From Thioalkalivibrio sp. ALJ7 (GTDB lineage: Bacteria > Pseudomonadota > Gammaproteobacteria > Ectothiorhodospirales > Ectothiorhodospiraceae): a DNA stretch of 64,000 bases. Shown piece after piece: positions 1-64,000 of this stretch (its first letter is position 1; each line of letters opens with the position of its first letter). The stretch covers positions 124,001 to 188,000 of the forward strand of contig NZ_AQXQ01000010.1 of assembly GCF_000376865.1 (NCBI RefSeq), given 5' to 3'. The translations under genes and the position numbers were made by a program. The notes beneath the pieces are model-generated. The model saw nothing but the letters and a program-made list of their open reading frames with translations, had not been told where the DNA came from and did not search any database.

Positions 1-1
1 C

Positions 2-1099
2 GACCCGAGTGGCGCGACCCAGGTCAACCAGTTCGAGCGCATCATCCAGGCCACCAAGCAGTTCCAGCGCAATATCGACAATACCCAGCCGCGCCTGCAG
101 CAGGAGGAATCCGCTCTGCAGAGTGGGACGGACCTGCTACAGCGGGCTCGCGAGCTGGTGGTTGCGGGTAACAACGACAGCCAGACCAATGAAACGCGTG
201 AGTACCTTGCCGGTGAATTGCGCCAACTGCGGGATGGTCTGTTCGATATCGCGAACACCAAGGACCCGAACGGAGAGTACCTGTTTGCGGGTACCAAATC
301 GTTGCAGCAGCCCTTCCAGCAGGATGGCTCGGGTGCGGTGCGCTACGAAGGGGCCGATGGTACGGGGAGTATCCGCGAGGTTGCGATCTCGGCCAACCGA
401 AAGATACCAATCGGAGACACCGGCGCCCGGGTGTTCATGGACATTCCGGAGAATGATGGACGTGTTGGTGCCGAAGTGATCAACCGCGAGCCGGGTAGCC
501 GCCTGGTGATCGATCAGACCGGCGTTAATGACTCGGCGAGCCTGACCGCAGACACCTACACCATCACCTTTGAGGATCTGGGCGGTGGCGAGATCGGGTA
601 TGTAGTCGAGGATGGGGGTGGTAACACGGTCGCCAATGGTCCGTATGTGCCGGGCGAGGCGATCACATTCCAGGGACGCTCGATTACCCTCAGCGGTACG
701 CCCGAACTCGGGGATGAAGTGGAATCTCGGCCGGCGCAGAACAAAAGCGTCTTCGAAAGCCTGGATGCGATTATTGCTGCCCTGGAAGAGGGGGGCGCCA
801 GCGGAAGCAGTCGCGCTAACCTGGCCACTGCCAGCAACACTGCACTGGCGGATCTTGATGCCGTGTTGGGTAACTTCAGTGACATCCGCGCCGAAGTGGG
901 GTCGCGCCTGAAGAGCTTCGATCAGCAAAAGGACCTGAATGAGGACCGCCTGGTGGATTTGAACAGCGCGGTCTCCGAGATCCGCGACCTGGACTACGCC
1001 GAAGCGATCAGCCGGTTCAACCAGCAGCAGGTAGCCCTGCAGGCGGCCCAGCAGACCTATACCCAGGTGAATCGCTTGTCGTTGTTCGATTTCCTCTGA
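2..1099 (+). CDS. flgL: Flagellar hook-filament junction protein FlgL (5'-truncated)
   Basis: The reading frame is open from base 2 to the TGA at 1097-1099, so the N-terminus lies outside the window and about 365 codons remain. FlgL (HAP3) joins the flagellar hook to the filament outside the cell. The identification rests on flagellin-like coiled ends: the first visible residues are helical and Gln-rich, and the C-terminus has the family signature DLDYAEAISRFNQQQ followed by ALQAAQQTY and a terminal LSLFDFL. The middle is a variable, Gly/Thr-rich surface domain. The rest of the flagellar cluster presumably lies upstream. Confidence 0.93.
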   Translation, partial: DPSGATQVNQFERIIQATKQFQRNIDNTQPRLQQEESALQSGTDLLQRARELVVAGNNDSQTNETREYLAGELRQLRDGLFDIANTKDPNGEYLFAGTKSLQQPFQQDGSGAVRYEGADGTGSIREVAISANRKIPIGDTGARVFMDIPENDGRVGAEVINREPGSRLVIDQTGVNDSASLTADTYTITFEDLGGGEIGYVVEDGGGNTVANGPYVPGEAITFQGRSITLSGTPELGDEVESRPAQNKSVFESLDAIIAALEEGGASGSSRANLATASNTALADLDAVLGNFSDIRAEVGSRLKSFDQQKDLNEDRLVDLNSAVSEIRDLDYAEAISRFNQQQVALQAAQQTYTQVNRLSLFDFL

Positions 1100-1173
1100 T
1101 CGGATGATTCCGCGTACGTCCTGGGCGCGCCTTTATGCGACCATGAGGCCGTTTCGATCTACGAGAGTCCGGC

Positions 1174-1863
1174 ATGGCCAAGAAGCAAGAACCCTCCGCG
1201 CCCATTCAGTACCGATCCACTGGGCGGCCCCCGCGTTATCTGATTGTGCTGTTGATCCTGGCTGCTTTGTGGGCTGGATTCTGGGGCATTATCCACCTGC
1301 AGTCGGGCGAGCCGGAGTCGGTCACCCTGGACGTTCAGGAACAAGCCGAGCTGGAGGCCAAACTCCAGGCGCTGGGCCAGCGCGATGGTGAGCCTCGCCC
1401 GGATTCGGCGCCCAGCGATCCCATCATTGATCTCGACGCCGAGGCCGAGCCCCTGGTGCCGGAGCTCTACGAAGAACGGGCCGAGGCGCGCGAGGTGCGC
1501 TTCAGCGAGCGCGAGCTGAATGCCATGATTGCGCAGGATCTGGACCTGGCGGGTCGGGTCGCCATCCGGCTGACGCCGGGGCAGGTCAGCACTCGGGTGC
1601 GGATCGACGTACCGGCGGACATCCCCTTGCTGGGCGGTCGCGTACTCAATGTGCGCTCGGGCGTGCGCTTCGGAACGGAAGAGGGGCAGGTATACGCCCA
1701 TCTCGTGGGCGTCAGCGTGGCCGGGATCCCGTTGCCAGATGCCTGGCTGGGCGGCCTGAAGGACGAGGACCTCCTGGCGCTGGAACCGTTTCAGCAACTC
1801 CGTGCCGGGGTCGAATCCATCGAGGTCCGCGACGGCGAGTTGGCCCTGCAGCTGGCCCGCTGA
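1174..1863 (+). CDS. Single-pass membrane protein, YpmS/DUF2140-like, unknown role
   Basis: This 229-residue protein has a short basic cytoplasmic tail, one transmembrane helix at about residues 23-42 (YLIVLLILAALWAGFWGII), an acidic linker with coiled-coil character, and a C-terminal domain (about 105-225). The segment FSERELNAMI followed by an LTPGQVSTRVRIDVP-like beta region resembles the lipid-binding-like fold of YpmS/DUF2140 anchored proteins. That match is from memory and tentative. It sits 74 bp after flgL on the same strand but has no obvious flagellar motif. The ATG at 1174 is the natural start; no other start gives the basic tail and helix. Confidence 0.75.
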   Translation: MAKKQEPSAPIQYRSTGRPPRYLIVLLILAALWAGFWGIIHLQSGEPESVTLDVQEQAELEAKLQALGQRDGEPRPDSAPSDPIIDLDAEAEPLVPELYEERAEAREVRFSERELNAMIAQDLDLAGRVAIRLTPGQVSTRVRIDVPADIPLLGGRVLNVRSGVRFGTEEGQVYAHLVGVSVAGIPLPDAWLGGLKDEDLLALEPFQQLRAGVESIEVRDGELALQLAR

Positions 1864-2233
1864 AGCGAATGCCCGGATCGGGCACATACGGTTTCCTTCA
1901 AAGGGCAGGGATTCTTCGTCTTGCATTACCTCGAAGAGATCGCCACCCCTGAAACCGGCCCCTTCACCCCCGCCAGTCCGCAAGCCGCGCAGCAGTGATT
2001 CAGGGCCTCCCGGGGCATTCGTGGCAGGGCCAGGAGATCTCGGCTCTACGCTCCGCTCCGGCCGGGATGACCCGCACGCCCTACCCAAGGTACGCCATCC
2101 AGACCCTTCACAAGCCTCCCTGCCTTCCTGTGAATCGCCCTTGACCCAGCCCTGCTTCTGGTCTTTGCGCGCTTCGTGGTGAACCTGCCCTTGACCTCGC
2201 TTTCCGCCTCGCTGCTGTCGGGAGGATCGCGCC
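1864..2233. other. Intergenic region between convergent genes
   Basis: This stretch of 370 bases holds no gene that I can support. It separates the convergent unknown membrane protein gene and the SIMPL gene. The short ORF across it (1802-2182) has Pro/Ser-rich, shadow-like composition. It contains low-complexity segments such as tctttgcgcgcttcgtggtga (about 2161-2181), of a kind often seen as dispersed intergenic sequence. I see no clear terminator hairpin with a T-tract. Confidence 0.5.
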
Positions 2234-2989
2234 CTAACGGGGTTCTACGTCAAGGGTTGCGGCGCCTAGCGCTTGGAGCGTTCCTCTGACTCGAAGGCTG
2301 AGTGTGGAATGCCCGGCCTCCAGGGCCGGCTGGCTTGCGGACTCGTCCATTGCGCGCATGGCCATCATTGGTTGTGGACGGTCGTAATGGTCGTCCAGGA
2401 GTTCTATTTCCTCGGTGCGAAGCTGGCGGGCCCCCAGCGACCGGGCCATTACGCGGGCCTGTGCTTGGAGGTCGGCCATCGCGGTCTCGATCATGTCTTC
2501 GCGATGCGCCTGGCGCGCCTCGCGGCTCAAGGAAAAGCGGATCTGGCTGATGGTGAGTTTACCCTGTTGCAGGGCCCCGGCCAGTTCGGTCAATGCCTCG
2601 AAGTCGCCGCTGGTCAGTTCCAGGTTCTGCTCCACCTGCCAGGCCTGGATGTGGCTGCGGTCGTCGGGGTCATGAATGGCGCGAGTGGAATAACCGATGG
2701 TGCGCGCCTCAATCGCTTCGTAATTTGCGGCTTGCTCCAGGGCGGCTTCCATGTTGCGGTTCACGGTGGCCGCGGCGCTGGCCGCCTCCGGCGCCCGTGC
2801 CCCTGCGGTCATCAGTACGGTCATCTCGTCATTCGCTACCTGGCGTTCGGCTTGTCCTGTCAGGGTCAGTTTGGCGGTCTCATCGCTCGCCAGAGCGATT
2901 CCCGGCAGTGCCAGAAAGATGCTGGCCAGGACGGCAAGATGCCAGCCGCGGAGGTGGATGGGGCGGGTTCTATGGCGTGATGACATCAT
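2234..2989 (-). CDS. Periplasmic SIMPL-domain (DUF541) protein
   Basis: This protein of 251 residues starts with a signal peptide (basic start, hydrophobic stretch about 17-34, cleavage near ALA-SDE). It is followed by one SIMPL/DUF541 domain covering the rest, recognisable by LTLTGQAERQVANDEMTVLM at the mature N-terminus and a C-terminal LSLRVRGTLQAL strand. SIMPL proteins are secreted or periplasmic; several are linked to oxidative stress, but no enzymatic activity is established. It is the third gene of a leftward unit egtC-egtB-SIMPL, only 12 bp after egtB. That position hints at a stress-related role, which is inference. Confidence 0.85.
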   Translation of the reverse strand: MMSSRHRTRPIHLRGWHLAVLASIFLALPGIALASDETAKLTLTGQAERQVANDEMTVLMTAGARAPEAASAAATVNRNMEAALEQAANYEAIEARTIGYSTRAIHDPDDRSHIQAWQVEQNLELTSGDFEALTELAGALQQGKLTISQIRFSLSREARQAHREDMIETAMADLQAQARVMARSLGARQLRTEEIELLDDHYDRPQPMMAMRAMDESASQPALEAGHSTLSLRVRGTLQALGAATLDVEPR

Positions 2990-3001
2990 GGATCTCCGGA
3001 A

Positions 3002-4192
3002 TCACAAGCTGCGTGCGAGCCGGAACCCGGAGAACACGTGGCGCTTGTCTGGGGTGAAGAAGTTTCTCATTGTAGGGCGTTTGAGAAGGGGATCGCTCCA
3101 CGCGCTGCCTCCACGCAGCACATAGTGTGCTCCGTCAAACCAGGGGGCCGAATATTCGTCATAGGGAAAGGGTCGAAAACAGGGATAGGGTTGAAAGGTG
3201 TTAGCACACCATTCCCAGACGTGGCCTGTGTCCCGAAGGATGCCGGAACGGGCCGCATGTTCCCATTCGTGTTCATGCGGGAGGCGGGCATTGGCCCAGC
3301 GGGCGTAGGCATTCGCTTCGAACCACGACAGCCCGACAGCCGGGGCTTCTGGCTCCAGTGTGTGGGTCCCGTCCGGCAGGGTCTGGACGCGGGTGCCATC
3401 GCGCAGGCGCCACCAGCCGAGAGGGGCGCTGACACCGGTGCGTTCTAGCCAGGCTTCGCCGTCCGGGCCCCAGTGCTCCTCGGGTGCGTAACCACCGGAT
3501 TCCACGAATGCGATGATTTCGGCGTTCGAAACTGGATGGGAACGAATGGCGTAGGGTTCCAGTGTTACGGGATGCGGCGAGCGCTCGTTATCGAAGGTGA
3601 TCACGGCATCGGACCCGACGCTGGCCTCGCCGCCCGGAATCCAGGCCCAGTCGGTGGTCGGCCACGTGGTTGTCCTTGGTCGAGTGGGGACGGGGACCGG
3701 CGGGGTGGGGCGCGTCAGCTGTGCCCACCAGCGGACCTGTTCCAGGCTCTCCAGATGCATCGCGTGATGCTGGGCCAGAAAACCGACCAGATAGTCCTGT
3801 TCCAGCAGGGGGTGTTGGCGAACCTGCGGGTCCTCTCGTAGCAAGCGGCGATGGCGTTCCTGGCACTCCCGTCCCCATGTCAGTAGGCGTTCGGCCGATG
3901 GAAGCCGACCGCCGCGGCGCCATTTCGGACTGAGTTCGGGGAAGTAGAGCGTATGCCAGTCATGCTGCTGGCACGGTGCGTTTCCCAAGATGCGTTCTTG
4001 CAGCCATACCGCCTCGATGAAGTGGCAATGGGCGTAATGCCAGCCCATCGGGCTGAGGTCCGGGTGGTATTGGTTGCGCCACTCCTGGCGGGGTGTCGCT
4101 TCGAGCGCGGCGTTCAGGCGCTGGTGCTGCGTGTGCAGGGCGTCCAGAAGGTCGGGTTCCGGCGTGCTGGATAACGGATGGACGGCATTCAT
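3002..4192 (-). CDS. egtB: Ergothioneine biosynthesis sulfoxide synthase EgtB
   Basis: EgtB is the non-haem iron enzyme that joins the sulfur of gamma-glutamylcysteine (or cysteine) to hercynine with O2. The 396-residue protein has an N-terminal DinB_2-like helical domain (about 10-165) and a C-terminal FGE-sulfatase-type domain (about 185-396). The iron ligands expected for the family are visible: H52 in WHYAHCHFIE and an HX3HXE motif at residues 142-148 (HHAMHLE). The C-terminus has typical HVWEWCANTF, YVLRGGSAW and SGFRLARSL segments. It lies 15 bp downstream of egtC in the same leftward operon, and egtD is divergent, giving a compact egtBCD locus. Confidence 0.95.
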   Translation of the reverse strand: MNAVHPLSSTPEPDLLDALHTQHQRLNAALEATPRQEWRNQYHPDLSPMGWHYAHCHFIEAVWLQERILGNAPCQQHDWHTLYFPELSPKWRRGGRLPSAERLLTWGRECQERHRRLLREDPQVRQHPLLEQDYLVGFLAQHHAMHLESLEQVRWWAQLTRPTPPVPVPTRPRTTTWPTTDWAWIPGGEASVGSDAVITFDNERSPHPVTLEPYAIRSHPVSNAEIIAFVESGGYAPEEHWGPDGEAWLERTGVSAPLGWWRLRDGTRVQTLPDGTHTLEPEAPAVGLSWFEANAYARWANARLPHEHEWEHAARSGILRDTGHVWEWCANTFQPYPCFRPFPYDEYSAPWFDGAHYVLRGGSAWSDPLLKRPTMRNFFTPDKRHVFSGFRLARSL

Positions 4193-4207
4193 ATCCGATG
4201 GAGCCCG

Positions 4208-4990
4208 CTACAACGCCAGGAGTTCCGGAGGCTCATCCGGATCAAGGATCAGGAGGTGTCCAGGGGGCACGGGGCGCCAGCGTTCCCGGTCGGTCAATGG
4301 TTCAGAGGCCACGACCACACTGTCGTCGGGGAAGGTTTCATCATCCGTGGTGTAGTAAAGGCTGGGGCAAGGGGCATTGACCGCGTGGCGACTGGCGATG
4401 ATCCGACGCCCGTCCGAGAGAATGACGTTCAGCAGCGCCGTGTCTGCGCCCAGCCAGGTCTCCACGGTTGAAAAAGCCTCACCCAGCGCACCTTCCAGCG
4501 TCGCGTTTTCGTCGTCTGCCAGGTACTGCTGCACTAGCGCGAACAGGTATTCGGAATCGGTAGTGCCCTGGATGCTGGCCTCGACCTCGGTACTCAGAAT
4601 GTTCTGGATCTGGCGCCGGATGCCGGGTCGAAAGCCGCTGATCAGGCCGTTATGGCTGTAGAGCAGACCTTCGCGGGCAAATGGCTGGGCGTTCACGGTA
4701 TCGCCGCCGAACCCGGGTGTGGCGCTGCGGATCGCGGCGACCCACAGCGGTTGCGAGAGTTCGCTGGCCAAATCTTCCAGATTGGGGTCTTGCCACAAAG
4801 GATCGGCACGACGGTAATTTCGGGCGATGTCCCCCGCGCCGAACCAGCCGAATCCGAAGCCATCGGCGTTCACCCGCGCATACACCAGCTCCTGGGGCGC
4901 GATCGCCTGTTCGATCAGGTTGTGTGGTGGGTCCAGGATCAGGCTGCGCAGCGTGATCGGTGGGCCCAGATAAGCGAGATGTCGGCACAT
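4208..4990 (-). CDS. egtC: Class II glutamine amidotransferase, probable EgtC
   Basis: The ATG at 4990 is chosen because it places the catalytic cysteine at position 2 (MCRHLAYLG), as required in N-terminal nucleophile amidotransferases. The longer open frame upstream would run into divergent egtD. The 260-residue protein shows the GATase_6 landmarks VNADGFGFGWF, TVNAQPFAREGLLYSHNGLI and TDSEYLFALV. EgtC removes the glutamate from gamma-glutamyl-hercynylcysteine sulfoxide. Its presence suggests that EgtB here uses gamma-glutamylcysteine. First gene of the leftward egtC-egtB-SIMPL unit. Confidence 0.92.
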   Translation of the reverse strand: MCRHLAYLGPPITLRSLILDPPHNLIEQAIAPQELVYARVNADGFGFGWFGAGDIARNYRRADPLWQDPNLEDLASELSQPLWVAAIRSATPGFGGDTVNAQPFAREGLLYSHNGLISGFRPGIRRQIQNILSTEVEASIQGTTDSEYLFALVQQYLADDENATLEGALGEAFSTVETWLGADTALLNVILSDGRRIIASRHAVNAPCPSLYYTTDDETFPDDSVVVASEPLTDRERWRPVPPGHLLILDPDEPPELLAL

Positions 4991-5073
4991 TGATCCGGGC
5001 TTCCCTGGGGACAGTTGGGACGTCGGTGGTTTCATGCTAGCGTGCCGCAAACCCTCTTGATACGGAAGCCCGC
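4991..5073. promoter_or_regulatory. Divergent promoter region egtC / egtD
   Basis: These 83 bases separate the divergent starts of egtC and egtD and must hold the promoters of both. I could not assign convincing -35/-10 pairs or a regulator site. The segment gtttcatgctagcgtgccgc near 5031-5050 is the least GC-rich part. Confidence 0.45.
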
Positions 5074-6096
5074 ATGTCCGCCGACGCCTGCGCTGTACCC
5101 GTTTCCTCCCGTTACAGCCGCCGGGTGGTGGAAGAACGCGACGCCCACGCCGAGTTACTGGCCGATTTTCGCGCGGGGATGCTCGAGCCGCCGCGATCCC
5201 TGCCGCCGAAGTACTTCTACGATGCACGGGGTTCGCAGCTGTTCGATGCGATTTGCGACACGCCGGAATACTACCCGACCCGCCTGGAGGCCGAGCTCCT
5301 GGAGCGTCATGCCGATGCGATCGTGGAGGCATCGGGCGCCCGGACGCTATTCGAGCTGGGCAGCGGGACCTCGCGCAAGACCGAATACCTGCTGGCCGCC
5401 CTGGAGCGGCGCGTGGCGGCGCCCCATTACGTCGCCAATGACGTGTGTGGCGAGATCCTGGACGAGGCGGGCGAGCGGCTCTTGCAGCGCTTCGATCAAC
5501 TGCGGGTGGACAGTCTGTGCGGCGACTATGCGGCGGCCCTGGGCCACCTGGGCGAGGTCGCCGGCGCGCGTGGCGACGGTCCCCGACTGTTCGCCTTTCT
5601 CGGCAGCAGTCTGGGGAATTTCGAGGACCCAGAGGCCGCCGCCCTGCTGACCCGGATCCGCGCGACCATGAATGCGGAGGATCGCCTGTTGCTGGGGCTG
5701 GACCGGGTCAAGCCGCGTCCGGTGCTGGAGGCGGCCTACAACGATGCGGCGGGGGTCACCGCGGCGTTTAATCTGAATCTGCTGTCAGTGCTGAATACGG
5801 AGCTGGGGGCGGATTTCGACCCCGAGGGTTTCGATCACCGCGCGCCCTTCGTGCAAGAATATTCGCGGATCGAGATGCACCTGGTGGCGCGTCGCGACCA
5901 GGTCGTGCAGGTCTCGGAGCCCGAGGCTCGCCTGGAGATCGCGGCAGGCGAGATCATCCGCACCGAGATCTCGCGCAAGTTCAGCCGCGAGGCGGTCGAT
6001 GGTCTGCTGGCGGCGGCGGGGCTGGAACACGAGGCCGAGTGGTCGGCGCCCGAGGCGTGGTACTCCCTGTTCCTGCTGCGGCCCGGGGCGGCCTGA
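5074..6096 (+). CDS. egtD: L-histidine N-alpha-methyltransferase EgtD
   Basis: EgtD trimethylates histidine to hercynine with three S-adenosylmethionine, the first step of ergothioneine synthesis. The 340-residue size is normal. The family N-terminal segment PPKYFYDARGSQLFDAICDTPEYYPTR-like (about 42-70) and the SAM-binding LFELGSGTSRKTEYLL (about 91-106) are present, as are FLGSSLGNFEDPEA and the C-terminal EISRKFSREAVDGLLAAAGL. The cluster has no egtA (gamma-glutamylcysteine ligase, replaceable by gshA) and no obvious egtE C-S lyase, so these must be supplied from elsewhere. Confidence 0.96.
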   Translation: MSADACAVPVSSRYSRRVVEERDAHAELLADFRAGMLEPPRSLPPKYFYDARGSQLFDAICDTPEYYPTRLEAELLERHADAIVEASGARTLFELGSGTSRKTEYLLAALERRVAAPHYVANDVCGEILDEAGERLLQRFDQLRVDSLCGDYAAALGHLGEVAGARGDGPRLFAFLGSSLGNFEDPEAAALLTRIRATMNAEDRLLLGLDRVKPRPVLEAAYNDAAGVTAAFNLNLLSVLNTELGADFDPEGFDHRAPFVQEYSRIEMHLVARRDQVVQVSEPEARLEIAAGEIIRTEISRKFSREAVDGLLAAAGLEHEAEWSAPEAWYSLFLLRPGAA

Positions 6097-6101
6097 GCGG
6101 C

Positions 6102-6614
6102 ATGCGGGAACCGCGGCTGGTGCTGGTGCGGCATGCCCAGGCCGGTAATCCCGGCGACTGGGACGGGGCCGATCGTGACCGGCCGCTGACCGCAAAGGGG
6201 CAGGTCAGCGCGGTGCGCATGGCCCAGGCGCTGGGCGATCTGCTACCGGCTTCCGTGGAGCTCCTGTGCAGCCCCTATCTGCGCGCCCGACAGACGGCGA
6301 TCCCCCTTTCCCAGGCGCTGGATGTACCGGTGCGACAGAAGAAATGGCTGGCTCCGGGACAACCCGCCGGGCTGGAGGTCGAGGCCCTGGCCCGGAACCA
6401 GACGAAGAATGACGGGTTGGTACTGGTGGGCCACGAGCCCGACCTGTCGCTCCTGGCCAGCTGCCTGCTGGGCGCGCCCGGGGGGCGGAGTCTGGTGCAT
6501 ATGGGCAAGGGCGATGCCTGCGGGCTGGCGGGTTCGGTGCCGGGGCCGATGCGCCTTGTCTGGCACCTCCCGCGGCGGGTCCTCGAACGGCTGGCCGATG
6601 GGGAGGCGCATTAG
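6102..6614 (+). CDS. sixA: Phosphohistidine phosphatase SixA family protein
   Basis: This histidine phosphatase of 170 residues starts at the ATG at 6102, five bases after the egtD stop, so that the RHAQAGNP motif (catalytic His at residue 11) lies near the N-terminus. The DRDRPLTAKGQ and LCSPYLRARQTA segments and a second catalytic His in VGHEPDLSLL are typical of SixA, which dephosphorylates histidine phosphotransfer proteins. It sits two bases before ppx; SixA-like genes often accompany polyphosphate genes. The open frame extends upstream within egtD, but those residues are not family-like. Confidence 0.88.
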   Translation: MREPRLVLVRHAQAGNPGDWDGADRDRPLTAKGQVSAVRMAQALGDLLPASVELLCSPYLRARQTAIPLSQALDVPVRQKKWLAPGQPAGLEVEALARNQTKNDGLVLVGHEPDLSLLASCLLGAPGGRSLVHMGKGDACGLAGSVPGPMRLVWHLPRRVLERLADGEAH

Positions 6615-6616
6615 GC

Positions 6617-8116
6617 ATGCAGGAGGCTCACCATACGGAGACGGTTGCGGCCGTCGATTTGGGATCCAACAGCTTTCACATGATCGTGGCTCGGCGCCAG
6701 GATGGCGAGGTCCTGAAGGTGGACCGGCTCAAGGAGATGGTGCGGCTTGCCAGCGGCCTCGACGATCAGGGACAGCTGGATCCGGAGGTCGCCCAGCGGG
6801 CTTTGGACTGCCTGGATCGTTTCGGCCAGCGGCTGCGTCAGCTGCCGCGCGGTCATGTGCGGGTCGTTGGGACCAACACGCTGCGCCAGATGCATGACAG
6901 CCGGGCCTTTCTGCGGTCGGCGGAGCAGGCCCTCGGACATCCGGTGGAGATCATCGCCGGGCGCGAGGAGGCACGGCTGATCTACCTCGGCGTGGCCCAC
7001 ACGCTGGCGGATGACAGTGGCCGGCGCCTGGTGATGGATATCGGCGGCGGCAGCACCGAGTTCATTATCGGGGAACGCTTCGAGCCGGTCCTGGCCGAGA
7101 GCCTCGAGATGGGGTGTGTGACCTTTACCCGGCGCTTCTTCGCCGACGGCAAGCTGAGTCGCAAGGCGTTCGATGCCGCCCGGCTGCGAGCGGAGCAGGA
7201 ACTGCAGCCGATTGCCAGCTCCTACCGGGCCGAGGGATGGGATCAGGCACTCGGGGCCTCGGGCACGATCCTCGCGCTGGATCGCATGGTGCAGGAGTCG
7301 GGCCTAGACTCGGCGCCGGGCATGGACCGGCAGGCCCTCGAGCGTCTGCGGGACGCACTGATCGAGCAGGGCTCGATCGACGGGCTGGAGTTCCCCGGCC
7401 TGGCGGCAGAGCGGGCGCCGGTCATCGCCGGCGGACTGGCGGTCCTGCTGGGCGCGTTCGAGGCGCTGGGCATCGAGCGCCTGCATCCCTCCGACGGGGC
7501 GCTGCGCGAGGGAGTGGTGCATGACCTGCTGGGTCGCTTCCGGCACGAGGACGTGCGCGGGCGCACCATTCATCATCTGCGCCGGCGCTTTGCGGTGGAC
7601 CCGGCCCAGGCCGAGCGTGTACAGGCCACGCTGGCACGCCTAGTGACGTCGGTACGCGCCGCCTGGGGGCTGGACGAGGACGACGCCGCGCGCCTGGACT
7701 GGGCCGCCGAGCTGCACGAGATCGGCCTCGCCCTGGCCCACAGCAAGCACCACAAGCACGGCGAATACATCCTCACGTGGGCCGACCTGCCCGGGTTTTC
7801 GCAGCCGGAGCAGGCGGAGCTTGCGCTGCTGGTGCGGCTGCACCGGCGGAGCCTGAAACCCAAGCTGCTGGGTGGTGTGCGGGAGGATCGTGCGGGAGCC
7901 TTTCGGTATATGGCGGTCCTGTTGCGCCTGGCCGTGCTGTTGCATCGCTCGCGGGCGCCGGATCCGGTGCCGTTGGAGCGTATCGAGGCGACCGCGGAAG
8001 GGCTCGCGCTGCGCTTCGCGACGGGGTGGCTGGATGCCCATCCCCTGACACGGGCCGACCTCGACGCCGAGTGTGAGGAGTGGACCCGCCACGCACTGCA
8101 ACTCGAGTTCGCCTGA
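6617..8116 (+). CDS. ppx: Exopolyphosphatase / guanosine pentaphosphate phosphohydrolase
   Basis: This 499-residue ASKHA-fold enzyme releases phosphate from the ends of polyphosphate (or converts pppGpp to ppGpp). The N-terminal phosphate-binding loop AAVDLGSNSFHMIVA (about 11-25) and the second nucleotide motif MDIGGGSTEFIIG (about 140-152) are intact. A C-terminal helical HD-like region carries a SKHHKHGEYILTWADLPGFS segment. Length matches Ppx rather than the shorter archetypes. It follows sixA directly and is convergent to the HDOD regulator and ppk further downstream. Confidence 0.94.
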   Translation: MQEAHHTETVAAVDLGSNSFHMIVARRQDGEVLKVDRLKEMVRLASGLDDQGQLDPEVAQRALDCLDRFGQRLRQLPRGHVRVVGTNTLRQMHDSRAFLRSAEQALGHPVEIIAGREEARLIYLGVAHTLADDSGRRLVMDIGGGSTEFIIGERFEPVLAESLEMGCVTFTRRFFADGKLSRKAFDAARLRAEQELQPIASSYRAEGWDQALGASGTILALDRMVQESGLDSAPGMDRQALERLRDALIEQGSIDGLEFPGLAAERAPVIAGGLAVLLGAFEALGIERLHPSDGALREGVVHDLLGRFRHEDVRGRTIHHLRRRFAVDPAQAERVQATLARLVTSVRAAWGLDEDDAARLDWAAELHEIGLALAHSKHHKHGEYILTWADLPGFSQPEQAELALLVRLHRRSLKPKLLGGVREDRAGAFRYMAVLLRLAVLLHRSRAPDPVPLERIEATAEGLALRFATGWLDAHPLTRADLDAECEEWTRHALQLEFA

Positions 8117-8448
8117 CGGCGGATACGGAATATCGCTTGGGCTGAGGTGTTTGTCCCCGGACCCGTTCGGGCCGGGCAGGTTTCCAGTAAGCCTCTCTTG
8201 CGCAGTAATAAGCGGGGAAGGTTCCGGAGCGCCTTAATCCCGGGAGGATCGACCAGACACGCGTGGCCGTGTGGACGGTACGAGTCGCGCGGCCGGGTCC
8301 CTGTCTTCAGTCACGTCCGGGGGTTGTACTCCAGATTCACTGACCCGGCGTTGCGCCCCGAGTCCTGCAAGGAAGGAGGTAGAGGCGCTACTCGCTGTGG
8401 GAAACGTCCTGCCCCGGATACCCGGGGTGCCAGGCGCGCGCGCGTTCA
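8117..8448. other. Intergenic region between convergent ppx and HDOD regulator
   Basis: This gap of 332 bases holds no gene I can support; the short ORFs across it are in different frames and lack ribosome binding sites. A GC-rich hairpin can form at 8155-8176 (cccgg-a-cccg tt cgggccggg, one bulge), shortly after the ppx stop. It has no T-tract, so it is at best a weak terminator. The rest appears unstructured. Confidence 0.5.
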
Positions 8449-9657
8449 CTAACTAGCGTTTCCCTGGGGCGGGACCTGTTGGCCGGGCGTCTCGCCAGTC
8501 GTGTCGTAGTCCGACAGACCAAGGCGCCTCAGCAGTTTCTGGCATTCGGCGGAGTCCGCCGCCCCATTGGTCAGCAAGAAGGCGGTGCGCATGATGGGGA
8601 GATGAATGTGGCCGCTGCCCAGACCGAAGCCGTGGGCGGCCCCAATCATCTGCTTTAAAGGGAGAGAAAGGCGCAGACGCGATTTCAGCGCTACGGCCAT
8701 TCGAGCGGGCCAGTCCCCCGCAAGCGCCGTATCCAGGGCGGCTGGGTCGAGGGTGCAGCCCTGAAGGACGCAGCGCTGTGCCGTGGCGATGACCGCAAGC
8801 TCGCCCAGGCGATGCATCAGTCCGGCGGTAAAGCAAAGGCTGGCGTCCGCCCGCAGGCTGCGACCCAGGGCCGCGGCCTGGTGGGCCATGCGCTCGCTCT
8901 GTTCCTGGTAATGCCGGGCGCGGGTCTGGAGGTTGGGGTCCTGAAGTGTGGTGGTGAGATCGAGGGCCATGGCCATTGCCAGATTCAGGGCGGTGGGGAT
9001 GCCCAGAACCTGCAGGGCGTCGCGTAGCGAGGCATTGGGGGTGTCGGTGCGCCTCAGAGCAGTGCCGTTGGATGCATCGATCAGGCGCGTGACCAGGGAT
9101 GGAATGTCCTGCCAGGCCTTCTCCAGTTCGGACAGCGAGAGTGTGTCGGCCCGCGCCCTCAATTCCCGCAGTGCGTCAAGATCGATCGGTGTAGGCAGTC
9201 TCAGCTCACCGGATTCGGCCTGTTGCAGGGCGTTTTCCAGGGCGGGCGCCTCCGGCTTGCCCTCGGCTTCTTCGCGGGACTCGGCGGTAGTCGCTCCCGT
9301 AGCCAGTATCGCTTGCAGACGGTCATGCACCAGTTCCGCCTCAAAGGGCTTGGAAATAAAACCCCGGACGCCGTAGCGAGCGGCGCGCTGGACACTCTTA
9401 CGGTCCGGGTTCGCGGTGATGATGACGATGGGCGTGACGCGGCCATCGATGGCCGCCCGTCGCAGGAAGTCCAGCCCGTTCCCGTCGGGCAGCGACAGGT
9501 CCGACAGCACGAGGTCGTGGTGTGTCTCGCGCCAACGTCGCAGGGCCTCGGTAATGGAGCGCGCGTGGAAGATGTCGGAATCGGGATAAAGGCCGCGAAC
9601 GAGCGTCTTCAGGAGATCCGCCATGAGATCTTCGTCTTCCAGTATCAGGATCTTCAT
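8449..9657 (-). CDS. Response regulator with receiver and HDOD domains
   Basis: The start at 9657 gives MKILILEDED, the usual first strand and acidic pocket of a CheY-like receiver (about 1-120). The phospho-acceptor Asp is in VLSDLSLPDG and the conserved Lys in FISKPFEA. A linker of about 60 residues leads to a C-terminal HDOD domain (about 175-370) with LELTEAWQD-like and FTAGLMHRLGELAV segments. HDOD is a degenerate HD domain without hydrolase residues that usually serves as a signalling scaffold. The gene lies downstream of ppk on the same strand with a 128-bp gap, so a link to polyphosphate or phosphate signalling is possible but unproven. Confidence 0.88.
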   Translation of the reverse strand: MKILILEDEDLMADLLKTLVRGLYPDSDIFHARSITEALRRWRETHHDLVLSDLSLPDGNGLDFLRRAAIDGRVTPIVIITANPDRKSVQRAARYGVRGFISKPFEAELVHDRLQAILATGATTAESREEAEGKPEAPALENALQQAESGELRLPTPIDLDALRELRARADTLSLSELEKAWQDIPSLVTRLIDASNGTALRRTDTPNASLRDALQVLGIPTALNLAMAMALDLTTTLQDPNLQTRARHYQEQSERMAHQAAALGRSLRADASLCFTAGLMHRLGELAVIATAQRCVLQGCTLDPAALDTALAGDWPARMAVALKSRLRLSLPLKQMIGAAHGFGLGSGHIHLPIMRTAFLLTNGAADSAECQKLLRRLGLSDYDTTGETPGQQVPPQGNAS

Positions 9658-9785
9658 AGGGGGTCCGGATGCTCGCGCCCACAGGGAGGTTGTGACCTTC
9701 AGGTTCGGTTGTCCGAAGGATGGGGTCAAGCGGGGACCGGCGAAGTCCCACGACCGGGTGCCCCGCGCCGGCCATGGGTGTCGCG

Positions 9786-11870
9786 TCAGCCGACGGTAGA
9801 CCCCGCCAGCCGGGCCGCCAGGACCTCCTGTGCGGAGTAGGGGGCCTGGTCGTCGGCGGGCCGAATGCGGGTGTAGCTGCCGTCCGGTTGCAGGGACCAG
9901 GCGGTGGCGGTGTCGCGCAGATAGTTGAACAGTGATTCTTCGGCCACGCGGTCGCGAAGAGCCGCGTCGCGCACGGGGAAGGCCACCTCGACGCGGCGGA
10001 AGAAGTTGCGCGGCATCCAGTCGGCGCTGGACAGAAAGACTTCGGGGTCACCGTCGTTCTCGAAGTAGAACACCCGGGAGTGTTCCAGGAAACGCCCCAG
10101 CACCGAGCGAACCTCGATGTGGTCGGAGACCCCGGGCACACCGGGACGCAGGCTGCATATGCCGCGTACGATCAGCTGGATCTGCACCCCGGCCTGGGAT
10201 GCCTCGTAGAGCGCCTGGATGATCTTTGTTTCGTTGAGCGAGTTCATGCGCGCGACGATGCGCGCGGTCTTGCCGGAGCGGGCATTCTTGGCCTCGCGTT
10301 CGATCTTCTCCAGCATTGCGTCGTGCAGGCGGAATGGCGCCTGGATGAGCTGGCGCAGCTTGGTGACCTTACCCAGTCCGGTGAGCTGCAGGAAGATGCG
10401 GTGGACGTCCTCGGTCAGCACGGGGTCCGCGGTGAGTAGGCCCAGATCGGTGTACGCCTTGGCCGTCCCGGAGTGGTAGTTGCCGGTGCCCAGGTGGGCG
10501 TAACGGGTGATGCGGTCGCCGTCGCGGCGAACGACCAGGGCCAGTTTGGCATGTGTCTTGTAGCCGACCACGCCATAGGTCACGTGGACCCCGGCATCCT
10601 GCATGCGGTTGGCCAGTTCGATGTTGTCCGCTTCGTCGAAGCGCGCGCGCAGCTCGATGACGACGGTGACTTCCTTGCCAGCCTGGGCGGCCTCGATCAG
10701 GGTTTCCACCAGGGGCGAGCGGGTGCCCGTGCGATAAAGTGTCTGCTTGATCGCGAGGACCCGTGGATCGGCCGCCGCCTGGCGCAGGAATTCCACCACC
10801 GGCATGAAGGACTGGTAGGGGTGGTGCAGCAGGAGCTCCTGCTCGCGGATGGCGGCAAAGATGCCACTGCCGGTGGCATCGCCGCGTGGCAGGGCTGGCA
10901 CCATTGGCGGGAACTTGAGGTCCGGCCGGTCCACCAGCTCGTATACGGCCATCAGCCGGTTCAGATTGACCAGGCCGGTGACCTGGTAGAGGTCCTCCGG
11001 GTCCAGGTGGAATTGCTGCAGCAGGAAATCCGCCGCCTCTTGTGGGCAGTTGTCCGCGACCTCCAGGCGTACCCCAGCCCCGTAGTTGCGCTGCGGGAGT
11101 TCCCCTTCCAGCGCATTCAGGAGGTCGTCGATTTCTTCTTCCTGTACGAACAGGTCGGAGTTGCGGGTCAGGCGGAACTGGTAGCACCCAGTCACCTTCA
11201 TGCCCTGAAAGAGCTCGTCCACGTGGGAATGCAGAATGGAGGACAACAGCACGAAGTCGTTGCCCCCATTACTCACTTCCGGCGGCAGGCGCACCAGACG
11301 AGGAAGCGAGCGCGGGGCCTGGACGACCGCGCGGCCGGATTCACGTCCGAAGGCATCCTTGCCTTTCAGCGTGACAATGAAGTTCAGGCTCTTGTTCAGG
11401 ATGCGCGGGAAAGGGTGGGCGGGGTCCAGCCCGATCGGACTCAGCACCGGTTGCAGCTGTTCGCGGAAATACTGGCGCACCCAGTCCTGCTGTGCGGAAT
11501 CCCAGTGGGTGCGGCGCAAAAAGTGGATATTCTCGGCGGCGAGGGCTGGAATCAGTTCGTCGTTGAGGGTGCGGTATTGCGCCTCCACCAACTCGTGGGC
11601 GCGTGGCGCGATCTGCCGAAGCTGCTCGGCGGCCGACAGGCCGTCCGGCCCCGGCGCCTGGACATTCAGCTCGACCTGCTGGCGCAGGGAGCCCACTCGC
11701 ACCTCGAAGAATTCGTCCAGATTGGTGGAGGAAATGCTGAGATAGCGCAAGCGTTCCAGCAGCGGGAACGCCGGGTCCTGGGCCAGTGCGAGCACCCGCC
11801 GGTTGAATTCCAGCAGGGATAGCTCGCGGTTCAGGAAAAGCTCGGGTTCGGTCACGTCGTTATCCAGCAT
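9786..11870 (-). CDS. ppk: Polyphosphate kinase 1
   Basis: Ppk1 reversibly polymerises the gamma-phosphate of ATP into polyphosphate. The 694-residue product starting at the ATG at 11870 matches family length. The N-terminal ELFLNRELSLLEFNRRVL and STNLDEFFEVRVG are typical, as are the TLYRTGTRSPLVETLIEAA and TRYAHLGTGNYH segments; the latter holds the autophosphorylated His. A TTG at 11900 could add ten residues. I prefer the ATG because a Pho-box-like sequence would lie just upstream of either start and the E. coli protein begins at about this point. Neither start has a strong ribosome binding site. Confidence 0.95.
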   Translation of the reverse strand: MLDNDVTEPELFLNRELSLLEFNRRVLALAQDPAFPLLERLRYLSISSTNLDEFFEVRVGSLRQQVELNVQAPGPDGLSAAEQLRQIAPRAHELVEAQYRTLNDELIPALAAENIHFLRRTHWDSAQQDWVRQYFREQLQPVLSPIGLDPAHPFPRILNKSLNFIVTLKGKDAFGRESGRAVVQAPRSLPRLVRLPPEVSNGGNDFVLLSSILHSHVDELFQGMKVTGCYQFRLTRNSDLFVQEEEIDDLLNALEGELPQRNYGAGVRLEVADNCPQEAADFLLQQFHLDPEDLYQVTGLVNLNRLMAVYELVDRPDLKFPPMVPALPRGDATGSGIFAAIREQELLLHHPYQSFMPVVEFLRQAAADPRVLAIKQTLYRTGTRSPLVETLIEAAQAGKEVTVVIELRARFDEADNIELANRMQDAGVHVTYGVVGYKTHAKLALVVRRDGDRITRYAHLGTGNYHSGTAKAYTDLGLLTADPVLTEDVHRIFLQLTGLGKVTKLRQLIQAPFRLHDAMLEKIEREAKNARSGKTARIVARMNSLNETKIIQALYEASQAGVQIQLIVRGICSLRPGVPGVSDHIEVRSVLGRFLEHSRVFYFENDGDPEVFLSSADWMPRNFFRRVEVAFPVRDAALRDRVAEESLFNYLRDTATAWSLQPDGSYTRIRPADDQAPYSAQEVLAARLAGSTVG

Positions 11871-11904
11871 GCGTGACTCGCAGAAGAAGTGGGTCCGCAA
11901 GTCT

Positions 11905-11922
11905 ATGACGACATTATGTCAG
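11905..11922 (-). promoter_or_regulatory. Candidate Pho box upstream of ppk
   Basis: Read on the ppk strand this is CTGACAT-AATG-TCGTCAT, two 7-base half sites in direct repeat with a 4-base spacer. The PhoB consensus is CTGTCAT-A(A/T)A(A/T)-CTGTCAT, so the half sites match at 11 of 14 bases. It lies 35-52 bases upstream of the ppk ATG. PhoB control of ppk is known in other gammaproteobacteria. The site itself is a sequence match only. Confidence 0.55.
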
Positions 11923-12003
11923 TTCGATGACTAGGTTTGCCGCAAGGCTGTGGCGAAGGCCCCGGGCCGCGTGCCTGAACTGCGGTGTACGAGGCCCGGC
12001 GGC

Positions 12004-12009
12004 TATAAT
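12004..12009 (+). promoter_or_regulatory. Candidate -10 element (TATAAT)
   Basis: A perfect TATAAT lies about 50 bases upstream of the TTG start at 12060, in GC-rich surroundings. No good -35 hexamer is found at the usual spacing, so the promoter assignment is tentative. Confidence 0.4.
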
Positions 12010-12059
12010 TGGCGGATCAACCATGCAGAGGGCATCCCCCTGCCGTAAGGAGAAGTCCC

Positions 12060-12677
12060 TTGCCCGAATTTATCTTGACATTGCACGCCCGCGACGAAGC
12101 ACAGCCGGAACTGCGCAAGGTCTCGGTGACGGCCGAAGGCGAACTGCCCGAATACGGGCAGGTGTGGGTCTGGGACATCCTCTATGCCCAGCAGTTGTTT
12201 GCCCTGGGCGAAGTGCAGGCGTCCCAGGATCTAAAGGAGACCCTGGAGCTGTGGGCGGTGAACATGTCCAGCAAGGTCTTCCAGCCGCACGGTCATATCC
12301 TCGCCAAGGGCTATCTGGACCTGTCCGAGGAGCTGGAGGTCGTCAGCGGTGATGCGGTGCCGAGCCCGGCGGACGGTGATCGTCAGGTGGTCGTGTCGGT
12401 CGATGGGCAGGCCGGCCAGTTGCCGGATGTCCGTGTTTCCCCGGAAAGCCTGGCGGCCGACGAGCGCCAGGCACTGGTGCTGGGTCTGGGGCAGTACTTC
12501 AACTTCGAGAACCCGATGTTCGCCCGTGAACTTCCGATTCACGTGCTGGCCATGCGCAAGTACCACGCGGACATCAATCTGCCGCATACCCAGGCCGCAC
12601 TGGAGGAGGCACCCTTCTTCGCCATCCAGAAGGCGATGGAGTACTTCCAGGCCGCCAACCAGGGCACGGTCCAGTAG
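12060..12677 (+). CDS. Conserved-looking protein of unknown function
   Basis: The start is TTG at 12060, because a strong ribosome binding site (taaggag, 12046-12052) sits seven bases upstream. In-frame codons further upstream are not preceded by one. The 205-residue product is acidic and has no transmembrane segment or signal peptide. It begins with a beta-rich segment (PEFILTLHARDE) and a region rich in Glu/Val, then helices with FNFENPMFARELP and ALEEAPFFAIQKAMEYFQAANQ at the C-terminus. I do not recognise the family. It has its own promoter-like -10 element and is followed 48 bp later by a DUF2007 gene. Confidence 0.75.
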   Translation: MPEFILTLHARDEAQPELRKVSVTAEGELPEYGQVWVWDILYAQQLFALGEVQASQDLKETLELWAVNMSSKVFQPHGHILAKGYLDLSEELEVVSGDAVPSPADGDRQVVVSVDGQAGQLPDVRVSPESLAADERQALVLGLGQYFNFENPMFARELPIHVLAMRKYHADINLPHTQAALEEAPFFAIQKAMEYFQAANQGTVQ

Positions 12678-12725
12678 TCCTGCGGTCACTGCGTCTGGCC
12701 GTGAGCGCGTGCTACGGTTTCCCGC

Positions 12726-13046
12726 ATGAGGACTGTCTACTCCGCTGCTGACCCGGTGATGGCCGGGTTCATCGAGAACCTGCTGCAGGAGGCCGGGATT
12801 CCGGCCTACGTGAACCAGGCGGGGCTGTACAGCGCCGCCGGTGAAGTCCCGCCCACCGAGACCTGGGCGCGGATCATGGTGGTGCACGAAGAGCAGGCCG
12901 AAGAGGCTCGCGCCATCATCCTGGAGTATTTCGAGGGCGAGCCGCAGCATGACGGTGAGAATTGGAAGTGCTCGCGCTGTGGTGAGGTGATTGAACCCCA
13001 GTTCACCCAGTGCTGGAACTGCGGCCGCGAAAAGCCCAAAAGCTGA
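12726..13046 (+). CDS. DUF2007 domain protein with C-terminal zinc ribbon
   Basis: This small protein of 106 residues begins with MRTVYSAADPVMAGFIENLL, the typical start of DUF2007 (a ferredoxin-like, GlnB-like fold with suggested signalling roles). It continues with LLQEAGIPAYV and ARIMVVHEEQAEEARAII. The C-terminal CSRCGEV...CWNCGREK pattern (about 80-101) is a two-CxxC zinc ribbon. The function is unknown in this family. Confidence 0.85.
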   Translation: MRTVYSAADPVMAGFIENLLQEAGIPAYVNQAGLYSAAGEVPPTETWARIMVVHEEQAEEARAIILEYFEGEPQHDGENWKCSRCGEVIEPQFTQCWNCGREKPKS

Positions 13047-13071
13047 ACCGCCACGTTTTGAGGCCGCAGGG

Positions 13072-13860
13072 TCAAGGTCGTCCCGCGCGCCCGTTGCCGC
13101 CGTACTGGCTGCGAATCCGCTGGATGTAGTTCTGTGTTTCCGCGAACGGCGGCACGCCTCCATGGCGTTCAACCGCGCCCGGCCCGGCATTGTAGGCGGC
13201 CAGGGCGAGATCCAGGTTGCCCTCGAAGCGATCCAGCATAGCCGCCAGGTAGCGCGTGCCGCCGTCGATGTTTTGCGCCGGGTCAAAGCGGTCGCGGACT
13301 CCGAGCTCCGCGGCAGTCGCGGGCATGAGTTGCATCAGACCATGGGCCCCGACGCGCGAAACCGCCTGTGGATCGAAGCAGGACTCTACATGAATGACGG
13401 CCTGCACCAGCGCGGGGTCTACACCCTGGCGTGCGGCGGCGCTGCGAATGAGATCCGCGAACGCGCCCCCGCCCGTGGCGAGGGCATGCCGCGCGTGCTC
13501 GCCGCAGCGGGCGTGAGCGGTGGGGCGGCCATAGGTGGCGATGAGCTCCATGCCGCTGTCCTGCTGGCGCTGATTGGTGATCAGGCGCTCGCCTCCGGGG
13601 CCCTGAAACACAAAGACCTGACTGGGGGACCAGTCGCCGCCGCCCGTTGTCCCGGTGACCCTGCCCGAACCGCTCGGTGAGCGGATCGTCTCGTAGCTGC
13701 CGTGCTGGGGGCGTTCGTCGGTGAGGACGCGGGCACCCGAGGCGTCGCGATAGGTGAAAAACTCGGCCATGGCGGGGGCGGCCAGGACGATCCCCGCGAG
13801 TAGCGCCGTGAAGCGCAGCACGCCGTGTCCGGAATGCTTACCATGTGGCCTTGTTTGCAA
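13072..13860 (-). CDS. Secreted lytic transglycosylase (SLT family)
   Basis: The start is TTG at 13860, with a ribosome binding site AGGGGG eight bases upstream. It yields a 262-residue precursor with a Sec signal peptide (hydrophobic [19 protein letters not shown], cleavage after AMA). An internal GTG at 13821 is an alternative. The N-terminal mature part has a DUF4124-like [16 protein letters not shown] segment. The C-terminal SLT domain has the catalytic Glu in [14 protein letters not shown], then [14 protein letters not shown] and [18 protein letters not shown]. Such enzymes cleave peptidoglycan glycan strands in the periplasm. The region downstream of this start overlaps the divergent birA promoter area. 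Confidence 0.87.
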
Positions 13861-13935
13861 GCCCTGTTCCCCCTGGCCCGGATGCCGAGCCGAGTACGGA
13901 TCCCGATGACCGAGAACCCTGTCACAGTCTGCATT

Positions 13936-14736
13936 ATGGCCCGTGAAAGCGCACGCCTTAAAGTGCGTGTTGAATGCCTGTTGTCGGGGACGGGTGTCGC
14001 GATGCCCGTGATCGAAGTATTGGAGTCGGTGGGTTCGACCAATCAGCACCTGTTGCAGGCGTCGGATCAGCGGGAACAGGCACCCCGAGCCTGTCTGGCA
14101 ATGTCGCAGACGGCGGGTCGCGGCCGGCGCGGCCGCATGTGGCACACGGCGCCAGGAAAGAACCTGGCGCTCTCTCTGGCATGGCCTCTATCCAGGTCGC
14201 TTGTGCCTCCGGCCTATCCGGTGGGCGCGGGAACTGGGGTGGTTCGTGCGCTGGAGGAGTTCGGCCTCAGTCATGTCCGGCTGAAATGGCCCAATGACCT
14301 GATGGTGGGCGATGCAAAGTTGGGCGGGATTCTAGTGGAGCAACGCTTGGGAAGCGCTTCGGTTCCGGGGCGGCTAGTGGTTGGCATTGGAATTAATCTT
14401 GCGTCCGTTGAAACGCTGGATCTGGGGCGACCGGTGATCGACCTGGCGGCGCTCGGGGTCGATGTGGATCTCCTGGAGCTTGCCAGTCACGTGATCGCCC
14501 AGCAGTGCCGCCTGCATTCCGTGCTGATGAAGGAAGGCCTTGCCTCGTTAGCGCCGGAATTGGAGCGAATGGATATGCTGCGTGATCAGCCTATTGAGGT
14601 GCTCGATTCCGGTGCTCGCGGCAGGGCGCTTGGGATCGACCCGGAAAGCGGATGCCTGAAGGTCCGCTTCGAGGATGGGGTGACCCGTACGTTGCACTCG
14701 GGCGAGGTCTCGGTTCGGAGGTGTGAACATGTCTGA
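13936..14736 (+). CDS. birA: Biotin--[acetyl-CoA-carboxylase] ligase, catalytic form without HTH
   Basis: The catalytic core is clear: [11 protein letters not shown], the biotinyl-AMP loop [28 protein letters not shown] and VVGIGINLA, followed by a C-terminal SH3-like domain. The enzyme attaches biotin to the carboxylase carrier protein. I place the start at 13936, because the residues before 14002 resemble the linker that joins the DNA-binding and catalytic domains in E. coli BirA. ATGs at 13906 and 14002 are alternatives. There is no room for the N-terminal winged helix, so this copy is unlikely to be a transcriptional repressor. The stop overlaps coaX by eight bases. Confidence 0.9.
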
Positions 14737-15511
14737 TATCGCGCTGGTGGATATCGGCAGTACCCGAGTGAAGTGGCAGGTGCGCAGCGTCGAAGGCGGG
14801 GTGCTGGGCTCCGGTGCCAACCGTGAGCCCTCGGGTTGTGCGCGTGCCCTGGCGTCCATGGTGCGCGAGGCACCGATTGGCGCGATATGGCTTTCGCGAG
14901 TAGGGCCGTGCGAGCGTGAAGAGGCGTTCGCCAAGGCGTTGGCCGCAGTCGGCGTTAATGCCCCTGTGCATGCCGTGACCGTGACCTCAGATGGGCCGAA
15001 TGGGCTGCACATCGACTACGCTCCGGGACAGCTTGGGGTCGATCGCTACTGCGCCCTGGCCGCTGCAAGGGCACGCTGTACCGCACCTGTGATCCTGGTG
15101 GATGCCGGCACGGGGGTCACGGTCGATGTGCTTGACGCGAACGGGTGCCATGCCGGGGGGTATCTGCTGCCGGGGCGCCAGCTCGGCTGGGAGGCGCTTC
15201 AGGCGCGTCTGGCCGATCGCATTGCTCCACGCGAGGCCACACAGTGGCCGGACGATCTCGAGACAAGCCCAGGGCTCAATAGCACCGAGGCCCTGGAACG
15301 AGGTTGGGGGTTGGGTCTGGCCGCTGCGCTGGACGGACTGGTTGCGCGCCTACGAACCGGGGATAGGGCCGACGCAGCCTGTTGGCTGACCGGGGGGGAT
15401 GCCTATTGGCTGGCCCCATTGATGCGTGAAGAGGCCCGTATCGTCCCGAACCTGGTATTGGACGGCCTTTGGGAGTTATCTCGCTGGGACGCGACCGCAT
15501 GCGCTGGCTGA
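14729..15511 (+). CDS. coaX: Type III pantothenate kinase CoaX
   Basis: CoaX phosphorylates pantothenate, the first committed step to coenzyme A. The 260-residue protein shows ASKHA-fold motifs: ALVDIGSTRVKW at the N-terminus, GVDRYCALAAARA, and the catalytic/phosphate motif ILVDAGTGVTVDV (about 124-136). ATG 14729 is preferred to GTG 14723, as it is eight bases after a ggag ribosome binding site (14717-14720). It overlaps birA, an arrangement common in gammaproteobacteria. Confidence 0.93.
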   Translation: MSDIALVDIGSTRVKWQVRSVEGGVLGSGANREPSGCARALASMVREAPIGAIWLSRVGPCEREEAFAKALAAVGVNAPVHAVTVTSDGPNGLHIDYAPGQLGVDRYCALAAARARCTAPVILVDAGTGVTVDVLDANGCHAGGYLLPGRQLGWEALQARLADRIAPREATQWPDDLETSPGLNSTEALERGWGLGLAAALDGLVARLRTGDRADAACWLTGGDAYWLAPLMREEARIVPNLVLDGLWELSRWDATACAG

Positions 15512-15687
15512 TCCTGTTTTTCGTTCTGCTCAACGTGGGCTACCTCACCTGGGCCTGGCATGACGGACGCCTGAACCCTGATCCCTACGGGGATGTTCCG
15601 GCCCTGGAACGTAATGGCGGCGAGCTTGAGCTGCTGGATGCCTGGCTGGAAACCCGCGTCAACGGTGATGCCGGGGCGGATCAGTAA
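15499..15687 (+). CDS. Small single-helix membrane protein after coaX
   Basis: This 62-residue product has an N-terminal membrane helix (RWLILFFVLLNVGYLTWAW) and a short acidic tail. It overlaps the coaX stop by 13 bases, so translational coupling is likely. In Pseudomonas and relatives a SPOR-domain protein with a very similar N-terminal helix follows coaX. This gene may be the same one reduced to its anchor, with the SPOR domain lost. That is inference from position and the helix only. Confidence 0.65.
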   Translation: MRWLILFFVLLNVGYLTWAWHDGRLNPDPYGDVPALERNGGELELLDAWLETRVNGDAGADQ

Positions 15688-15728
15688 CGCGGGGAGCACG
15701 CCCTGGCCGGCGTGAGGAAGACGTGGGA

Positions 15729-16082
15729 TCAGGCGGCTCCAAGGCGGATGGCGTTCTCGGTGTTCCAGCCGACATAAACGGCACCCTCGAATTCGATGAC
15801 TGGGCGCTTGATCAACGCCGGGTGTTCCCCCATCAACGCGATCGCCCGTTCCGCGTCCAACCCCGCGCGCTGATCCTCCGGGAGCTGGCGCCAGGTGGTC
15901 CCCCTCCGGTTCACCAGGGTCTCCCAGCCCAGCCTGTCGACCCAGCCACGCAGTTGAGCTTCCTCGATCCCGTCTTTGCGAACGTCGACAAACCGATAGG
16001 ACACGCCGGCCGCATCGAGCGCCCGGCGTGCCTTGCGCACGGTATCGCAGTTGGGAATGCCGTAGAGCGCGAGCTCAGACAT
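15729..16082 (-). CDS. ArsC-like thioredoxin-fold reductase, YffB type
   Basis: This 117-residue protein has the ArsC/Spx fold start [19 protein letters not shown] with a single N-terminal Cys, as in YffB, and a conserved [14 protein letters not shown] near the C-terminus. YffB-type proteins are thought to be glutathione-dependent thiol reductases. Their physiological substrate is not known. The ATG at 16082 overlaps the end of dapD (shared ATGTCTGA). The dapC-dapD-yffB order is conserved in several gammaproteobacteria. Confidence 0.88.
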
Positions 16083-16896
16083 CACGCAGCAGGGCGTTCA
16101 GGCCGACCTTGGCCTTGGTCTTCTCGTCCACGCGCTTCACGATGACCGCGCAGTACAGCGAGTACTTGCCATCCTTCGAGGGCAGGTTACCTGACACCAC
16201 CACCGCACCGGCCGGCACACGGCCGTACAGGATCTCGTCGTTCTCGCGGTCGTAGATGCGTGTCGACTGGCCGAGGTACACGCCCATGGAGATCACCGCG
16301 CCTTCCTCGACGATCACGCCTTCGACCACCTCGGAACGCGCGCCGATAAAGCAGTTGTCCTCGATGATGGTCGGCGCGGCCTGCAGCGGCTCCAGCACGC
16401 CACCGATACCGACGCCGCCGGACAGATGGACGTTCTTGCCGATCTGGGCGCAGGAGCCGACGGTGGCCCAGGTGTCCACCATGGTCCCTTCGTCGACGTA
16501 GGCGCCGATGTTCACGTAGGAGGGCATCAGCACCACGTTCGGGGCGATGTAGCTGCCGCGCCGGGCGGTCGCCGGCGGGACCACGCGCACACCACCCTCG
16601 CGGAAGTCGCGGCTGGAGGTGTCGGCGTACTTGGACGGCACCTTGTCGTAGTAGTTGGTGAAGCCGCCTTTGATGAACTCGTTCTCGGCGATCCGGAACG
16701 AGAGCAGCACGGCCTTCTTCAGCCATTCGTTGACGACCCACTCGCCGCCTTTCTTTTCGGCGACGCGGGCCTGACCGCTGTCCAGCATGTCCATGGCCTC
16801 GTTCACCGCGTCACGCACGTTGGTCTCGACGTTGCGCGGGTTGATCTCGGCGCGGCTTTCGAAGGCGGTCTCGATGATGTTCTGGATATCCGACAT
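16075..16896 (-). CDS. dapD: 2,3,4,5-tetrahydropyridine-2,6-dicarboxylate N-succinyltransferase DapD
   Basis: DapD makes N-succinyl-2-amino-6-ketopimelate in the lysine/diaminopimelate pathway. The product is 273 residues, essentially the length of the E. coli enzyme. It has an N-terminal helical domain, [12 protein letters not shown], then a left-handed beta-helix of hexapeptide repeats (about 110-230, e.g. [23 protein letters not shown]). The ATG at 16896 follows dapC by 34 bases; the longer frame upstream is dapC in another frame. Confidence 0.96.
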
Positions 16897-16930
16897 TAGG
16901 TAATCCTTGTAACAAATTGAATGGAAATAG

Positions 16931-18124
16931 TTATTGGTAGAGCGAAGCGATTCGTTCTGCAGCCTCGATACAGGCTGAGGGTTCGGCGACCAGCGCCATG
17001 CGCACGTGTCCGGCCCCGGGATTGTGCCCGGTCTCGGGGTTGCTACGGGAGAGGTAGCGTCCGGCCAGCACCGTGACGCCGGCTTCGGCATACAGGCGAC
17101 GGGCGAAGGCCTCGTCGTCGCCATCCGGTACCCGCGGCCACAGGTAAAAGCCCGCGCTCGGCGATTCCACGTCCATGACCTCCTGCAGGATTGGCACGAC
17201 CGCGGCGAATTTTTCGGCGTACAGCGCTCGATTATCGGCGACATGGGTCTCGTCCGCCCAGGCCGCACGGCTGACGGCCTGCGTGGGTGGGGGCAGGGTG
17301 CAGCCGTGATAGGTGCGGTACAGCGCGAAGCGGTCGAGCAGGTCGGCATCGCCGGCGACAAACCCCGAGCGCAGGCCCGGCAGGTTGGAGCGTTTTGACA
17401 GGCTGTGGAACACGACGCAGCGCTCGAAGCCTGCACGACCCATGCGCGCAGCCGCCCCAAGCAGGCCGGCCGGTGGTTCCGCATCCGGGTGGTAGATCTC
17501 GGAGTAGCACTCGTCCGCCGCGATTACGAAGTCGTGCCGGTCGGCGAGGCCGATCAGCTCCTGCATCGCGGATTCGGACATACAGGCCCCGGCCGGGTTG
17601 CCGGGGTTGCAGATGTAGACCAGTTGCACCGCATCCCAGGTCGCGGCGTCGACTGCGGAGAAGTCGGGGAGGTAGCCGTTCTCCGGCGCCAGGTCGTAGA
17701 AAGCCGGTTCCGCCCCGGCCAGCAGGGCCGCGCCTTCGTAGATCTGATAGAAGGGGTTCGGCATCAGCACCCGTGCCCTGGGCTTCTGTGCGACGACGGC
17801 CTGCGCGATCGCGAACAGGGCCTCGCGCGTGCCGCTGACGGGCAGGACCTGCCGGTTGGCGTCCACCCCGTCCAGCTGGAAGCGCCGCTGCAGCCACGCG
17901 GCGATGGTCTCCCGCAGGTCGGGTTCGCCGCGGGTGGTGGGGTAGTGGTTGTAGCCCTGGAGCGCGTCGCGCAGTGCCGGTTCGACAAACCCCGGCAGCG
18001 CATGGCGCGGCTCGCCGATCGACAGGGCGATCGGCTCCCGGTCAGCGGGTTGTTCCAGGTCCGCGAACAGCCGGCGCAGGCGTTCAAACGGATAGGGCTG
18101 TAGCCGGTCCAGGCGCGGGTTCAT
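16931..18124 (-). CDS. dapC: Succinyldiaminopimelate aminotransferase DapC
   Basis: This PLP fold-type I aminotransferase of 397 residues converts N-succinyl-2-amino-6-ketopimelate to succinyl-DAP. It starts with [16 protein letters not shown], the usual DapC N-terminus. It carries the [38 protein letters not shown] and [16 protein letters not shown] segments; the Lys in SLSKRS binds PLP. Assignment as DapC rather than a general AspC-like enzyme is supported by the adjacent dapD and yffB. Confidence 0.93.
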
Positions 18125-18291
18125 GGCGGCTCGGGCGTCGTATTCGAGGGAAACGAAAGACCGCGCAGTATACCGGAGCCAAACACCAATGGGAGATCCA
18201 CTCGCTTCCTGTGCGGCCAGTGTGGATGCACTGGTTTTGCTCTCGCGCTTGCCATGCGGCAGGCTTGGGCGTTTCCGATCGGGAGCGATGC

Positions 18292-19287
18292 ATGGCGTGC
18301 AGCCACGACCACACGGCGCAGGGGAAGCGGGGGCTGGGTTCCTACCATAAGGGACTGCATGACCTGGGGAACGGCGCCTGGGCCTATCTGCAACCCGATG
18401 GTGGCTGGGGCTGGAGCAATGCCGGGTTGATCCGCGATGGCGAAGAGGCCTTGCTGGTCGACACTCTGTTCGACGAGCGCCTGACGGCCGAGATGCTCGC
18501 ACAAATGGATGCCGCGACCGGGATCGGCGCGGGGGATATTAATCTCCTGGTCAATACGCACGCCAATGGCGACCACACCTTTGGCAACCGCCTGGTGCAC
18601 CAGGCCGAGATCATTGCTTCACAGGCGAGTGCCGACGAGATGCCGGAGCTGCCGCCGGCGATGCTGGCCGGCCTGATGGCGCAAAGCGATGCGATGGGCG
18701 AGGTCGGGCAATACCTGCAGCGCTCCTTTGGTGCGTTCGATTTCGGTGGGGTGGAGTTGACCCTCCCGACGCGCACCTTCACCGGGCGGCTGGATCTTAC
18801 GGTGGGCGACAAGGCCGTGGAGCTGATCGAGGTGGGTCCCGCTCACACCCAGGGGGATGTGCTGGTCCATGTGCCAGCTGACCGGGTCGTATACACCGGC
18901 GACATCCTGTTCATCGAAGGGACACCCATCATGTGGGCCGGCCCGGTGGGCAACTGGATCGCCGCGATCGACCGGATCCTGGCGATGGATGTCGAGCTGA
19001 TCGTGCCCGGCCACGGGCCCATCACCGACAAGGCCGGTGCCCGGCGCGTGCGCGACTATCTGGTGTATATCGATGCGCAGGCGCGGGCGCGTTTCGAAGC
19101 AGGAATGCCGGCGGAGGAGGCCGCGTTCGATATCGCGCTGGGCGACTACGCCAACTGGGGGGATGCCGAGCGGATCGCGGTCAACGTGGACACGCTGTAC
19201 CGCGAGTATCGCGGCGACACCGCCCCTCCGGACATCATGCGCCTGCTTACGTTAATGGCGCGTCTCGACGTCGCCCGTCGCCAGTAG
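18292..19287 (+). CDS. MBL-fold metallo-hydrolase with HxNxDH variant motif
   Basis: The ATG at 18292 is six bases after a gggag ribosome binding site. The 331-residue protein has the metallo-beta-lactamase fold. The zinc motif is NTHANGDHTFGN, HxNxDH instead of HxHxDH, so one usual histidine is Asn. Further metal ligands are likely in GPAHTQGDVLVH, YTGDILF and VPGHGPITD. A subgroup of MBL hydrolases carries this HANGDH form; the substrate is unknown. A C-terminal helical region (about 250-331) follows. The gene is divergent from dapC. Confidence 0.85.
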   Translation: MACSHDHTAQGKRGLGSYHKGLHDLGNGAWAYLQPDGGWGWSNAGLIRDGEEALLVDTLFDERLTAEMLAQMDAATGIGAGDINLLVNTHANGDHTFGNRLVHQAEIIASQASADEMPELPPAMLAGLMAQSDAMGEVGQYLQRSFGAFDFGGVELTLPTRTFTGRLDLTVGDKAVELIEVGPAHTQGDVLVHVPADRVVYTGDILFIEGTPIMWAGPVGNWIAAIDRILAMDVELIVPGHGPITDKAGARRVRDYLVYIDAQARARFEAGMPAEEAAFDIALGDYANWGDAERIAVNVDTLYREYRGDTAPPDIMRLLTLMARLDVARRQ

Positions 19288-19304
19288 CGCGCAACGGGCG
19301 CTCA

Positions 19305-20033
19305 TCATCCCTTCGGGCGCGTGTACCAGAACCAGGCCAGGCGGCGCGAGCGCAGGCTCCAGGGCAGTAGCAGGGCCTGCAGCACCACCAGGATGTGCTG
19401 GGCGGGGCTGAACCAGTCCGCCTTGCGTCCCGAGGTCATCACGGGTGTCTCCAGTATCTGGAACCGCTGCCCGTGGTGGCGGCCCCAGCGCGCCATCGCG
19501 CGCGACAGGAACACCTCCTCGCCCGCATAGACCCGCTCGCTGAACCCCCCGACTGCTTCGAAGGCCTCGCGGGTGCAGAAGACGTAGCAGCCGGCGGCGA
19601 GTCCGAGCCGAGCCGACAGGGCGTTCCAGGCCGCCGCGCCCCAGCGGTAGATGCGATGGGTCAGGTGATCGAACGCGACGCGGGCTCCGCCGCCGCAGAC
19701 CGCGCCGCTGTCCAGGGCGTCGAGTGTCGCGCGGATCAGATCGCCGTCCGGCCAGGTATCGGCATCGACGAACAGCAGGTAATCGCCATTGGCGATCTCG
19801 GCCCCGGCGTTGCGGGCTCGGCTGATACGGCGTTCGGGCTCGAATACGACCCTGCAACCCGCTTGTTGCGCGATCTGTGCCGTGGCATCCGTGGAGGCGT
19901 TATCGACGACGATGATCTCGCTGGTGTGCCGAATACTGGCCAGTTCCTGCTGGGTCGCGGCCAGCGTGCGAGGTAGCCACTCGGCCTCGTTCCAGGCCGG
20001 GATGATGACGGACAGCCGGGGTGCGCTGACCAC
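19305..20033 (-). CDS. Family 2 glycosyltransferase
   Basis: This 242-residue GT-A enzyme shows LSVIIPAWNEAEWLPRTL, IIVVDNASTDATAQIA, ISRARNAGAEIANGDYLLFVDADTWP with the DAD metal motif, and YAGEEVFLSRAMARWG as the ED-type acceptor motif. It has no certain membrane helix. The GTG start at 20033 overlaps the end of the rhodanese gene, which suggests they are co-transcribed. The donor sugar and acceptor cannot be told from sequence. Confidence 0.88.
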   Translation of the reverse strand: MVSAPRLSVIIPAWNEAEWLPRTLAATQQELASIRHTSEIIVVDNASTDATAQIAQQAGCRVVFEPERRISRARNAGAEIANGDYLLFVDADTWPDGDLIRATLDALDSGAVCGGGARVAFDHLTHRIYRWGAAAWNALSARLGLAAGCYVFCTREAFEAVGGFSERVYAGEEVFLSRAMARWGRHHGQRFQILETPVMTSGRKADWFSPAQHILVVLQALLLPWSLRSRRLAWFWYTRPKG

Positions 20034-20039
20034 GTGGGG

Positions 20040-20360
20040 TCAGTAGGTCGGCATGTGCGGGTCGACGTCGCGGGCCCAGGCGTCGACGCCTCCGCTGAGG
20101 TTGATCACTTGGTCAAAACCGGCCCGTTCCAGGAACCAGGCCACCTGTTGGCTACGGACCCCGTGGTGGCAGATCACCACCACTTCCTGTTTCGGGTCGA
20201 GCTCTTGATAGGTCGCCGGAATCTCGCCCATAGGCAATAGTCGCGACCCCTCGATCCGGCAGCGCTGGAACTCCCACGGCTCGCGTACGTCGAGCAGCAG
20301 CGGTGGGGTGCCGGTCTGGTCAAGGTAGTCGCAAAGTTCGCGGGGCGACATCTGGCGCAT
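20040..20360 (-). CDS. Single-domain rhodanese-like protein
   Basis: The start at 20360 gives a 106-residue protein consisting of one rhodanese domain (LLLDVREPWEFQRCRIEGS, then active-site loop VICHHGVRSQQVAWFL with the catalytic Cys at about residue 65). Such proteins carry sulfane sulfur as a cysteine persulfide. The LPMGEIPATYQEL segment resembles the GlpE/ThiI-tail group. The longer open frame upstream has no family similarity. Confidence 0.88.
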   Translation of the reverse strand: MRQMSPRELCDYLDQTGTPPLLLDVREPWEFQRCRIEGSRLLPMGEIPATYQELDPKQEVVVICHHGVRSQQVAWFLERAGFDQVINLSGGVDAWARDVDPHMPTY

Positions 20361-20533
20361 GGGGCGGGTTCCGGTCGATAGGAGCCACCACGCTAGTGGT
20401 CCGGAGAACCCACCGCAAGAAGGCATGGTGACTGAGGGCTTCCCATTCCCGACCACACTTGCGCCGCTTTGCCCGCCGGGATCGAACCTGATCGCTTGTC
20501 CGGAGGTTCGAATCCTTTGTGCCGTTCGGAAAC
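20361..20533. repeat. Spacer with an inverted tRNA-Arg T-arm copy
   Basis: Downstream of the tRNA-Arg terminator, the plus strand at about 20501-20518 reads ccggaggttcgaatcctt, an inverted copy of the T-arm of the neighbouring tRNA-Arg. A second ttcga-like element (gggatcgaacctgatc) is at about 20478-20493. The layout resembles the core of the tRNA-Ser repeat units near 43.5 and 49 kb. Confidence 0.5.
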
Positions 20534-20566
20534 GAAAAAGGGCACCCGAATGTGGGTGCCCTTTCT
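20534..20566 (-). terminator. Rho-independent terminator of tRNA-Arg
   Basis: A perfect 11-bp stem (aaagggcaccc / gggtgcccttt) encloses a 6-base loop. On the minus strand it is followed by TTTTTCGTTT. It lies nine bases beyond the tRNA 3' end. Confidence 0.85.
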
Positions 20567-20574
20567 CTGGAATA

Positions 20575-20651
20575 TGGCGCGCCCGGAAGGATTCGAACCT
20601 CCGACCACCTGGTTCGTAGCCAGGTACTCTATCCAGCTGAGCTACGGGCGC
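20575..20651 (-). tRNA. tRNA-Arg (anticodon ACG)
   Basis: The minus strand folds as a 77-nt tRNA with encoded CCA. The acceptor stem is GCGCCCG/CGGGCGC with discriminator G. The anticodon stem CTGG/CCAG encloses CTACGAA, giving ACG (read as ICG for CGU/CGC/CGA). The T-arm is GGAGGTTCGAATCCTTCC. Confidence 0.97.
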
Positions 20652-20741
20652 ATCGTCTGAAGGCGCGCATTATCGCGATTGGCCCCGAGGGATGCAAGCC
20701 GTCCCGACCAATTCCTCGTCCTGGCGGTGGATTCGCGGCGT

Positions 20742-21449
20742 TCAGCCACGCGGGATCGGGTGGTACGGGGTGCTGCGCGCACGATCGTGCTCGTGCATGC
20801 GGTACTGCACGAAGTCGTCCTTGTCGTGGAAGTGCAGGAACGGGTTGCCGGCGTCCTGTTCTTCCAGCGTGGACTCGGCCTTCTCCGCGTAGTTGTGGCC
20901 GGGGTGGATGCAGGTATGGGCCGGGAGGCCTTCGCGCAGGCCGTTCAGGGTATGGAACATCTGCTCGGGGTCGCCGCCAGCGAGGTCACAGCGGCCACAG
21001 CCAAACACGAACAGGGTGTCCCCGGTAATCAGGTCATCGCCCGCGGGCATGTGGAAACAGGCCGAGCCGGGGGTATGGCCGGGGGTGTGCAGGAAGCGGA
21101 TCTCGGTGTCGCCCAGGCGCATCTCGTCGCCTCCGTGATGCAGTTCCGGGCGTTCGAGGGACTTGCCCCAGAATTCGGCCTCCGGCTTGAGCAGGTGCAG
21201 GCGGGCGTTCGGATACTGTTCGAGGATCGCCTCTACCCCGTTGATGTGGTCGTGGTGGCTATGGGTGAGGAGGATGTCGGAGATCTCGACCTCGTTTGCG
21301 CGGGCCTGGCGAATGATCGCTTCGGGTTCCCATGCCGGATCGACTACGGCCCCGCGATGGCTGGCGCGGTCTTCGATCAGATACACGAAGTTTTCCATCG
21401 GGCCGAGTTCCTGGCGGTGGATGCGATAGGGCAGTGGGGTGCGGTCCAT
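20742..21449 (-). CDS. Glyoxalase II-like MBL-fold hydrolase
   Basis: This 235-residue metallo-beta-lactamase protein has the full binuclear motif THSHHDHINGV and further ligands in LHTPGHTPGSAC, TGDTLFVFGCGRCDL and HPGHNYAEKA. That pattern fits the hydroxyacylglutathione hydrolase group, which hydrolyses S-lactoylglutathione and related thioesters. The GCGRCDLAGGDPEQMF segment is typical of short GloB-like proteins. Persulfide dioxygenase activity is a less likely alternative. The start ATG at 21449 gives MDRTPLPYRI. Confidence 0.85.
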   Translation of the reverse strand: MDRTPLPYRIHRQELGPMENFVYLIEDRASHRGAVVDPAWEPEAIIRQARANEVEISDILLTHSHHDHINGVEAILEQYPNARLHLLKPEAEFWGKSLERPELHHGGDEMRLGDTEIRFLHTPGHTPGSACFHMPAGDDLITGDTLFVFGCGRCDLAGGDPEQMFHTLNGLREGLPAHTCIHPGHNYAEKAESTLEEQDAGNPFLHFHDKDDFVQYRMHEHDRARSTPYHPIPRG

Positions 21450-21521
21450 CGGGGTCTCCGTGAGTCGTTGTCGCTTTGGTATGGTCTATCCAATACCCAT
21501 CCTGTATCGAGAAGGATCACG

Positions 21522-22142
21522 ATGCCAAGTTCCGAGTCTTTGCACGTTGAATCCATGACCGCCGCAGCCGAGGCGGACTGGGAGGCGCGTTATCAGGCGG
21601 GCTCCACACGCTGGGATCGGGGTGCGGCCAGCCCATCGCTGGAGCGCTGGCTGGAGGTGACGGCGCTCGCGCCGGGTGCACGGATCGTCGTGCCGGGGTG
21701 TGGCTTTGGGCACGAGGTGCCGGCCCTGGCAGCACGGGGTTTTAAGGTCATTGGCCTGGATGTGGCGCCCACCCCTGTGGAGCATTTGCGCCAGCGCCTC
21801 GCGGCCGATGGCCTTGCCGCCGAGGTGGTGCAGGCCGATATGCTCACCTGGCAGCCAGAGATGCCCGTCGATGGCGTTTACGAGCAGACGTCGCTGTGCG
21901 CCTTACCCCCCGAGCAATGGCCGGCGTACGAGCGCCAGCTGCACGCCTGGTTGCGGTCGGGCGGTGAGCTGTTCGCCTGTTTCATGCAGACCGAGCGCGA
22001 TGGTGGCCCGCCGTTTCATTGTGCGTTATCCGACATGCAGGCAACTTTTCTAGAGGAACGCTGGGAGTGGCGCGACGACCTCGGGCGCACCGATCACACC
22101 AATGGGAAGTTCGAGATACTGCGCCGGCTGATTCGGCGTTGA
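21522..22142 (+). CDS. TPMT-family SAM-dependent methyltransferase
   Basis: The ATG at 21522 follows a gaagga ribosome binding site. The 206-residue class I methyltransferase has WEARYQAGSTRWDRGAASPSL near the N-terminus, typical of the thiopurine S-methyltransferase superfamily, and the SAM motif IVVPGCGFGHEVPALAARG. Bacterial members methylate thiols, halides or selenium/tellurium compounds; the substrate here is not determinable. The open frame extends far upstream but is noncoding in character. Confidence 0.85.
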   Translation: MPSSESLHVESMTAAAEADWEARYQAGSTRWDRGAASPSLERWLEVTALAPGARIVVPGCGFGHEVPALAARGFKVIGLDVAPTPVEHLRQRLAADGLAAEVVQADMLTWQPEMPVDGVYEQTSLCALPPEQWPAYERQLHAWLRSGGELFACFMQTERDGGPPFHCALSDMQATFLEERWEWRDDLGRTDHTNGKFEILRRLIRR

Positions 22143-22203
22143 ACCGATGGCGAGGAAGGTCCGTTAACGTGCCTGGCCGATGACCGTTCCACAGGAGGTC
22201 TCC

Positions 22204-23004
22204 ATGTCCATTGTGCCGCCCAAGGGATTGCCAGGTATCCGGGCCGTGTTGCTGGATCTTTCCGGCGTACTCTATGTCGGAAACCAGGCCTTGGCGGGCT
22301 CGAAGATGGCAGTGCGACGCCTTCAAGAGTCGGGGGTGCCCATTCGCTTGATCACTAACACGACACGCGAACCGCGGTCGGCCATCATCCGAAAACTGCA
22401 GCAGATGGGCTTTGATTTCGCAGAGGATCAGCTTGCAACAGCACCCAGCGCGATTCGAAGCCGTCTGGAAGCAGATGGTCGTCGTCCCCTCTTGCTTGTT
22501 CATCCCGACCTCGAACCCGAGTTTTTCGACATGACCCCATCGGACCCCGATGTCGTCGTGTTGGGCGACATGGGGAAGGATTTTGATTACGCAGTCCTCA
22601 ACCGCGCCTTTCGCCTGTTGATGGAAGGCGCGTCCCTGTGGGTGATGGGGACCAACCGCTATTTCCGCGAAGCGGACGGCTTGTCGCTGGACATTGGGCC
22701 GTTCGTCCGTGCCTTGGAATACGCCGCCGAGGTGGAGGCCGAGAACTTCGGCAAGCCGGACCCGCGCCTGTTCCACGCCGCCATCGAGGATCTGCACCTG
22801 GACCCGAGTGAGGTGTTGATGGTTGGGGATGACGTCGCCGGTGACATCGATGGAGCGCGCATGGCTGGGCTGGCCGCCTGCCTGGTGCGGACGGGGAAGT
22901 ATCAGCAGGGAGATGAGGACCGTGCCCTCGAGCCCGGTGCGGGTGTGGCGAGTGATCTGAATGAGGTTGTCGAAGCCTTGCTCGACTTGGGGAAGACCCC
23001 TTGA
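22204..23004 (+). CDS. HAD-IIA phosphatase, LHPP/HDHD2-like
   Basis: The start is ATG 22204, five bases after a perfect aggagg (22193-22198). The 266-residue protein has the HAD-IIA layout: nucleophile motif LLDLSGVLYVGN (second Asp replaced by Ser, as in human LHPP), LITNTTREPRS, a C2-type cap domain, and FGKPDPRLFHAA followed by MVGDDVAGDIDGARMAG. LHPP/HDHD2 enzymes act on phospholysine/phosphohistidine or pyrophosphate in vitro. The exact substrate here is unknown. Confidence 0.88.
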   Translation: MSIVPPKGLPGIRAVLLDLSGVLYVGNQALAGSKMAVRRLQESGVPIRLITNTTREPRSAIIRKLQQMGFDFAEDQLATAPSAIRSRLEADGRRPLLLVHPDLEPEFFDMTPSDPDVVVLGDMGKDFDYAVLNRAFRLLMEGASLWVMGTNRYFREADGLSLDIGPFVRALEYAAEVEAENFGKPDPRLFHAAIEDLHLDPSEVLMVGDDVAGDIDGARMAGLAACLVRTGKYQQGDEDRALEPGAGVASDLNEVVEALLDLGKTP

Positions 23005-23156
23005 GGGCAATGGGTCCGGCCAGAGGCCTTTCTGAATTTCGTGCATGAATACGATGATCCGGCGGCGGATGATCTAGGCTCAGAAGGGGAGTGTCGATCG
23101 AGTGGGCAGGGGACTATTCGATGGCTCCCCTTTACGTCAATCAAGAGGAGTACGCG

Positions 23157-23681
23157 ATGAAGGCATGGGTCTTGGTACTGGTGGCGATGCTGCTCCCGTT
23201 AACGACAACCGCGAGCGCCTCGGAACCGGAGGGGTTCGAGGGGCTGGACCGCGAGACGTTGCAGCAAATGGTGCGTCACAGCGTAGTGAAGTTTCCTATA
23301 GAGGACGGCGTGACCATCGACGAGGCGATCGAGTCGATGCAGCTAAGGGCGAATCTCCGGAATTTCCAGGAGGTGGCGGACCTGCCGCTATCGGAGCAGG
23401 TGACTGCGATGGGAGGCGAAGGCAACTACATGCGCATACTGGCGTTTTGTGACGCCTTGATTGCCAATCAGATGGTGAAGCACGACATTATCTTTGCCAG
23501 CTTTCTGCCTTGCCGCATCGCCGTGGTGGAGGATGACGACGGCCAGGGCTGGATCGTCACCACCAATATGGACATGATGCTGTATGCCACCGATCTGCCC
23601 GAGGACCTCGAGGTGATCGCCCGCGAGGTTCGGGACACGATCTACAGCATTGTCGAGGCGGGCCGTACAGGGGATTTTTGA
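23157..23681 (+). CDS. Secreted DUF302-domain protein
   Basis: The ATG at 23157 is six bases after gaggag. The 174-residue product has a signal peptide (KAWVLVLVAMLLPLTTTASA) and a DUF302 domain in the mature part, with LAFCDALIANQMVKHDIIFA and LPCRIAVVEDDDGQGWIVTTNMDMM. DUF302 proteins are small, often periplasmic, and without a known reaction. Confidence 0.82.
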   Translation: MKAWVLVLVAMLLPLTTTASASEPEGFEGLDRETLQQMVRHSVVKFPIEDGVTIDEAIESMQLRANLRNFQEVADLPLSEQVTAMGGEGNYMRILAFCDALIANQMVKHDIIFASFLPCRIAVVEDDDGQGWIVTTNMDMMLYATDLPEDLEVIAREVRDTIYSIVEAGRTGDF

Positions 23682-23692
23682 TGGCTGAACGG

Positions 23693-23730
23693 AAACCGCC
23701 CGCGGCTCCTATCGGGGACGCGGGCGGTTT
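23693..23730. terminator. Bidirectional terminator (DUF302 gene / DEAD-box helicase)
   Basis: A 12-bp perfect stem aaaccgcccgcg / cgcgggcggttt with a 14-base loop lies between the two convergent genes. T-tracts are short (TTT) on both strands. Confidence 0.75.
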
Positions 23731-23757
23731 GTCGGAGCGGAAGTGTGTTTCGGCGGG

Positions 23758-25707
23758 TTAGCCGTTGGCCACCTTGCGCTTGATCATCAACGTTCCATCG
23801 GCTCGGGAGCCAGACGATTTCGGGCCAGCTGGGCCCTTCTTGCCAGCCGGGCGCTTGCCAGGGGCCGCGTAGGCCGGTCGCTTGCGGTTTGCCGGGGCCG
23901 GTCCGCGCTTGGCCGGGGCGGGCTTGCTGAAGGACTTGGGCTTCGTGCTGGTGGATTCGGATCGGTCGGTGCGCGGCTTGCGCGGAGCGGCCGGACGCGC
24001 ATCGTCCTGGTTCGCAGCCTCACCCGGGCGGGGCGCCTGACGGGTCAGTCCCAGCTTGCGATTGGCCACATGGATGTTACCCAGGCGCTGAATCGCGGCG
24101 TCATCGAGCGAGGCGGGCAGATCGACGTGGCTATGATCGTCGCGCAGGCCAATCCGGCCGATATCGCGACCGTTCAGGCCACCCTCGTTGGCGAGTGCGC
24201 CGACAATCGCCCCTGGAGCCACTCCGTTATTGCGGCCGACGGGCATGTAGTAGCGGACCATGTCGGCTTCCGGTTCGCGGTCCTTGCCGCGCGAGGGGCG
24301 CTCGCCCCGCGGTTTGCTGTCGCGGCGGCTATTGCCACGCTCGGAGGGGGCAGAGCGGGCGGCTGCCAGCACCGGATCGGCGCCCTGATGGGGGCTTGCA
24401 TCCAGCGGGCTGCCCGCGGTGGCAAGGGCGATCAGGGCGGTGGCGAGGTCCCGCTCGGAGACTTCGCCATTGGCCAGCAGCCGATCGACCAGCGCCTCAT
24501 GCGCAGTCGCTTGTTCGGTTCCCAGCAAGGCCTGCACGCGTTCTGCAAAGCGGGTTTCTCGACGCGCTTGCACGGCGGCGCGGTCCGGCACGGCCTGTTC
24601 GCGCACCGGTTTGCCAGTGAGGCGTTCGATGTCCTTCAGCATGCGGCGCTTGCGCGGCTCCAGGAACAGGATGGCACGACCCTTTCGGCCGGCGCGGCCG
24701 GTACGGCCGATGCGGTGCACATAGACCTCGGCATCGCCGGGGGCATCAAAGTTGAATACGTGGCTAATGCGCGGGACGTCGATGCCGCGGGCCGCCACAT
24801 CGGTGGCCACTATGACATCCAGGCGGCCGTCGCGAAGATCGCTGACGACGCGTTCGCGTTCGCCTTGTTCCATGTCGCCGTTGAGCGCGGAAGCCGCGAT
24901 ACCCATGGCGCTCAAGGCATCGGCAATCTCGACCGTGGCGGCCTTGGTGCGTGAAAAGACCACTGCGGCGTCCAGATCCGCCTCGGTCTCCATCAGGCGG
25001 CCGAGGGCCTCCATTTTGTGGCGCTGGTCGACCAGGCAGTAGCTTTGGTCGATGTCGGTCCCGGCCTCGTTACCGGCACCAATTTTGATCTCTTCCGGAT
25101 CGCGCATATGGCGATGGGCAATGCGACGGATCGGGGCCGGCATGGTGGCCGAAAACAGGGTGGTTTGGCGCTCTTCCGGCGTCTGTTCCAGGATCCACTC
25201 GATCTCTTCGACAAAGCCCATGCGCAGCATCTCGTCGGCTTCGTCGAGGACCACCACGCGCAGGGTTTCAAGGTTCAGGGTGCCGCGCTTGATGTGATCC
25301 ACGACACGACCCGGTGTGCCGACCACGATCTGCGGGCCCTTGCGCAGGGCCCGCAGCTGCTCGCCCATCGGCTGGCCGCCGTAAACCGGCAGCACGTCGA
25401 TACCGCCGAAGCCCTTGGCGAACTCACTCAATGCGCCCGCGACCTGGTTGGCCAGTTCGCGGGTGGGCGCGAGGACCAGCGCCTGGGGCGCGCGGTTGCC
25501 CGCATCGATCAAGTCGATCAGCGGGAGGCCGAAGGCGCCAGTCTTGCCGGTGCCGGTCTGGGCCTCGCCCAACACGTCACGGCCGTTCAAGAGCGCCGGG
25601 ATGCAAGCGGCCTGAACCGGGGTAGGAGTAGCGAAGCCCATATTCGACAGGGCACAAACCAGCGACTCGGAAAGCCCGAGCTGGGCGAAGGAGGGGGAAT
25701 CAGACAT
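23758..25707 (-). CDS. deaD: DEAD-box ATP-dependent RNA helicase DeaD/CsdA
   Basis: This 649-residue helicase has all superfamily II motifs: Q-motif region with GFATPTPVQ, AQTGTGKT, PTRELANQ, TPGRVVDH, DEAD (VLDEADEML), SAT, ATDVAARGID and HRIGRTGRAGR. A DbpA-type RNA-binding domain follows at about 490-565 (RYYMPVGRNNGVAPGAIVGA). A long Lys/Ala/Pro-rich basic tail ends the protein, as in DeaD of other gammaproteobacteria. It remodels structured RNA in ribosome assembly and cold growth. The start is the ATG at 25707 (MSDSPSFAQLGL). Confidence 0.95.
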   Translation of the reverse strand: MSDSPSFAQLGLSESLVCALSNMGFATPTPVQAACIPALLNGRDVLGEAQTGTGKTGAFGLPLIDLIDAGNRAPQALVLAPTRELANQVAGALSEFAKGFGGIDVLPVYGGQPMGEQLRALRKGPQIVVGTPGRVVDHIKRGTLNLETLRVVVLDEADEMLRMGFVEEIEWILEQTPEERQTTLFSATMPAPIRRIAHRHMRDPEEIKIGAGNEAGTDIDQSYCLVDQRHKMEALGRLMETEADLDAAVVFSRTKAATVEIADALSAMGIAASALNGDMEQGERERVVSDLRDGRLDVIVATDVAARGIDVPRISHVFNFDAPGDAEVYVHRIGRTGRAGRKGRAILFLEPRKRRMLKDIERLTGKPVREQAVPDRAAVQARRETRFAERVQALLGTEQATAHEALVDRLLANGEVSERDLATALIALATAGSPLDASPHQGADPVLAAARSAPSERGNSRRDSKPRGERPSRGKDREPEADMVRYYMPVGRNNGVAPGAIVGALANEGGLNGRDIGRIGLRDDHSHVDLPASLDDAAIQRLGNIHVANRKLGLTRQAPRPGEAANQDDARPAAPRKPRTDRSESTSTKPKSFSKPAPAKRGPAPANRKRPAYAAPGKRPAGKKGPAGPKSSGSRADGTLMIKRKVANG

Positions 25708-26001
25708 TGAATTACTCACACAGGCCGGAAACAAAGGCCCGGCGAAAATCGGATGGCAACTGCCAACCCGACATCATACACGAATCGGGGGCATGGGAAG
25801 AGGGAGAACGGTGAATTTCTTACGAGTCTGGACCGGGATCCAGATTTGCGACCGTTAGTAACGATCGAGTTGGGCGTCTATTGGCTTGCTACAGGGGGAA
25901 TATCTCCGGTTGGTGCGAGCGTTGCAAGGTTTTGGGATGCGGCATTGTCCTAGCCATACAGTCGGGATATAGTTCGCCGAAGAAAAATTGCTGGATGTAG
26001 T
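25708..26001. other. Divergent intergenic region, helicase and arsR promoters
   Basis: This gap of 294 bases separates divergent deaD and arsR. No ORF is supportable. The region is locally AT-richer than its surroundings (about 25930-26000, with gggatatagttcgccgaagaaaaattg), where the arsR promoter should lie, but I cannot assign clear -35/-10 elements or a palindromic ArsR operator. For deaD, a long 5' leader as seen in cold-shock genes is possible. Confidence 0.45.
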
Positions 26002-26355
26002 ATGCCGCTTAACCCGACGGATCTGTTCAATCTGCTGGCCGACCAAACTCGGTTGCGGTCCTTATTGTTGATGCAGGCGGAAGGGGAGTTGTGCGTGTGC
26101 GAACTCACGCATGCCCTAGAGATGTCTCAACCAAAGGTGTCGCGCCACCTTGCGGCGTTGCGTCAGCACAAGTTGGTACGTACTCGATGCGCCAGTAACT
26201 GGATCTACTACCGGCTTTCGCCTGATTTGCCTGCGTGGGCCTCGGAGATTCTGCAAACGGCCGCCCGGTCCGTCATGGCGGCCGAGCCGTTCACTGGTGA
26301 TCGCAAACGGCTCGCCACGGCGCCTAGCCGAGTGGACTGCCGCGAGACCGCTTGA
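26002..26355 (+). CDS. arsR: ArsR-family metalloregulator with ELCVCEL motif
   Basis: This winged-helix repressor of 117 residues carries the alpha-3 metal box ELCVCEL (two cysteines at about 32 and 34) and the recognition helix MSQPKVSRHLAALR. Classical ArsR proteins bind As(III)/Sb(III) with these cysteines and a nearby third one. Here C54 in RTRCASNW, a little after the recognition helix, could be that third ligand. Unusually, no arsenic resistance gene follows; the next gene is convergent and unrelated. Its target may lie elsewhere in the genome. Confidence 0.85.
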   Translation: MPLNPTDLFNLLADQTRLRSLLLMQAEGELCVCELTHALEMSQPKVSRHLAALRQHKLVRTRCASNWIYYRLSPDLPAWASEILQTAARSVMAAEPFTGDRKRLATAPSRVDCRETA

Positions 26356-26389
26356 ACGCCAGCAGGAACAGTCGGCCGCTGAATGCAGA

Positions 26390-26427
26390 ACGGTCGGGAT
26401 GCCTTTTAGGTTGTCCCGGCCGTTTTT
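26390..26427 (+). terminator. Rho-independent terminator of arsR
   Basis: A stem acggtcggga / tcccggccgt (10 bp, one G-T pair) with a 14-base loop is followed by TTTTTCGTTT on the plus strand, 35 bases after the arsR stop. Confidence 0.85.
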
Positions 26428-26477
26428 CGTTTCGGCCCGCGCTCGGCCAAGTCGACGACTTAGATTGTACGGACCGC

Positions 26478-27278
26478 TCAGGCGGCTCCGGTGGCGCCTT
26501 CACGATCGCGTCTTGCAATATCGCGTAGTGCATGGCGAAGGGCTGGGCGCAGGGGGGCGTTGAGGTGTGCACGGATGCGGGCAGGTGGTACGCCGTGTCG
26601 GCGGGCGAACAGGCCAAGGGCATAGGCCAGGTCGTCGCGCGAGAGGGCGGCGTCTCGCTCCGCGGACGGGCCCTTGCAGGAACCGCACTGGTTCACGCGT
26701 ACATGGAAAGCGGTATTGGCCAGGAATACCCCGAAGCCCATCTGCACAGCGACGAGTTCCGCGATATGAGCCTCATTGCCTTCCAATGCTGGGGGCGGAT
26801 CCGCGGCGGTAGCCAGAAGGCGCAAGGCGATCTCGCGCGCAAAATGGGCGATCAATGCCTGGGAATGGGGGACCAGAGCAGGATCGTAGGGAATGCCTAC
26901 GGTTCCGGGTGGCGGGGTGAACGGGTTCTGGCTCGGGCGCGCCTCACCCATGGCCGTCCAGGGAATTGGATCGTCCATCAGATTACCTGGGTGAACCAGG
27001 CGGAATGGACTGTCCGAAAGACCCGCATGGTACAGCACGCGATCAAATACGAGCTGCGCCATGGCCTGGTGCGTGTCTGCCTGGCCAGGAAAGTCCTCGG
27101 CGGTGGGTACTACCAGATGCGCTTTGCGCAGCATGGGCCCGAAGTGGGGTTCATTTCCGGCCCAGTCGAAGATGGCGTGGATCCAGGCACGGCTTTCCGG
27201 GTCAAGGGCGGGGGCGCGCTGGAACAGGCGGGGAATGAGCGAGATCACGTGAGTCACTCGGGACGGGTGAGGGCTCAT
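26478..27278 (-). CDS. Uncharacterised 266-residue protein
   Basis: The protein has no signal peptide and no clear membrane helix. It begins with helices (DPESRAWIHAIFDWA) and a Pro-rich middle. It then has a GNEAHIAELVAVQMGFGVFLANTAFHV region followed by a CGSCKG pair of cysteines and an RDDLAYALGLFARRHG helix. The E-x-x-H-x-x-E-like pattern (EAHIAE) could be metal-binding, but I do not recognise a named family with confidence. The ATG start is at 27278. It is convergent with arsR and ends before the arsR terminator. Confidence 0.7.
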   Translation of the reverse strand: MSPHPSRVTHVISLIPRLFQRAPALDPESRAWIHAIFDWAGNEPHFGPMLRKAHLVVPTAEDFPGQADTHQAMAQLVFDRVLYHAGLSDSPFRLVHPGNLMDDPIPWTAMGEARPSQNPFTPPPGTVGIPYDPALVPHSQALIAHFAREIALRLLATAADPPPALEGNEAHIAELVAVQMGFGVFLANTAFHVRVNQCGSCKGPSAERDAALSRDDLAYALGLFARRHGVPPARIRAHLNAPLRPALRHALRDIARRDREGATGAA

Positions 27279-27349
27279 TGTAGGGGATGCGATCCGGTTG
27301 TCGCGATGCCTGAGTGGCGGGATTATGGAACCGGAGGGTGCCTGAACGC

Positions 27350-27384
27350 AGAAAGGCCCAGGACGCGGAGCCCTGGGCCTTTCT
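27350..27384. terminator. Bidirectional terminator downstream of DUF2892 gene
   Basis: A 13-bp perfect stem agaaaggcccagg / cctgggcctttct with a 9-base loop lies 17 bases beyond the stop of the leftward DUF2892 gene. It is symmetrical enough to work in both directions, but the T-runs are short. Confidence 0.75.
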
Positions 27385-27400
27385 GTGTGGATCAGGGCGC

Positions 27401-27604
27401 TTAGTTGAAGGCTTCGCCAGGCTTGACGCCCATGGCCTTCAGAATCATGGCCAGGGGGCAGAAGCCGGTGAAAGCGGACTGCAGCAGGTTAAAGCCGACG
27501 AACAGGGTCAGAATGAGCCACATCGGGGTGAAGACCCACGCGAGGATGGCGCTGATGATGATGACGGTGCCGGCGAAGGCCATTACGACGCGATCAATAC
27601 TCAT
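27401..27604 (-). CDS. DUF2892 (YgaP-tail-like) two-helix membrane protein
   Basis: This protein of 67 residues consists almost entirely of two membrane helices (about 8-26 and 27-47) and the DUF2892 signature SAFTGFCPLAMILKAMG. The same domain forms the membrane tail of the rhodanese YgaP. It is about 55% identical by eye to its neighbour at 27719-27922, so the two are tandem duplicates. Their role is unknown; links to sulfur or sulfide handling come only from YgaP-type fusions. Confidence 0.88.
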   Translation of the reverse strand: MSIDRVVMAFAGTVIIISAILAWVFTPMWLILTLFVGFNLLQSAFTGFCPLAMILKAMGVKPGEAFN

Positions 27605-27625
27605 GGGTGGTGCCTCCTGGTGAAG

Positions 27626-27643
27626 TATTAGTAATATCTAATA
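27626..27643. promoter_or_regulatory. AT-rich palindrome upstream of DUF2892 gene
   Basis: TATTAG-TAATAT-CTAATA forms perfect 6-base arms around a 6-base spacer in otherwise GC-rich DNA, 22-39 bases upstream of the 27604 start. Its size and AT content resemble operators of ArsR/BigR-type repressors. No binding protein is shown. Confidence 0.5.
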
Positions 27644-27718
27644 TGAGGGCTAGCGCCCGCGAACACAAGGGGCACCGGGGCGTGTTTTGTTGACTGCAAG
27701 CCGATGTGCCGGCCGAGC

Positions 27719-27922
27719 TTAGGGAAAGATCTCGCCCGGCTTGAGCCCGAGGGATTTGAGGATCTTCACCAGGGGGCAAAATCCGGTGAAAGAGGCCTGG
27801 ATCAGGTGCGCCCCAATAACGACAGCGAGCAACAGCCACCAGGTGCTGGCGACCCAGGTCAGCAGGGCGCTGACCAGGACCACAATGCCGGCGAATAGCA
27901 TGAAGAAGCGGTCGGTGGACAT
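27719..27922 (-). CDS. DUF2892 two-helix membrane protein (paralog)
   Basis: This second 67-residue DUF2892 protein has the same layout as the first: a short N-terminal STDRF, two membrane helices, SFTGFCPLVKILKSLGLKPGE. It lies upstream of the first copy on the same strand, with a 114-bp gap that contains the palindromic site. The single Cys in the GFCPL motif is kept in both copies. Confidence 0.88.
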   Translation of the reverse strand: MSTDRFFMLFAGIVVLVSALLTWVASTWWLLLAVVIGAHLIQASFTGFCPLVKILKSLGLKPGEIFP

Positions 27923-28045
27923 GGGTTATCCCTCCCTTTTGGTCCGAGACATATCCATGTAGATAGCACTTGCACGGGGCCAGGGCAAGCGGGCCCTGTG
28001 CCGTATGACGCAGTGCGTGCCGGACCGTCGGAGAGGCGTGTCGGA

Positions 28046-29350
<1,305 letters not shown>

Positions 29351-29457
29351 GAAACGGCCTCGTCGGAAAGGGGACGTCCGGATAGGAAGGAGTCCATGGT
29401 AAACCATCGACCGGGATTCGGCAGCGACTCTGGCGGGGCGGGCCGGGTGCTTTGGGG

Positions 29458-30429
29458 TTACAGCTTCCGGGATGTGTGGCGGGCGCGCTTGTCCGCGTAC
29501 ATGGCGGCGTCGGCGTTGTTCTGGGCCTCAGCGAGGGTGCCGCTGATGGTGCGGCATGCGTACCCGAGGGACGCGGCGACTCCTGCGTCGTGCAGTGCGG
29601 TGCGCAAGCGCTCCGCGATCTCGGGCAAATGATCGGCCGGAGTTTCGGGGAGCAGGACGGCGAATTCGTCCCCGCCCAGGCGCGCCACGACATCGACGTC
29701 ACGTGTGGCACCCTTCAGGGCCTGCCCGGCCGCGGCGATGAGGCGGTCCCCGGCCTCGTGGCCGTACTGGTCGTTGGCGGCCTTGAGGCCGTCGAGATCG
29801 AATCCCATGATCCCGGCGGGTAGGTGGTGGTCCTGACAGCGCTGTTCCTCGGCCTGTAGCGCGAGCTGCCAGCCTCTGCGGTTGTAGGTCCCGGTCAGGC
29901 TGTCGGTGTAGGCCTCCAGGCGCAGTGCTTCGCGTTCGCGCTCCAGATCATCCAGTTGATGACGCAGCTGAATGAGCGATTCGACTACCGCAACGGCGGA
30001 TTCGATTTCGCTCGCATGGGCCCCCAGGTTGTCCGGCAGGGGCTCTGGATGCATCGCGCACAGCACGCCGAACATGCCGTGGTCGCGATCGTTGACCGGG
30101 AACCCCACATAGCTGCCAATGGCCGGCGGATCGTCATGGGCGGCAAGGGCCTGTCGATAAGCGGGGATTTGCTGCACATCGGGTGCGATATGCGGCGCAT
30201 CGCCCGCCAGCATGCGGATGCAGAAGGAGTTGCCCCAGTCAAAGGCCGTCCCGGACCCGATGCCGTAGCCGTGATCGTCTGCCCGCACGACGATCTGCTC
30301 GTCACCTTCGACCCGGGTGAGCATCCACACGTCCATCGGTACGATGCGGTGCAGCATCTTGAGGGTGTGGTCCACGCCCCGGTTGAAGGGCGAAGGGGCA
30401 TCGTCGATGGGGTCCTGAGCTCGTGGCAT
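29458..30429 (-). CDS. GAF-GGDEF diguanylate cyclase
   Basis: This 323-residue protein has an N-terminal GAF domain (about 15-155), a coiled linker (about 145-170) and a C-terminal GGDEF domain (about 170-320). The active-site motif [12 protein letters not shown] is intact, and an RxxD inhibitory site (RDVD) sits five residues before GGDEF, so c-di-GMP synthesis with product feedback is expected. [12 protein letters not shown] starts the domain normally. It is followed upstream by a paralog with a degenerate active site (30469-31419). Confidence 0.9.
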
Positions 30430-30468
30430 GGCATCCGTCGCGGGTACCGGCGATCGTGGGGTCGTACT

Positions 30469-31419
30469 CTATTCAGCCGCTGCGGCGCCGGCTTGCCGCA
30501 GGTGGCGTTCGGCGCGTATCTGTGCCTGTTCCAGACTTCCGGAGGCCGCCTCGCGCATGGCGTAGCCCACGTTCGCGGGGATTCTTTGTCCAGCCAGGGC
30601 GTGCTCCAGGTTTTCGCTGTACTGGGCGAGGGTAGTCGCGGCGCGTCCACTGACCAGAATGCCAAATCGGGCGCCCCCCAGTCGACCGACAAACTCGCCT
30701 GGACCGACCTGGGCCTGCAGCGCCAGCACGGAGTGCACCAGTCCTGCGTCCTCTGCCTGGCCGCTCCTCTGCCCGGAAGGGGTTTGTGTGGCGAATGCCA
30801 CCACGATCACACCAGCGGGCTGACCGCCAAGACGGCAGCGGGTCTCTTCAGCCTCCAGGGCCATCTCCCAGCCGCGGCGGTTCAAGGTGCCGGTGGGTGG
30901 GTCGCTGTGGGTGGCCAGGGCCGTCTGCAGGCGCAGACGGTCCAGTTCTTCCGCGTGCTGGTCCAGTCGCAGGACGTGACTAAGGGCCGTAGCGATCGCC
31001 TGGATGACCGGCTGGTGCCGAGTGATTTCGGCATCCATGGGTTTTGGGTGCAGCCCGCAGAGGGTGCCGAACAGCTTGCCGTCGGCATCATGTAGCGGAA
31101 ATCCGACATAACACCCGATGCTCGCCTGTTCATTGATGGTGGCGCTTGAATAGGCCGGGACGGACTGCGCATCCGCCGCGATGTTGGGGCCTTCGCCGGC
31201 ATGCATGCGGATGCAGTAGGAATGCTGCCAGTTAAAGACGGCACCGGGGCGGATCCGGGGTGCCTTGCCACGCGTGTGCAGGACGATCCAGTCGTCGCCT
31301 TCGACGCGTGTGATCATCCAGAGATTCAGCGGAACCAGATGGTGCAGGGCCTCCAGAATGGCATCGACCGCACTGGTGAAGTCATCGGCCAAAGGCGTGG
31401 CAAGGGTGGTTGCAGGCAT
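30469..31419 (-). CDS. GAF-GGDEF paralog with degenerate active site (GGARF)
   Basis: The start at 31419 gives a 316-residue protein with the same GAF domain as its neighbour (compare WMITRVEGDDWIVLH with [15 protein letters not shown]) and a C-terminal GGDEF-like domain. The signature reads RLGGARFGILVSG, so the two acidic residues needed for metal and catalysis are lost, and the start is PPTGTLNRRGWEM. It probably does not make c-di-GMP and may bind GTP or a partner. It lies 14 bases after the glcD stop. Confidence 0.85.
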   Translation of the reverse strand: MPATTLATPLADDFTSAVDAILEALHHLVPLNLWMITRVEGDDWIVLHTRGKAPRIRPGAVFNWQHSYCIRMHAGEGPNIAADAQSVPAYSSATINEQASIGCYVGFPLHDADGKLFGTLCGLHPKPMDAEITRHQPVIQAIATALSHVLRLDQHAEELDRLRLQTALATHSDPPTGTLNRRGWEMALEAEETRCRLGGQPAGVIVVAFATQTPSGQRSGQAEDAGLVHSVLALQAQVGPGEFVGRLGGARFGILVSGRAATTLAQYSENLEHALAGQRIPANVGYAMREAASGSLEQAQIRAERHLRQAGAAAAE

Positions 31420-31432
31420 TAGATGCTTCGCG

Positions 31433-32929
31433 CTACAGCCGGGGCAGGTCGGGGTGTGCGACCTGGCCGTGATGGACGTGCTCGCGGCCGAATTCGGCAC
31501 AGCGGGCGAGGGTCGGGATCGCTTTTCCGGGGTTGAGCAGCCCCAGTGGATCGAAGGCGCGGCGCAGTCGGTGGAACTGTTCCAGTTCCGGGGCCGGGAA
31601 CTGGGCGCACATGCCATCCAGTTTTTCTACGCCCACGCCGTGTTCTCCAGTGATTGTGCCGCCCACGGCGACGCACAGTTCGAGGATCTGCTGGCCAAAT
31701 GCCTCGGCCGTTTCGAGCTGACCCGTCTGGTTGGCGTCGTAGAGGATCAGGGGGTGGAGGTTGCCGTCCCCTGCATGAAAGACATTGCAGACCCCGAGAC
31801 CGTGTTCCGCCGACAGCTCGTTGATTCGGTGGAGGACGGTTCCCAGTTGATGCCGTGGGATGGTGCCATCCATGCAGTAGTAGTCCGGCGAGATGCGGCC
31901 TGCGGCCGGGAAGGCTGCCTTGCGCCCGGCCCAGAACAGGGCACGTTCGGCATCATCGCGGGCGGTGCGGACTTCGGTCGCGCCAAGATCCAGCAGTTTC
32001 TGGCGCACCACCATCACGTCCTCAGACACTTCCGCATTGGTGCCGTCCAGCTCGCACAGGAGGATCGCCGCAGCCTCCACCGGGTAGCCCGCGTGGACAA
32101 AGTCCTCAGCGGCGCGGATGGCCGCGTTGTCCATCATCTCCAGCCCCGCCGGGATCAGACCCGCAGCGATAATACCGGCCACGGCACCCCCGGCCGTCTC
32201 GACGTCATCGAAGCTCGCCATCAGGACCTGCGTGCGTTCTGCACGCGGCAGGAGCCGGACGGTGACTTCGGTGACGATGCCGAGCATGCCCTCGGAACCG
32301 ATCATGAAGGCGAGGAGGTCCAGACCAGGGGTGTCCAGGGTCTTGCCCCCGAGGCGGACGACTTCGCCGTCGAGGGTGACGATCTCCAGGCCGGTTACGT
32401 TGTGCACGGTGAGCCCGTACTTCAGGCAATGCACGCCCCCGGCGTTTTCTGCCACATTGCCGCCGATGGAACAGGCGATTTGCGAGGAGGGATCCGGGGC
32501 GTAGTACAGACCCTGCGGCGCCGCGGCCTCGGAGATCGCGAGGTTGCGCACGCCGGGCTGGACGACGGCACAGCGATTGTCGGCGTCGATCTCCAGGATG
32601 CGGTTGAAACGCGCCATCGACAGCAACAAGCCGGTCTCGCTCGGCAAGGCCCCACCGGACAGGCCGGTGCCGGCGCCGCGTGGAATGATCGACACACCAT
32701 GCTCGCGGCAAAGCCGCAGGCACGTCATCAGTTCGTCACGGGTTCGGGGGAGGGCGACGGCCCCAGGGATCTGGCGATAGGCCGACAGCCCGTCGCATTC
32801 ATAAGCCCTCCGCTCGGCCTCCTCGATGACGAGCGCGTCGTTGGGCAATGCATCGCGCAGCGCATCCACTACCGCCGCGAGTGCCTGGGTGGCAGCCTCC
32901 ATATGCTTGAGCGGGGACACGGCATTCAT
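31433..32929 (-). CDS. glcD: FAD-linked glycolate oxidase subunit GlcD
   Basis: This 498-residue flavoprotein belongs to the VAO family. The FAD-binding region includes VSIIPRGAGTGLSGGALP, YAPDPSSQIACSIGGNVAENAGG and GSEGMLGIVTEVTVRLLP. The C-terminal domain has FHAGDGNLHPLILYD and GTITGEHGVGVEKLDGM. GlcD oxidises glycolate to glyoxylate, normally with GlcE and GlcF; neither follows here, so partners would be elsewhere. A D-lactate dehydrogenase of the same family is an alternative. A phosphoglycolate phosphatase candidate (60697-61386) could supply the substrate. Confidence 0.88.
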   Translation of the reverse strand: MNAVSPLKHMEAATQALAAVVDALRDALPNDALVIEEAERRAYECDGLSAYRQIPGAVALPRTRDELMTCLRLCREHGVSIIPRGAGTGLSGGALPSETGLLLSMARFNRILEIDADNRCAVVQPGVRNLAISEAAAPQGLYYAPDPSSQIACSIGGNVAENAGGVHCLKYGLTVHNVTGLEIVTLDGEVVRLGGKTLDTPGLDLLAFMIGSEGMLGIVTEVTVRLLPRAERTQVLMASFDDVETAGGAVAGIIAAGLIPAGLEMMDNAAIRAAEDFVHAGYPVEAAAILLCELDGTNAEVSEDVMVVRQKLLDLGATEVRTARDDAERALFWAGRKAAFPAAGRISPDYYCMDGTIPRHQLGTVLHRINELSAEHGLGVCNVFHAGDGNLHPLILYDANQTGQLETAEAFGQQILELCVAVGGTITGEHGVGVEKLDGMCAQFPAPELEQFHRLRRAFDPLGLLNPGKAIPTLARCAEFGREHVHHGQVAHPDLPRL

Positions 32930-33007
32930 AGGGGTGATGGTAGGGGCTCGCTGGGTCCATGCTGGGTGATCGCATAAACTGTACGTCTTTTCCAGGGGCG
33001 AGATGCA

Positions 33008-34913
<1,906 letters not shown>

Positions 34914-34935
34914 CAGGCCCATCCGGAGTGACCCC

Positions 34936-36012
34936 GTGAAACCTTCTCTGCCCGGAAATCATCGCTTCGGCGTTCTCGCCACCCTGGTGCTGTTCTTCAT
35001 GGCGCTGGCGATCCTGCCGACGGCCGCGGCGGACGATCCGGACGAGGACGAACTGCTGGAAGAAGGGCTCGTCTTCGACGACACCCCGCGGCCGATTGGC
35101 TTGCATACCCCTGAATGGTTTGAACTGAGTTTTCTCGATCTGCGGGAGGACCTGGAAGACGCCGTGGAGCAGGGCAAGATGGGGCTGGCGGTGTACTTCG
35201 GGATGGACGACTGCCCCTATTGCGAGGCGCTGTTCGACAAGAACTTTTCCCAGGATGACATCCGTGACTATCTGTCTTCGCACTTCAATGTGGTGGCAAT
35301 CGATGCCCTGGGAACACGCGAGGTCACGGATCTTGATGGCGAGACCTGGCTGGAGCGGCGTTATGCCGCCGAGCGGCGCCTGAATTTTACCCCGTCCATT
35401 GCCTTTTATGACGCCGAGGGTGAGCGGATTCACCAGATGCGGGGGTATTATCCGCCGTACCGGTTTCGCGCGTTGCTGGAGTATGTGATCGACCGCCACG
35501 ATAAGGAAAAAAGCTTCCGAGACTATCTGGAGCGGGCCGATCCACCGCCCAAGTTTGATCTGGATGACATCAACGAACGCGACTTCTTTGTGAACCCGCC
35601 GTATGCGCTGGATCGCAGCCGGATTCCAGCGGATCGTCCGTTGGTGGTCTTCTTCGAACGCGAGGCCTGCCATGCCTGCGATATCCTGCATTCCGAGCCC
35701 TTGCAGGATGACGCCGTGTTAGAGCGCATTGCGATGATGGATGCGGTGCAGCTAAACGCGGACGATCCCGATACGCCCGTGCTGACGCCGGCGGGGGAGC
35801 GTACCAATGCGAAAGAATGGGCGGCGGACCTGGACGTTCACTGGGCGCCGACCATGATCTTTTTCGACGAGAAGGGCGAGGAGATCATCCGGATCGACTC
35901 CGTGGTCCACCTGAATCGTCTGCGCAACGTGATGGACTATGTGCTGACGCGCGGTTACGAGGAATTCCCGACGTTTGAACTCTGGCGTGCGCAGCAGCCG
36001 GCGCGCCCCTGA
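34936..36012 (+). CDS. Periplasmic protein with two thioredoxin-like domains
   Basis: GTG 34936 follows ggag by seven bases. The 358-residue precursor has a signal peptide (FGVLATLVLFFMALAILPTAAA). It is followed by two thioredoxin-fold domains: the first (about 55-190) with DDCPYCEALF (CPYC motif), the second (about 230-350) with REACHACDILH (CHAC motif). SoxW and related periplasmic thioredoxins use such motifs for disulfide reduction in sulfur-oxidising bacteria. The fusion of two domains is uncommon. Its neighbour downstream is a small membrane protein. Confidence 0.85.
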   Translation: MKPSLPGNHRFGVLATLVLFFMALAILPTAAADDPDEDELLEEGLVFDDTPRPIGLHTPEWFELSFLDLREDLEDAVEQGKMGLAVYFGMDDCPYCEALFDKNFSQDDIRDYLSSHFNVVAIDALGTREVTDLDGETWLERRYAAERRLNFTPSIAFYDAEGERIHQMRGYYPPYRFRALLEYVIDRHDKEKSFRDYLERADPPPKFDLDDINERDFFVNPPYALDRSRIPADRPLVVFFEREACHACDILHSEPLQDDAVLERIAMMDAVQLNADDPDTPVLTPAGERTNAKEWAADLDVHWAPTMIFFDEKGEEIIRIDSVVHLNRLRNVMDYVLTRGYEEFPTFELWRAQQPARP

Positions 36013-36035
36013 CACTGCAAAGAAAGGCCTACATC

Positions 36036-36440
36036 GTGCACTTCGAACGTGATTTCGTGATCCGTAACCGGGATGTCCTGGAGGGCATCGTCGCCCGTTC
36101 TCATCGCGTGGCGCTGGGCATCTTCGTGCTGACGTTTGCGGGGTATGGTGGTGCGGTCTGGCTGTGGTTCCAGGACAATCTCTGGGGCGCGCTGATCCTG
36201 GCGACGGTTAGCTACTTGGTGTTTCGGCAGTTCCGCATGCTCGCACTGGGCATGGCGCGTATGCCCTTGCGGGGCGATCCAGAGGCGGTGGAGGCGCTCC
36301 GCGCGATTGATGTCGCGTTGGACCAGGACAAGCCACACCCCGTGCTGGCCGAGGTGGAGGCCCACCTGCGGGCGCTGGAGGATGAACCGCCCAGCGCCGA
36401 GGAGCGCCGCACGGCGGCGGACCAAGACGACACAAAGTAG
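36036..36440 (+). CDS. Small membrane protein with two helices
   Basis: The GTG start at 36036 yields a 134-residue protein. Two hydrophobic helices (about 26-45 and 51-72) lie between a basic N-terminus and an acidic, helical C-terminal tail (about 80-134). I do not recognise the family. It lies 23 bases after the double-thioredoxin gene on the same strand, so the two may be one operon. Confidence 0.7.
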   Translation: MHFERDFVIRNRDVLEGIVARSHRVALGIFVLTFAGYGGAVWLWFQDNLWGALILATVSYLVFRQFRMLALGMARMPLRGDPEAVEALRAIDVALDQDKPHPVLAEVEAHLRALEDEPPSAEERRTAADQDDTK

Positions 36441-36480
36441 GGACTGCTCGGGGCGGCGCTACCACGCCCACTAATGGGGG

Positions 36481-36804
36481 TCAGAGTTCGACCGGCACGC
36501 CCAGCTTCTGCTCGATCACGCGCACCAGGGTCGCGTGCAGCTCCTCGCCATTACGATCGTCGATCCAGGCGCCTTCCTCGTCGGAATAGCCGAAGTGGGC
36601 CGGCCCTTCGGGCGAGGACAGCCAGATCTGCTGGGCCGCCTCCTGACGATTGAGGATCATCTGGGCGCCGTCGTCGAATTCGATCGTCATGACCCCATCG
36701 ATCAGGTCGATGTCCAGATCGTCCAGGGCGCTCTGGTCGCTCAGTCGGGTCTGGATGTCGTCCAGGGTGTTTTCGGCAAATACGGCAAAAGACGTCTGGC
36801 TCAT
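36481..36804 (-). CDS. cyaY: Iron donor / frataxin homologue CyaY
   Basis: This 107-residue frataxin-fold protein matches bacterial CyaY in length and in its acidic first helix (FAENTLDDIQTRLSDQSALDDLDIDLIDG), which binds iron, followed by GVMTIEFDDGAQMILNRQEAAQQIWLSSP. CyaY modulates Fe-S cluster assembly with IscS. It is convergent to the small membrane protein gene. Confidence 0.95.
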   Translation of the reverse strand: MSQTSFAVFAENTLDDIQTRLSDQSALDDLDIDLIDGVMTIEFDDGAQMILNRQEAAQQIWLSSPEGPAHFGYSDEEGAWIDDRNGEELHATLVRVIEQKLGVPVEL

Positions 36805-36874
36805 GGAATTCTCGGTACGTTGGTGAAATGCGGACAGGCCGCGCCCCGGTGGGGCGCTGGGTTGGGAGTATAAG

Positions 36875-37261
36875 TCAGGCGCGCCAGGCGGCGATCGCCA
36901 ACCCTAGCCAGCCCAGGATGAAGGCAGTCCCGCCCAGTGGCGCGATCGCACCGAGAATGCGCGGCGCCCCAAGTGCCAGGGCGTAGAGGCTGCCGGAAAA
37001 GAGCAGGATACCGATCACCATGGCGATGGCGCTGGCGGCGGCCCAGCCATGCGCCAGGTGGCTCCACAGTGCCGCGATCAGCAGCAGGGCCAGAGCATGG
37101 ATGAAGTGGTATTGCACCCCGGTATGCCAGGTGGCGAGGGCGTGTTCGGATAGACGCTCCTGCAGGGCGTGGGCCCCGAAGGCGCCGAGGATGACCGCCA
37201 CGCCAGCGAGCAGGGCGGCGATCGTAATGATCGGCCGTATTAGCGGTTCACTTCCGCCCAT
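36875..37261 (-). CDS. DUF423 integral membrane protein (YgdD type)
   Basis: This protein of 128 residues has four predicted helices. The DUF423 signature GAFGAHAL and HALALLLI, with SGSLYAL and PLGGTAFILGWLGLA near the C-terminus, is clear. Its function is unknown. The ATG at 37261 shares one base with the stop of the upstream gene (TGATG overlap), so translation is probably coupled. Confidence 0.9.
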   Translation of the reverse strand: MGGSEPLIRPIITIAALLAGVAVILGAFGAHALQERLSEHALATWHTGVQYHFIHALALLLIAALWSHLAHGWAAASAIAMVIGILLFSGSLYALALGAPRILGAIAPLGGTAFILGWLGLAIAAWRA

Positions 37262-37596
37262 CAGGCGTCGTCGCCCATCTCGCGGTCGATGTCCTCGCCA
37301 GCGACCCAGCCATGTTCGCGGGCGCGATCGATCGCTTCCTGGTGGATGCGTTCGTGGCGCTCACGGAGTTCCGCGGGCAGGTTGCTGATGCGCAGGTCGT
37401 ACTTGTCCCACTCGGCGTTGACCTGGTCGTGGAGCATCTGGATGCGGGAGACATCCCAGCCCTCGCAGGTCTCGGTTTCGGGCAGGATGCCGAATACCCA
37501 GGCATCGCGGATGAAATTGCCGATGGGCGTCATGCCGGCGTACATATCGTTGTACAGGCCGACGTAGGAGCGGTTGGAGCGTTTGGGTGCATTCAT
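37261..37596 (-). CDS. Conserved hypothetical protein upstream of DUF423 gene
   Basis: The start at 37596 (MNAPKRSNRSYVGLYND) gives a 111-residue soluble protein with conserved aromatic residues in MTPIGNFIRDAWVFGILPETE and a charged helical C-terminal half. I recall similar short proteins in sulfur-oxidising bacteria but no named domain. It overlaps the DUF423 gene by one base. Its function is unknown. Confidence 0.75.
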   Translation of the reverse strand: MNAPKRSNRSYVGLYNDMYAGMTPIGNFIRDAWVFGILPETETCEGWDVSRIQMLHDQVNAEWDKYDLRISNLPAELRERHERIHQEAIDRAREHGWVAGEDIDREMGDDA

Positions 37597-37675
37597 GCCG
37601 CATAGTGTAGGCGTGCACTCCGCCCAGGCAAAGCGATTTCGCAACGGCCCACAGACCCACCATGAGAGGCGAACC

Positions 37676-38236
37676 GTGCAGGTCCCGAATGACACCCTGG
37701 CGCGGGTGCGAATCCGCGCCCTGATCAAGTTGATGGTTTTCGGCGCAGTCGCCTTGTTGGTGGTCGTGCTGTTGAGCTACGCGCTCTCACGCCCGGGCGA
37801 TGCTCGCGGCGAGACCTTGCGTGTGGACCTGCGAGACATCGCGCCCGGTGAGGCGAAACGCCTGGTATGGGAGAGCCGGCGGGTGCTGGTGGTGCATCGG
37901 GATGCCGCGTGGCAGGAGGCGTTAGCCGACGATGCAGATCTCGCCGACCCCAATGCCCGGAGGGGGCAGCAGCCGGATGGCCTGACGTTGCCCCTGCGTA
38001 GTTATCGCCCGGAATGGCTAGTGGTGATCGGCGAAAGCACCGATTTGGGCTGCGAACTGAATCTCGTGCACCCCGAAGAAGCGGAAGGCTGGTCCGGTGG
38101 GTTTGAGGATCGCTGCCGGGGGGGGCGGTATGACGGGGCGGGACGCGTCTATGCCGATCAGCCGGCGCGTAGAAACCTTCCAATTCCGGAATATCGCCTG
38201 TCCGGTGATGATCAACTCATCCTTGGAGGTTCCTGA
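37676..38236 (+). CDS. Membrane-anchored Rieske-fold protein lacking cluster ligands
   Basis: GTG 37676 follows gagagg by six bases. The 186-residue protein has one N-terminal membrane helix (LIKLMVFGAVALLVVVLLSYAL) and a periplasmic domain resembling the Rieske subunit of cytochrome bc complexes. Where bc1 Rieske proteins have CTHLGC this protein has STDLGC. Where they have CPCHGSHYD it has DRCRGGRYD. The tail GRVYADQPARRNLPIPEYRL matches the usual end. Thus both disulfide cysteines are kept while all four 2Fe-2S ligands are replaced. An electron-transfer role is therefore unlikely; a structural or assembly role is possible. Confidence 0.75.
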   Translation: MQVPNDTLARVRIRALIKLMVFGAVALLVVVLLSYALSRPGDARGETLRVDLRDIAPGEAKRLVWESRRVLVVHRDAAWQEALADDADLADPNARRGQQPDGLTLPLRSYRPEWLVVIGESTDLGCELNLVHPEEAEGWSGGFEDRCRGGRYDGAGRVYADQPARRNLPIPEYRLSGDDQLILGGS

Positions 38237-38247
38237 CGCTCGCAGGC

Positions 38248-39003
38248 TCAGGGGGCTTGAAACGCGGGATAGAGGTCGAAGCGCACGCTCTTTCCTTTCA
38301 CGCTGGCCTGAGGCGTGTCCGGCCCGATGGCTGGGGCGTGCAGGGGCCGTTTAACGATCACGCGGCGTTCGACTCCTGCGCGTAGGGTGGCGAGGGTCTG
38401 GTCGGCATCCGGGTCGGCCGCATCCGGCATCAGCGCCTGAATCAATTGCATGTCCTTTTTTACGGCCGCTCGCTTGGCCCGTTCCGGGAACATGGGATCA
38501 AACACCGCTGCGGTCGCCGGTGGTTCCAGCTGGCTCGGGTTGGCCGGGCCTTCGAACAGGGTGATGCGTTCGATGATGGTTGCCAGCTCGGATGTTCGGC
38601 TCGCGCGCGCAAGCGCATCGGCAAGGAGCCGGTACACCACCGGGTGGCGCTCCCAGGCGGTGACGCGGAAGCCATGCGCCGCCAGGAGCAGGGTGTCGCG
38701 GCCGATGCCGGCGGAGGCGTCAATGACATGGCTGTCGCGCGGCAGCTTGCCGAATGCGCGGATCAGCCCCTCGCGCTGATGCCCGGCATGGGCGAGCCGA
38801 TAGCCCTGGCGCCCGGCGGCAAAATCCAGGTGAAGCCGCAAGGGTGGACGGCGATCGGTGCGCAGGAGCGCAAGCCCCTCGGGGCCGAGCTCCAACGTCA
38901 GTTCGGCCTCTCCCGAATGCTGATAACCAAGTGCCTCCAGTGTCTCGCGCAGGGCGCGGGCTTCGGCCTCGTGCCCCAGGATCGCTTGTACTGTGAGCGG
39001 CAT
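38248..39003 (-). CDS. rsmJ: 16S rRNA (guanine-1516-N2) methyltransferase RsmJ
   Basis: This 251-residue class I methyltransferase has VIDASAGIGRDTLLLAAHG as SAM motif, TAWERHPVVYRLLADAL, and the substrate motif FDPMFPERAKRAAVKKDMQLIQAL, which is specific to RsmJ (formerly YhiQ). It modifies G1516 of 16S rRNA. Start ATG 39003. It is followed downstream on this strand by nothing closer than the convergent Rieske-like gene; slyX lies directly upstream. Confidence 0.93.
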   Translation of the reverse strand: MPLTVQAILGHEAEARALRETLEALGYQHSGEAELTLELGPEGLALLRTDRRPPLRLHLDFAAGRQGYRLAHAGHQREGLIRAFGKLPRDSHVIDASAGIGRDTLLLAAHGFRVTAWERHPVVYRLLADALARASRTSELATIIERITLFEGPANPSQLEPPATAAVFDPMFPERAKRAAVKKDMQLIQALMPDAADPDADQTLATLRAGVERRVIVKRPLHAPAIGPDTPQASVKGKSVRFDLYPAFQAP

Positions 39004-39009
39004 CGGGTG

Positions 39010-39228
39010 TCAGTAGTGGGGCGGGGGTGGCTCGGCGCCCTCGGGTCCGCCGTTGCGTTCTTCCAGCTCCCGGAGCCGGTCCCGCAGCCATTGCACCTGC
39101 TGACGTAGCTCACTGTTGGCCTGTTGTAGCGCCAGCTGAACGCGGGCCTGTTCCTCCTGGGTGTATTCCTGATGGGCCAAACGGACTTCCAGGTCCTCGA
39201 TCCGTTTTTGCAGGCTTTGCGGGTTCAT
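39010..39228 (-). CDS. slyX: SlyX family coiled-coil protein
   Basis: This 72-residue protein is almost entirely coiled coil (LQKRIEDLEVRLAHQEYTQEE...LRDRLRELEER) with a Pro-rich tail ending PPPPHY, as in SlyX. ATG 39228 is eight bases after GGAG, so I prefer it to GTG 39237, which overlaps the preceding gene's stop. Its function remains unknown. Confidence 0.93.
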   Translation of the reverse strand: MNPQSLQKRIEDLEVRLAHQEYTQEEQARVQLALQQANSELRQQVQWLRDRLRELEERNGGPEGAEPPPPHY

Positions 39229-39233
39229 GCGTG

Positions 39234-40217
39234 TCACTCCACCACGTTGCGCGGCTTTCCGCTGGCAAAGGCTCGGATATTCGCGGCCAGCTCGTTGATC
39301 ACCCGCTGACGTGCCGAGTGGGCCGCCCAGGCCGTGTGTGGCGTCAGGACCAGGTTGGGGATGTCGTCGGCCAATAGCGGATGATCAGCGGGAGGTGGCT
39401 CGGGCTCGACCACGTCGATGCCGGCACCGCCCAGGTGGCCGCTGCGCAGGTGCAGGGCCAAGGCTTCGGGGTCGACCAGGCCCCCACGGGCCGTGTTCAG
39501 AAGCAAACTGCCCGTTCGCATGCGCTGCAGGGCGTCGTTGTTGATTAGATGTCGGGTTTCCGGGGTCAGCGGGCAGTGCAGGCTGATGACGTCACACTGC
39601 GCCAGGAGTTCCTCCAGTGGCATACGCTCCTGTGACCCGGAAGTCTGGTGTGCTCGGGTAGGTTCCAGGCTCTCGGCCACGCGAACCTCCATGCCAAAGG
39701 CTTCGGCGATGCGGGCGGTCGCCTTTCCGAGGACGCCCCACCCGACGATGCCGATGCGCATGCCAGCCAAGGTGCCAATCGGATGATCCAGGAGGCAGAA
39801 CTGATCGGATTGGGACCAGCGTCCGGCACGAATATCGGCGCGATAGTCGTCGAGTCGGGTGACCAGTGTGAGCAACAGCGCAAAGACATGCTGAACCACG
39901 GAGTCCGTTGCGTAGTCGCGGGCGTTGCTGACAACGATCCCCAGCCGCTGGGCGGCCTCTACGTCGATGTTGTTGGTGCCGGTTGCCGCGGCGCAGATGA
40001 GTCGCAGCTTGGGTGCAGCGGCCAGTGCATCCGCATCCAGCTCGACCTTGTTGGTGATGACGACCTCGGCTTCATGGATGCGTTGAGTGAGTTGGCCGGC
40101 TTGCGTGCGCTCGTGGAGGGCCCAATGCGGCAGGCAGTCCTGAAGCTCGCTCAGGTCAAGGTCACCACGGTTGACGGTGGCGAGATCGAGAAAGACGCCG
40201 TGCTGAGGCTGGTTCAT
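39234..40217 (-). CDS. D-2-hydroxyacid dehydrogenase (glycerate/hydroxypyruvate type)
   Basis: This 327-residue NAD(P)-dependent enzyme has the nucleotide-binding GIVGWGVLGKATARIAEAFG and the catalytic Arg in LNTARGGLVDPEAL, a Glu in VEPEPPPADHPLL, and the catalytic His in LTPHTAWAAHSARQRV. The pattern fits HprA-like glycerate dehydrogenases, which interconvert glycerate and hydroxypyruvate. Other 2-hydroxyacids are possible. The start ATG is at 40217. It overlaps the GTG alternative start of slyX by a few bases. Confidence 0.9.
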   Translation of the reverse strand: MNQPQHGVFLDLATVNRGDLDLSELQDCLPHWALHERTQAGQLTQRIHEAEVVITNKVELDADALAAAPKLRLICAAATGTNNIDVEAAQRLGIVVSNARDYATDSVVQHVFALLLTLVTRLDDYRADIRAGRWSQSDQFCLLDHPIGTLAGMRIGIVGWGVLGKATARIAEAFGMEVRVAESLEPTRAHQTSGSQERMPLEELLAQCDVISLHCPLTPETRHLINNDALQRMRTGSLLLNTARGGLVDPEALALHLRSGHLGGAGIDVVEPEPPPADHPLLADDIPNLVLTPHTAWAAHSARQRVINELAANIRAFASGKPRNVVE

Positions 40218-40230
40218 GGTCGGGGTCCAA

Positions 40231-40260
40231 TGAAAAAGGGCCCCGCGCAGCGGGGCCCTG
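40231..40260 (-). terminator. Rho-independent terminator downstream of Bax-inhibitor-like gene
   Basis: Perfect stem agggccccgc / gcggggccct with a 3-base loop; on the minus strand it ends in TTTTTCATT, 35 bases beyond the stop of the leftward gene. Confidence 0.9.
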
Positions 40261-40294
40261 GATCGCGTTCCTGCGATGCCGTACTCGCTGAAAC

Positions 40295-40984
40295 CTAGTT
40301 GTCGCCCATGAAGGCGTGGAACAGGTTCAGCAGGTGCAGGAACATCACGTAGAGGTTCGCGTACAGCGAGACGGTCATCACGACGTAGTTGGCCTCCTTG
40401 TCGTGGATCATTCGGCTGGTGTCGAACAGGATGGCCGCGGACAGCAGAAGGACGACGCCGGTCGAGATCGCGAGCGACAGGGCTGGGATCGCCAGGAACA
40501 GGTTGGCGACAATGGCCAGCAGCGCCACCACCAGGCCGACGACGAGGAAGCCGCCCAGGAAGCTGAAGTCTTTCTTGGTGGCCAGTGCATAGCCGGAGAG
40601 CGTGACAAACGCGACGGCGGTCGCGGCGAAGGCGTTCCCGACGATTTGCGGCCCGTTCGGGAGGCCCAGGTACATGCTCAGGATCGGGCCGAGGAAGAAG
40701 CCCAGCACGCCCGTGAAGGCGAAGGTGAGCACCAGGCCCAGGACAGAGTTGCGCGCGGCATAGATAGCGAACGGTCCGCCAATCAGGACGCCGAGCATGA
40801 AGATCCAGTGCACCGGCGGCGCGTTGACCGCCATGGCGATGAATGCGGTGATCGCGCTGAAGGCCAGGGTGAGCGACAGCAGCATGTAGGTCTGCCGGAT
40901 CACCTTGTTGGTGGAGATGGTCTCGCTGATAGAACCCGTACTCGACGGATTGCGGCTGGAGCGGACGATCTGGTCTCGGGACAC
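40295..40984 (-). CDS. Bax inhibitor-1 / YccA family membrane protein
   Basis: GTG 40984 follows AAGGAG by seven bases. The 229-residue protein has seven hydrophobic segments. The family landmarks are TYMLLSLTLAFSAITAF at the first helix, GVLGFFLGPILSMYL, FVTLSGYALATKKDFSFLGGF, and the C-terminal acidic motif AILFDTSRMIHDKEANYV with ASLYANLYVMFLHLL-like residues. YccA interacts with FtsH; others in the family are Ca2+ leak channels. Its exact role here is unknown. Confidence 0.93.
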   Translation of the reverse strand: MSRDQIVRSSRNPSSTGSISETISTNKVIRQTYMLLSLTLAFSAITAFIAMAVNAPPVHWIFMLGVLIGGPFAIYAARNSVLGLVLTFAFTGVLGFFLGPILSMYLGLPNGPQIVGNAFAATAVAFVTLSGYALATKKDFSFLGGFLVVGLVVALLAIVANLFLAIPALSLAISTGVVLLLSAAILFDTSRMIHDKEANYVVMTVSLYANLYVMFLHLLNLFHAFMGDN

Positions 40985-41107
40985 GGGACAACTCCTTCAG
41001 TGGGTTCGAAACAGCAATTAGTGTAGCGAGAAGTGCGGATGGTTGCAGCGTTTCCATGGTCCGCTCGTGGCATCGGCCGGACCATGGCATGAATCCGCCT
41101 GCGGGCG

Positions 41108-43180
41108 TTACTTGATGGGCTCGCCAGCCTTTTCCGAAACCGTCTTCACCGCGTGATCGGTGGACTTGAAGATGTTGTCCTTGCCGATGATCTCGTCGAG
41201 CCCGGTGCGCTGCATGACCTCCATCACCTGGGCCTTCACACCAGCGAACACCAACGTGATCCCGCGGGCCTTCAAGCGGTGCACCAACTGATGGATGACC
41301 TCCTCGCCGGAGGCGTCGATCTCATTAATGCCCTTGCCGACCACAATCAGGTATTTGGCCTGCGGATGGCGGGCCAGAAGGTCCAGCACGGCATCCTCGA
41401 AGTAAGGCACGTTGGCGAAGTAGAGGGAGCCATCGAAGCGCATCATGCCGACCTTCTCGTTGGTCTCCAGGCCATAGCGCTGGGCCTCGCGCAGGGTGCC
41501 GTCCTCGTAGCGCGCCAGTTCCGAGACACGCGGCTGCATGGTGCGGTACAGGTACAGCACGATCGCCAGGCCGGCACCGATGAGGATGCCGTAGTCCAGG
41601 TTGGGTGCCATGGCCAGCGTCGCGACAAAGGTGACAATCGCGGCGGCCCCGTCGTGCTTGTTGGCCACCCAGGCATGCTTGATGGCTTTGAAATTAATGA
41701 GCCCGACGACCGCCATCATGATGATGGCCGCCAGCACCGCCTGTGGCAGGTGATAGATCAGAGGCGTCAGGAACAGGAGTGCCAGGCCGATGATCACGGC
41801 CGTGATCACAGAGGCCAGCCCGGTTTTCGCACCCGAGTTCAGGTTGACCGCCGATCGCGAGAACGAGCCGCTCACCGGATAGCCCTGGGTGAAGCCCCCT
41901 GCGATGTTCGCAAGGCCCTGACCCATCAGCTCCTTGTTGGGGTCCAGGCGTTGCCCGGTACGGGCCGCCATGGCTTTCGCAATCGCAATGGCCTCGGTAA
42001 AGCCGACCAGCGCGATGACGAAGGCGGTGGTCAAGAGGGTAGTGACCGTTCCAAAGGTGATTTCCGGTGCCGAGAAGTTCGGCAGACCCTGAGGCACATT
42101 GCCGACTACGGCGCCACCCCCATTGAGCTGAACGCCATCTTCGCTGACGCGCTCGACGCGCCAGTTGGCGGAGTCTGCCCGTTGGCGTTCGGCGTCGGTG
42201 AGGTGCTCATCCGCGATGAAACGCGCCGGTTCATCGTTCTCGCCCGGTACGCGGCGCAGCCTGATGTCGCGGATCTCGTCACGCTTGTTGGCGAGTTCTG
42301 GACGCAACTCGTCGCGTTCCAGGCGCAATTGGTCGGCTTCGTGGCGTAGACGGACTGCCTCGGCGCCGTCCAGCCCCTGTGCCTCCGCTTCCAAGTTCCG
42401 GATCTCCTCATCGAGCTCGGCCAGGCGGCTGCTCTCGCGTTCGATGGCCTGGGCTAGCGTGACCACCTCGGCCGGTGCGATCTGGTCCACGGAGGTCTCG
42501 GCCTTGCGCTCGTAGCCAATGGCCCAGCTCAGGACAATGGCGACAACGACGGCGACAAGGACGCCGGGAACCTTCGGGGTGAAGCGCTTCATCAGGACCA
42601 TCAGGGCGATGGCACCCAGGCCGAAGATAAGCGTCGGCCAGTGAACGCTGCCTAGCTCCAGCACCACGCCCCAGAGGCCGAGCAGGAAATGACCGCTGGT
42701 GTCGATGGGCACACCCAGCAATTTGTTGACCTGGGACAAACCGATGATGATCGCGGCCGCATTAGTGAAGCCGACGATGACTGGGTGCGAGATAAAGCTG
42801 ACGAGCGCGCCCAGCTTGAACAGACCCAGTACCAGCTGCACCACGCCGACAATGAATGCGAGTGCGATCGCCAGGGCGACGAACTCGGTCGACCCCTCGG
42901 CAGCTAGTGGCACCAGGGCCGACGCCGTAAGCAGCGAGACGACGGCCACCGGGCCGGTGGCGAGCTGGTTGGATGAGCCCCACAGGGCCGCGACCATCAC
43001 CGGCAGCAGGGACGCATAAAGCCCGTACACCGGCGGCAGACCTGCCAGCTGTGCATAGGCCATCGACTGGGGAATCAGGACCAGAGCGACCGAGATGCCA
43101 GCGATGAAATCCGCGTTGAGGGTTTGCTTGGTCGGACGCCAGCTCAGGAAAGGAAACACTCGCAGCAGCATCGAATTCAT
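41108..43180 (-). CDS. SulP-family anion transporter with coiled-coil insert and STAS domain
   Basis: This 690-residue transporter has the SulP membrane domain (LIPQSMAYAQLAGLPPVYGLYASLLP near the N-terminus and MGQGLANIAGGFTQGYPVSGSFSRSAVN) and a C-terminal STAS domain (about 575-680). The usual size is about 560. The extra length is a charged segment at about 224-355, between SWAIGYE and GGAVVGNVPQGLP, most of which (239-312) is heptad-like coiled coil. SulP proteins carry sulfate, bicarbonate or other anions with sodium or protons; the substrate is not predictable here. Confidence 0.92.
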   Translation of the reverse strand: MNSMLLRVFPFLSWRPTKQTLNADFIAGISVALVLIPQSMAYAQLAGLPPVYGLYASLLPVMVAALWGSSNQLATGPVAVVSLLTASALVPLAAEGSTEFVALAIALAFIVGVVQLVLGLFKLGALVSFISHPVIVGFTNAAAIIIGLSQVNKLLGVPIDTSGHFLLGLWGVVLELGSVHWPTLIFGLGAIALMVLMKRFTPKVPGVLVAVVVAIVLSWAIGYERKAETSVDQIAPAEVVTLAQAIERESSRLAELDEEIRNLEAEAQGLDGAEAVRLRHEADQLRLERDELRPELANKRDEIRDIRLRRVPGENDEPARFIADEHLTDAERQRADSANWRVERVSEDGVQLNGGGAVVGNVPQGLPNFSAPEITFGTVTTLLTTAFVIALVGFTEAIAIAKAMAARTGQRLDPNKELMGQGLANIAGGFTQGYPVSGSFSRSAVNLNSGAKTGLASVITAVIIGLALLFLTPLIYHLPQAVLAAIIMMAVVGLINFKAIKHAWVANKHDGAAAIVTFVATLAMAPNLDYGILIGAGLAIVLYLYRTMQPRVSELARYEDGTLREAQRYGLETNEKVGMMRFDGSLYFANVPYFEDAVLDLLARHPQAKYLIVVGKGINEIDASGEEVIHQLVHRLKARGITLVFAGVKAQVMEVMQRTGLDEIIGKDNIFKSTDHAVKTVSEKAGEPIK

Positions 43181-43466
43181 CGGGTCACTCGCTCGGCCGG
43201 TTCGTGATAATGGACGACGGCCGGACCGATATTGCGGCGCCGGGGATGGTGCGTCCGGGCCGGTCGGCTGCCAGGGCCGTCGTCACTGAGATGGCAGCCA
43301 GGTCTGAGCCCGAAGCGTGGGACGGGCACAGGCGGAAAGGAGTCCGCAATTATAGAGGCCTATTCCATTTTCTTCTATCTAACTTGTTCAATATGACGCA
43401 TACCACATGAGCTATGGATGGGTATTAGCAAGTGCGGGGAAGTGTGAGGAGAGGGGGGATTGAATA
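43181..43466. other. Intergenic region with SulP promoter
   Basis: This gap of 286 bases holds the promoter of the leftward SulP gene and no supportable gene. A perfect TATAAT lies on the minus strand at 43349-43354, about 170 bases before the SulP start. The region at 43360-43430 is AT-rich. No clear -35 hexamer is seen. Confidence 0.5.
43349..43354 (-). promoter_or_regulatory. Candidate -10 element upstream of SulP gene
   Basis: TATAAT on the minus strand in an AT-rich island, about 170 bases upstream of the SulP start codon. The -35 region is weak, so an activator or a different start point is possible. Confidence 0.4.
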
Positions 43467-43649
43467 TGGCGGAGAGGGAGGGATTACTGCGGCGCGTAGC
43501 GCCTTGCCCTTCGGGTCGTCACACTCCGGTGACGCTCTGGCATCGCTGCGCGCTGCCAGTCGAACCATTGTTGTCGATTCCTCGGGTTCGAATCTGTGGC
43601 CGGCTACGTTTCATGTGTCAGGCGGCAGCTCGGACGCGGTTGCTTAATC
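43467..43649 (-). repeat. tRNA-Ser 3'-end repeat unit (183 bp) after tRNA-Ser(TGA)
   Basis: The 19-base 3' end of tRNA-Ser (minus strand AATCCCTCCCTCTCCGCCA) recurs at 43467-43485, exactly 183 bases beyond the same sequence in the true tRNA (43650-43668). The spacer has the core found near 49 kb: an inverted T-arm (plus strand ctcgggttcgaatc, 43581-43594), then segments like agtcgaaccat, gctctggcatcgctgcgcgctgcc and cttcgggtcgtcac. Here the spacer lacks the good terminator seen in the other copies. Confidence 0.8.
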
Positions 43650-43739
43650 TGGCGGAGAGGGAGGGATTCGAACCCTCGAGGGGCTTTCACCCCTGCCGGT
43701 TTTCAAGACCGGTGCAATCGACCACTCTGCCACCTCTCC
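43650..43739 (-). tRNA. tRNA-Ser (anticodon TGA)
   Basis: A 90-nt type II tRNA with encoded CCA: acceptor GGAGAGG/CCTCTCC, anticodon loop CTTGAAA (TGA), a long variable arm, and T-arm GAGGGTTCGAATCCCTC. It reads UCA codons. Confidence 0.97.
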
Positions 43740-43973
43740 GAGGTTGGGCATTGTCTGGCAAGGGGGGCGGCCTGGCAACCGGGGTGGTACTGCGTGGCCT
43801 GCCGGCCACGAGAGGGAGGGATTTGGGCCTGCGGTTTTCATTTGGCTTGAAGGGCAGTGCCAGCTGGGTATCAGGCTCATGTGGCGGCCCGTTACCAATT
43901 CGCCGGGAGGCTAATAGGCGGCCTTGGAATGCTTGACGCAGGCCCGGTGTGGCCCTAATCTTGTGCGCGTTCT

Positions 43974-44048
43974 GGGCGGTTAGCTCAGCGGTAGAGCACT
44001 GCCTTCACACGGCAGGGGTCACTAGTTCGAACCTAGTACCGCCCACCA
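43974..44048 (+). tRNA. tRNA-Val (anticodon CAC)
   Basis: A 75-nt tRNA with encoded CCA: acceptor GGGCGGT/ACCGCCC, anticodon stem CTGCC/GGCAG with loop TTCACAC (CAC), T-arm CTAGTTCGAACCTAG. It reads GUG. Confidence 0.97.
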
Positions 44049-44056
44049 GCATTATC

Positions 44057-44090
44057 AAAGGGTTAGGTCCAGCGGGCCTAGCCCTTTTTT
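44057..44090. terminator. Terminator of tRNA-Val, overlapping the sigma-factor gene stop
   Basis: The stem aaagggttagg / cctagcccttt (one G-T pair) with TTTTTT on the plus strand lies nine bases after tRNA-Val. The stop codon of the leftward sigma-factor gene (44078-44080) is inside this hairpin, so it can serve both sides. Confidence 0.85.
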
Positions 44091-45394
44091 GTTGGGGGTG
44101 CGGCTGCCCGCGCACGGTCAAGCAGCAGGTGCTTCTCCGCTTCATTGGCAGAGCGCTCGGCAGCCCGCCGGAACGCCGCTGCCGCGGCCTCGCGTTCGCC
44201 GCAGCGTTCCAGGAGGTCCCCGCGTACGGCGTGCAGAGGCACATAGCTGGACAGTGCCCGGGCATCGATGTCGGTGTCGAGCGCCGCCAGTACGTGCGCC
44301 GGGTCGTCGAACTGGGCGGCGGCCTGCGCTTGATGGATGCGTGCGGCCGGCGATCCCGTGGTCGTGAACAGCGTTGCGTAGTGAGCGGCGATCTGCGGCC
44401 AGTCGGTGGCGGCAAAGCTGGGCGCTGTCGCATGGCAGGCGGCGATGGCAGCCTGCAGGCGAAATGGGCTCGGCCCGGCGTTCTGATCTCGGGCGAGCCT
44501 GTTGGCACGGGACAGGGCGATCAGGCCACGGCGGATGCCGCCGCGATCCCACGTGCCGCGATCCTGGTCCTTCAGCAGCACTGGGTTGCCTTGCGCATCC
44601 ATGCGCGCGGCCAGGCGCGCGCCGTGCAGTTCGATCAGGCCGAGCAGTGCCTGGGTCTCGATATCCTCGGGGATGGCCTGTGCAAGCACGCGGGCCATGC
44701 GCAGTGCCTCATGACAGAACTCGCCGTGCGTCCAGGCGTCGCCCTGGCTGGCCACATGGCCTTCGGTAAACAGCCGGTAGATCACTTCGTGCACGGATCC
44801 CAGGCGTTCCCGGCATTCGGACGGCGATGGCGTTTCGAACCGGACGTTGGCCTGGGCGAGTTTACGTTTGCCGCGGACGATGCGCTGCGCGATGGTGGTT
44901 TCGGAGACCAGAAAGGCGCGGGCGAGGGCGGTGTTGTCGAGTCCGGCGAGGGTGCGCAGAGCGAGTGCGCAGCGGGTGTCGGGGGGGAGGACCGGGTGGC
45001 AGGCGATGAACAGCAGGGCGAGCGTGTCGTGACGGACATCGTCGCTCCATTGGGGCGTCGATGCCCCCAGGTGGCTGCATGCGATTTCGTGACCGTAATT
45101 GGCGACGAGGGCATCGCCCCGATGTTCGCGGCGCAGGTGGTCGACCGCGCGGTTGCGTGCCGTATGTAGCAGCCACGCGGTCGGGTTTTCCGGGATTCCC
45201 TGGGTGGGCCAGTGTCCGAGGGCGGCGATCAGGGCATCTTGTGCCACGTCTTCGGCGAGGGCGTAGTCGCCGCTCCAGCGCGCCAGGGCCGCCACGATGC
45301 GGCTCGCATCCAGACGCCAGATGGACTCGATGCGGCGCTGGATATCCCGCATCCCGGGTGCTGGATGTGCACCGGATTGGTCGCGGCCGCTCAC
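44078..45394 (-). CDS. ECF42-type RNA polymerase sigma factor with C-terminal TPR-like extension
   Basis: GTG 45394 overlaps the upstream gene's stop (GTGA), so I prefer it to ATG 45352. The 438-residue protein has sigma-70 region 2 (ARIVAALARW-like, EDVAQDALIAALGHWP, NPTAWLLHTARNRAVDHLRR) and region 4 (ALRTLAGLDNTALARAFLVSETTIAQRI). A long helical extension (about 210-438) follows, with GLIELHGARLAAR and RGGIRRGLIAL. Such sigma factors (ECF42) lack anti-sigma factors and are genetically linked to DGPF/YCII proteins, as here. It is the last gene of the leftward operon that starts at 48616. Confidence 0.9.
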   Translation of the reverse strand: MSGRDQSGAHPAPGMRDIQRRIESIWRLDASRIVAALARWSGDYALAEDVAQDALIAALGHWPTQGIPENPTAWLLHTARNRAVDHLRREHRGDALVANYGHEIACSHLGASTPQWSDDVRHDTLALLFIACHPVLPPDTRCALALRTLAGLDNTALARAFLVSETTIAQRIVRGKRKLAQANVRFETPSPSECRERLGSVHEVIYRLFTEGHVASQGDAWTHGEFCHEALRMARVLAQAIPEDIETQALLGLIELHGARLAARMDAQGNPVLLKDQDRGTWDRGGIRRGLIALSRANRLARDQNAGPSPFRLQAAIAACHATAPSFAATDWPQIAAHYATLFTTTGSPAARIHQAQAAAQFDDPAHVLAALDTDIDARALSSYVPLHAVRGDLLERCGEREAAAAAFRRAAERSANEAEKHLLLDRARAAAPPTKKG

Positions 45395-45756
45395 CGTTCC
45401 ACCAGTACCTCGAAGCCGCCCCAGAACATGCGCTGCAGGTCGAACGGTGGGTCCTGGTCCGGCGTTTTGTCCGGGCACGGCAGGCGCGGGTCCGCCATGA
45501 CGTCGGCATTGACACGATCCCGATGCTCGCGTGATTCGAAGCGGATCCACGAGAACACCACCGTTTCGTTGTCGCGTGCCTGGACGCTGCGCGGGAACGA
45601 CGTCAACTCGCCCGGCGCGACGTCATCAGCCACGCACTCGATGACTTCCAGTGCGCCGTGCTCGCGCCAGATCTGTGCGGCGAGATCAGCCTGCTGGCGG
45701 TAGTCCTCGATCCGGTCTCGTGGAATCGGTATTACATAGCCGTCAACGTAGTTCAT
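45391..45756 (-). CDS. DUF1428 family protein
   Basis: This 121-residue protein starts MNYVDGYVIPIPRDRIEDYR and has ALEVIECVADDV, the SWIRFESREHRDRVNADVMAD helix, and the C-terminal MFWGGFEVLVE, all typical of DUF1428, a dimeric alpha-beta-barrel family of unknown function. It lies in the ECF42-associated operon and its stop overlaps the sigma-factor start. Confidence 0.9.
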   Translation of the reverse strand: MNYVDGYVIPIPRDRIEDYRQQADLAAQIWREHGALEVIECVADDVAPGELTSFPRSVQARDNETVVFSWIRFESREHRDRVNADVMADPRLPCPDKTPDQDPPFDLQRMFWGGFEVLVER

Positions 45757-45852
45757 GGTCTGGCTCCTTTGGGGGAATCGGACGGGATGTGGACGGGTGC
45801 CCGGGCGTGCCGGACCCCGGTCGTGCGGTAGGGGACAGTGTGCTGGTCTGGA

Positions 45853-46770
45853 CTAACGATCATCGTATGCACCCTGCAGGGCAGCGAGATCGACCTTCTT
45901 CATCTTGAGGATGCACTGGGTGACCCGGCTGAGCTTGTCCGGATCGGGATCTTTCAGCATGTGGGACAGCTGTTCGGGGACGATATGCCAGGAGATCCCG
46001 TATGGATCCTTGAGCCAGCCGCATTGCTCGGCTTCTGGAACGGCCGACAGGGATGCCCAGCGCTGGTCGATCTCCTGCTGGTCGGCGCAGTTCACGACGA
46101 ACGATATGGCCTCGTTGAAGCCGAAATCGTGCTCCTGCGCGCTGTCCATAGCGGCGAACCATTGGCCTTCCAGCATGAAATCGGTGAACATCACCGTTCC
46201 TTCGCGGTCGGGTTCCATGTCGCTGGGGTAGCGGACGAGCTGCCCGCGTTGCGGATGGCGAAACTTCCACAGGTAGAAATCGGATGCCTCTTCCGCCTTG
46301 CCGCAGACGTTTCCAACAAACAGCAGCGACGGAATGATTGGCGGGCGTTCTTCCCCTCGCGGATCGGTCAGGATCAACTGCCATGACAGCCCGAACCGGT
46401 CCTGAATCCAGCCGTAGCGCTCGCTGAATGGATAGCGGTCCAGTGGCATGAGTACCTGGCCGCCGTGGGCAAGCTTCGCCCAGATCTCGTCGATCCGTGC
46501 TCTGGCGTCGGGATCACGCGAGGGGTCGAAATTGACCATGAACGAGATCGACGGGTTGAATCGGAACATTGAGCCCGCGTTGATCGCCATGAACGCATGA
46601 CCCCATAGAGCGAACGACACGACGTCGCAGTCGCCCCCCGGTGTGTCATGTAGCGTGGTCAGGTGTGTGATGCTCGAGTCGGGAAAGATCGAGCAATAAA
46701 AGTCCGCCGCCTCCCGGGCCTCGTTATCGAACAAGAGGTGGGGAACAATGATTTGGGGTGCGTGGCTCAT
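45853..46770 (-). CDS. Double VOC-domain protein (PhnB / 3-dmu-9_3-mt type)
   Basis: This 305-residue protein has two tandem copies of the PhnB-like glyoxalase fold, each starting with PHLLFDNEAREAADFYCSIFP or IPSLLFVGNVCGKAEEASDFYLWKF and ending GLSWQLI or GISWHIVP. No function is established for PhnB-type proteins. Their presence next to ECF42 sigma factors with YCII proteins is common. It overlaps the acetyltransferase gene by four bases (shared ATGA-type junction). Confidence 0.9.
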   Translation of the reverse strand: MSHAPQIIVPHLLFDNEAREAADFYCSIFPDSSITHLTTLHDTPGGDCDVVSFALWGHAFMAINAGSMFRFNPSISFMVNFDPSRDPDARARIDEIWAKLAHGGQVLMPLDRYPFSERYGWIQDRFGLSWQLILTDPRGEERPPIIPSLLFVGNVCGKAEEASDFYLWKFRHPQRGQLVRYPSDMEPDREGTVMFTDFMLEGQWFAAMDSAQEHDFGFNEAISFVVNCADQQEIDQRWASLSAVPEAEQCGWLKDPYGISWHIVPEQLSHMLKDPDPDKLSRVTQCILKMKKVDLAALQGAYDDR

Positions 46771-47366
46771 GGCGTCTCGTCTCCTGTTTCGGAGCGCTTG
46801 ATCGCGAAGGACCCCGTGTGGGGAACCTCGGTGTTCCCCAGGTTGGTGCCCGCGTGCGATGGGGGTGCATTGCGGGGATTGTTCAGGGGCAAGTCGAAGT
46901 GGAGCACGTCCTCGCGCTGGCCCAGGCCGGTGTAGAGCGCTATCGCGGCATTGTCGGTGCGATCGGCCTGGACGAATACCACCCAGGCACCCAGCTCGGC
47001 GGCGATGGCCTGGGTGTGGCGGATCAGGGCTGTGGCAATGCCGCGTCGGCGGAAGTCGTCGGCCACGGCGAGGTCATAGATGTAGACCTCGCTGCGGGCC
47101 TGTTCGATCTTGTCCAGGACATAAGCGACCAGACCGCCGACGACCTGACCTTCCGTTTCGGCGATCAGGGCGATGAACGTTTCTCGAGCCAGCAAGCGCT
47201 TGAGGTACTCGTCGGAGGGACGCGCACCCGAGTAGGTGTCCGGTTCCCCAAACACGTCCGCAAACAGATCGAGCAGGGCATGCGCGGCTGTCCGATCCGC
47301 CGGACCAAGGCGCCGGATCTTGAGCAAGGACCGCTCTTTCGGCGGGGGTGCCGGGTCAGCCGCCAT
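46767..47366 (-). CDS. GNAT acetyltransferase of the AAC(3)-I aminoglycoside family
   Basis: ATG 47366 gives a 199-residue GNAT protein; a TTG at 47396 has no ribosome binding site. By eye it matches AAC(3)-I gentamicin acetyltransferases throughout the core: ALLDLFADVFGEPDTYS, YLKRLLARETFIALIAE, IEQARSEVYIYDLAV, RRRGIATALI (acetyl-CoA P-loop) and ALYTGLGQREDVLHFD. The C-terminal tail of about 35 residues (from NNPRNAPPSHAG) is extra. It sits inside the ECF42-linked operon, so it is likely a chromosomal, non-mobile member. Its substrate cannot be deduced from sequence. Confidence 0.8.
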   Translation of the reverse strand: MAADPAPPPKERSLLKIRRLGPADRTAAHALLDLFADVFGEPDTYSGARPSDEYLKRLLARETFIALIAETEGQVVGGLVAYVLDKIEQARSEVYIYDLAVADDFRRRGIATALIRHTQAIAAELGAWVVFVQADRTDNAAIALYTGLGQREDVLHFDLPLNNPRNAPPSHAGTNLGNTEVPHTGSFAIKRSETGDETP

Positions 47367-47811
47367 CAGGAATCTCGGGTTCGACGAGGTAGGCAAGCAG
47401 GGTCAGCGATTCCTGCCAGCCGAGAACACAGAGCTCCGGTGGTATGGCCTCCGGCAGACCTTCCTGAAGAATATCCAGTGCGGTGCCGCAGGAGACTGGA
47501 TCCAGCGTTACGGTGAGCGTCATCTCGCCCCCGAGCGAGGGATCGTCGAAGCGGTCGCTGACGACAATTCGACGACCCGGGTCCAGTTCGCGGTACTCGC
47601 CGCTAAAATTGTGGTGAGTCCCCGTGGCAAAGTTGATGAAGCTCATCCGGTAGCCGCCGCCTACGCGAGCATCCATCTCGTGGACGCGCGCGGTAAAGCC
47701 GTACGGTGCATTCCATTTGGCAATAGCGTCGGGTTCCAGGAATGCGCGATAGACGCGCTCCGGCGGCGCGCGCAGGACGCGGTGCAGGTGGACGTTGCGG
47801 TCAGCGGACAT
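47356..47811 (-). CDS. SRPBCC / AHSA1-type domain protein
   Basis: This protein of 151 residues has the START-like fold with LHRVLRAPPERVYRAFLEPDAIAKWNAP at the N-terminus and CVLGWQESLTLLAYLVEP at the C-terminus. AHSA1/SRPBCC proteins bind small hydrophobic ligands; many accompany YCII and ECF sigma factors. It overlaps the acetyltransferase by 11 bases. Confidence 0.88.
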   Translation of the reverse strand: MSADRNVHLHRVLRAPPERVYRAFLEPDAIAKWNAPYGFTARVHEMDARVGGGYRMSFINFATGTHHNFSGEYRELDPGRRIVVSDRFDDPSLGGEMTLTVTLDPVSCGTALDILQEGLPEAIPPELCVLGWQESLTLLAYLVEPEIPDGG

Positions 47812-47863
47812 GGCTGATGGCCTCCGATGTTGAACGATAGATGGGAGGGGGCGCGTGATGCCG

Positions 47864-48220
47864 TCAGCGTTGGTGACAGGGGGCGCATTCGCGTACCTCG
47901 ACCGTTGCAAAGCGCGCGGCGGGGCAGCGTGTGGCCCATTCCACGGCTTCGTCGCGGTCGGCGCAGTCGATCAGGAAGAATCCGCCGATCATCTCCCGTG
48001 ACTCGATGAACGGGCCGTCGATAAAACGGGTCTTCCCTTCGTCGGATCGGATGCGCACGCCGTGGCGGTCGGGTCGCAGGGATTCGCTGGCAAGCAACTG
48101 GCCACGCGCGTCGAGTTCGGCGCCAAAGGCGAGCATTTCCGCGTAAAGCGCCTGCCCTTCGGCATCGCTGCGGGCATCGCGGTCGCCGTGATCTTCGAGG
48201 ATGAGCAACAGAAAGTTCAT
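47864..48220 (-). CDS. YCII-related (DGPF) domain protein
   Basis: This 118-residue protein carries the DGPF signature as TRFIDGPFIESREMIGGFFLIDCADRDEA. Its N-terminal MNFLLLILEDHGDRD matches the YCII family start. DGPF proteins are the marker neighbours of ECF42 sigma factors; their biochemical role is unknown. Confidence 0.92.
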   Translation of the reverse strand: MNFLLLILEDHGDRDARSDAEGQALYAEMLAFGAELDARGQLLASESLRPDRHGVRIRSDEGKTRFIDGPFIESREMIGGFFLIDCADRDEAVEWATRCPAARFATVEVRECAPCHQR

Positions 48221-48232
48221 GGTGGGTATCCC

Positions 48233-48616
48233 CTAACGCATTGAGTGGAGACCGAATCGATTGCCGTCCGGATCGCGTGCGATGACGCAGAAGCCGTAGT
48301 CGCCAATCGACTCCTTGGGGCTTTCGATCGAGCCACCGGCGGTCGCGACGCGTTCCGCCTCGATCCCGCAGTCGTCGCAGCCGAAATAGACCATGCAGCC
48401 GCCGGAACCGACCGGGTTGTCGGGACCCTGTACCAGCGCGCCAGCACACCCCGGCCGGTCTTCCTCCATCGGAAACATCCAGATCTCCGTGCTGGGGGCG
48501 AATACGCTGGTATCGGCTTGTGTGAGCGACATGTCCAGGACGGCTTCGTAGAACGCGCGGGCACGGCCGATATCCTCGGTGGGAATCTCGAACCAGACGA
48601 CGGGATTGGCGGCCAT
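48233..48616 (-). CDS. VOC-family protein, first gene of the ECF42-linked operon
   Basis: ATG 48616 follows AGGAG. The 127-residue product has a single vicinal-oxygen-chelate fold: VVWFEIPTEDIGRARAFYEAVL at the start, GGCMVYFGCDDC in the middle and GDYGFCVIARDPDGNRFGLHS at the end, as in glyoxalase-like proteins. Metal ligands are not certain. It is the first of seven leftward genes (VOC, YCII, SRPBCC, GNAT, PhnB, DUF1428, sigma factor) and lies 64 bases after a predicted ECF42 promoter. Confidence 0.9.
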   Translation of the reverse strand: MAANPVVWFEIPTEDIGRARAFYEAVLDMSLTQADTSVFAPSTEIWMFPMEEDRPGCAGALVQGPDNPVGSGGCMVYFGCDDCGIEAERVATAGGSIESPKESIGDYGFCVIARDPDGNRFGLHSMR

Positions 48617-48679
48617 GGCGGTATCTCCTCTGGCGGGATCGAACAAACGGGCGCGGTGCAGCGGGCCCTTTGAACTGTA

Positions 48680-48706
48680 GACGAACGGGAATCGGGAAAA
48701 TCGACA
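48680..48706 (-). promoter_or_regulatory. Predicted ECF42 sigma-factor promoter
   Basis: On the minus strand TGTCGA (48701-48706) and CGTC (48680-48683) are spaced by 17 bases. This matches the target motif described for ECF42 factors (TGTCGA in -35, CGTC or CGAC in -10), as I recall it. A start near 48672 would give a leader of about 56 bases for the VOC gene, so the sigma factor probably activates its own operon. Confidence 0.7.
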
Positions 48707-48998
48707 AGGTTGTTTAAACCAGTCGAAAGGATCGGGAGGGGGCTGCGATCGATCGGGACTGACGCCAGTGCGAGCGGCTGTACCGTAGACGGATTACGCG
48801 GGGTCAGACGTGCGAAAGGGGCCACTTTAGTACCCTTAGCTTGAATCTGGCGGAGAGGGAGGGATTACTCGGCACGATGTGCCTTGTCCTTCGGGTCGTC
48901 ACCTGCGGTGACGTTCTGGCATCGCTGCGCGCTGCCGGCCAAACCATCTATTTTCTAACCCTCGGGTTCGAATCCCGGAACGCTGGGGCTGGAAACGC

Positions 48999-49022
48999 AA
49001 AAGGGGCCATTTAGGCCCCCTT
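48999..49022 (-). terminator. Terminator-like hairpin inside repeat unit
   Basis: Minus strand AAGGGGGCC-TAAAT-GGCCCCTTTT: stem of eight pairs, then TTTTGCG. It lies just after the second copy of the tRNA 3' end, as the true terminator lies after the tRNA itself. Confidence 0.6.
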
Positions 49023-49185
49023 GCTGAATTTGGCGGAGAGGGAGGGATTACGGCGACGTTGTCGCCGCCCTACGGGCCGCCTCCGCTGCGCTGCGGCGTT
49101 CCGATATCGCGATGCGCCATCGGTCGAACCATCGTTTCTGATTCCTCGGGTTCGAATCCCGAGACCTCAGGGGCCAAGACGTGCG

Positions 49186-49208
49186 AAAGGGGCCACTTGG
49201 ACCCCTTT
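49186..49208 (-). terminator. Terminator-like hairpin after tRNA-Ser(CGA)
   Basis: Minus strand AAAGGGG-(TCCAAGTGG)-CCCCTTT, then CGCACG: the stem has a small bulge. It begins nine bases beyond the tRNA CCA end and is probably the tRNA terminator. Confidence 0.65.
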
Positions 49209-49217
49209 GCTTGAATT

Positions 49218-49307
<90 letters not shown>

Positions 49308-49436
49308 GAATTGTTGCACCGTGCGGGGTCGAGCCGCGACGGCGGAGCGAATCCTAGCAGATTCGTGTGCCGGAGCGGTAGCCGGCCCGGCAGGCGCAGG
49401 CTCGAGGTCTACTAACCGTTCCTTCAGGCCGTTCCC

Positions 49437-50081
49437 TCAGGGCATCAAGCGCAGAATTTCCCAGTCGCTGCCGACGCGACGGTACTGGAAGCGATCGTGC
49501 AGGCGGCTCGGCCGGCCCTGCCAGAATTCGAATAGCTCCGGTTGCAGGCGATAGCCGATCCAGGCGGCATCGCGCGGGATGGGTCCGTCCGGATGTTGCT
49601 CGCTCAGTGTGCGTACGCGCTGCTCCAATGCTTCGCGGTCAGCGACCGGGTGGCTCTGAGTGGAGGCGGCGGCCGCGAGTTGGCTGCCGCGGGGGCGTTG
49701 ATGGAAGTATTCGTCGGCCAGTTCGCCCGGTAGGGCGGTGACCGGTCCTTCCACGCGAATCTGGCGTTCGGTTTCCGGCCAGTAGAACAACAGCGCGGCC
49801 CGAGGGTTTTCGTTCAGGTCCTGGCCTTTGCGGCTGCGGGAGTCGGTGTACCAGGCGAGGCCTTCGGCATCCACATGCTTGAGCAGGACAGTGCGGGCGG
49901 AGGGCTGGCCGTCGGCGTCTGCGGTGGCGAGGATCATGGCGGTGGGGTCCGGGTTGCCGGCGTCGCGGGCGGCCTCCAGCCAGTCATTGAGGAGGCTCAG
50001 CGGGTTCTCCCGAAGGTCTCGGCGTCGCAGCTCCGCATGCGTGTAGTCGCGGCGGGTATGGCGGTGATCGGCAGTGCTCAT
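49437..50081 (-). CDS. pdxH: Pyridoxamine/pyridoxine 5'-phosphate oxidase
   Basis: PdxH uses FMN and O2 to form pyridoxal phosphate. The 214-residue product has NPLSLLNDWLEAARDAGNPDPTAMILATADADGQPSARTVLLK near the N-terminus and FYWPETERQIRVEG. The C-terminal family motif is GYRLQPELFEFWQGRPSRLHDRFQYRR. ATG 50081 gives MSTADHRHTRRDY. The size matches the E. coli enzyme. Confidence 0.96.
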   Translation of the reverse strand: MSTADHRHTRRDYTHAELRRRDLRENPLSLLNDWLEAARDAGNPDPTAMILATADADGQPSARTVLLKHVDAEGLAWYTDSRSRKGQDLNENPRAALLFYWPETERQIRVEGPVTALPGELADEYFHQRPRGSQLAAAASTQSHPVADREALEQRVRTLSEQHPDGPIPRDAAWIGYRLQPELFEFWQGRPSRLHDRFQYRRVGSDWEILRLMP

Positions 50082-50204
50082 GAGGGCCTCGGTGGTGGGG
50101 CAGCGATGCACTCATCATACGGTGCGCCGGAGGAATCGGAAATTTGTGGGCTTTTCGGTGTCACACCCCAAGACGATCAATAACAACCGCAAGGAGCACC
50201 TCAC

Positions 50205-51767
50205 ATGGCCGCACCGATTATCGCTGCAGTGGAACCCAAGGGCGTGGAGCTAAAAAAGGGCGAGGAGTACGCATTCTGCCGCTGCGGACGCTCTCAGGAT
50301 CAGCCGTTCTGTGATGGGTCGCATCAGGGCACGGGGATCGAACCGCTGATGTTCACCGCAGAAGAGGATGGCGAGGCCTTTCTCTGCCAGTGCAAGCAAT
50401 CCGGCAACCTGCCGTATTGCGATGGCACCCACGCGCAGCTGGATGCGGACAAAGTCGGCAGGTCTGCAAGCGTGGACCTGGATGCGCCACAGGATACGGA
50501 GGATGACTCCAAAGCTCCGGGCCCACGCAATACGGAAACGGAGCCCCATGTGGAGTGGATTCATGCCGTGGCACGTGGGGGTCTGGAAGCGGTCGGGCGC
50601 CACGGTACGACGGTGGCGATGGGCGTGCCCCGCGACGATCTTCCAAGCTGGGACGGGATGCAGTTGCTGGCGGCTCAGTTGGCGACACCTCCGTTGGAAG
50701 AAGATGCGGAGGTGAACACCCGTCTGGTAATTGGCCCGGAGGCGAAGCGCCCTCTGGAGCTGGATATTCCCTTGCTGGTGTCGGACATGAGCTTCGGTGC
50801 GCTGTCGCGGGAGGCGAAGATTGCCCTGGCCCGAGGGGCGGAGCGAGCGGGCACCGGGATCTGCTCTGGCGAGGGCGGCATGCTGGAGGCCGAGCAGCAG
50901 GAAAACTCCCGCTATCTATTCGAGTTGGGGCCGGCCCAGTTTGGCTATTCCGATGCGGCGCTGAAGAAGATTCAGGCGTTTCATTTCAAGGCGGGGCAGG
51001 CGGCCAAGACCGGTGTAGGCGGTATCCTGCCCGGCAGTAAGGTGAGTGAGGAGATTGCCCAGGTGCGTGGCATCGATGAAGGGCAGGATGCCCATTCACC
51101 CGCCGCGAACAAGGAACTGAAGACGCCCGCCGACTTTCGGCGCTTTGCGGACTCGGTTCGTGAGAAGACGGGCGGGGTGCCGGTGGGATTTAAGCTTTCG
51201 GCCAATCACATCGAGGCGGACTTGGCCTTTGCCCTCGAGGCTGGGGCGGACTACCTGATTCTCGACGGTCGCGGCGGCGGAACCGGCGCGTCGCCGGCCC
51301 TGCTACGCGATCACATCAGCGTGCCGACGATCCCGGCCCTGGCCCGAGCCCGGCGGTTTCTGGATGCGAATGGGGCCTCGGGGCGGGTGACGCTACTCGT
51401 GACCGGCGGCCTGCGCACGCCCGCGGACTTCGTGAAGGCCATGGCCCTGGGGGCCGACGGCATTGCGTTGGCGAACTCGGCGATTCAGGCCGTGGGCTGT
51501 GTGGGCGCACGCATGTGCCACACCAACCAGTGCCCCAGTGGTGTCGCAACCCAGGACCCGAAGCTGCGGGCGCGGCTGGATCCGCAGGAGGGTGCAGAAC
51601 GCCTCGGGCGCTTCCTTCAGGGGTCGACGGAATTGATGCGGGTCCTGGCCAGGGCCTGCGGTCATGCGAACCTGGAAGACTTTGGACCGAACGACCTGAC
51701 GACCTTTGATCGCAATCTCGCCCGACTGGCCGGGATTCAGTATGCCGGCGTGTTGGAAGGCACATGA
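50205..51767 (+). CDS. Fusion of two CDGSH iron-sulfur domains with a glutamate synthase-like FMN domain
   Basis: The protein is 520 residues. The first 80 hold two CDGSH motifs, CRCGRSQDQPFCDGSH and CQCKQSGNLPYCDGTH, each with the three Cys and one His that bind a 2Fe-2S cluster in mitoNEET-type proteins. The rest (about 120-520) is a GltB domain-2-like FMN TIM barrel with LVSDMSFGALSREAKIALARG, GEGGMLEAEQQENSRYLFELG, ICSGEGG, SAHSPAANKE-type and DGRGGGTGASP segments and a C-terminal Cys-rich CHTNQCPSGVATQDP. Such proteins are called glutamate synthase-related. Physiological substrates are unknown; redox delivery from the CDGSH clusters to FMN is a plausible inference. Confidence 0.88.
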   Translation: MAAPIIAAVEPKGVELKKGEEYAFCRCGRSQDQPFCDGSHQGTGIEPLMFTAEEDGEAFLCQCKQSGNLPYCDGTHAQLDADKVGRSASVDLDAPQDTEDDSKAPGPRNTETEPHVEWIHAVARGGLEAVGRHGTTVAMGVPRDDLPSWDGMQLLAAQLATPPLEEDAEVNTRLVIGPEAKRPLELDIPLLVSDMSFGALSREAKIALARGAERAGTGICSGEGGMLEAEQQENSRYLFELGPAQFGYSDAALKKIQAFHFKAGQAAKTGVGGILPGSKVSEEIAQVRGIDEGQDAHSPAANKELKTPADFRRFADSVREKTGGVPVGFKLSANHIEADLAFALEAGADYLILDGRGGGTGASPALLRDHISVPTIPALARARRFLDANGASGRVTLLVTGGLRTPADFVKAMALGADGIALANSAIQAVGCVGARMCHTNQCPSGVATQDPKLRARLDPQEGAERLGRFLQGSTELMRVLARACGHANLEDFGPNDLTTFDRNLARLAGIQYAGVLEGT

Positions 51768-51792
51768 ATGCCTAAATTCGACATGCCTTATG

Positions 51793-51798
51793 TATAAT
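51793..51798 (+). promoter_or_regulatory. Candidate -10 element before globin genes
   Basis: TATAAT lies 40 bases upstream of the GTG start of the first globin gene. It is in a short AT-rich tract; a convincing -35 hexamer at 16-18 bases is not seen. Confidence 0.4.
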
Positions 51799-51837
51799 TC
51801 TTGAGCGGACTGTGCCGCGTTGACCGGGGATCCGGGT

Positions 51838-52281
51838 GTGAACAATCTTGATGTTCGGCAGAGCTATCAGCGCTGCCGCTCTGAAGGGGCCTTTCTGGGC
51901 CGCTTTCTTGCCCGGTTTCTGTCCTCCGATAAACGCGTGGATGCGACGCTAGGCCGCTACACGAAGGCCCGTCAGGAGGTGATCCTGGATCAGTCGGTTC
52001 GTGCGGTCATCCAGCAAAGTCGCTCTGGGTCCGCGCCCGCCGATGGCATCCATCGTGTGGTCCAGGTGCACAGCCCGCACGGCGACGTACCGATCGACCC
52101 GTCGTTGTACCCAATTTGGGTCGAGAGCCTGATCGCAACCATCAAGGAAACGGACCCCGAATGGGTCGCGGCTCTAGAACCAGAATGGCGTGCCGCCATT
52201 GCACCTGCGGTAGACGTTCTGATGGAACTGCACATGGCTGGACGGCCGGGCGGCGATCGCGGCGGCGCCTCCAGGGTTTGA
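51838..52281 (+). CDS. Globin-like protein lacking Tyr B10 and Phe CD1
   Basis: GTG 51838 gives a 147-residue protein that aligns without gaps to its neighbour over the first 90 residues. It has the globin helix pattern and the proximal-His region VVQVHSPHGDVPIDPSLYPIW (H81 likely F8). Where the second copy has Tyr24 and Phe38 (B10 and CD1, which shape the haem pocket), this one has Leu24 and Leu38. It may bind haem poorly or have another role. The two genes are tandem duplicates (65-bp gap). Confidence 0.7.
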   Translation: MNNLDVRQSYQRCRSEGAFLGRFLARFLSSDKRVDATLGRYTKARQEVILDQSVRAVIQQSRSGSAPADGIHRVVQVHSPHGDVPIDPSLYPIWVESLIATIKETDPEWVAALEPEWRAAIAPAVDVLMELHMAGRPGGDRGGASRV

Positions 52282-52346
52282 TCTGGATCAGAGTGGGGCG
52301 CTCGGAGCCTCGGTAGCATGGCCCGGTTTTCACAGCGGGGCCTGCC

Positions 52347-52745
52347 ATGAGCTATTCCGATGTCCATCAGAGTTACGGTCGCTGTCGCCGCGCCGGCAAC
52401 TTTGTGGATCGTTTCTACGAACGTTTCCTGGCCGCGGATGACCGCGTGGCGGCGGCGTTCCAGACCACCAACTGGTCGCAGCAAAAGCGGGCCCTGGGCC
52501 AGGCGGTCTCAACCGCGATCAGCTATGCCGAAGGCGAAAGCTTCGTGGCTCCCACCATGGAGAAGATGGCGGAGGTGCACAGCCGCCATGGCCGCGTCCC
52601 GGTCGAGCCGGAACTGTACGGGGTGTGGCTGGAGTGCATGGTGGAGACCGCGCGCGAGGTCGACCCCCGCTGGGAGGAGCCGCTGGCCCAGCGTTGGCGG
52701 GGTGCTTTAAGCCCCGCGATCGACCTGTTTATCGAGCGCTACTGA
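52347..52745 (+). CDS. Single-domain globin
   Basis: This 132-residue protein matches bacterial single-domain globins in length. Tyr24 (likely B10) and Phe38 (likely CD1) are present, and the proximal His is in MEKMAEVHSRHGRVPVEPELY (His81). The tail ends RGALSPAIDLFIERY. These proteins bind O2 or NO; no reductase domain is attached. The family call is from the pattern of landmark residues, not from a database search. Confidence 0.75.
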   Translation: MSYSDVHQSYGRCRRAGNFVDRFYERFLAADDRVAAAFQTTNWSQQKRALGQAVSTAISYAEGESFVAPTMEKMAEVHSRHGRVPVEPELYGVWLECMVETAREVDPRWEEPLAQRWRGALSPAIDLFIERY

Positions 52746-52884
52746 TTTCAAATGGGGTGCGTAACGCGTGCCTATGTACCCTTTGCAAGGCCTGTTGATC
52801 GGCGTGTGTTGTTGATCTCGGGGCGTCCGGGGCGTGTAATGCGCGCATTTCCTGTTGCCGGCGCTCGCCGGAAGAAGCCTGGTC

Positions 52885-55185
52885 ATGTCCGCAGCACCCG
52901 ATTCCCTGTTTGCCCGCAAGCCCTACTGGGCCAAGCGTTTCGGCACGGCGCCGTTCTTGCCGACCACGCGCGAGGAGATGGATGACCTCGGCTGGGATAG
53001 CTGCGACATCGTGCTGGTCACGGGCGATGCCTACGTGGACCATCCCAGCTTCGGCATGGCCATCATCGGGCGTCTGCTGGAGGCTCAGGGCTTCCGCGTC
53101 GGGATTCTGGCCCAGCCGGACTGGACCTCTGCCGAGCCATTCCGTGCGCTGGGGCGACCCAACCTGTTCTTCGGCGTCACCGCCGGGAACATGGACTCGA
53201 TGGTCAACCACTACACCGCCGAGCGGAAAATCCGCTCGAACGATGCCTACACCCCGGGAGATGTCCACGGCAAGCGCCCGGACCGCGCGGTCATCGTCTA
53301 CGCGCAGCGCGCCCGCGAGGCCTACAAGGATGTACCGGTGGTCGCCGGCGGCATCGAGGCCAGCCTGCGGCGCATCGCGCATTACGACTACTGGCAGGAC
53401 AAGGTGCGGCGTTCCGTGCTGCTGGATTCGCGGGCCGACATCTTGTTATTCGGTAACGCGGAGCGGGCCCTGGTAGACCTGGCGCATCGCGTGGCGGCAG
53501 GTGAGCACCCACGCGATATCACGGATCTTCGTGGTACGGCCCTGTTGCGCGACACCGTTCCCGGTGGTTTTGTCGAGCTGGACTCCAGCGAGGTCGATAC
53601 CCCCGGCCCGGTCGATGCCAACCCGGACCCCTACGCGATGGTGTCGCCCGAGACCTGTGCCGACGCCGAGGCGCAGGACGCGGCCGCGGAGGCCGGGGCC
53701 AAGGTGGTCCGCTTCCACCGCGATATCCCGCGGGGAACGCCCCGGGAGATGACCGTGATTCGCATTCCCGCTTTCGAACAGGTCCGGGGCGATCCCGTGC
53801 TGTACGCGCATGCCTCGCGGGTACTGCATCTGGAGACCAACCCGGGCAATGCCCGCGCGATCGTGCAGCGCCACGGCGACAAGGAAGTCTGGCTGAATCC
53901 GCCGCCCATCCCGCTCTCCACACCGGAGATGGACGCCGTGTTCGACCTGCCGTACGCACGGGCCCCGCATCCGTCCTATGGCGATGCGCGCATCCCGGCG
54001 TGGGAGATGATCCGGTTCTCGGTCAATATCATGCGCGGCTGCTTTGGCGGTTGTACCTTCTGCTCCATTACCGAGCACGAGGGACGGATCATCCAGAGCC
54101 GTTCCGAGGACAGCGTGCTGCGCGAGATCGAGGAGATCCGCGACAAGGTCGACGGCTTTACCGGCGTGATCTCGGATCTGGGTGGACCGACGGCCAACAT
54201 GTACCGCCTGGCCTGCAAGGACCCAAAGATCGAGCACAGCTGCCGGAGACTGTCCTGCGTGTATCCGGGGATCTGCAGCAACCTGGATACGGATCATGCG
54301 CCGCTGATCCGTCTTTACCGCAAGGCGCGGGCTTTACCGGGGATCAAGAAGATCCTGATCGCCTCGGGCCTGCGCTATGACCTGGCGATCGAGTCACCGG
54401 AATACGTGAAGGAACTGGTGACCCACCATGTCGGTGGTTACCTGAAGATTGCGCCGGAACATACAGAATCTGGGCCACTTTCCAGGATGATGAAGCCGGG
54501 CATGGGCACCTATGACCGGTTCAAGGCCATGTTCGAGAAATACTCGAAGGCGGCCGGAAAAGAGCAGTACCTGATCCCGTATTTCATTGCGGCCCACCCG
54601 GGCACGACCGACAAGGACATGCTGGAGCTGGCGCTGTGGCTCAAGCGGAACGATTTCCGCGCCGACCAGGTGCAGGCGTTCCTGCCGAGCCCGATGGCGC
54701 TGGCGACCGCGATGTGGCACTCCGGGCGGGATCCGCTACGCGGCATTCGGCGCAAGGTCAGCGAGCGGGTACCCGTGGCGCGAGCGGTGCGTGCACGGCG
54801 TTTGCACAAGGCCTTTCTGCGCTACCACGATCCGAATAACTGGCCACTCCTGCGGGATGCGCTGCAACGCATGGGCCGCGCGGACTTGATCGGCAACGGC
54901 AAGCACCACCTGGTGCCGACCTGGCAACCGGCTGGAACCGGGCAGGGCGCGGCGCGTCCGGCGGCGGGCGGGCGTATCACGCGTGGCGGCAAGGCCCTGA
55001 AAAAGCGTGGCCAGACCTTCCAGACGCAGCACAACGGTGTCGAGGCCGCGGCGCGTCCAGGAGGCAAGCCAGCGTCCTCTGGCAAGTCCGCCGCGCCGGC
55101 GGCCGGCCGCACAGCCGGCAAGCCTCGTGCGGCCAGTGGCAAGCGGCGCAAGGGTCGCCCGGCCGGGAAACGGCCGCGCGTCTGA
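52885..55185 (+). CDS. YgiQ family radical SAM protein
   Basis: This 766-residue protein has the UPF0313/YgiQ layout: an N-terminal B12-binding-like region ([22 protein letters not shown]), [21 protein letters not shown], and a radical SAM core with [18 protein letters not shown] (CxxxCxxC) at about 393-410. It continues with [22 protein letters not shown], a substrate-binding part, and a basic Ala/Gly/Lys-rich tail (about 690-766). Its reaction is unknown. The ATG at 52885 is used; the longer frame is less likely. Confidence 0.93.
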
Positions 55186-55197
55186 GGTCGAATCGGT

Positions 55198-55986
55198 TCA
55201 GGCCGAGCCGTCGGGTACCAGGGCGAACTCTTCCAGGCTGATGTTCTCGCCCGTGGTGGTGCGGTCCCCCGGGTCCAGGAAGTACAGGTAGGGACCCACT
55301 ACTTCGTCCGGGGCGGGCAGGAGTTCGGCATTCTCGCCAGGGTAATGTCCGGCGCGGAAGCGGGTACGAACCGGACCGGTATCCACACCGTTGACATGCA
55401 GGAAGCGGGGCTCGTTGCGGTGTTCATTGGACAGGATGTCGATCAGCGCATCCTGCGCGGCCTTGGCCATGCCGAAGGCGCCCCAGAAGGCCTTGCGCGC
55501 ATTCTGGGTCGAGATCACGATGCTGCCGATGGGGCTTTCTTCCAGTAGCGGAAGGACGGCCTGCATCAGGAAGAACGGGCCGTGCAGGTTGCTGTTGATG
55601 ACCTTGAACCAGAGTTCCGGGTCGTAGTTTTTCATTGGCATCAGCGTGCCGGCCCATCCGGCGTTCAATACCACGCCATCCAGCCGCCCCAGGGACTCGC
55701 GGATATTCTCGGCCAGGTCACCATAGTCCTTGACCGTGGCGCCTTCGAGATTCAGCGGGTAGATCGCCGGCTGCGGATGGCCGGCCTGTTCGATGACGTC
55801 GTAGACCTGTTCCAGCCCCTTGATGTCCTTGTCCAGAAGGACCACGGTCGCGCCAGCCGCTGCGCTGGCTTCGGCGACTGCGCGGCCAATACCGTCGGCG
55901 GCACCCGTGACGAGAATGACACGTTGGTCGAATGCGCCGGGTTCGGGTCGGTAATCCATCAGGCGGGGGATATTGAGGTCGGTCAA
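55198..55986 (-). CDS. SDR oxidoreductase, YciK-like, with catalytic Tyr replaced by Phe
   Basis: TTG 55986 overlaps the hpnE stop (TTGA) and follows GGAGG by seven bases, so I prefer it to ATG 55959. The 262-residue short-chain dehydrogenase has TGAADGIGRAVAEA (NAD(P)-binding glycine motif), VVLNAGWAGTL and ISTQNARKAF. The usual YxxxK active site reads FGMAK. The missing Tyr suggests altered or absent catalysis, unless the frame has a base-call error. It is the last gene of the leftward hpnD-hpnE-SDR unit. In Pseudomonas a YciK-type gene follows ubiG and the HAD phosphatase; here the hpn genes lie between. Confidence 0.85.
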   Translation of the reverse strand: MTDLNIPRLMDYRPEPGAFDQRVILVTGAADGIGRAVAEASAAAGATVVLLDKDIKGLEQVYDVIEQAGHPQPAIYPLNLEGATVKDYGDLAENIRESLGRLDGVVLNAGWAGTLMPMKNYDPELWFKVINSNLHGPFFLMQAVLPLLEESPIGSIVISTQNARKAFWGAFGMAKAAQDALIDILSNEHRNEPRFLHVNGVDTGPVRTRFRAGHYPGENAELLPAPDEVVGPYLYFLDPGDRTTTGENISLEEFALVPDGSA

Positions 55987-57329
55987 GGATGTTCCTCCAG
56001 GAGCAGGTGTGCCGATTCTAGTCCAGATTGTACGGCCGCTTCGAGGGTGGACGGCAGGGAATGGGTCAGGTAATCGCCTGCCAGAAAGCAGCCTTGCCAC
56101 GGCGTTTGGGGTGGGGGCCGTTGTGGGTCGAGCTCGGTTCGCGCATTGATCGTGGCGCGGCGCTCGCAAACCGTATGGCCCGTTTCGGGGGTGCCCAATT
56201 CGGGGAATGTCGCCGCCAACGAGCGGGAGACGGTGCGCCATCGTTCCTCGGCCGTCAACGGTTCCAGGTCGTCGGCGGCCGAGATCACGACCGCCAGCCA
56301 GTGCGGCGCGCCTGCCACGTGTCGCGGGATCAGCCATTGCCCGTGCTGGTCGAGTAAACCCTGCAGAGGGGGGCGGCCGCGCAAGGGTTGGGCGTAGCGC
56401 AGGTAGACCGTGCAAATACTGCAGGCGCCCATTGCTGCGAGGCCCTGGTGCGTAGTGTCCCAGGCGGAATGTCGAGGGAGAAGCTTGGCGGTGGCAACGG
56501 GGGATGTGGCGAGGATGACGCCCGCCGCCGGGAGGGTCTCGCCGCGCCGGTCAACCAGCTCAAACGCGCCCGTGGCGCAACCATGCTTGTGTTCCAGGCC
56601 TGTGATGCGGCGTCCCAGATCAACGCGGGCGCCACGTTCGCGGAGTTCGTGGAGGGCGGGCTCCGGGAAGAGTTCGCCCAGTGGGCGGGCCGGGATTAGC
56701 AGCTGGGCATTCTTGGGCCCGTGATTGAGCGCGAGGCGCAATACGTTCTGGAAGATGCGCGCGGAGGCTTCCCGCGTCGGCGTGTTCATGATCGCGAGGC
56801 AGAGGGGGTCCCACAGGGACTTGATCAGCGTGTCAGGTTGATGCCATCCACGCAGCCATTCCAGAACGGGCCGATCCTGGCTCAGAGGGCGGTGCAACAT
56901 GCCGGAGGCGCCGATCAGGGCCCATAGGCGGGTGCTCAGCGCTTTATCGGAGAGGGCCCGGTATAGCGCCATGGCCAGTGCAGGGAGGCGCGGCGAATTC
57001 GGTTCCAGTACCAATGCGGGCGTTCCCGAGGCGCCGGTAGAGGAAAACATCCTTAGGCCAAAAGGGACGGCATGAAAGCAGGTGTCCGGGTCGAGGCCGA
57101 CGCCGCGGATCTGTGCCAGGGTTTCCTGGCAGGCCCCAACGAGGATGTGCTGGCCGTTGTCGAGTTCGGTCCCGTGGAGCGTGAGGCTGCGGGCCCGGCC
57201 ACCCGGCGTCTCCCCGGCTTCGATGAGGTGCACAGATCGGCCTGCGCGCGCAAGGGTCAGGGCTGCCGTCAGGCCGGCCCATCCCGCGCCTACAATCACG
57301 ACGGGCGCCGCGCTAGGGCGGGTGGGCAT
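55983..57329 (-). CDS. hpnE: Hydroxysqualene dehydroxylase HpnE
   Basis: This 448-residue FAD-dependent enzyme has a dinucleotide-binding start VVIVGAGWAGLTAALTLARAG, then EAGETPGGRARSLT and ELDNGQHILVGACQETLAQIR, which is typical of HpnE. The C-terminus carries CFLAGDYLTHSLPSTLEAAVQSGLESA. HpnE reduces hydroxysqualene to squalene in the bacterial pathway. The start ATG 57329 follows hpnD by one base. Confidence 0.93.
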   Translation of the reverse strand: MPTRPSAAPVVIVGAGWAGLTAALTLARAGRSVHLIEAGETPGGRARSLTLHGTELDNGQHILVGACQETLAQIRGVGLDPDTCFHAVPFGLRMFSSTGASGTPALVLEPNSPRLPALAMALYRALSDKALSTRLWALIGASGMLHRPLSQDRPVLEWLRGWHQPDTLIKSLWDPLCLAIMNTPTREASARIFQNVLRLALNHGPKNAQLLIPARPLGELFPEPALHELRERGARVDLGRRITGLEHKHGCATGAFELVDRRGETLPAAGVILATSPVATAKLLPRHSAWDTTHQGLAAMGACSICTVYLRYAQPLRGRPPLQGLLDQHGQWLIPRHVAGAPHWLAVVISAADDLEPLTAEERWRTVSRSLAATFPELGTPETGHTVCERRATINARTELDPQRPPPQTPWQGCFLAGDYLTHSLPSTLEAAVQSGLESAHLLLEEHP

Positions 57330-57330
57330 G

Positions 57331-58194
57331 TTATTCCGCCGCGCGGCGGCGCTGTTCACGCTTGAGACGCCGAGCCGTGCGCCAGGCGATCCACAGCTTG
57401 CGGATGGGCGTAAGGCGAACGCGGTGTTCCAGCACGCGATAGCCGTCGTCCTCGATCTCGTCAAGCAGGGTGCGGTAAATGGCGGCCATGATCAGTCCGG
57501 GACGTTGCGCGTAACGGTCGGCGTCGGGGAGGTGTTCCTCGGCCCGGTCGTAGTAGCGCCGTGCGCGTTCGGCTTGTTGCGCGAACAGGGCTCGGTGGCG
57601 ATCGTCGGTAATGTTGACCTGAAACTCTTCCGGTTTGATCCCGTGCTTGTGCAGTTCGTCCATCGGGATGTACACGCGACCGCGCATCGCGTCTTCGTGC
57701 ACATCCCGCAGGATGTTGGTGAGCTGCAAGGCCATCCCGAGGTCGTGGGCGTACTTCAGGGTATGCCGGTCGGAGTAGCCAAAGATGTGGGCGGACAGAA
57801 TGCCCACGACACTCGCCGCGCGATAGCAATACAGCGATAGCGTGGTGAAATCCGGATAGCTGTCGTAGTCGAGATCCATCTGCATGCCATCGATGATCTC
57901 GTCGAAGTATTCGCGGCCCAGATCAAACGCGGCGACATGCGGTTGCAGCGCCTGGCTGATGGGGTGGCGTGGCTCACCTTCAAACAGGCGCGCGATCTCT
58001 TCGCGCCACCACTGCAGCTTCGTGCGCGCGATGCTCTCTTCGCTGACCTCGTCGACGATGTCGTCTACCTCCCGACAGAACGCGTACAGCGCGGTAATCG
58101 CACGGCGCCGGTCGGGTTCCAGAAAGCGGAAGGCGTAGTAGAAGCTGGAGCCGCTTTGCGCGGCCTTCTCCTCGCAATATTCGTCGGGGGACAT
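57331..58194 (-). CDS. hpnD: Presqualene diphosphate synthase HpnD
   Basis: HpnD condenses two farnesyl diphosphates to presqualene diphosphate. The 287-residue product has both aspartate-rich motifs in AFCREVDDIVDEVSEE and LTNILRDVHEDAMRGRVYIP, plus YCYRAASVVGIL. I use ATG 58194 (MSPDEYCEEKAA). A GTG at 58218 would add eight residues and has no ribosome binding site. The homolog hpnC is separated from it by hemN. Confidence 0.95.
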   Translation of the reverse strand: MSPDEYCEEKAAQSGSSFYYAFRFLEPDRRRAITALYAFCREVDDIVDEVSEESIARTKLQWWREEIARLFEGEPRHPISQALQPHVAAFDLGREYFDEIIDGMQMDLDYDSYPDFTTLSLYCYRAASVVGILSAHIFGYSDRHTLKYAHDLGMALQLTNILRDVHEDAMRGRVYIPMDELHKHGIKPEEFQVNITDDRHRALFAQQAERARRYYDRAEEHLPDADRYAQRPGLIMAAIYRTLLDEIEDDGYRVLEHRVRLTPIRKLWIAWRTARRLKREQRRRAAE

Positions 58195-58282
58195 GCGCTC
58201 TCGCGTGGCGGGTTTCACACAGGGAGAGGAAGGCTAGCACAAGCGGTGTGGCCGGCGGGAGCCGGCGCGGAACGCGGGATTG

Positions 58283-58296
58283 TTGACCTGCATCAA
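58283..58296 (+). promoter_or_regulatory. Candidate FNR/ANR box upstream of hemN
   Basis: TTGAC-CTGC-ATCAA matches the FNR consensus TTGAT-N4-ATCAA at nine of ten bases and lies 78-91 bases upstream of the hemN start. FNR-type activation of hemN under low oxygen is well known in other gammaproteobacteria. Confidence 0.65.
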
Positions 58297-58373
58297 GGGG
58301 GCCGGTGCGGGGCCGTTCTAGCCTGTGCAACGAGGCTGCCAATGTGCGGCGCAAAGGGCGTAGGAGCTTCACG

Positions 58374-59762
58374 ATGGAACAAGGCCTGGTATTTGATCCC
58401 GAGATCCTGAGTCGCTACGACGTGAGCGGCCCGCGCTATACGTCCTACCCGACGGCGCCGCAGTTCCACGAGCGCTTCGATGACCGCGCCTATGCCGAGG
58501 CGGCCCAGGCGACAAACGCCTCGGGATCCACCCGGCCGCTATCGCTCTACCTCCATGTGCCATTTTGCGACACGGTCTGCTTCTACTGTGCCTGCAACAA
58601 GGTGATCACGGGAAATTACCAACGGGCGCAGCGTTATCTGCAGTATCTGGAACGCGAGGCCGAACTTCAGGGCGAGTTGTTCTCCACCGACCGCAAGGTG
58701 GGACAACTACACCTTGGGGGTGGCACGCCAACCTATCTTGGGGACGAGGATCTGCGTCTCGTGATGGCCACACTGGGGCGCCACTTTCAGCTCGATACTA
58801 GTGATGACCGCGAATTCTCCATCGAGATCGACCCGCGCGCCATCCGGCCGGGGACCATACCGCTACTGGGCGAGCTGGGCTTCAATCGCATCAGCCTCGG
58901 GGTCCAGGATTTCGATCCCAACGTGCAGCGCGCGGTCAATCGCATCCAGCCCTTCGAGGTGACCGCCCGGGTGGTGGAACAGGCACGGGCCAATGGCTTC
59001 TCCTCTACCAATTTCGACCTGATCTACGGGCTTCCGCTACAGACCGTGGAGACCTACAGCGCCACCCTGGAGCGTGCCCTGGAGCTACGCCCGGAGCGTC
59101 TGGCGATCTACAACTACGCGCACCTGCCGGAGTTGTTCAAGACCCAGCGTCAGATCCGCGATGCCGACCTGCCGGATGCCGCCGAGAAGCTGGCGATACT
59201 GGAAACCACCATTCGGCGACTGACCGATGCCGGCTACGTGTACATCGGCATGGATCACTTTGCCCTCCCCGATGACGAGCTGGCGCAGGCGCAACGGGCC
59301 GGAACCTTGCAGCGTAATTTTCAGGGCTATTCGACGCGGGCCGAGTACGACCTGGTCGCGCTGGGCCCAACAGCCATCGGCAAGGTGGGGAACACCTATA
59401 GCCAGAACTTGCGGGACCTGGAGGCCTACTACGGTAGGCTGGATGCAGGACGCCCGCCGGTGTTTCGTGGCATCGAACTGAGCGCGGACGACCGTTTGCG
59501 CCGAGACGTGATTAGCGAGCTGATGTGCCACTCGCGCATCGACTACGCCTCCATCGAGGCGCGCCACGGAATTGTGTTTACCGAGGTGTTCGCGGATGCC
59601 CTGGAGCGCTTGAGTGGCATGGAGGCGGACGGGCTGGTGCGGATTGGGTCGGATCGCCTGGATGTACTGCCACGCGGGCGACTGCTCCTGCGCAATGTTG
59701 CGATGAGCTTCGATGCCTACCTCGACGCGGAGGCCGCGCAGCGCTATAGCAAGGTGGTTTAG
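58374..59762 (+). CDS. hemN: Oxygen-independent coproporphyrinogen III oxidase
   Basis: HemN is the radical SAM enzyme that forms protoporphyrinogen IX without oxygen. The 462-residue protein begins FDPEILSRYDVSGPRYTSYPTAPQFHE. It has the cluster motif PFCDTVCFYCACNK (CxxxCxxC), GGGTPTYLGDED and NFDLIYGLPLQT, and ends EAAQRYSKVV. A taggag ribosome binding site precedes the ATG at 58374. It is transcribed against its neighbours and sits between hpnD and hpnC. Confidence 0.96.
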   Translation: MEQGLVFDPEILSRYDVSGPRYTSYPTAPQFHERFDDRAYAEAAQATNASGSTRPLSLYLHVPFCDTVCFYCACNKVITGNYQRAQRYLQYLEREAELQGELFSTDRKVGQLHLGGGTPTYLGDEDLRLVMATLGRHFQLDTSDDREFSIEIDPRAIRPGTIPLLGELGFNRISLGVQDFDPNVQRAVNRIQPFEVTARVVEQARANGFSSTNFDLIYGLPLQTVETYSATLERALELRPERLAIYNYAHLPELFKTQRQIRDADLPDAAEKLAILETTIRRLTDAGYVYIGMDHFALPDDELAQAQRAGTLQRNFQGYSTRAEYDLVALGPTAIGKVGNTYSQNLRDLEAYYGRLDAGRPPVFRGIELSADDRLRRDVISELMCHSRIDYASIEARHGIVFTEVFADALERLSGMEADGLVRIGSDRLDVLPRGRLLLRNVAMSFDAYLDAEAAQRYSKVV

Positions 59763-59789
59763 AGGGCCACGCTGATGGCGTCAGTGTCT

Positions 59790-60647
59790 CTATCGGCGGC
59801 GGGGACGCAGGCTGTGACGCAGGATGATCCAGGCGTCCCGGGTGCGCAGGCGGGGGCGGGCGAAGACATCCTCCTGCTGTCGCAGGCGCCAGAGCACCCG
59901 GGCGCCTCCGTTGATGATGGCGCGGATCTCCAGCCCCATCCGCCCGCGCAGCATGCCGCCTAGCGGTGCTCCGGCGCGTAGCAGCCGGTCGGCCCGGGCG
60001 TACTGGAACTGCATCAGATTACGTAGTTGGAAGGTGGTCTGACCCGCCTCCAGCATCGCCTCGGTTACGCCGTACTGATCCAGCTCATCCTGCGGCAGGT
60101 AGATCCGGTTGTTTTCCTGCAGGTCCTGCTGCAGATCCTGATAAAAGTTGATCAGCTGCAACGCGGAGCAGACCGCATCGGAATAGCCGAGCATCTCTTC
60201 GGTGGGGTTCCCGTCCAGGTGCAGCATCAGGCGCCCCACCGGGTTCGCCGAACGCCGGCAGTAGTCCATCACCTCGCCGAAGGTCGCGTATCGGGTCTGC
60301 TCCAGGTCCTGCACAAAGGCATCGATCAGGTCGGAAAACGGGGCGGCCGGCAGATCGAAGCGCGAACAGGCGTCGGCCAGCGCAATCCATTCCGGCTCGT
60401 GTTCGGCGGCCGGGTCTTCTAGGATCTGGACGCGTTCCTGCATCGCCAGCAGTGCCGCCCGACGCTCCTCGATTGGGCGCGGGTCCTCGTCGGCGAGGTC
60501 GTCGGCATCCCGGGCGAAGCAGTAGATTGCGGCGACCGGACCACGCAGCCGGGCCGGCAACAGCCAGGAGGCCACCGGAAAGTTCTCGTAGTGTGCGCTG
60601 GCGCGTTGGCGACAGTGACGGTAGGCCGCCTTGATCCGCGGTGACAT
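59790..60647 (-). CDS. hpnC: Hydroxysqualene synthase HpnC
   Basis: This 285-residue trans-isoprenyl diphosphate synthase-like enzyme converts presqualene diphosphate to hydroxysqualene. The HYENFPVASWLLPARLRGPVAAIYCFARDADDLADE start is typical of HpnC. It has one aspartate motif in RDADDLADE and a second region LQLINFYQDLQQDLQENNRIYLP. In other genomes hpnC, hpnD and hpnE form one operon; here hemN divides it. Confidence 0.94.
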   Translation of the reverse strand: MSPRIKAAYRHCRQRASAHYENFPVASWLLPARLRGPVAAIYCFARDADDLADEDPRPIEERRAALLAMQERVQILEDPAAEHEPEWIALADACSRFDLPAAPFSDLIDAFVQDLEQTRYATFGEVMDYCRRSANPVGRLMLHLDGNPTEEMLGYSDAVCSALQLINFYQDLQQDLQENNRIYLPQDELDQYGVTEAMLEAGQTTFQLRNLMQFQYARADRLLRAGAPLGGMLRGRMGLEIRAIINGGARVLWRLRQQEDVFARPRLRTRDAWIILRHSLRPRRR

Positions 60648-60696
60648 CGGCGTTCAGGCCCGCTTTTCAGAGTACGGCGGGCGCACGAATTCGGAT

Positions 60697-61386
60697 TCAG
60701 CTGGCAAGGCCAGCCTCCGGACGAAGGGCCGTGCGGTACCAGGCCCAGAAGTCCCCGGGGTGATCCAGTGCGCCGTCGGCACCCCAGTGTTCCGGTTCCT
60801 GCTGGGCGTCGATATAGCCCCAGTTGGCGATGAGCGTGGGCATCCCGGCGGCGCGTCCGGCGGCGATGTCACGCTCGGCGTCACCCCAGTAGCAATGCTG
60901 CGCCGGTGCCAGGCCGGTCTGCCGCGCGGCCAGCCACATCGGTTCTGGCGCCGGCTTGCGCTGTGGCAGCGTATCGCCACTGACCACGGCGGCCAGGCGC
61001 GAACGCAGGCCAAGGGCGTCCAGGAGCGGATCGGTGAGCCAGCCGGGCTTGTTGGTAACGACGCCAAGGGACCAGCCGCGCGCCTCGCAGGCCTCCAGCA
61101 GCTCGGAGAGACCCGGGAATAATGCGGTGGCGAGGCACAGGTCGCGGGCGTAGATCTCCAGGTAGCGCGCCTTCAGATGCTCGGCGAAGGCCGGCTCGGC
61201 ATCCGGGAATCCGAGCGCGACCAGGGCCTGCGAGCCGTGGGACACATGGTTGCGCACGGCGTCGAAGGGGAGCGGCGCGCGGTCATATTCGGCCATCAGC
61301 GTCACCAGGGCGGCGTGCATATCGGGCGCGGTATCGAGCAACGTCCCGTCGAGATCGAACAGGACCGATCCCAGTTCTTGTCTCAT
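60697..61386 (-). CDS. gph: HAD phosphatase, phosphoglycolate phosphatase or MupP
   Basis: This 229-residue HAD-IA enzyme has the nucleophile motif FDLDGTLLDTAPDM and TNKPGWLTDPLL, and GDAERDIAAGRAAGMPTLIANWGYI. ATG 61386 overlaps the end of ubiG by four bases. It is usually annotated Gph (phosphoglycolate phosphatase). The Pseudomonas gene in the same position (mtaD-ubiG-HAD) is MupP, a MurNAc-6-phosphate phosphatase, so either function is possible. Confidence 0.85.
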   Translation of the reverse strand: MRQELGSVLFDLDGTLLDTAPDMHAALVTLMAEYDRAPLPFDAVRNHVSHGSQALVALGFPDAEPAFAEHLKARYLEIYARDLCLATALFPGLSELLEACEARGWSLGVVTNKPGWLTDPLLDALGLRSRLAAVVSGDTLPQRKPAPEPMWLAARQTGLAPAQHCYWGDAERDIAAGRAAGMPTLIANWGYIDAQQEPEHWGADGALDHPGDFWAWYRTALRPEAGLAS

Positions 61387-62147
61387 TTGCCGTCTTCGGC
61401 TTCGGGCCGGCGCGCGGCCATCAGGTAGTTGACGTCGGTTCGGGCCACCAGGCGATAGCGGCCGCTCAAGGGGGAATAAGTCAGGCCGGTCATCGCGGTC
61501 ACCTCGAAGCCGTGGCGGCGCAGGGCCGCGCCGAGTTCCGAGGGCCGGATAAAACGCCCGTACTCGTGGGTTCCGGTGGGCAGCATGTTCAGTACGTATT
61601 CCGCACCGACGATGGCCTCCGCAAAGGCCCTTGGTGTGCGGTTGATGGTCGACAGGAACAGCCAGCCTCCCGGGCGGACAAGCTGTACCAGGGCATCGAT
61701 CACCGCATCCGGGTCGGGCACATGCTCGAGCATCTCCAGACAGGTGACCACGTCGTAGTCGCCCGCATGGCGTTCCGCGTGCGCCTCGGCGGTGGTGTGA
61801 AGATAGTGGATCTCGAGCCCGGCTTCGCTCGCGTGTTCGCGAGCGACTTCCAGGTGTTCGGCTCCGGCGTCCAGGGCCGTCACGTGCGCGCCACGGATCG
61901 CCATGGCTTCGGACAGGATGCCGGCACCGCACCCGACATCGAGGACCTTTTTGCCGGCCAGGTCGGCTTGCCCATCAATCCACTCCAGGCGCAGCGGGTT
62001 GATTGCATGCAGGGTGGCGAAGGGACCATTCGGATCCCACCAGTCGCGTGCCCGATGGGTGAACTTGTGGATCTCCGCCGCATCAACGTTGTCGCGAGTG
62101 TGATTCCGGGATGCGGAGTCTGGCTGGGCGTGGGATTCGGGGCTCAT
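61383..62147 (-). CDS. ubiG: Ubiquinone biosynthesis O-methyltransferase UbiG
   Basis: This 254-residue SAM methyltransferase performs both O-methylations of ubiquinone synthesis. It has the helical start HKFTHRARDWWDPNGPFATLHAINPLRLEWI and SAM motif VLDVGCGAGILSEAMA, then CLEMLEHVPDP and INRTPRAFAEAIVGAEYVL. It lies in an operon with mtaD upstream and the HAD phosphatase downstream, a common gammaproteobacterial order. Confidence 0.96.
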   Translation of the reverse strand: MSPESHAQPDSASRNHTRDNVDAAEIHKFTHRARDWWDPNGPFATLHAINPLRLEWIDGQADLAGKKVLDVGCGAGILSEAMAIRGAHVTALDAGAEHLEVAREHASEAGLEIHYLHTTAEAHAERHAGDYDVVTCLEMLEHVPDPDAVIDALVQLVRPGGWLFLSTINRTPRAFAEAIVGAEYVLNMLPTGTHEYGRFIRPSELGAALRRHGFEVTAMTGLTYSPLSGRYRLVARTDVNYLMAARRPEAEDGK

Positions 62148-62158
62148 GGGCTTCTCGA

Positions 62159-63496
62159 TCAGGCGGTGGGGTCCTGCTGGGTCGCCAGCACGCGAGTACG
62201 CCAGTATTCCGCCTCGTTGTGGAGTTCTTGCCGGTTCAGCGTAAGCAGTTCACGGTCGCGGAGCAATGGCCGGCCTGCAACAAAGACATCGCGCACGGCG
62301 TCACGCGTCGCGGCATAGACGATCTGGGCGCTGGGGTCGTGCGCCGGTTGAAGTTCCAGCGCCTGAAGGTCCACGGCGACCACGTCGGCCTGCTTGCCGA
62401 CTTCCAGGGAGCCGACCCGGTCTTCGAGACCCAGGGCACGGGCACTGCCCAGGGTGGCCATCTCCAGTGCGCCGGTGGCGGGCAGGGCGGAGGCGTCGCC
62501 ACTGACCCCTTTGGCCAGCAGGGCCGCCGTGCGCATCTCACCGATCATGTCGAGGTCGTTATTCGACGCTGTGCCGTCGGTGCCCAGGGCCACGTTGATG
62601 CCGGCCTGCTGCAGGCGGGCGACGGGGCAGAATCCCGAGGCCAGCTTGAGGTTCGATTCGGGGCAGTGGGCGATGGAAACTGGTCGGTCGCGCATCAATG
62701 CGAGATCGGTATCGTCTACCTGGGTCATGTGTACAGCGATAAAGGGCTGATCCAGCAGACCCAGCCGTGCGAGACGGGCCAGTGGCCGTTCGCCGTGGTC
62801 GCGCAGGGCATCGGTGATCTCGCTTGCCGTCTCGTGTACGTGCATGTGGATGGGGGCGTCCAGTTCGCGGGCCCGGGCTGCTACACGCTCCAGGCTGGCA
62901 TCGCCCACGGTGTACGGCGCGTGGGGCGCTACGTTGAAGGTGATGCGCTCGTGCGCACCCCAGGCCGATACGACATCGGCACCGCGCTGGAAGTATTCGT
63001 CCGCCGTACTGGCCCAGGGTGTGGGGAAATCAAACACGGTGAGCCCCAGCGAGGCGCGGATACCCGTCTCGTCGACGACCCGGGCGCCGTCCTCCACAAA
63101 CAGGTACATGTCGCTAAAGCAGGTGGTGCCACCCCGCAGCATCTCGGCCACCGATAGTCGGGTCCCCGCCCGGACGAACTCGGGCGAGAGAAGTTTGCCC
63201 TCGGCGGGCCAGATATAACCCTTGAGCCACTCCATCAATGGGCGGTCACTACCGACGCCGCGCAGCAGGCTCATCCCGGAATGGGTATGAGCGTTAACCA
63301 GACCCGGGATCAGGGCGTGCCCCTCGCGGTGCTGGTGTTCGGCTTGTGGATAGCTGGCGAGGGCATCGGCGCGTGGCAGGATGGCCTCAATGCGTCCTTC
63401 GCTGATGACCAGAGCATAGTCACGCAGGATGGTGTCGCGCGGGATGACAGGCAGGATCTGGGTGGCGCTGAGGATCAGCGTCGGCTTTTCGGGCAT
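62159..63496 (-). CDS. mtaD: 5-methylthioadenosine/S-adenosylhomocysteine deaminase (TRZ/ATZ family)
   Basis: This 445-residue amidohydrolase has the metal ligands in LVNAHTHSGMSLLRG and HMHVHETASE, and active-site residues in SIAHCPESNLKLASG and LGTDGTASNNDLDM. MtaD deaminates methylthioadenosine and related compounds. Gene order with ubiG and a HAD phosphatase supports this family. The ATG at 63496 begins MPEKPTLILSATQ; the longer frame upstream is not coding. Confidence 0.92.
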   Translation of the reverse strand: MPEKPTLILSATQILPVIPRDTILRDYALVISEGRIEAILPRADALASYPQAEHQHREGHALIPGLVNAHTHSGMSLLRGVGSDRPLMEWLKGYIWPAEGKLLSPEFVRAGTRLSVAEMLRGGTTCFSDMYLFVEDGARVVDETGIRASLGLTVFDFPTPWASTADEYFQRGADVVSAWGAHERITFNVAPHAPYTVGDASLERVAARARELDAPIHMHVHETASEITDALRDHGERPLARLARLGLLDQPFIAVHMTQVDDTDLALMRDRPVSIAHCPESNLKLASGFCPVARLQQAGINVALGTDGTASNNDLDMIGEMRTAALLAKGVSGDASALPATGALEMATLGSARALGLEDRVGSLEVGKQADVVAVDLQALELQPAHDPSAQIVYAATRDAVRDVFVAGRPLLRDRELLTLNRQELHNEAEYWRTRVLATQQDPTA

Positions 63497-63535
63497 GGCT
63501 ATGGATCGCGGGAGTATGGGCCGCGAATGGTACCC

Positions 63536-63564
63536 GAAAGGAGCGTCGTTGCGGCGCCCCTTTC
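63536..63564. terminator. Weak hairpin between DoxX and mtaD genes
   Basis: gaaagg-agcg-(tcgttg)-cggc-gccc-ctttc can form an imperfect stem of about ten pairs. The T-run after it is poor, so it is at best a weak terminator of the leftward doxX gene. Confidence 0.4.
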
Positions 63565-63575
63565 GGGGTTCGGGG

Positions 63576-63968
63576 CTACATGCGGTTAATGGCCAGGCGT
63601 CCAGGGCCGGTGAGGGCCAGGGCGATCGCGGCGAACAGGAACATGCCCTGCAGTTCCAGGGCCCAACCGCCGTGCGCAGTGACCTGAACGATCTCGTCGG
63701 CGTGGGCAAGGAATATTGCGAAGACCATGTTGATCGCGATGATCACCGCGCCAATGCGCGAATACAGTCCGATAATGACCAGGATCGGTGCCAGGATCTC
63801 GCCGATGTAGACGCCATAGGCAAGGATTGCGGGCAGCCCTGCATTGACCACCATGCCCTCGATTCCACTAATCCCGCCGGTCACCTTGGCGATACCGTGC
63901 ATCAGGATCATGATCCCCAGTGCCAGGCGCAGTACCAGCTTCCCGCTGTCGTCGAGTGTGTTGTCCAT
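63576..63968 (-). CDS. DoxX family membrane protein
   Basis: This 130-residue protein has four hydrophobic segments and the DoxX landmarks LVLRLALGIMILMHGIAKVTGG, AYGVYIGEILAPILVIIGLYSRIGA and GWALELQGMFLFAAIALALTGPGR. DoxX-type proteins are linked to thiosulfate:quinone oxidoreductase or redox stress in some species. The role here is unknown. The start ATG is at 63968. Confidence 0.9.
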   Translation of the reverse strand: MDNTLDDSGKLVLRLALGIMILMHGIAKVTGGISGIEGMVVNAGLPAILAYGVYIGEILAPILVIIGLYSRIGAVIIAINMVFAIFLAHADEIVQVTAHGGWALELQGMFLFAAIALALTGPGRLAINRM

Positions 63969-64000
63969 GGTGTAACTCTCCTTTTCGTCATAGCGGGCAA

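Follow-up and report, generated by a model that had tools for sequence, protein, structure and literature searches.

Our analysis of a 64,000-nucleotide stretch of the genome of Thioalkalivibrio sp. ALJ7 (the window) reveals a membrane-anchored paralog of PetA, the Rieske protein of the cytochrome bc1 complex, in which all four ligands of the iron-sulfur cluster have been replaced. The loss of every ligand argues against [2Fe-2S] binding and electron carrying in this protein, which we refer to as RLP, and its status as a noncarrier is well supported. What RLP does today has to be read from what it has lost. We infer that it is probably a cofactor-free former electron carrier that has been reused as a membrane-anchored structural or regulatory protein of the periplasm. 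We would rank a structural or regulatory module of this kind above three other roles, namely, an effector of the bc1 complex, a disulfide-based sensor, and a binding site for some other metal.

Cluster ligands and fold

The gene and its features are listed in Table 1. The product consists of one N-terminal hydrophobic helix followed by an ectodomain. Both loops of the cluster site align unambiguously with the CTHLGC and C-x-CHGS motifs of bc1 Rieske proteins, such that the ligands Cys, His, Cys, and His correspond to S121, D123, D145, and R148, just as the original prediction had read them from the DNA. The same prediction held that only the cysteines of the stabilizing disulfide survive, and indeed C126 and C147, which fall at the positions of the disulfide pair, are the only cysteines in the protein. 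One detail requires correction: CPCHGS had been taken as the reference for the second loop, whereas the PetA of the same genome reads CGCHGS, a difference that leaves the claim of ligand loss unaffected.

Table 1. Features of the RLP gene and its neighbors (window positions; residue numbers refer to RLP)
Feature	Position	Strand	Comment
RLP gene, cluster-less Rieske paralog, 186 aa	37676..38236	+	Opens with GTG at 37676; stop included, ending at 38236
Juxtamembrane basic segment R10-x3-R14-x3-K18, residues 10-18	37703..37729	+	Twin-arginine (Tat) motif absent
Transmembrane segment, residues 19-37	37730..37786	+	Part of model helix 5-36
Loop 1, STDLGC, residues 121-126	38036..38053	+	Cys ligand replaced by S, His ligand by D123; C126 in disulfide
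Loop 2, DRCRGG, residues 145-150	38108..38125	+	Cys ligand replaced by D145, His ligand by R148; C147 in disulfide
Former Pro loop, QPARRNL, residues 162-168	38159..38179	+	Mostly xPAPxNL in PetAs
cyaY (frataxin)	36481..36804	-	Part of conserved neighborhood; context only
P114, uncharacterized conserved protein, 114 aa	37261..37605	-	Divergent neighbor; not specific to RLP
rsmJ (SAM_MT, PF04445)	38248..39003	-	Convergent neighbor; context only

Judged by sequence comparison, the relationship between RLP and Rieske proteins is far beyond chance. A search against family profiles, which had been suggested as a check, matched the window RLP to the NCBIfam model for bc1 Rieske proteins (TIGR01416) with 91.1 bits (E 7.8e-26), short of the model's equivalog cut-off of 97.4 bits. 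Among solved chains, the nearest in sequence was 8smr_C (E 4.5e-27), the Rieske subunit of the bc1-cbb3 supercomplex of Pseudomonas aeruginosa. In Pfam, the Rieske family is PF00355; a Pfam scan of the window RLP returned no match, even at E 10.

Structure prediction told the same story. An AlphaFold2 model built from 30 RLP sequences, with no PetA and no templates, had a mean pLDDT of 88.8 and displayed a Rieske fold with an N-terminal membrane anchor rather than an unrelated fold. Its best Foldseek match was again 8smr (E 1e-14). With VIA-align, 8smr_C could be aligned over 182 residues (Z 22.6) at an rmsd of 12.5 Å, a high value that probably reflects a different angle of the anchor helix in the model, while the second closest structure, 7yr9_A (Z 22.1), was aligned over 140 residues at 1.5 Å.

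That second structure offers an instructive parallel. 7YR9 is a zinc-containing, cluster-free, and putatively immature form of PetA from Thermochromatium tepidum (Zn-PetA), whose authors conclude that the cluster site already has its conformation ahead of cluster insertion and describe that removal of the metal lowers resistance to protease (PMC10492824). Like RLP, Zn-PetA has a Rieske fold that stands without an iron-sulfur cluster; unlike RLP, which has no ligand cysteine at all, it keeps its ligands and is proposed to be a transient precursor. The findings on Zn-PetA imply that a Rieske fold can stand without its cluster, and the lower protease resistance implies that such a fold is not automatically stable, so that replacement support may be needed. 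A second likeness, by description, is NirD, the Rieske-fold small subunit of assimilatory nitrite reductase, which is also said to lack cluster ligands. NirD, which comes from a different lineage, is unlike RLP in being soluble and cytoplasmic and in forming part of an enzyme, and no NirD chain was found among the Foldseek and VIA-align matches listed for the RLP model.

The loss of ligands extends well beyond the window. From 245 profile matches over all loci, we kept 125 distinct sequences, which were split by loop 1 into 77 RLPs, from Thioalkalivibrio, Ectothiorhodospira, and other Gammaproteobacteria, and 48 PetAs. All four ligands were present in 48 of 48 PetA rows, while the full set (C-x-H plus C-x2-H) was kept in none of the 77 RLP rows. 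Specifically, no RLP had a cysteine at either ligand cysteine site or a histidine at the second histidine site, and the second cysteine site was aspartate or glutamate in 75 of 77 rows. The first histidine site was occupied by another residue in 76 of 77; the exception (locus L209) has a histidine in an expanded loop 1 that aligns to this site, where its sister (L208) has glutamine. Whether orthologs share the four substitutions had also been named as a check. They do so across the RLP clade, in which there was no ortholog with intact ligands. Matches that carry ligands group with PetA in the tree and were rejected as orthologs of RLP. We also dismissed a candidate for a ligand-bearing intermediate: a PetA-level match beside P114 in genome G336 proved to be an RLP that is highly divergent and lacks the ligands.

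RLP and the bc1 complex of its hosts

The genome that contains the window also has an intact petABC operon on another contig (C6). There, a PetA that scores 222.7 bits against TIGR01416 is followed by the genes for cytochrome b and cytochrome c1, and RLP is therefore a second, separate gene. RLP lies apart from these cytochrome genes and stands alone on its own strand, between the divergent P114 and the convergent rsmJ.

Phylogenetic trees were built from 51 RLP and 39 PetA representatives, with both groups thinned to less than 80% identity and with one truncated (L029) and one rearranged (L066) sequence left out. The RLPs made up one side of a branch with support of 100/99, for which the bootstrap was not fully settled. 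When both loops and the Pro loop were removed, the branch persisted (SH-aLRT 98), and the division of sequences by loop 1 is therefore not circular for the tree. Named relatives, at 34 loci, belonged to Thioalkalivibrio, Ectothiorhodospira, and three unplaced MAGs.

Of the 47 genomes sampled from the window's order, 40 carry an RLP with a score of no less than 183 bits, and the next-best matches reach at most 134 bits. Five of the seven remaining genomes (G008, G014, G020, G030, and G066) are less than 90% complete, and G066 holds a fragment with a stop; the other two (G003 and G032) are near complete and of high quality. RLP was also found in 25 of 48 genomes of one further order and in two of five genomes of another (both at E 1e-53). 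In the class sample, 13 of 369 genomes scored at least 217 bits, a count that is a lower bound because the RLP at locus L121 (G284) hides at a PetA-level score. In the phylum sample, one of 359 genomes passed E 1e-48, and that genome was the window's own. As for copy number, two genomes (G035 and G062; loci L174, L175, L184, and L185) have two intact PetA genes besides RLP, and G414 has two RLP-level matches (L265 and L269), possibly owing to recent duplication or contamination.

This distribution bears on the possibility that RLP still works on the bc1 complex, where it might assist in assembly or, in the manner of a dead Rieske arm, take up the position of PetA and tune or block the flow of electrons. 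Consistent with such a role, RLP derives from PetA, keeps its topology and core, and is accompanied by a PetA match in every RLP-bearing genome of the order except G028, which is 58% complete. Yet, G003 and G032 have PetA without RLP, and G232, an assembly that is 86% complete, has RLP with no match to PetA. Moreover, RLP does not lie beside petABC in the window genome, and its conserved neighbors are other genes. A further objection comes from the positions that PetA conserves and that the alignment shows to be relaxed in RLPs, which include the transmembrane glycines at 21 and 24, the proline at 31, the linker at about 38 to 47, the leucine at the tip (L124), and the Pro-loop residues P163 and P165. 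In PetA, the linker, the tip leucine, and the Pro loop serve the hinge and docking. Movement of the Rieske domain is described as essential for electron transfer in complex III (PMC9812224). With the hinge, the docking leucine, and the Pro loop all relaxed, a direct mimic of PetA docking is less likely, and overall we consider it unlikely that RLP acts on the bc1 complex.

The genes around RLP were themselves considered as a source of clues. cyaY, a DUF423 gene, P114, and rsmJ recur in its vicinity; rsmJ accompanies RLP in 13 of 15 diverse loci and in 47 of 50 RLP loci, several of which are the same genome twice (a 51st locus, L141, is PetA). We set this conservation aside, as it looks like old housekeeping synteny and not like a pathway. 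P114 was ruled out as a dedicated partner of RLP, given that it occurs in 113 of 369 genomes of the class, most of which have no recognized RLP, and that it is located away from RLP in G055 and G171. No Pfam or NCBIfam family was found for P114; its model is small and helical (pLDDT 74.6), had no PDB match in Foldseek at E 0.001, and accompanies a sequence whose invariant residues lie in an N-D-x3-G-M-T stretch and around T-C-x-G-W. At two loci (L067 and L068), cyaY is directly upstream of RLP on the same strand, whereas it is on the opposite strand in the window's family. Farther upstream in the window, a gene beside serS (34900-36012, plus strand) encodes two thioredoxin-like stretches (PF13098) with weak similarity to DsbH/DsbD-type families, and it is found upstream of RLP in some loci only. 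A 134-aa protein encoded at 36036-36440 on the plus strand has no convincing family, yet many loci from other genera have a recognized copy in the vicinity of RLP.

Disulfide, cluster pocket, and selection

If RLP has no cluster, its disulfide might be the functional element, being redox active and sensing the periplasmic redox state or reduced sulfur species. Both cysteines are retained in 77 of 77 RLP rows, exactly two cysteines occur in 69 of 75 matched regions, and many of the host genera are sulfur oxidizers. However, the corresponding disulfide of PetA is structural, most neighbors of RLP are nonredox genes, and the double-thioredoxin gene was recognized in only part of the clade. We therefore regard a sensory disulfide as improbable.

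RLPs have also acquired residues of their own. Among RLP representatives, but not in PetA, the residues that have become fixed include D123 (84%), D145 (90%), R148 (82%), and Q162 (86%). D123 and R148, which occupy the former histidine sites, co-vary, ranking third of 16,471 column pairs by corrected mutual information. Across 52 representatives, 43 combine an acid with arginine, two have the acid without arginine (L067 and L068, which pair D with S), seven have neither, and none has arginine without the acid (Fisher p 2.7e-7). The association stands after removal of alignment-doubtful or exceptional rows. Once corrected for the tree, the coupling appears suggestive only, with four independent coupled losses on the best tree, two on starred branches, and a sign test on these few events that gave p 0.5. 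Both Rieske histidines hold the same iron, and an Asp-Arg ion pair at their sites is therefore sterically reasonable.

The conservation of two acidic residues at former ligand positions could alternatively indicate that the substituted site (S121, D123, and D145) binds another metal ion or a small ligand. Several features speak against this. R148 occupies the fourth former ligand position in most rows, and several lineages have given up D123 along with R148, so that only one acid is left. Furthermore, the zinc in Zn-PetA is held by two cysteines (PMC10492824), and these are absent from RLPs. On balance, we view a substitute ligand as very unlikely.

On the evidence of their substitution rates and conserved positions, RLPs are under purifying selection, with the disulfide and core fold kept. 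Ratios of dN to dS ranged from 0.055 to 0.306 in 16 close RLP pairs, and 27 positions are conserved (at least 85%) in both RLP and PetA, which bears out the original prediction that selection acts on the fold and not on the cluster. At the same time, dN was larger for RLP than for the PetA of the same genomes in 21 of 21 genome pairs; RLP is therefore constrained but freer than PetA. This faster divergence might be taken to mean that RLP is a decaying, functionless duplicate, but that idea is refuted, to our minds almost conclusively, by the dN/dS values, by the breadth of RLP's distribution in the order, and by the finding that no RLP match listed at 183 bits or more in the order sample contains an internal stop. 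Selection, distribution, and the strength of the match to TIGR01416 also ruled out a chance resemblance or a pseudogene.

Export and probable reuse of a former electron carrier

Rieske proteins are a textbook example of Tat substrates that are exported folded and loaded with their cofactor. Across the RLP clade, by contrast with PetA, motif and hydropathy scores show a loss of the Tat motif and a higher hydrophobicity of the anchor helix. With an approximate regular expression, a Tat-like motif was detected before the helix in 6 of 75 RLPs versus 47 of 48 PetAs, and the best 18-residue hydropathy of the anchor was 2.47 in RLP versus 1.93 in PetA (Mann-Whitney p 3e-18). PF10399, the Pfam model of the Tat signal of bc1 iron-sulfur proteins, matched the PetA of the window genome with 39.2 bits; it matched neither the window RLP nor 19 RLPs nor 10 further RLPs that were scanned. 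In addition, the conservation of R14 and K18, at 96% each, is a feature of RLPs that PetA does not share. Insertion of a cofactor in the cytoplasm causes folding and so necessitates export by Tat (PMC10924467), and handover to Tat needs a helix of low hydrophobicity (PMC5449189). A protein that no longer needed Tat once its cofactor was lost would be expected to show the pattern seen in RLPs.

Together, these observations lead us back to a cofactor-free structural or regulatory protein as our preferred reading. RLP and PetA have in common one N-terminal helix, an ectodomain of the Rieske type, the disulfide pair, and a set of conserved positions; RLP departs from PetA in having no ligands, no Tat signal, a relaxed hinge, docking leucine, and Pro loop, and a location apart from petB and petC. 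In our account, RLP descends from the bc1 Rieske protein and has stopped carrying electrons. It would be inserted by Sec/SRP as an apoprotein, because nothing needs to be loaded in the cytoplasm; since six RLPs keep a Tat-like motif, we do not extend this route to all members of the clade. The disulfide would then form in the periplasm, where an ion pair between D123 and R148 may help to hold the empty cluster pocket together, accompanied by the acidic D145 at the former cysteine position. More speculatively, the anchored domain may serve the periplasm as a binding module with a structural or regulatory task, and the newly fixed basic residues R10, R14, and K18, where the helix faces the cytoplasm, are perhaps the likeliest contact for a partner or for lipid. 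A more specific picture can be offered only tentatively: RLP may be inserted by Sec and act in the periplasm as a scaffold or redox sensor that has its own partner and a pocket rebuilt as a co-evolving Asp-Arg ion pair, and it may belong to a distinct gammaproteobacterial family that is partly misnamed by the models now in use.

Our search of a library of open-access papers found no description of a family of cluster-less PetA paralogs. In databases, some of its members are likely to travel under another name. Of 10 other cluster-less RLPs that we scanned, four (L055, L057, L059, and L064) passed the TIGR01416 cut-off for a "ubiquinol-cytochrome c reductase iron-sulfur subunit," which means that automatic annotation will misname some RLPs. 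The clade thus exposes a naming problem in a curated model of an iron-sulfur subunit. It also shows what a Rieske fold requires in order to stand without its cluster. Finally, because ligands and Tat motif were lost together, RLPs allow a direct test of the cofactor as the reason for export by Tat.
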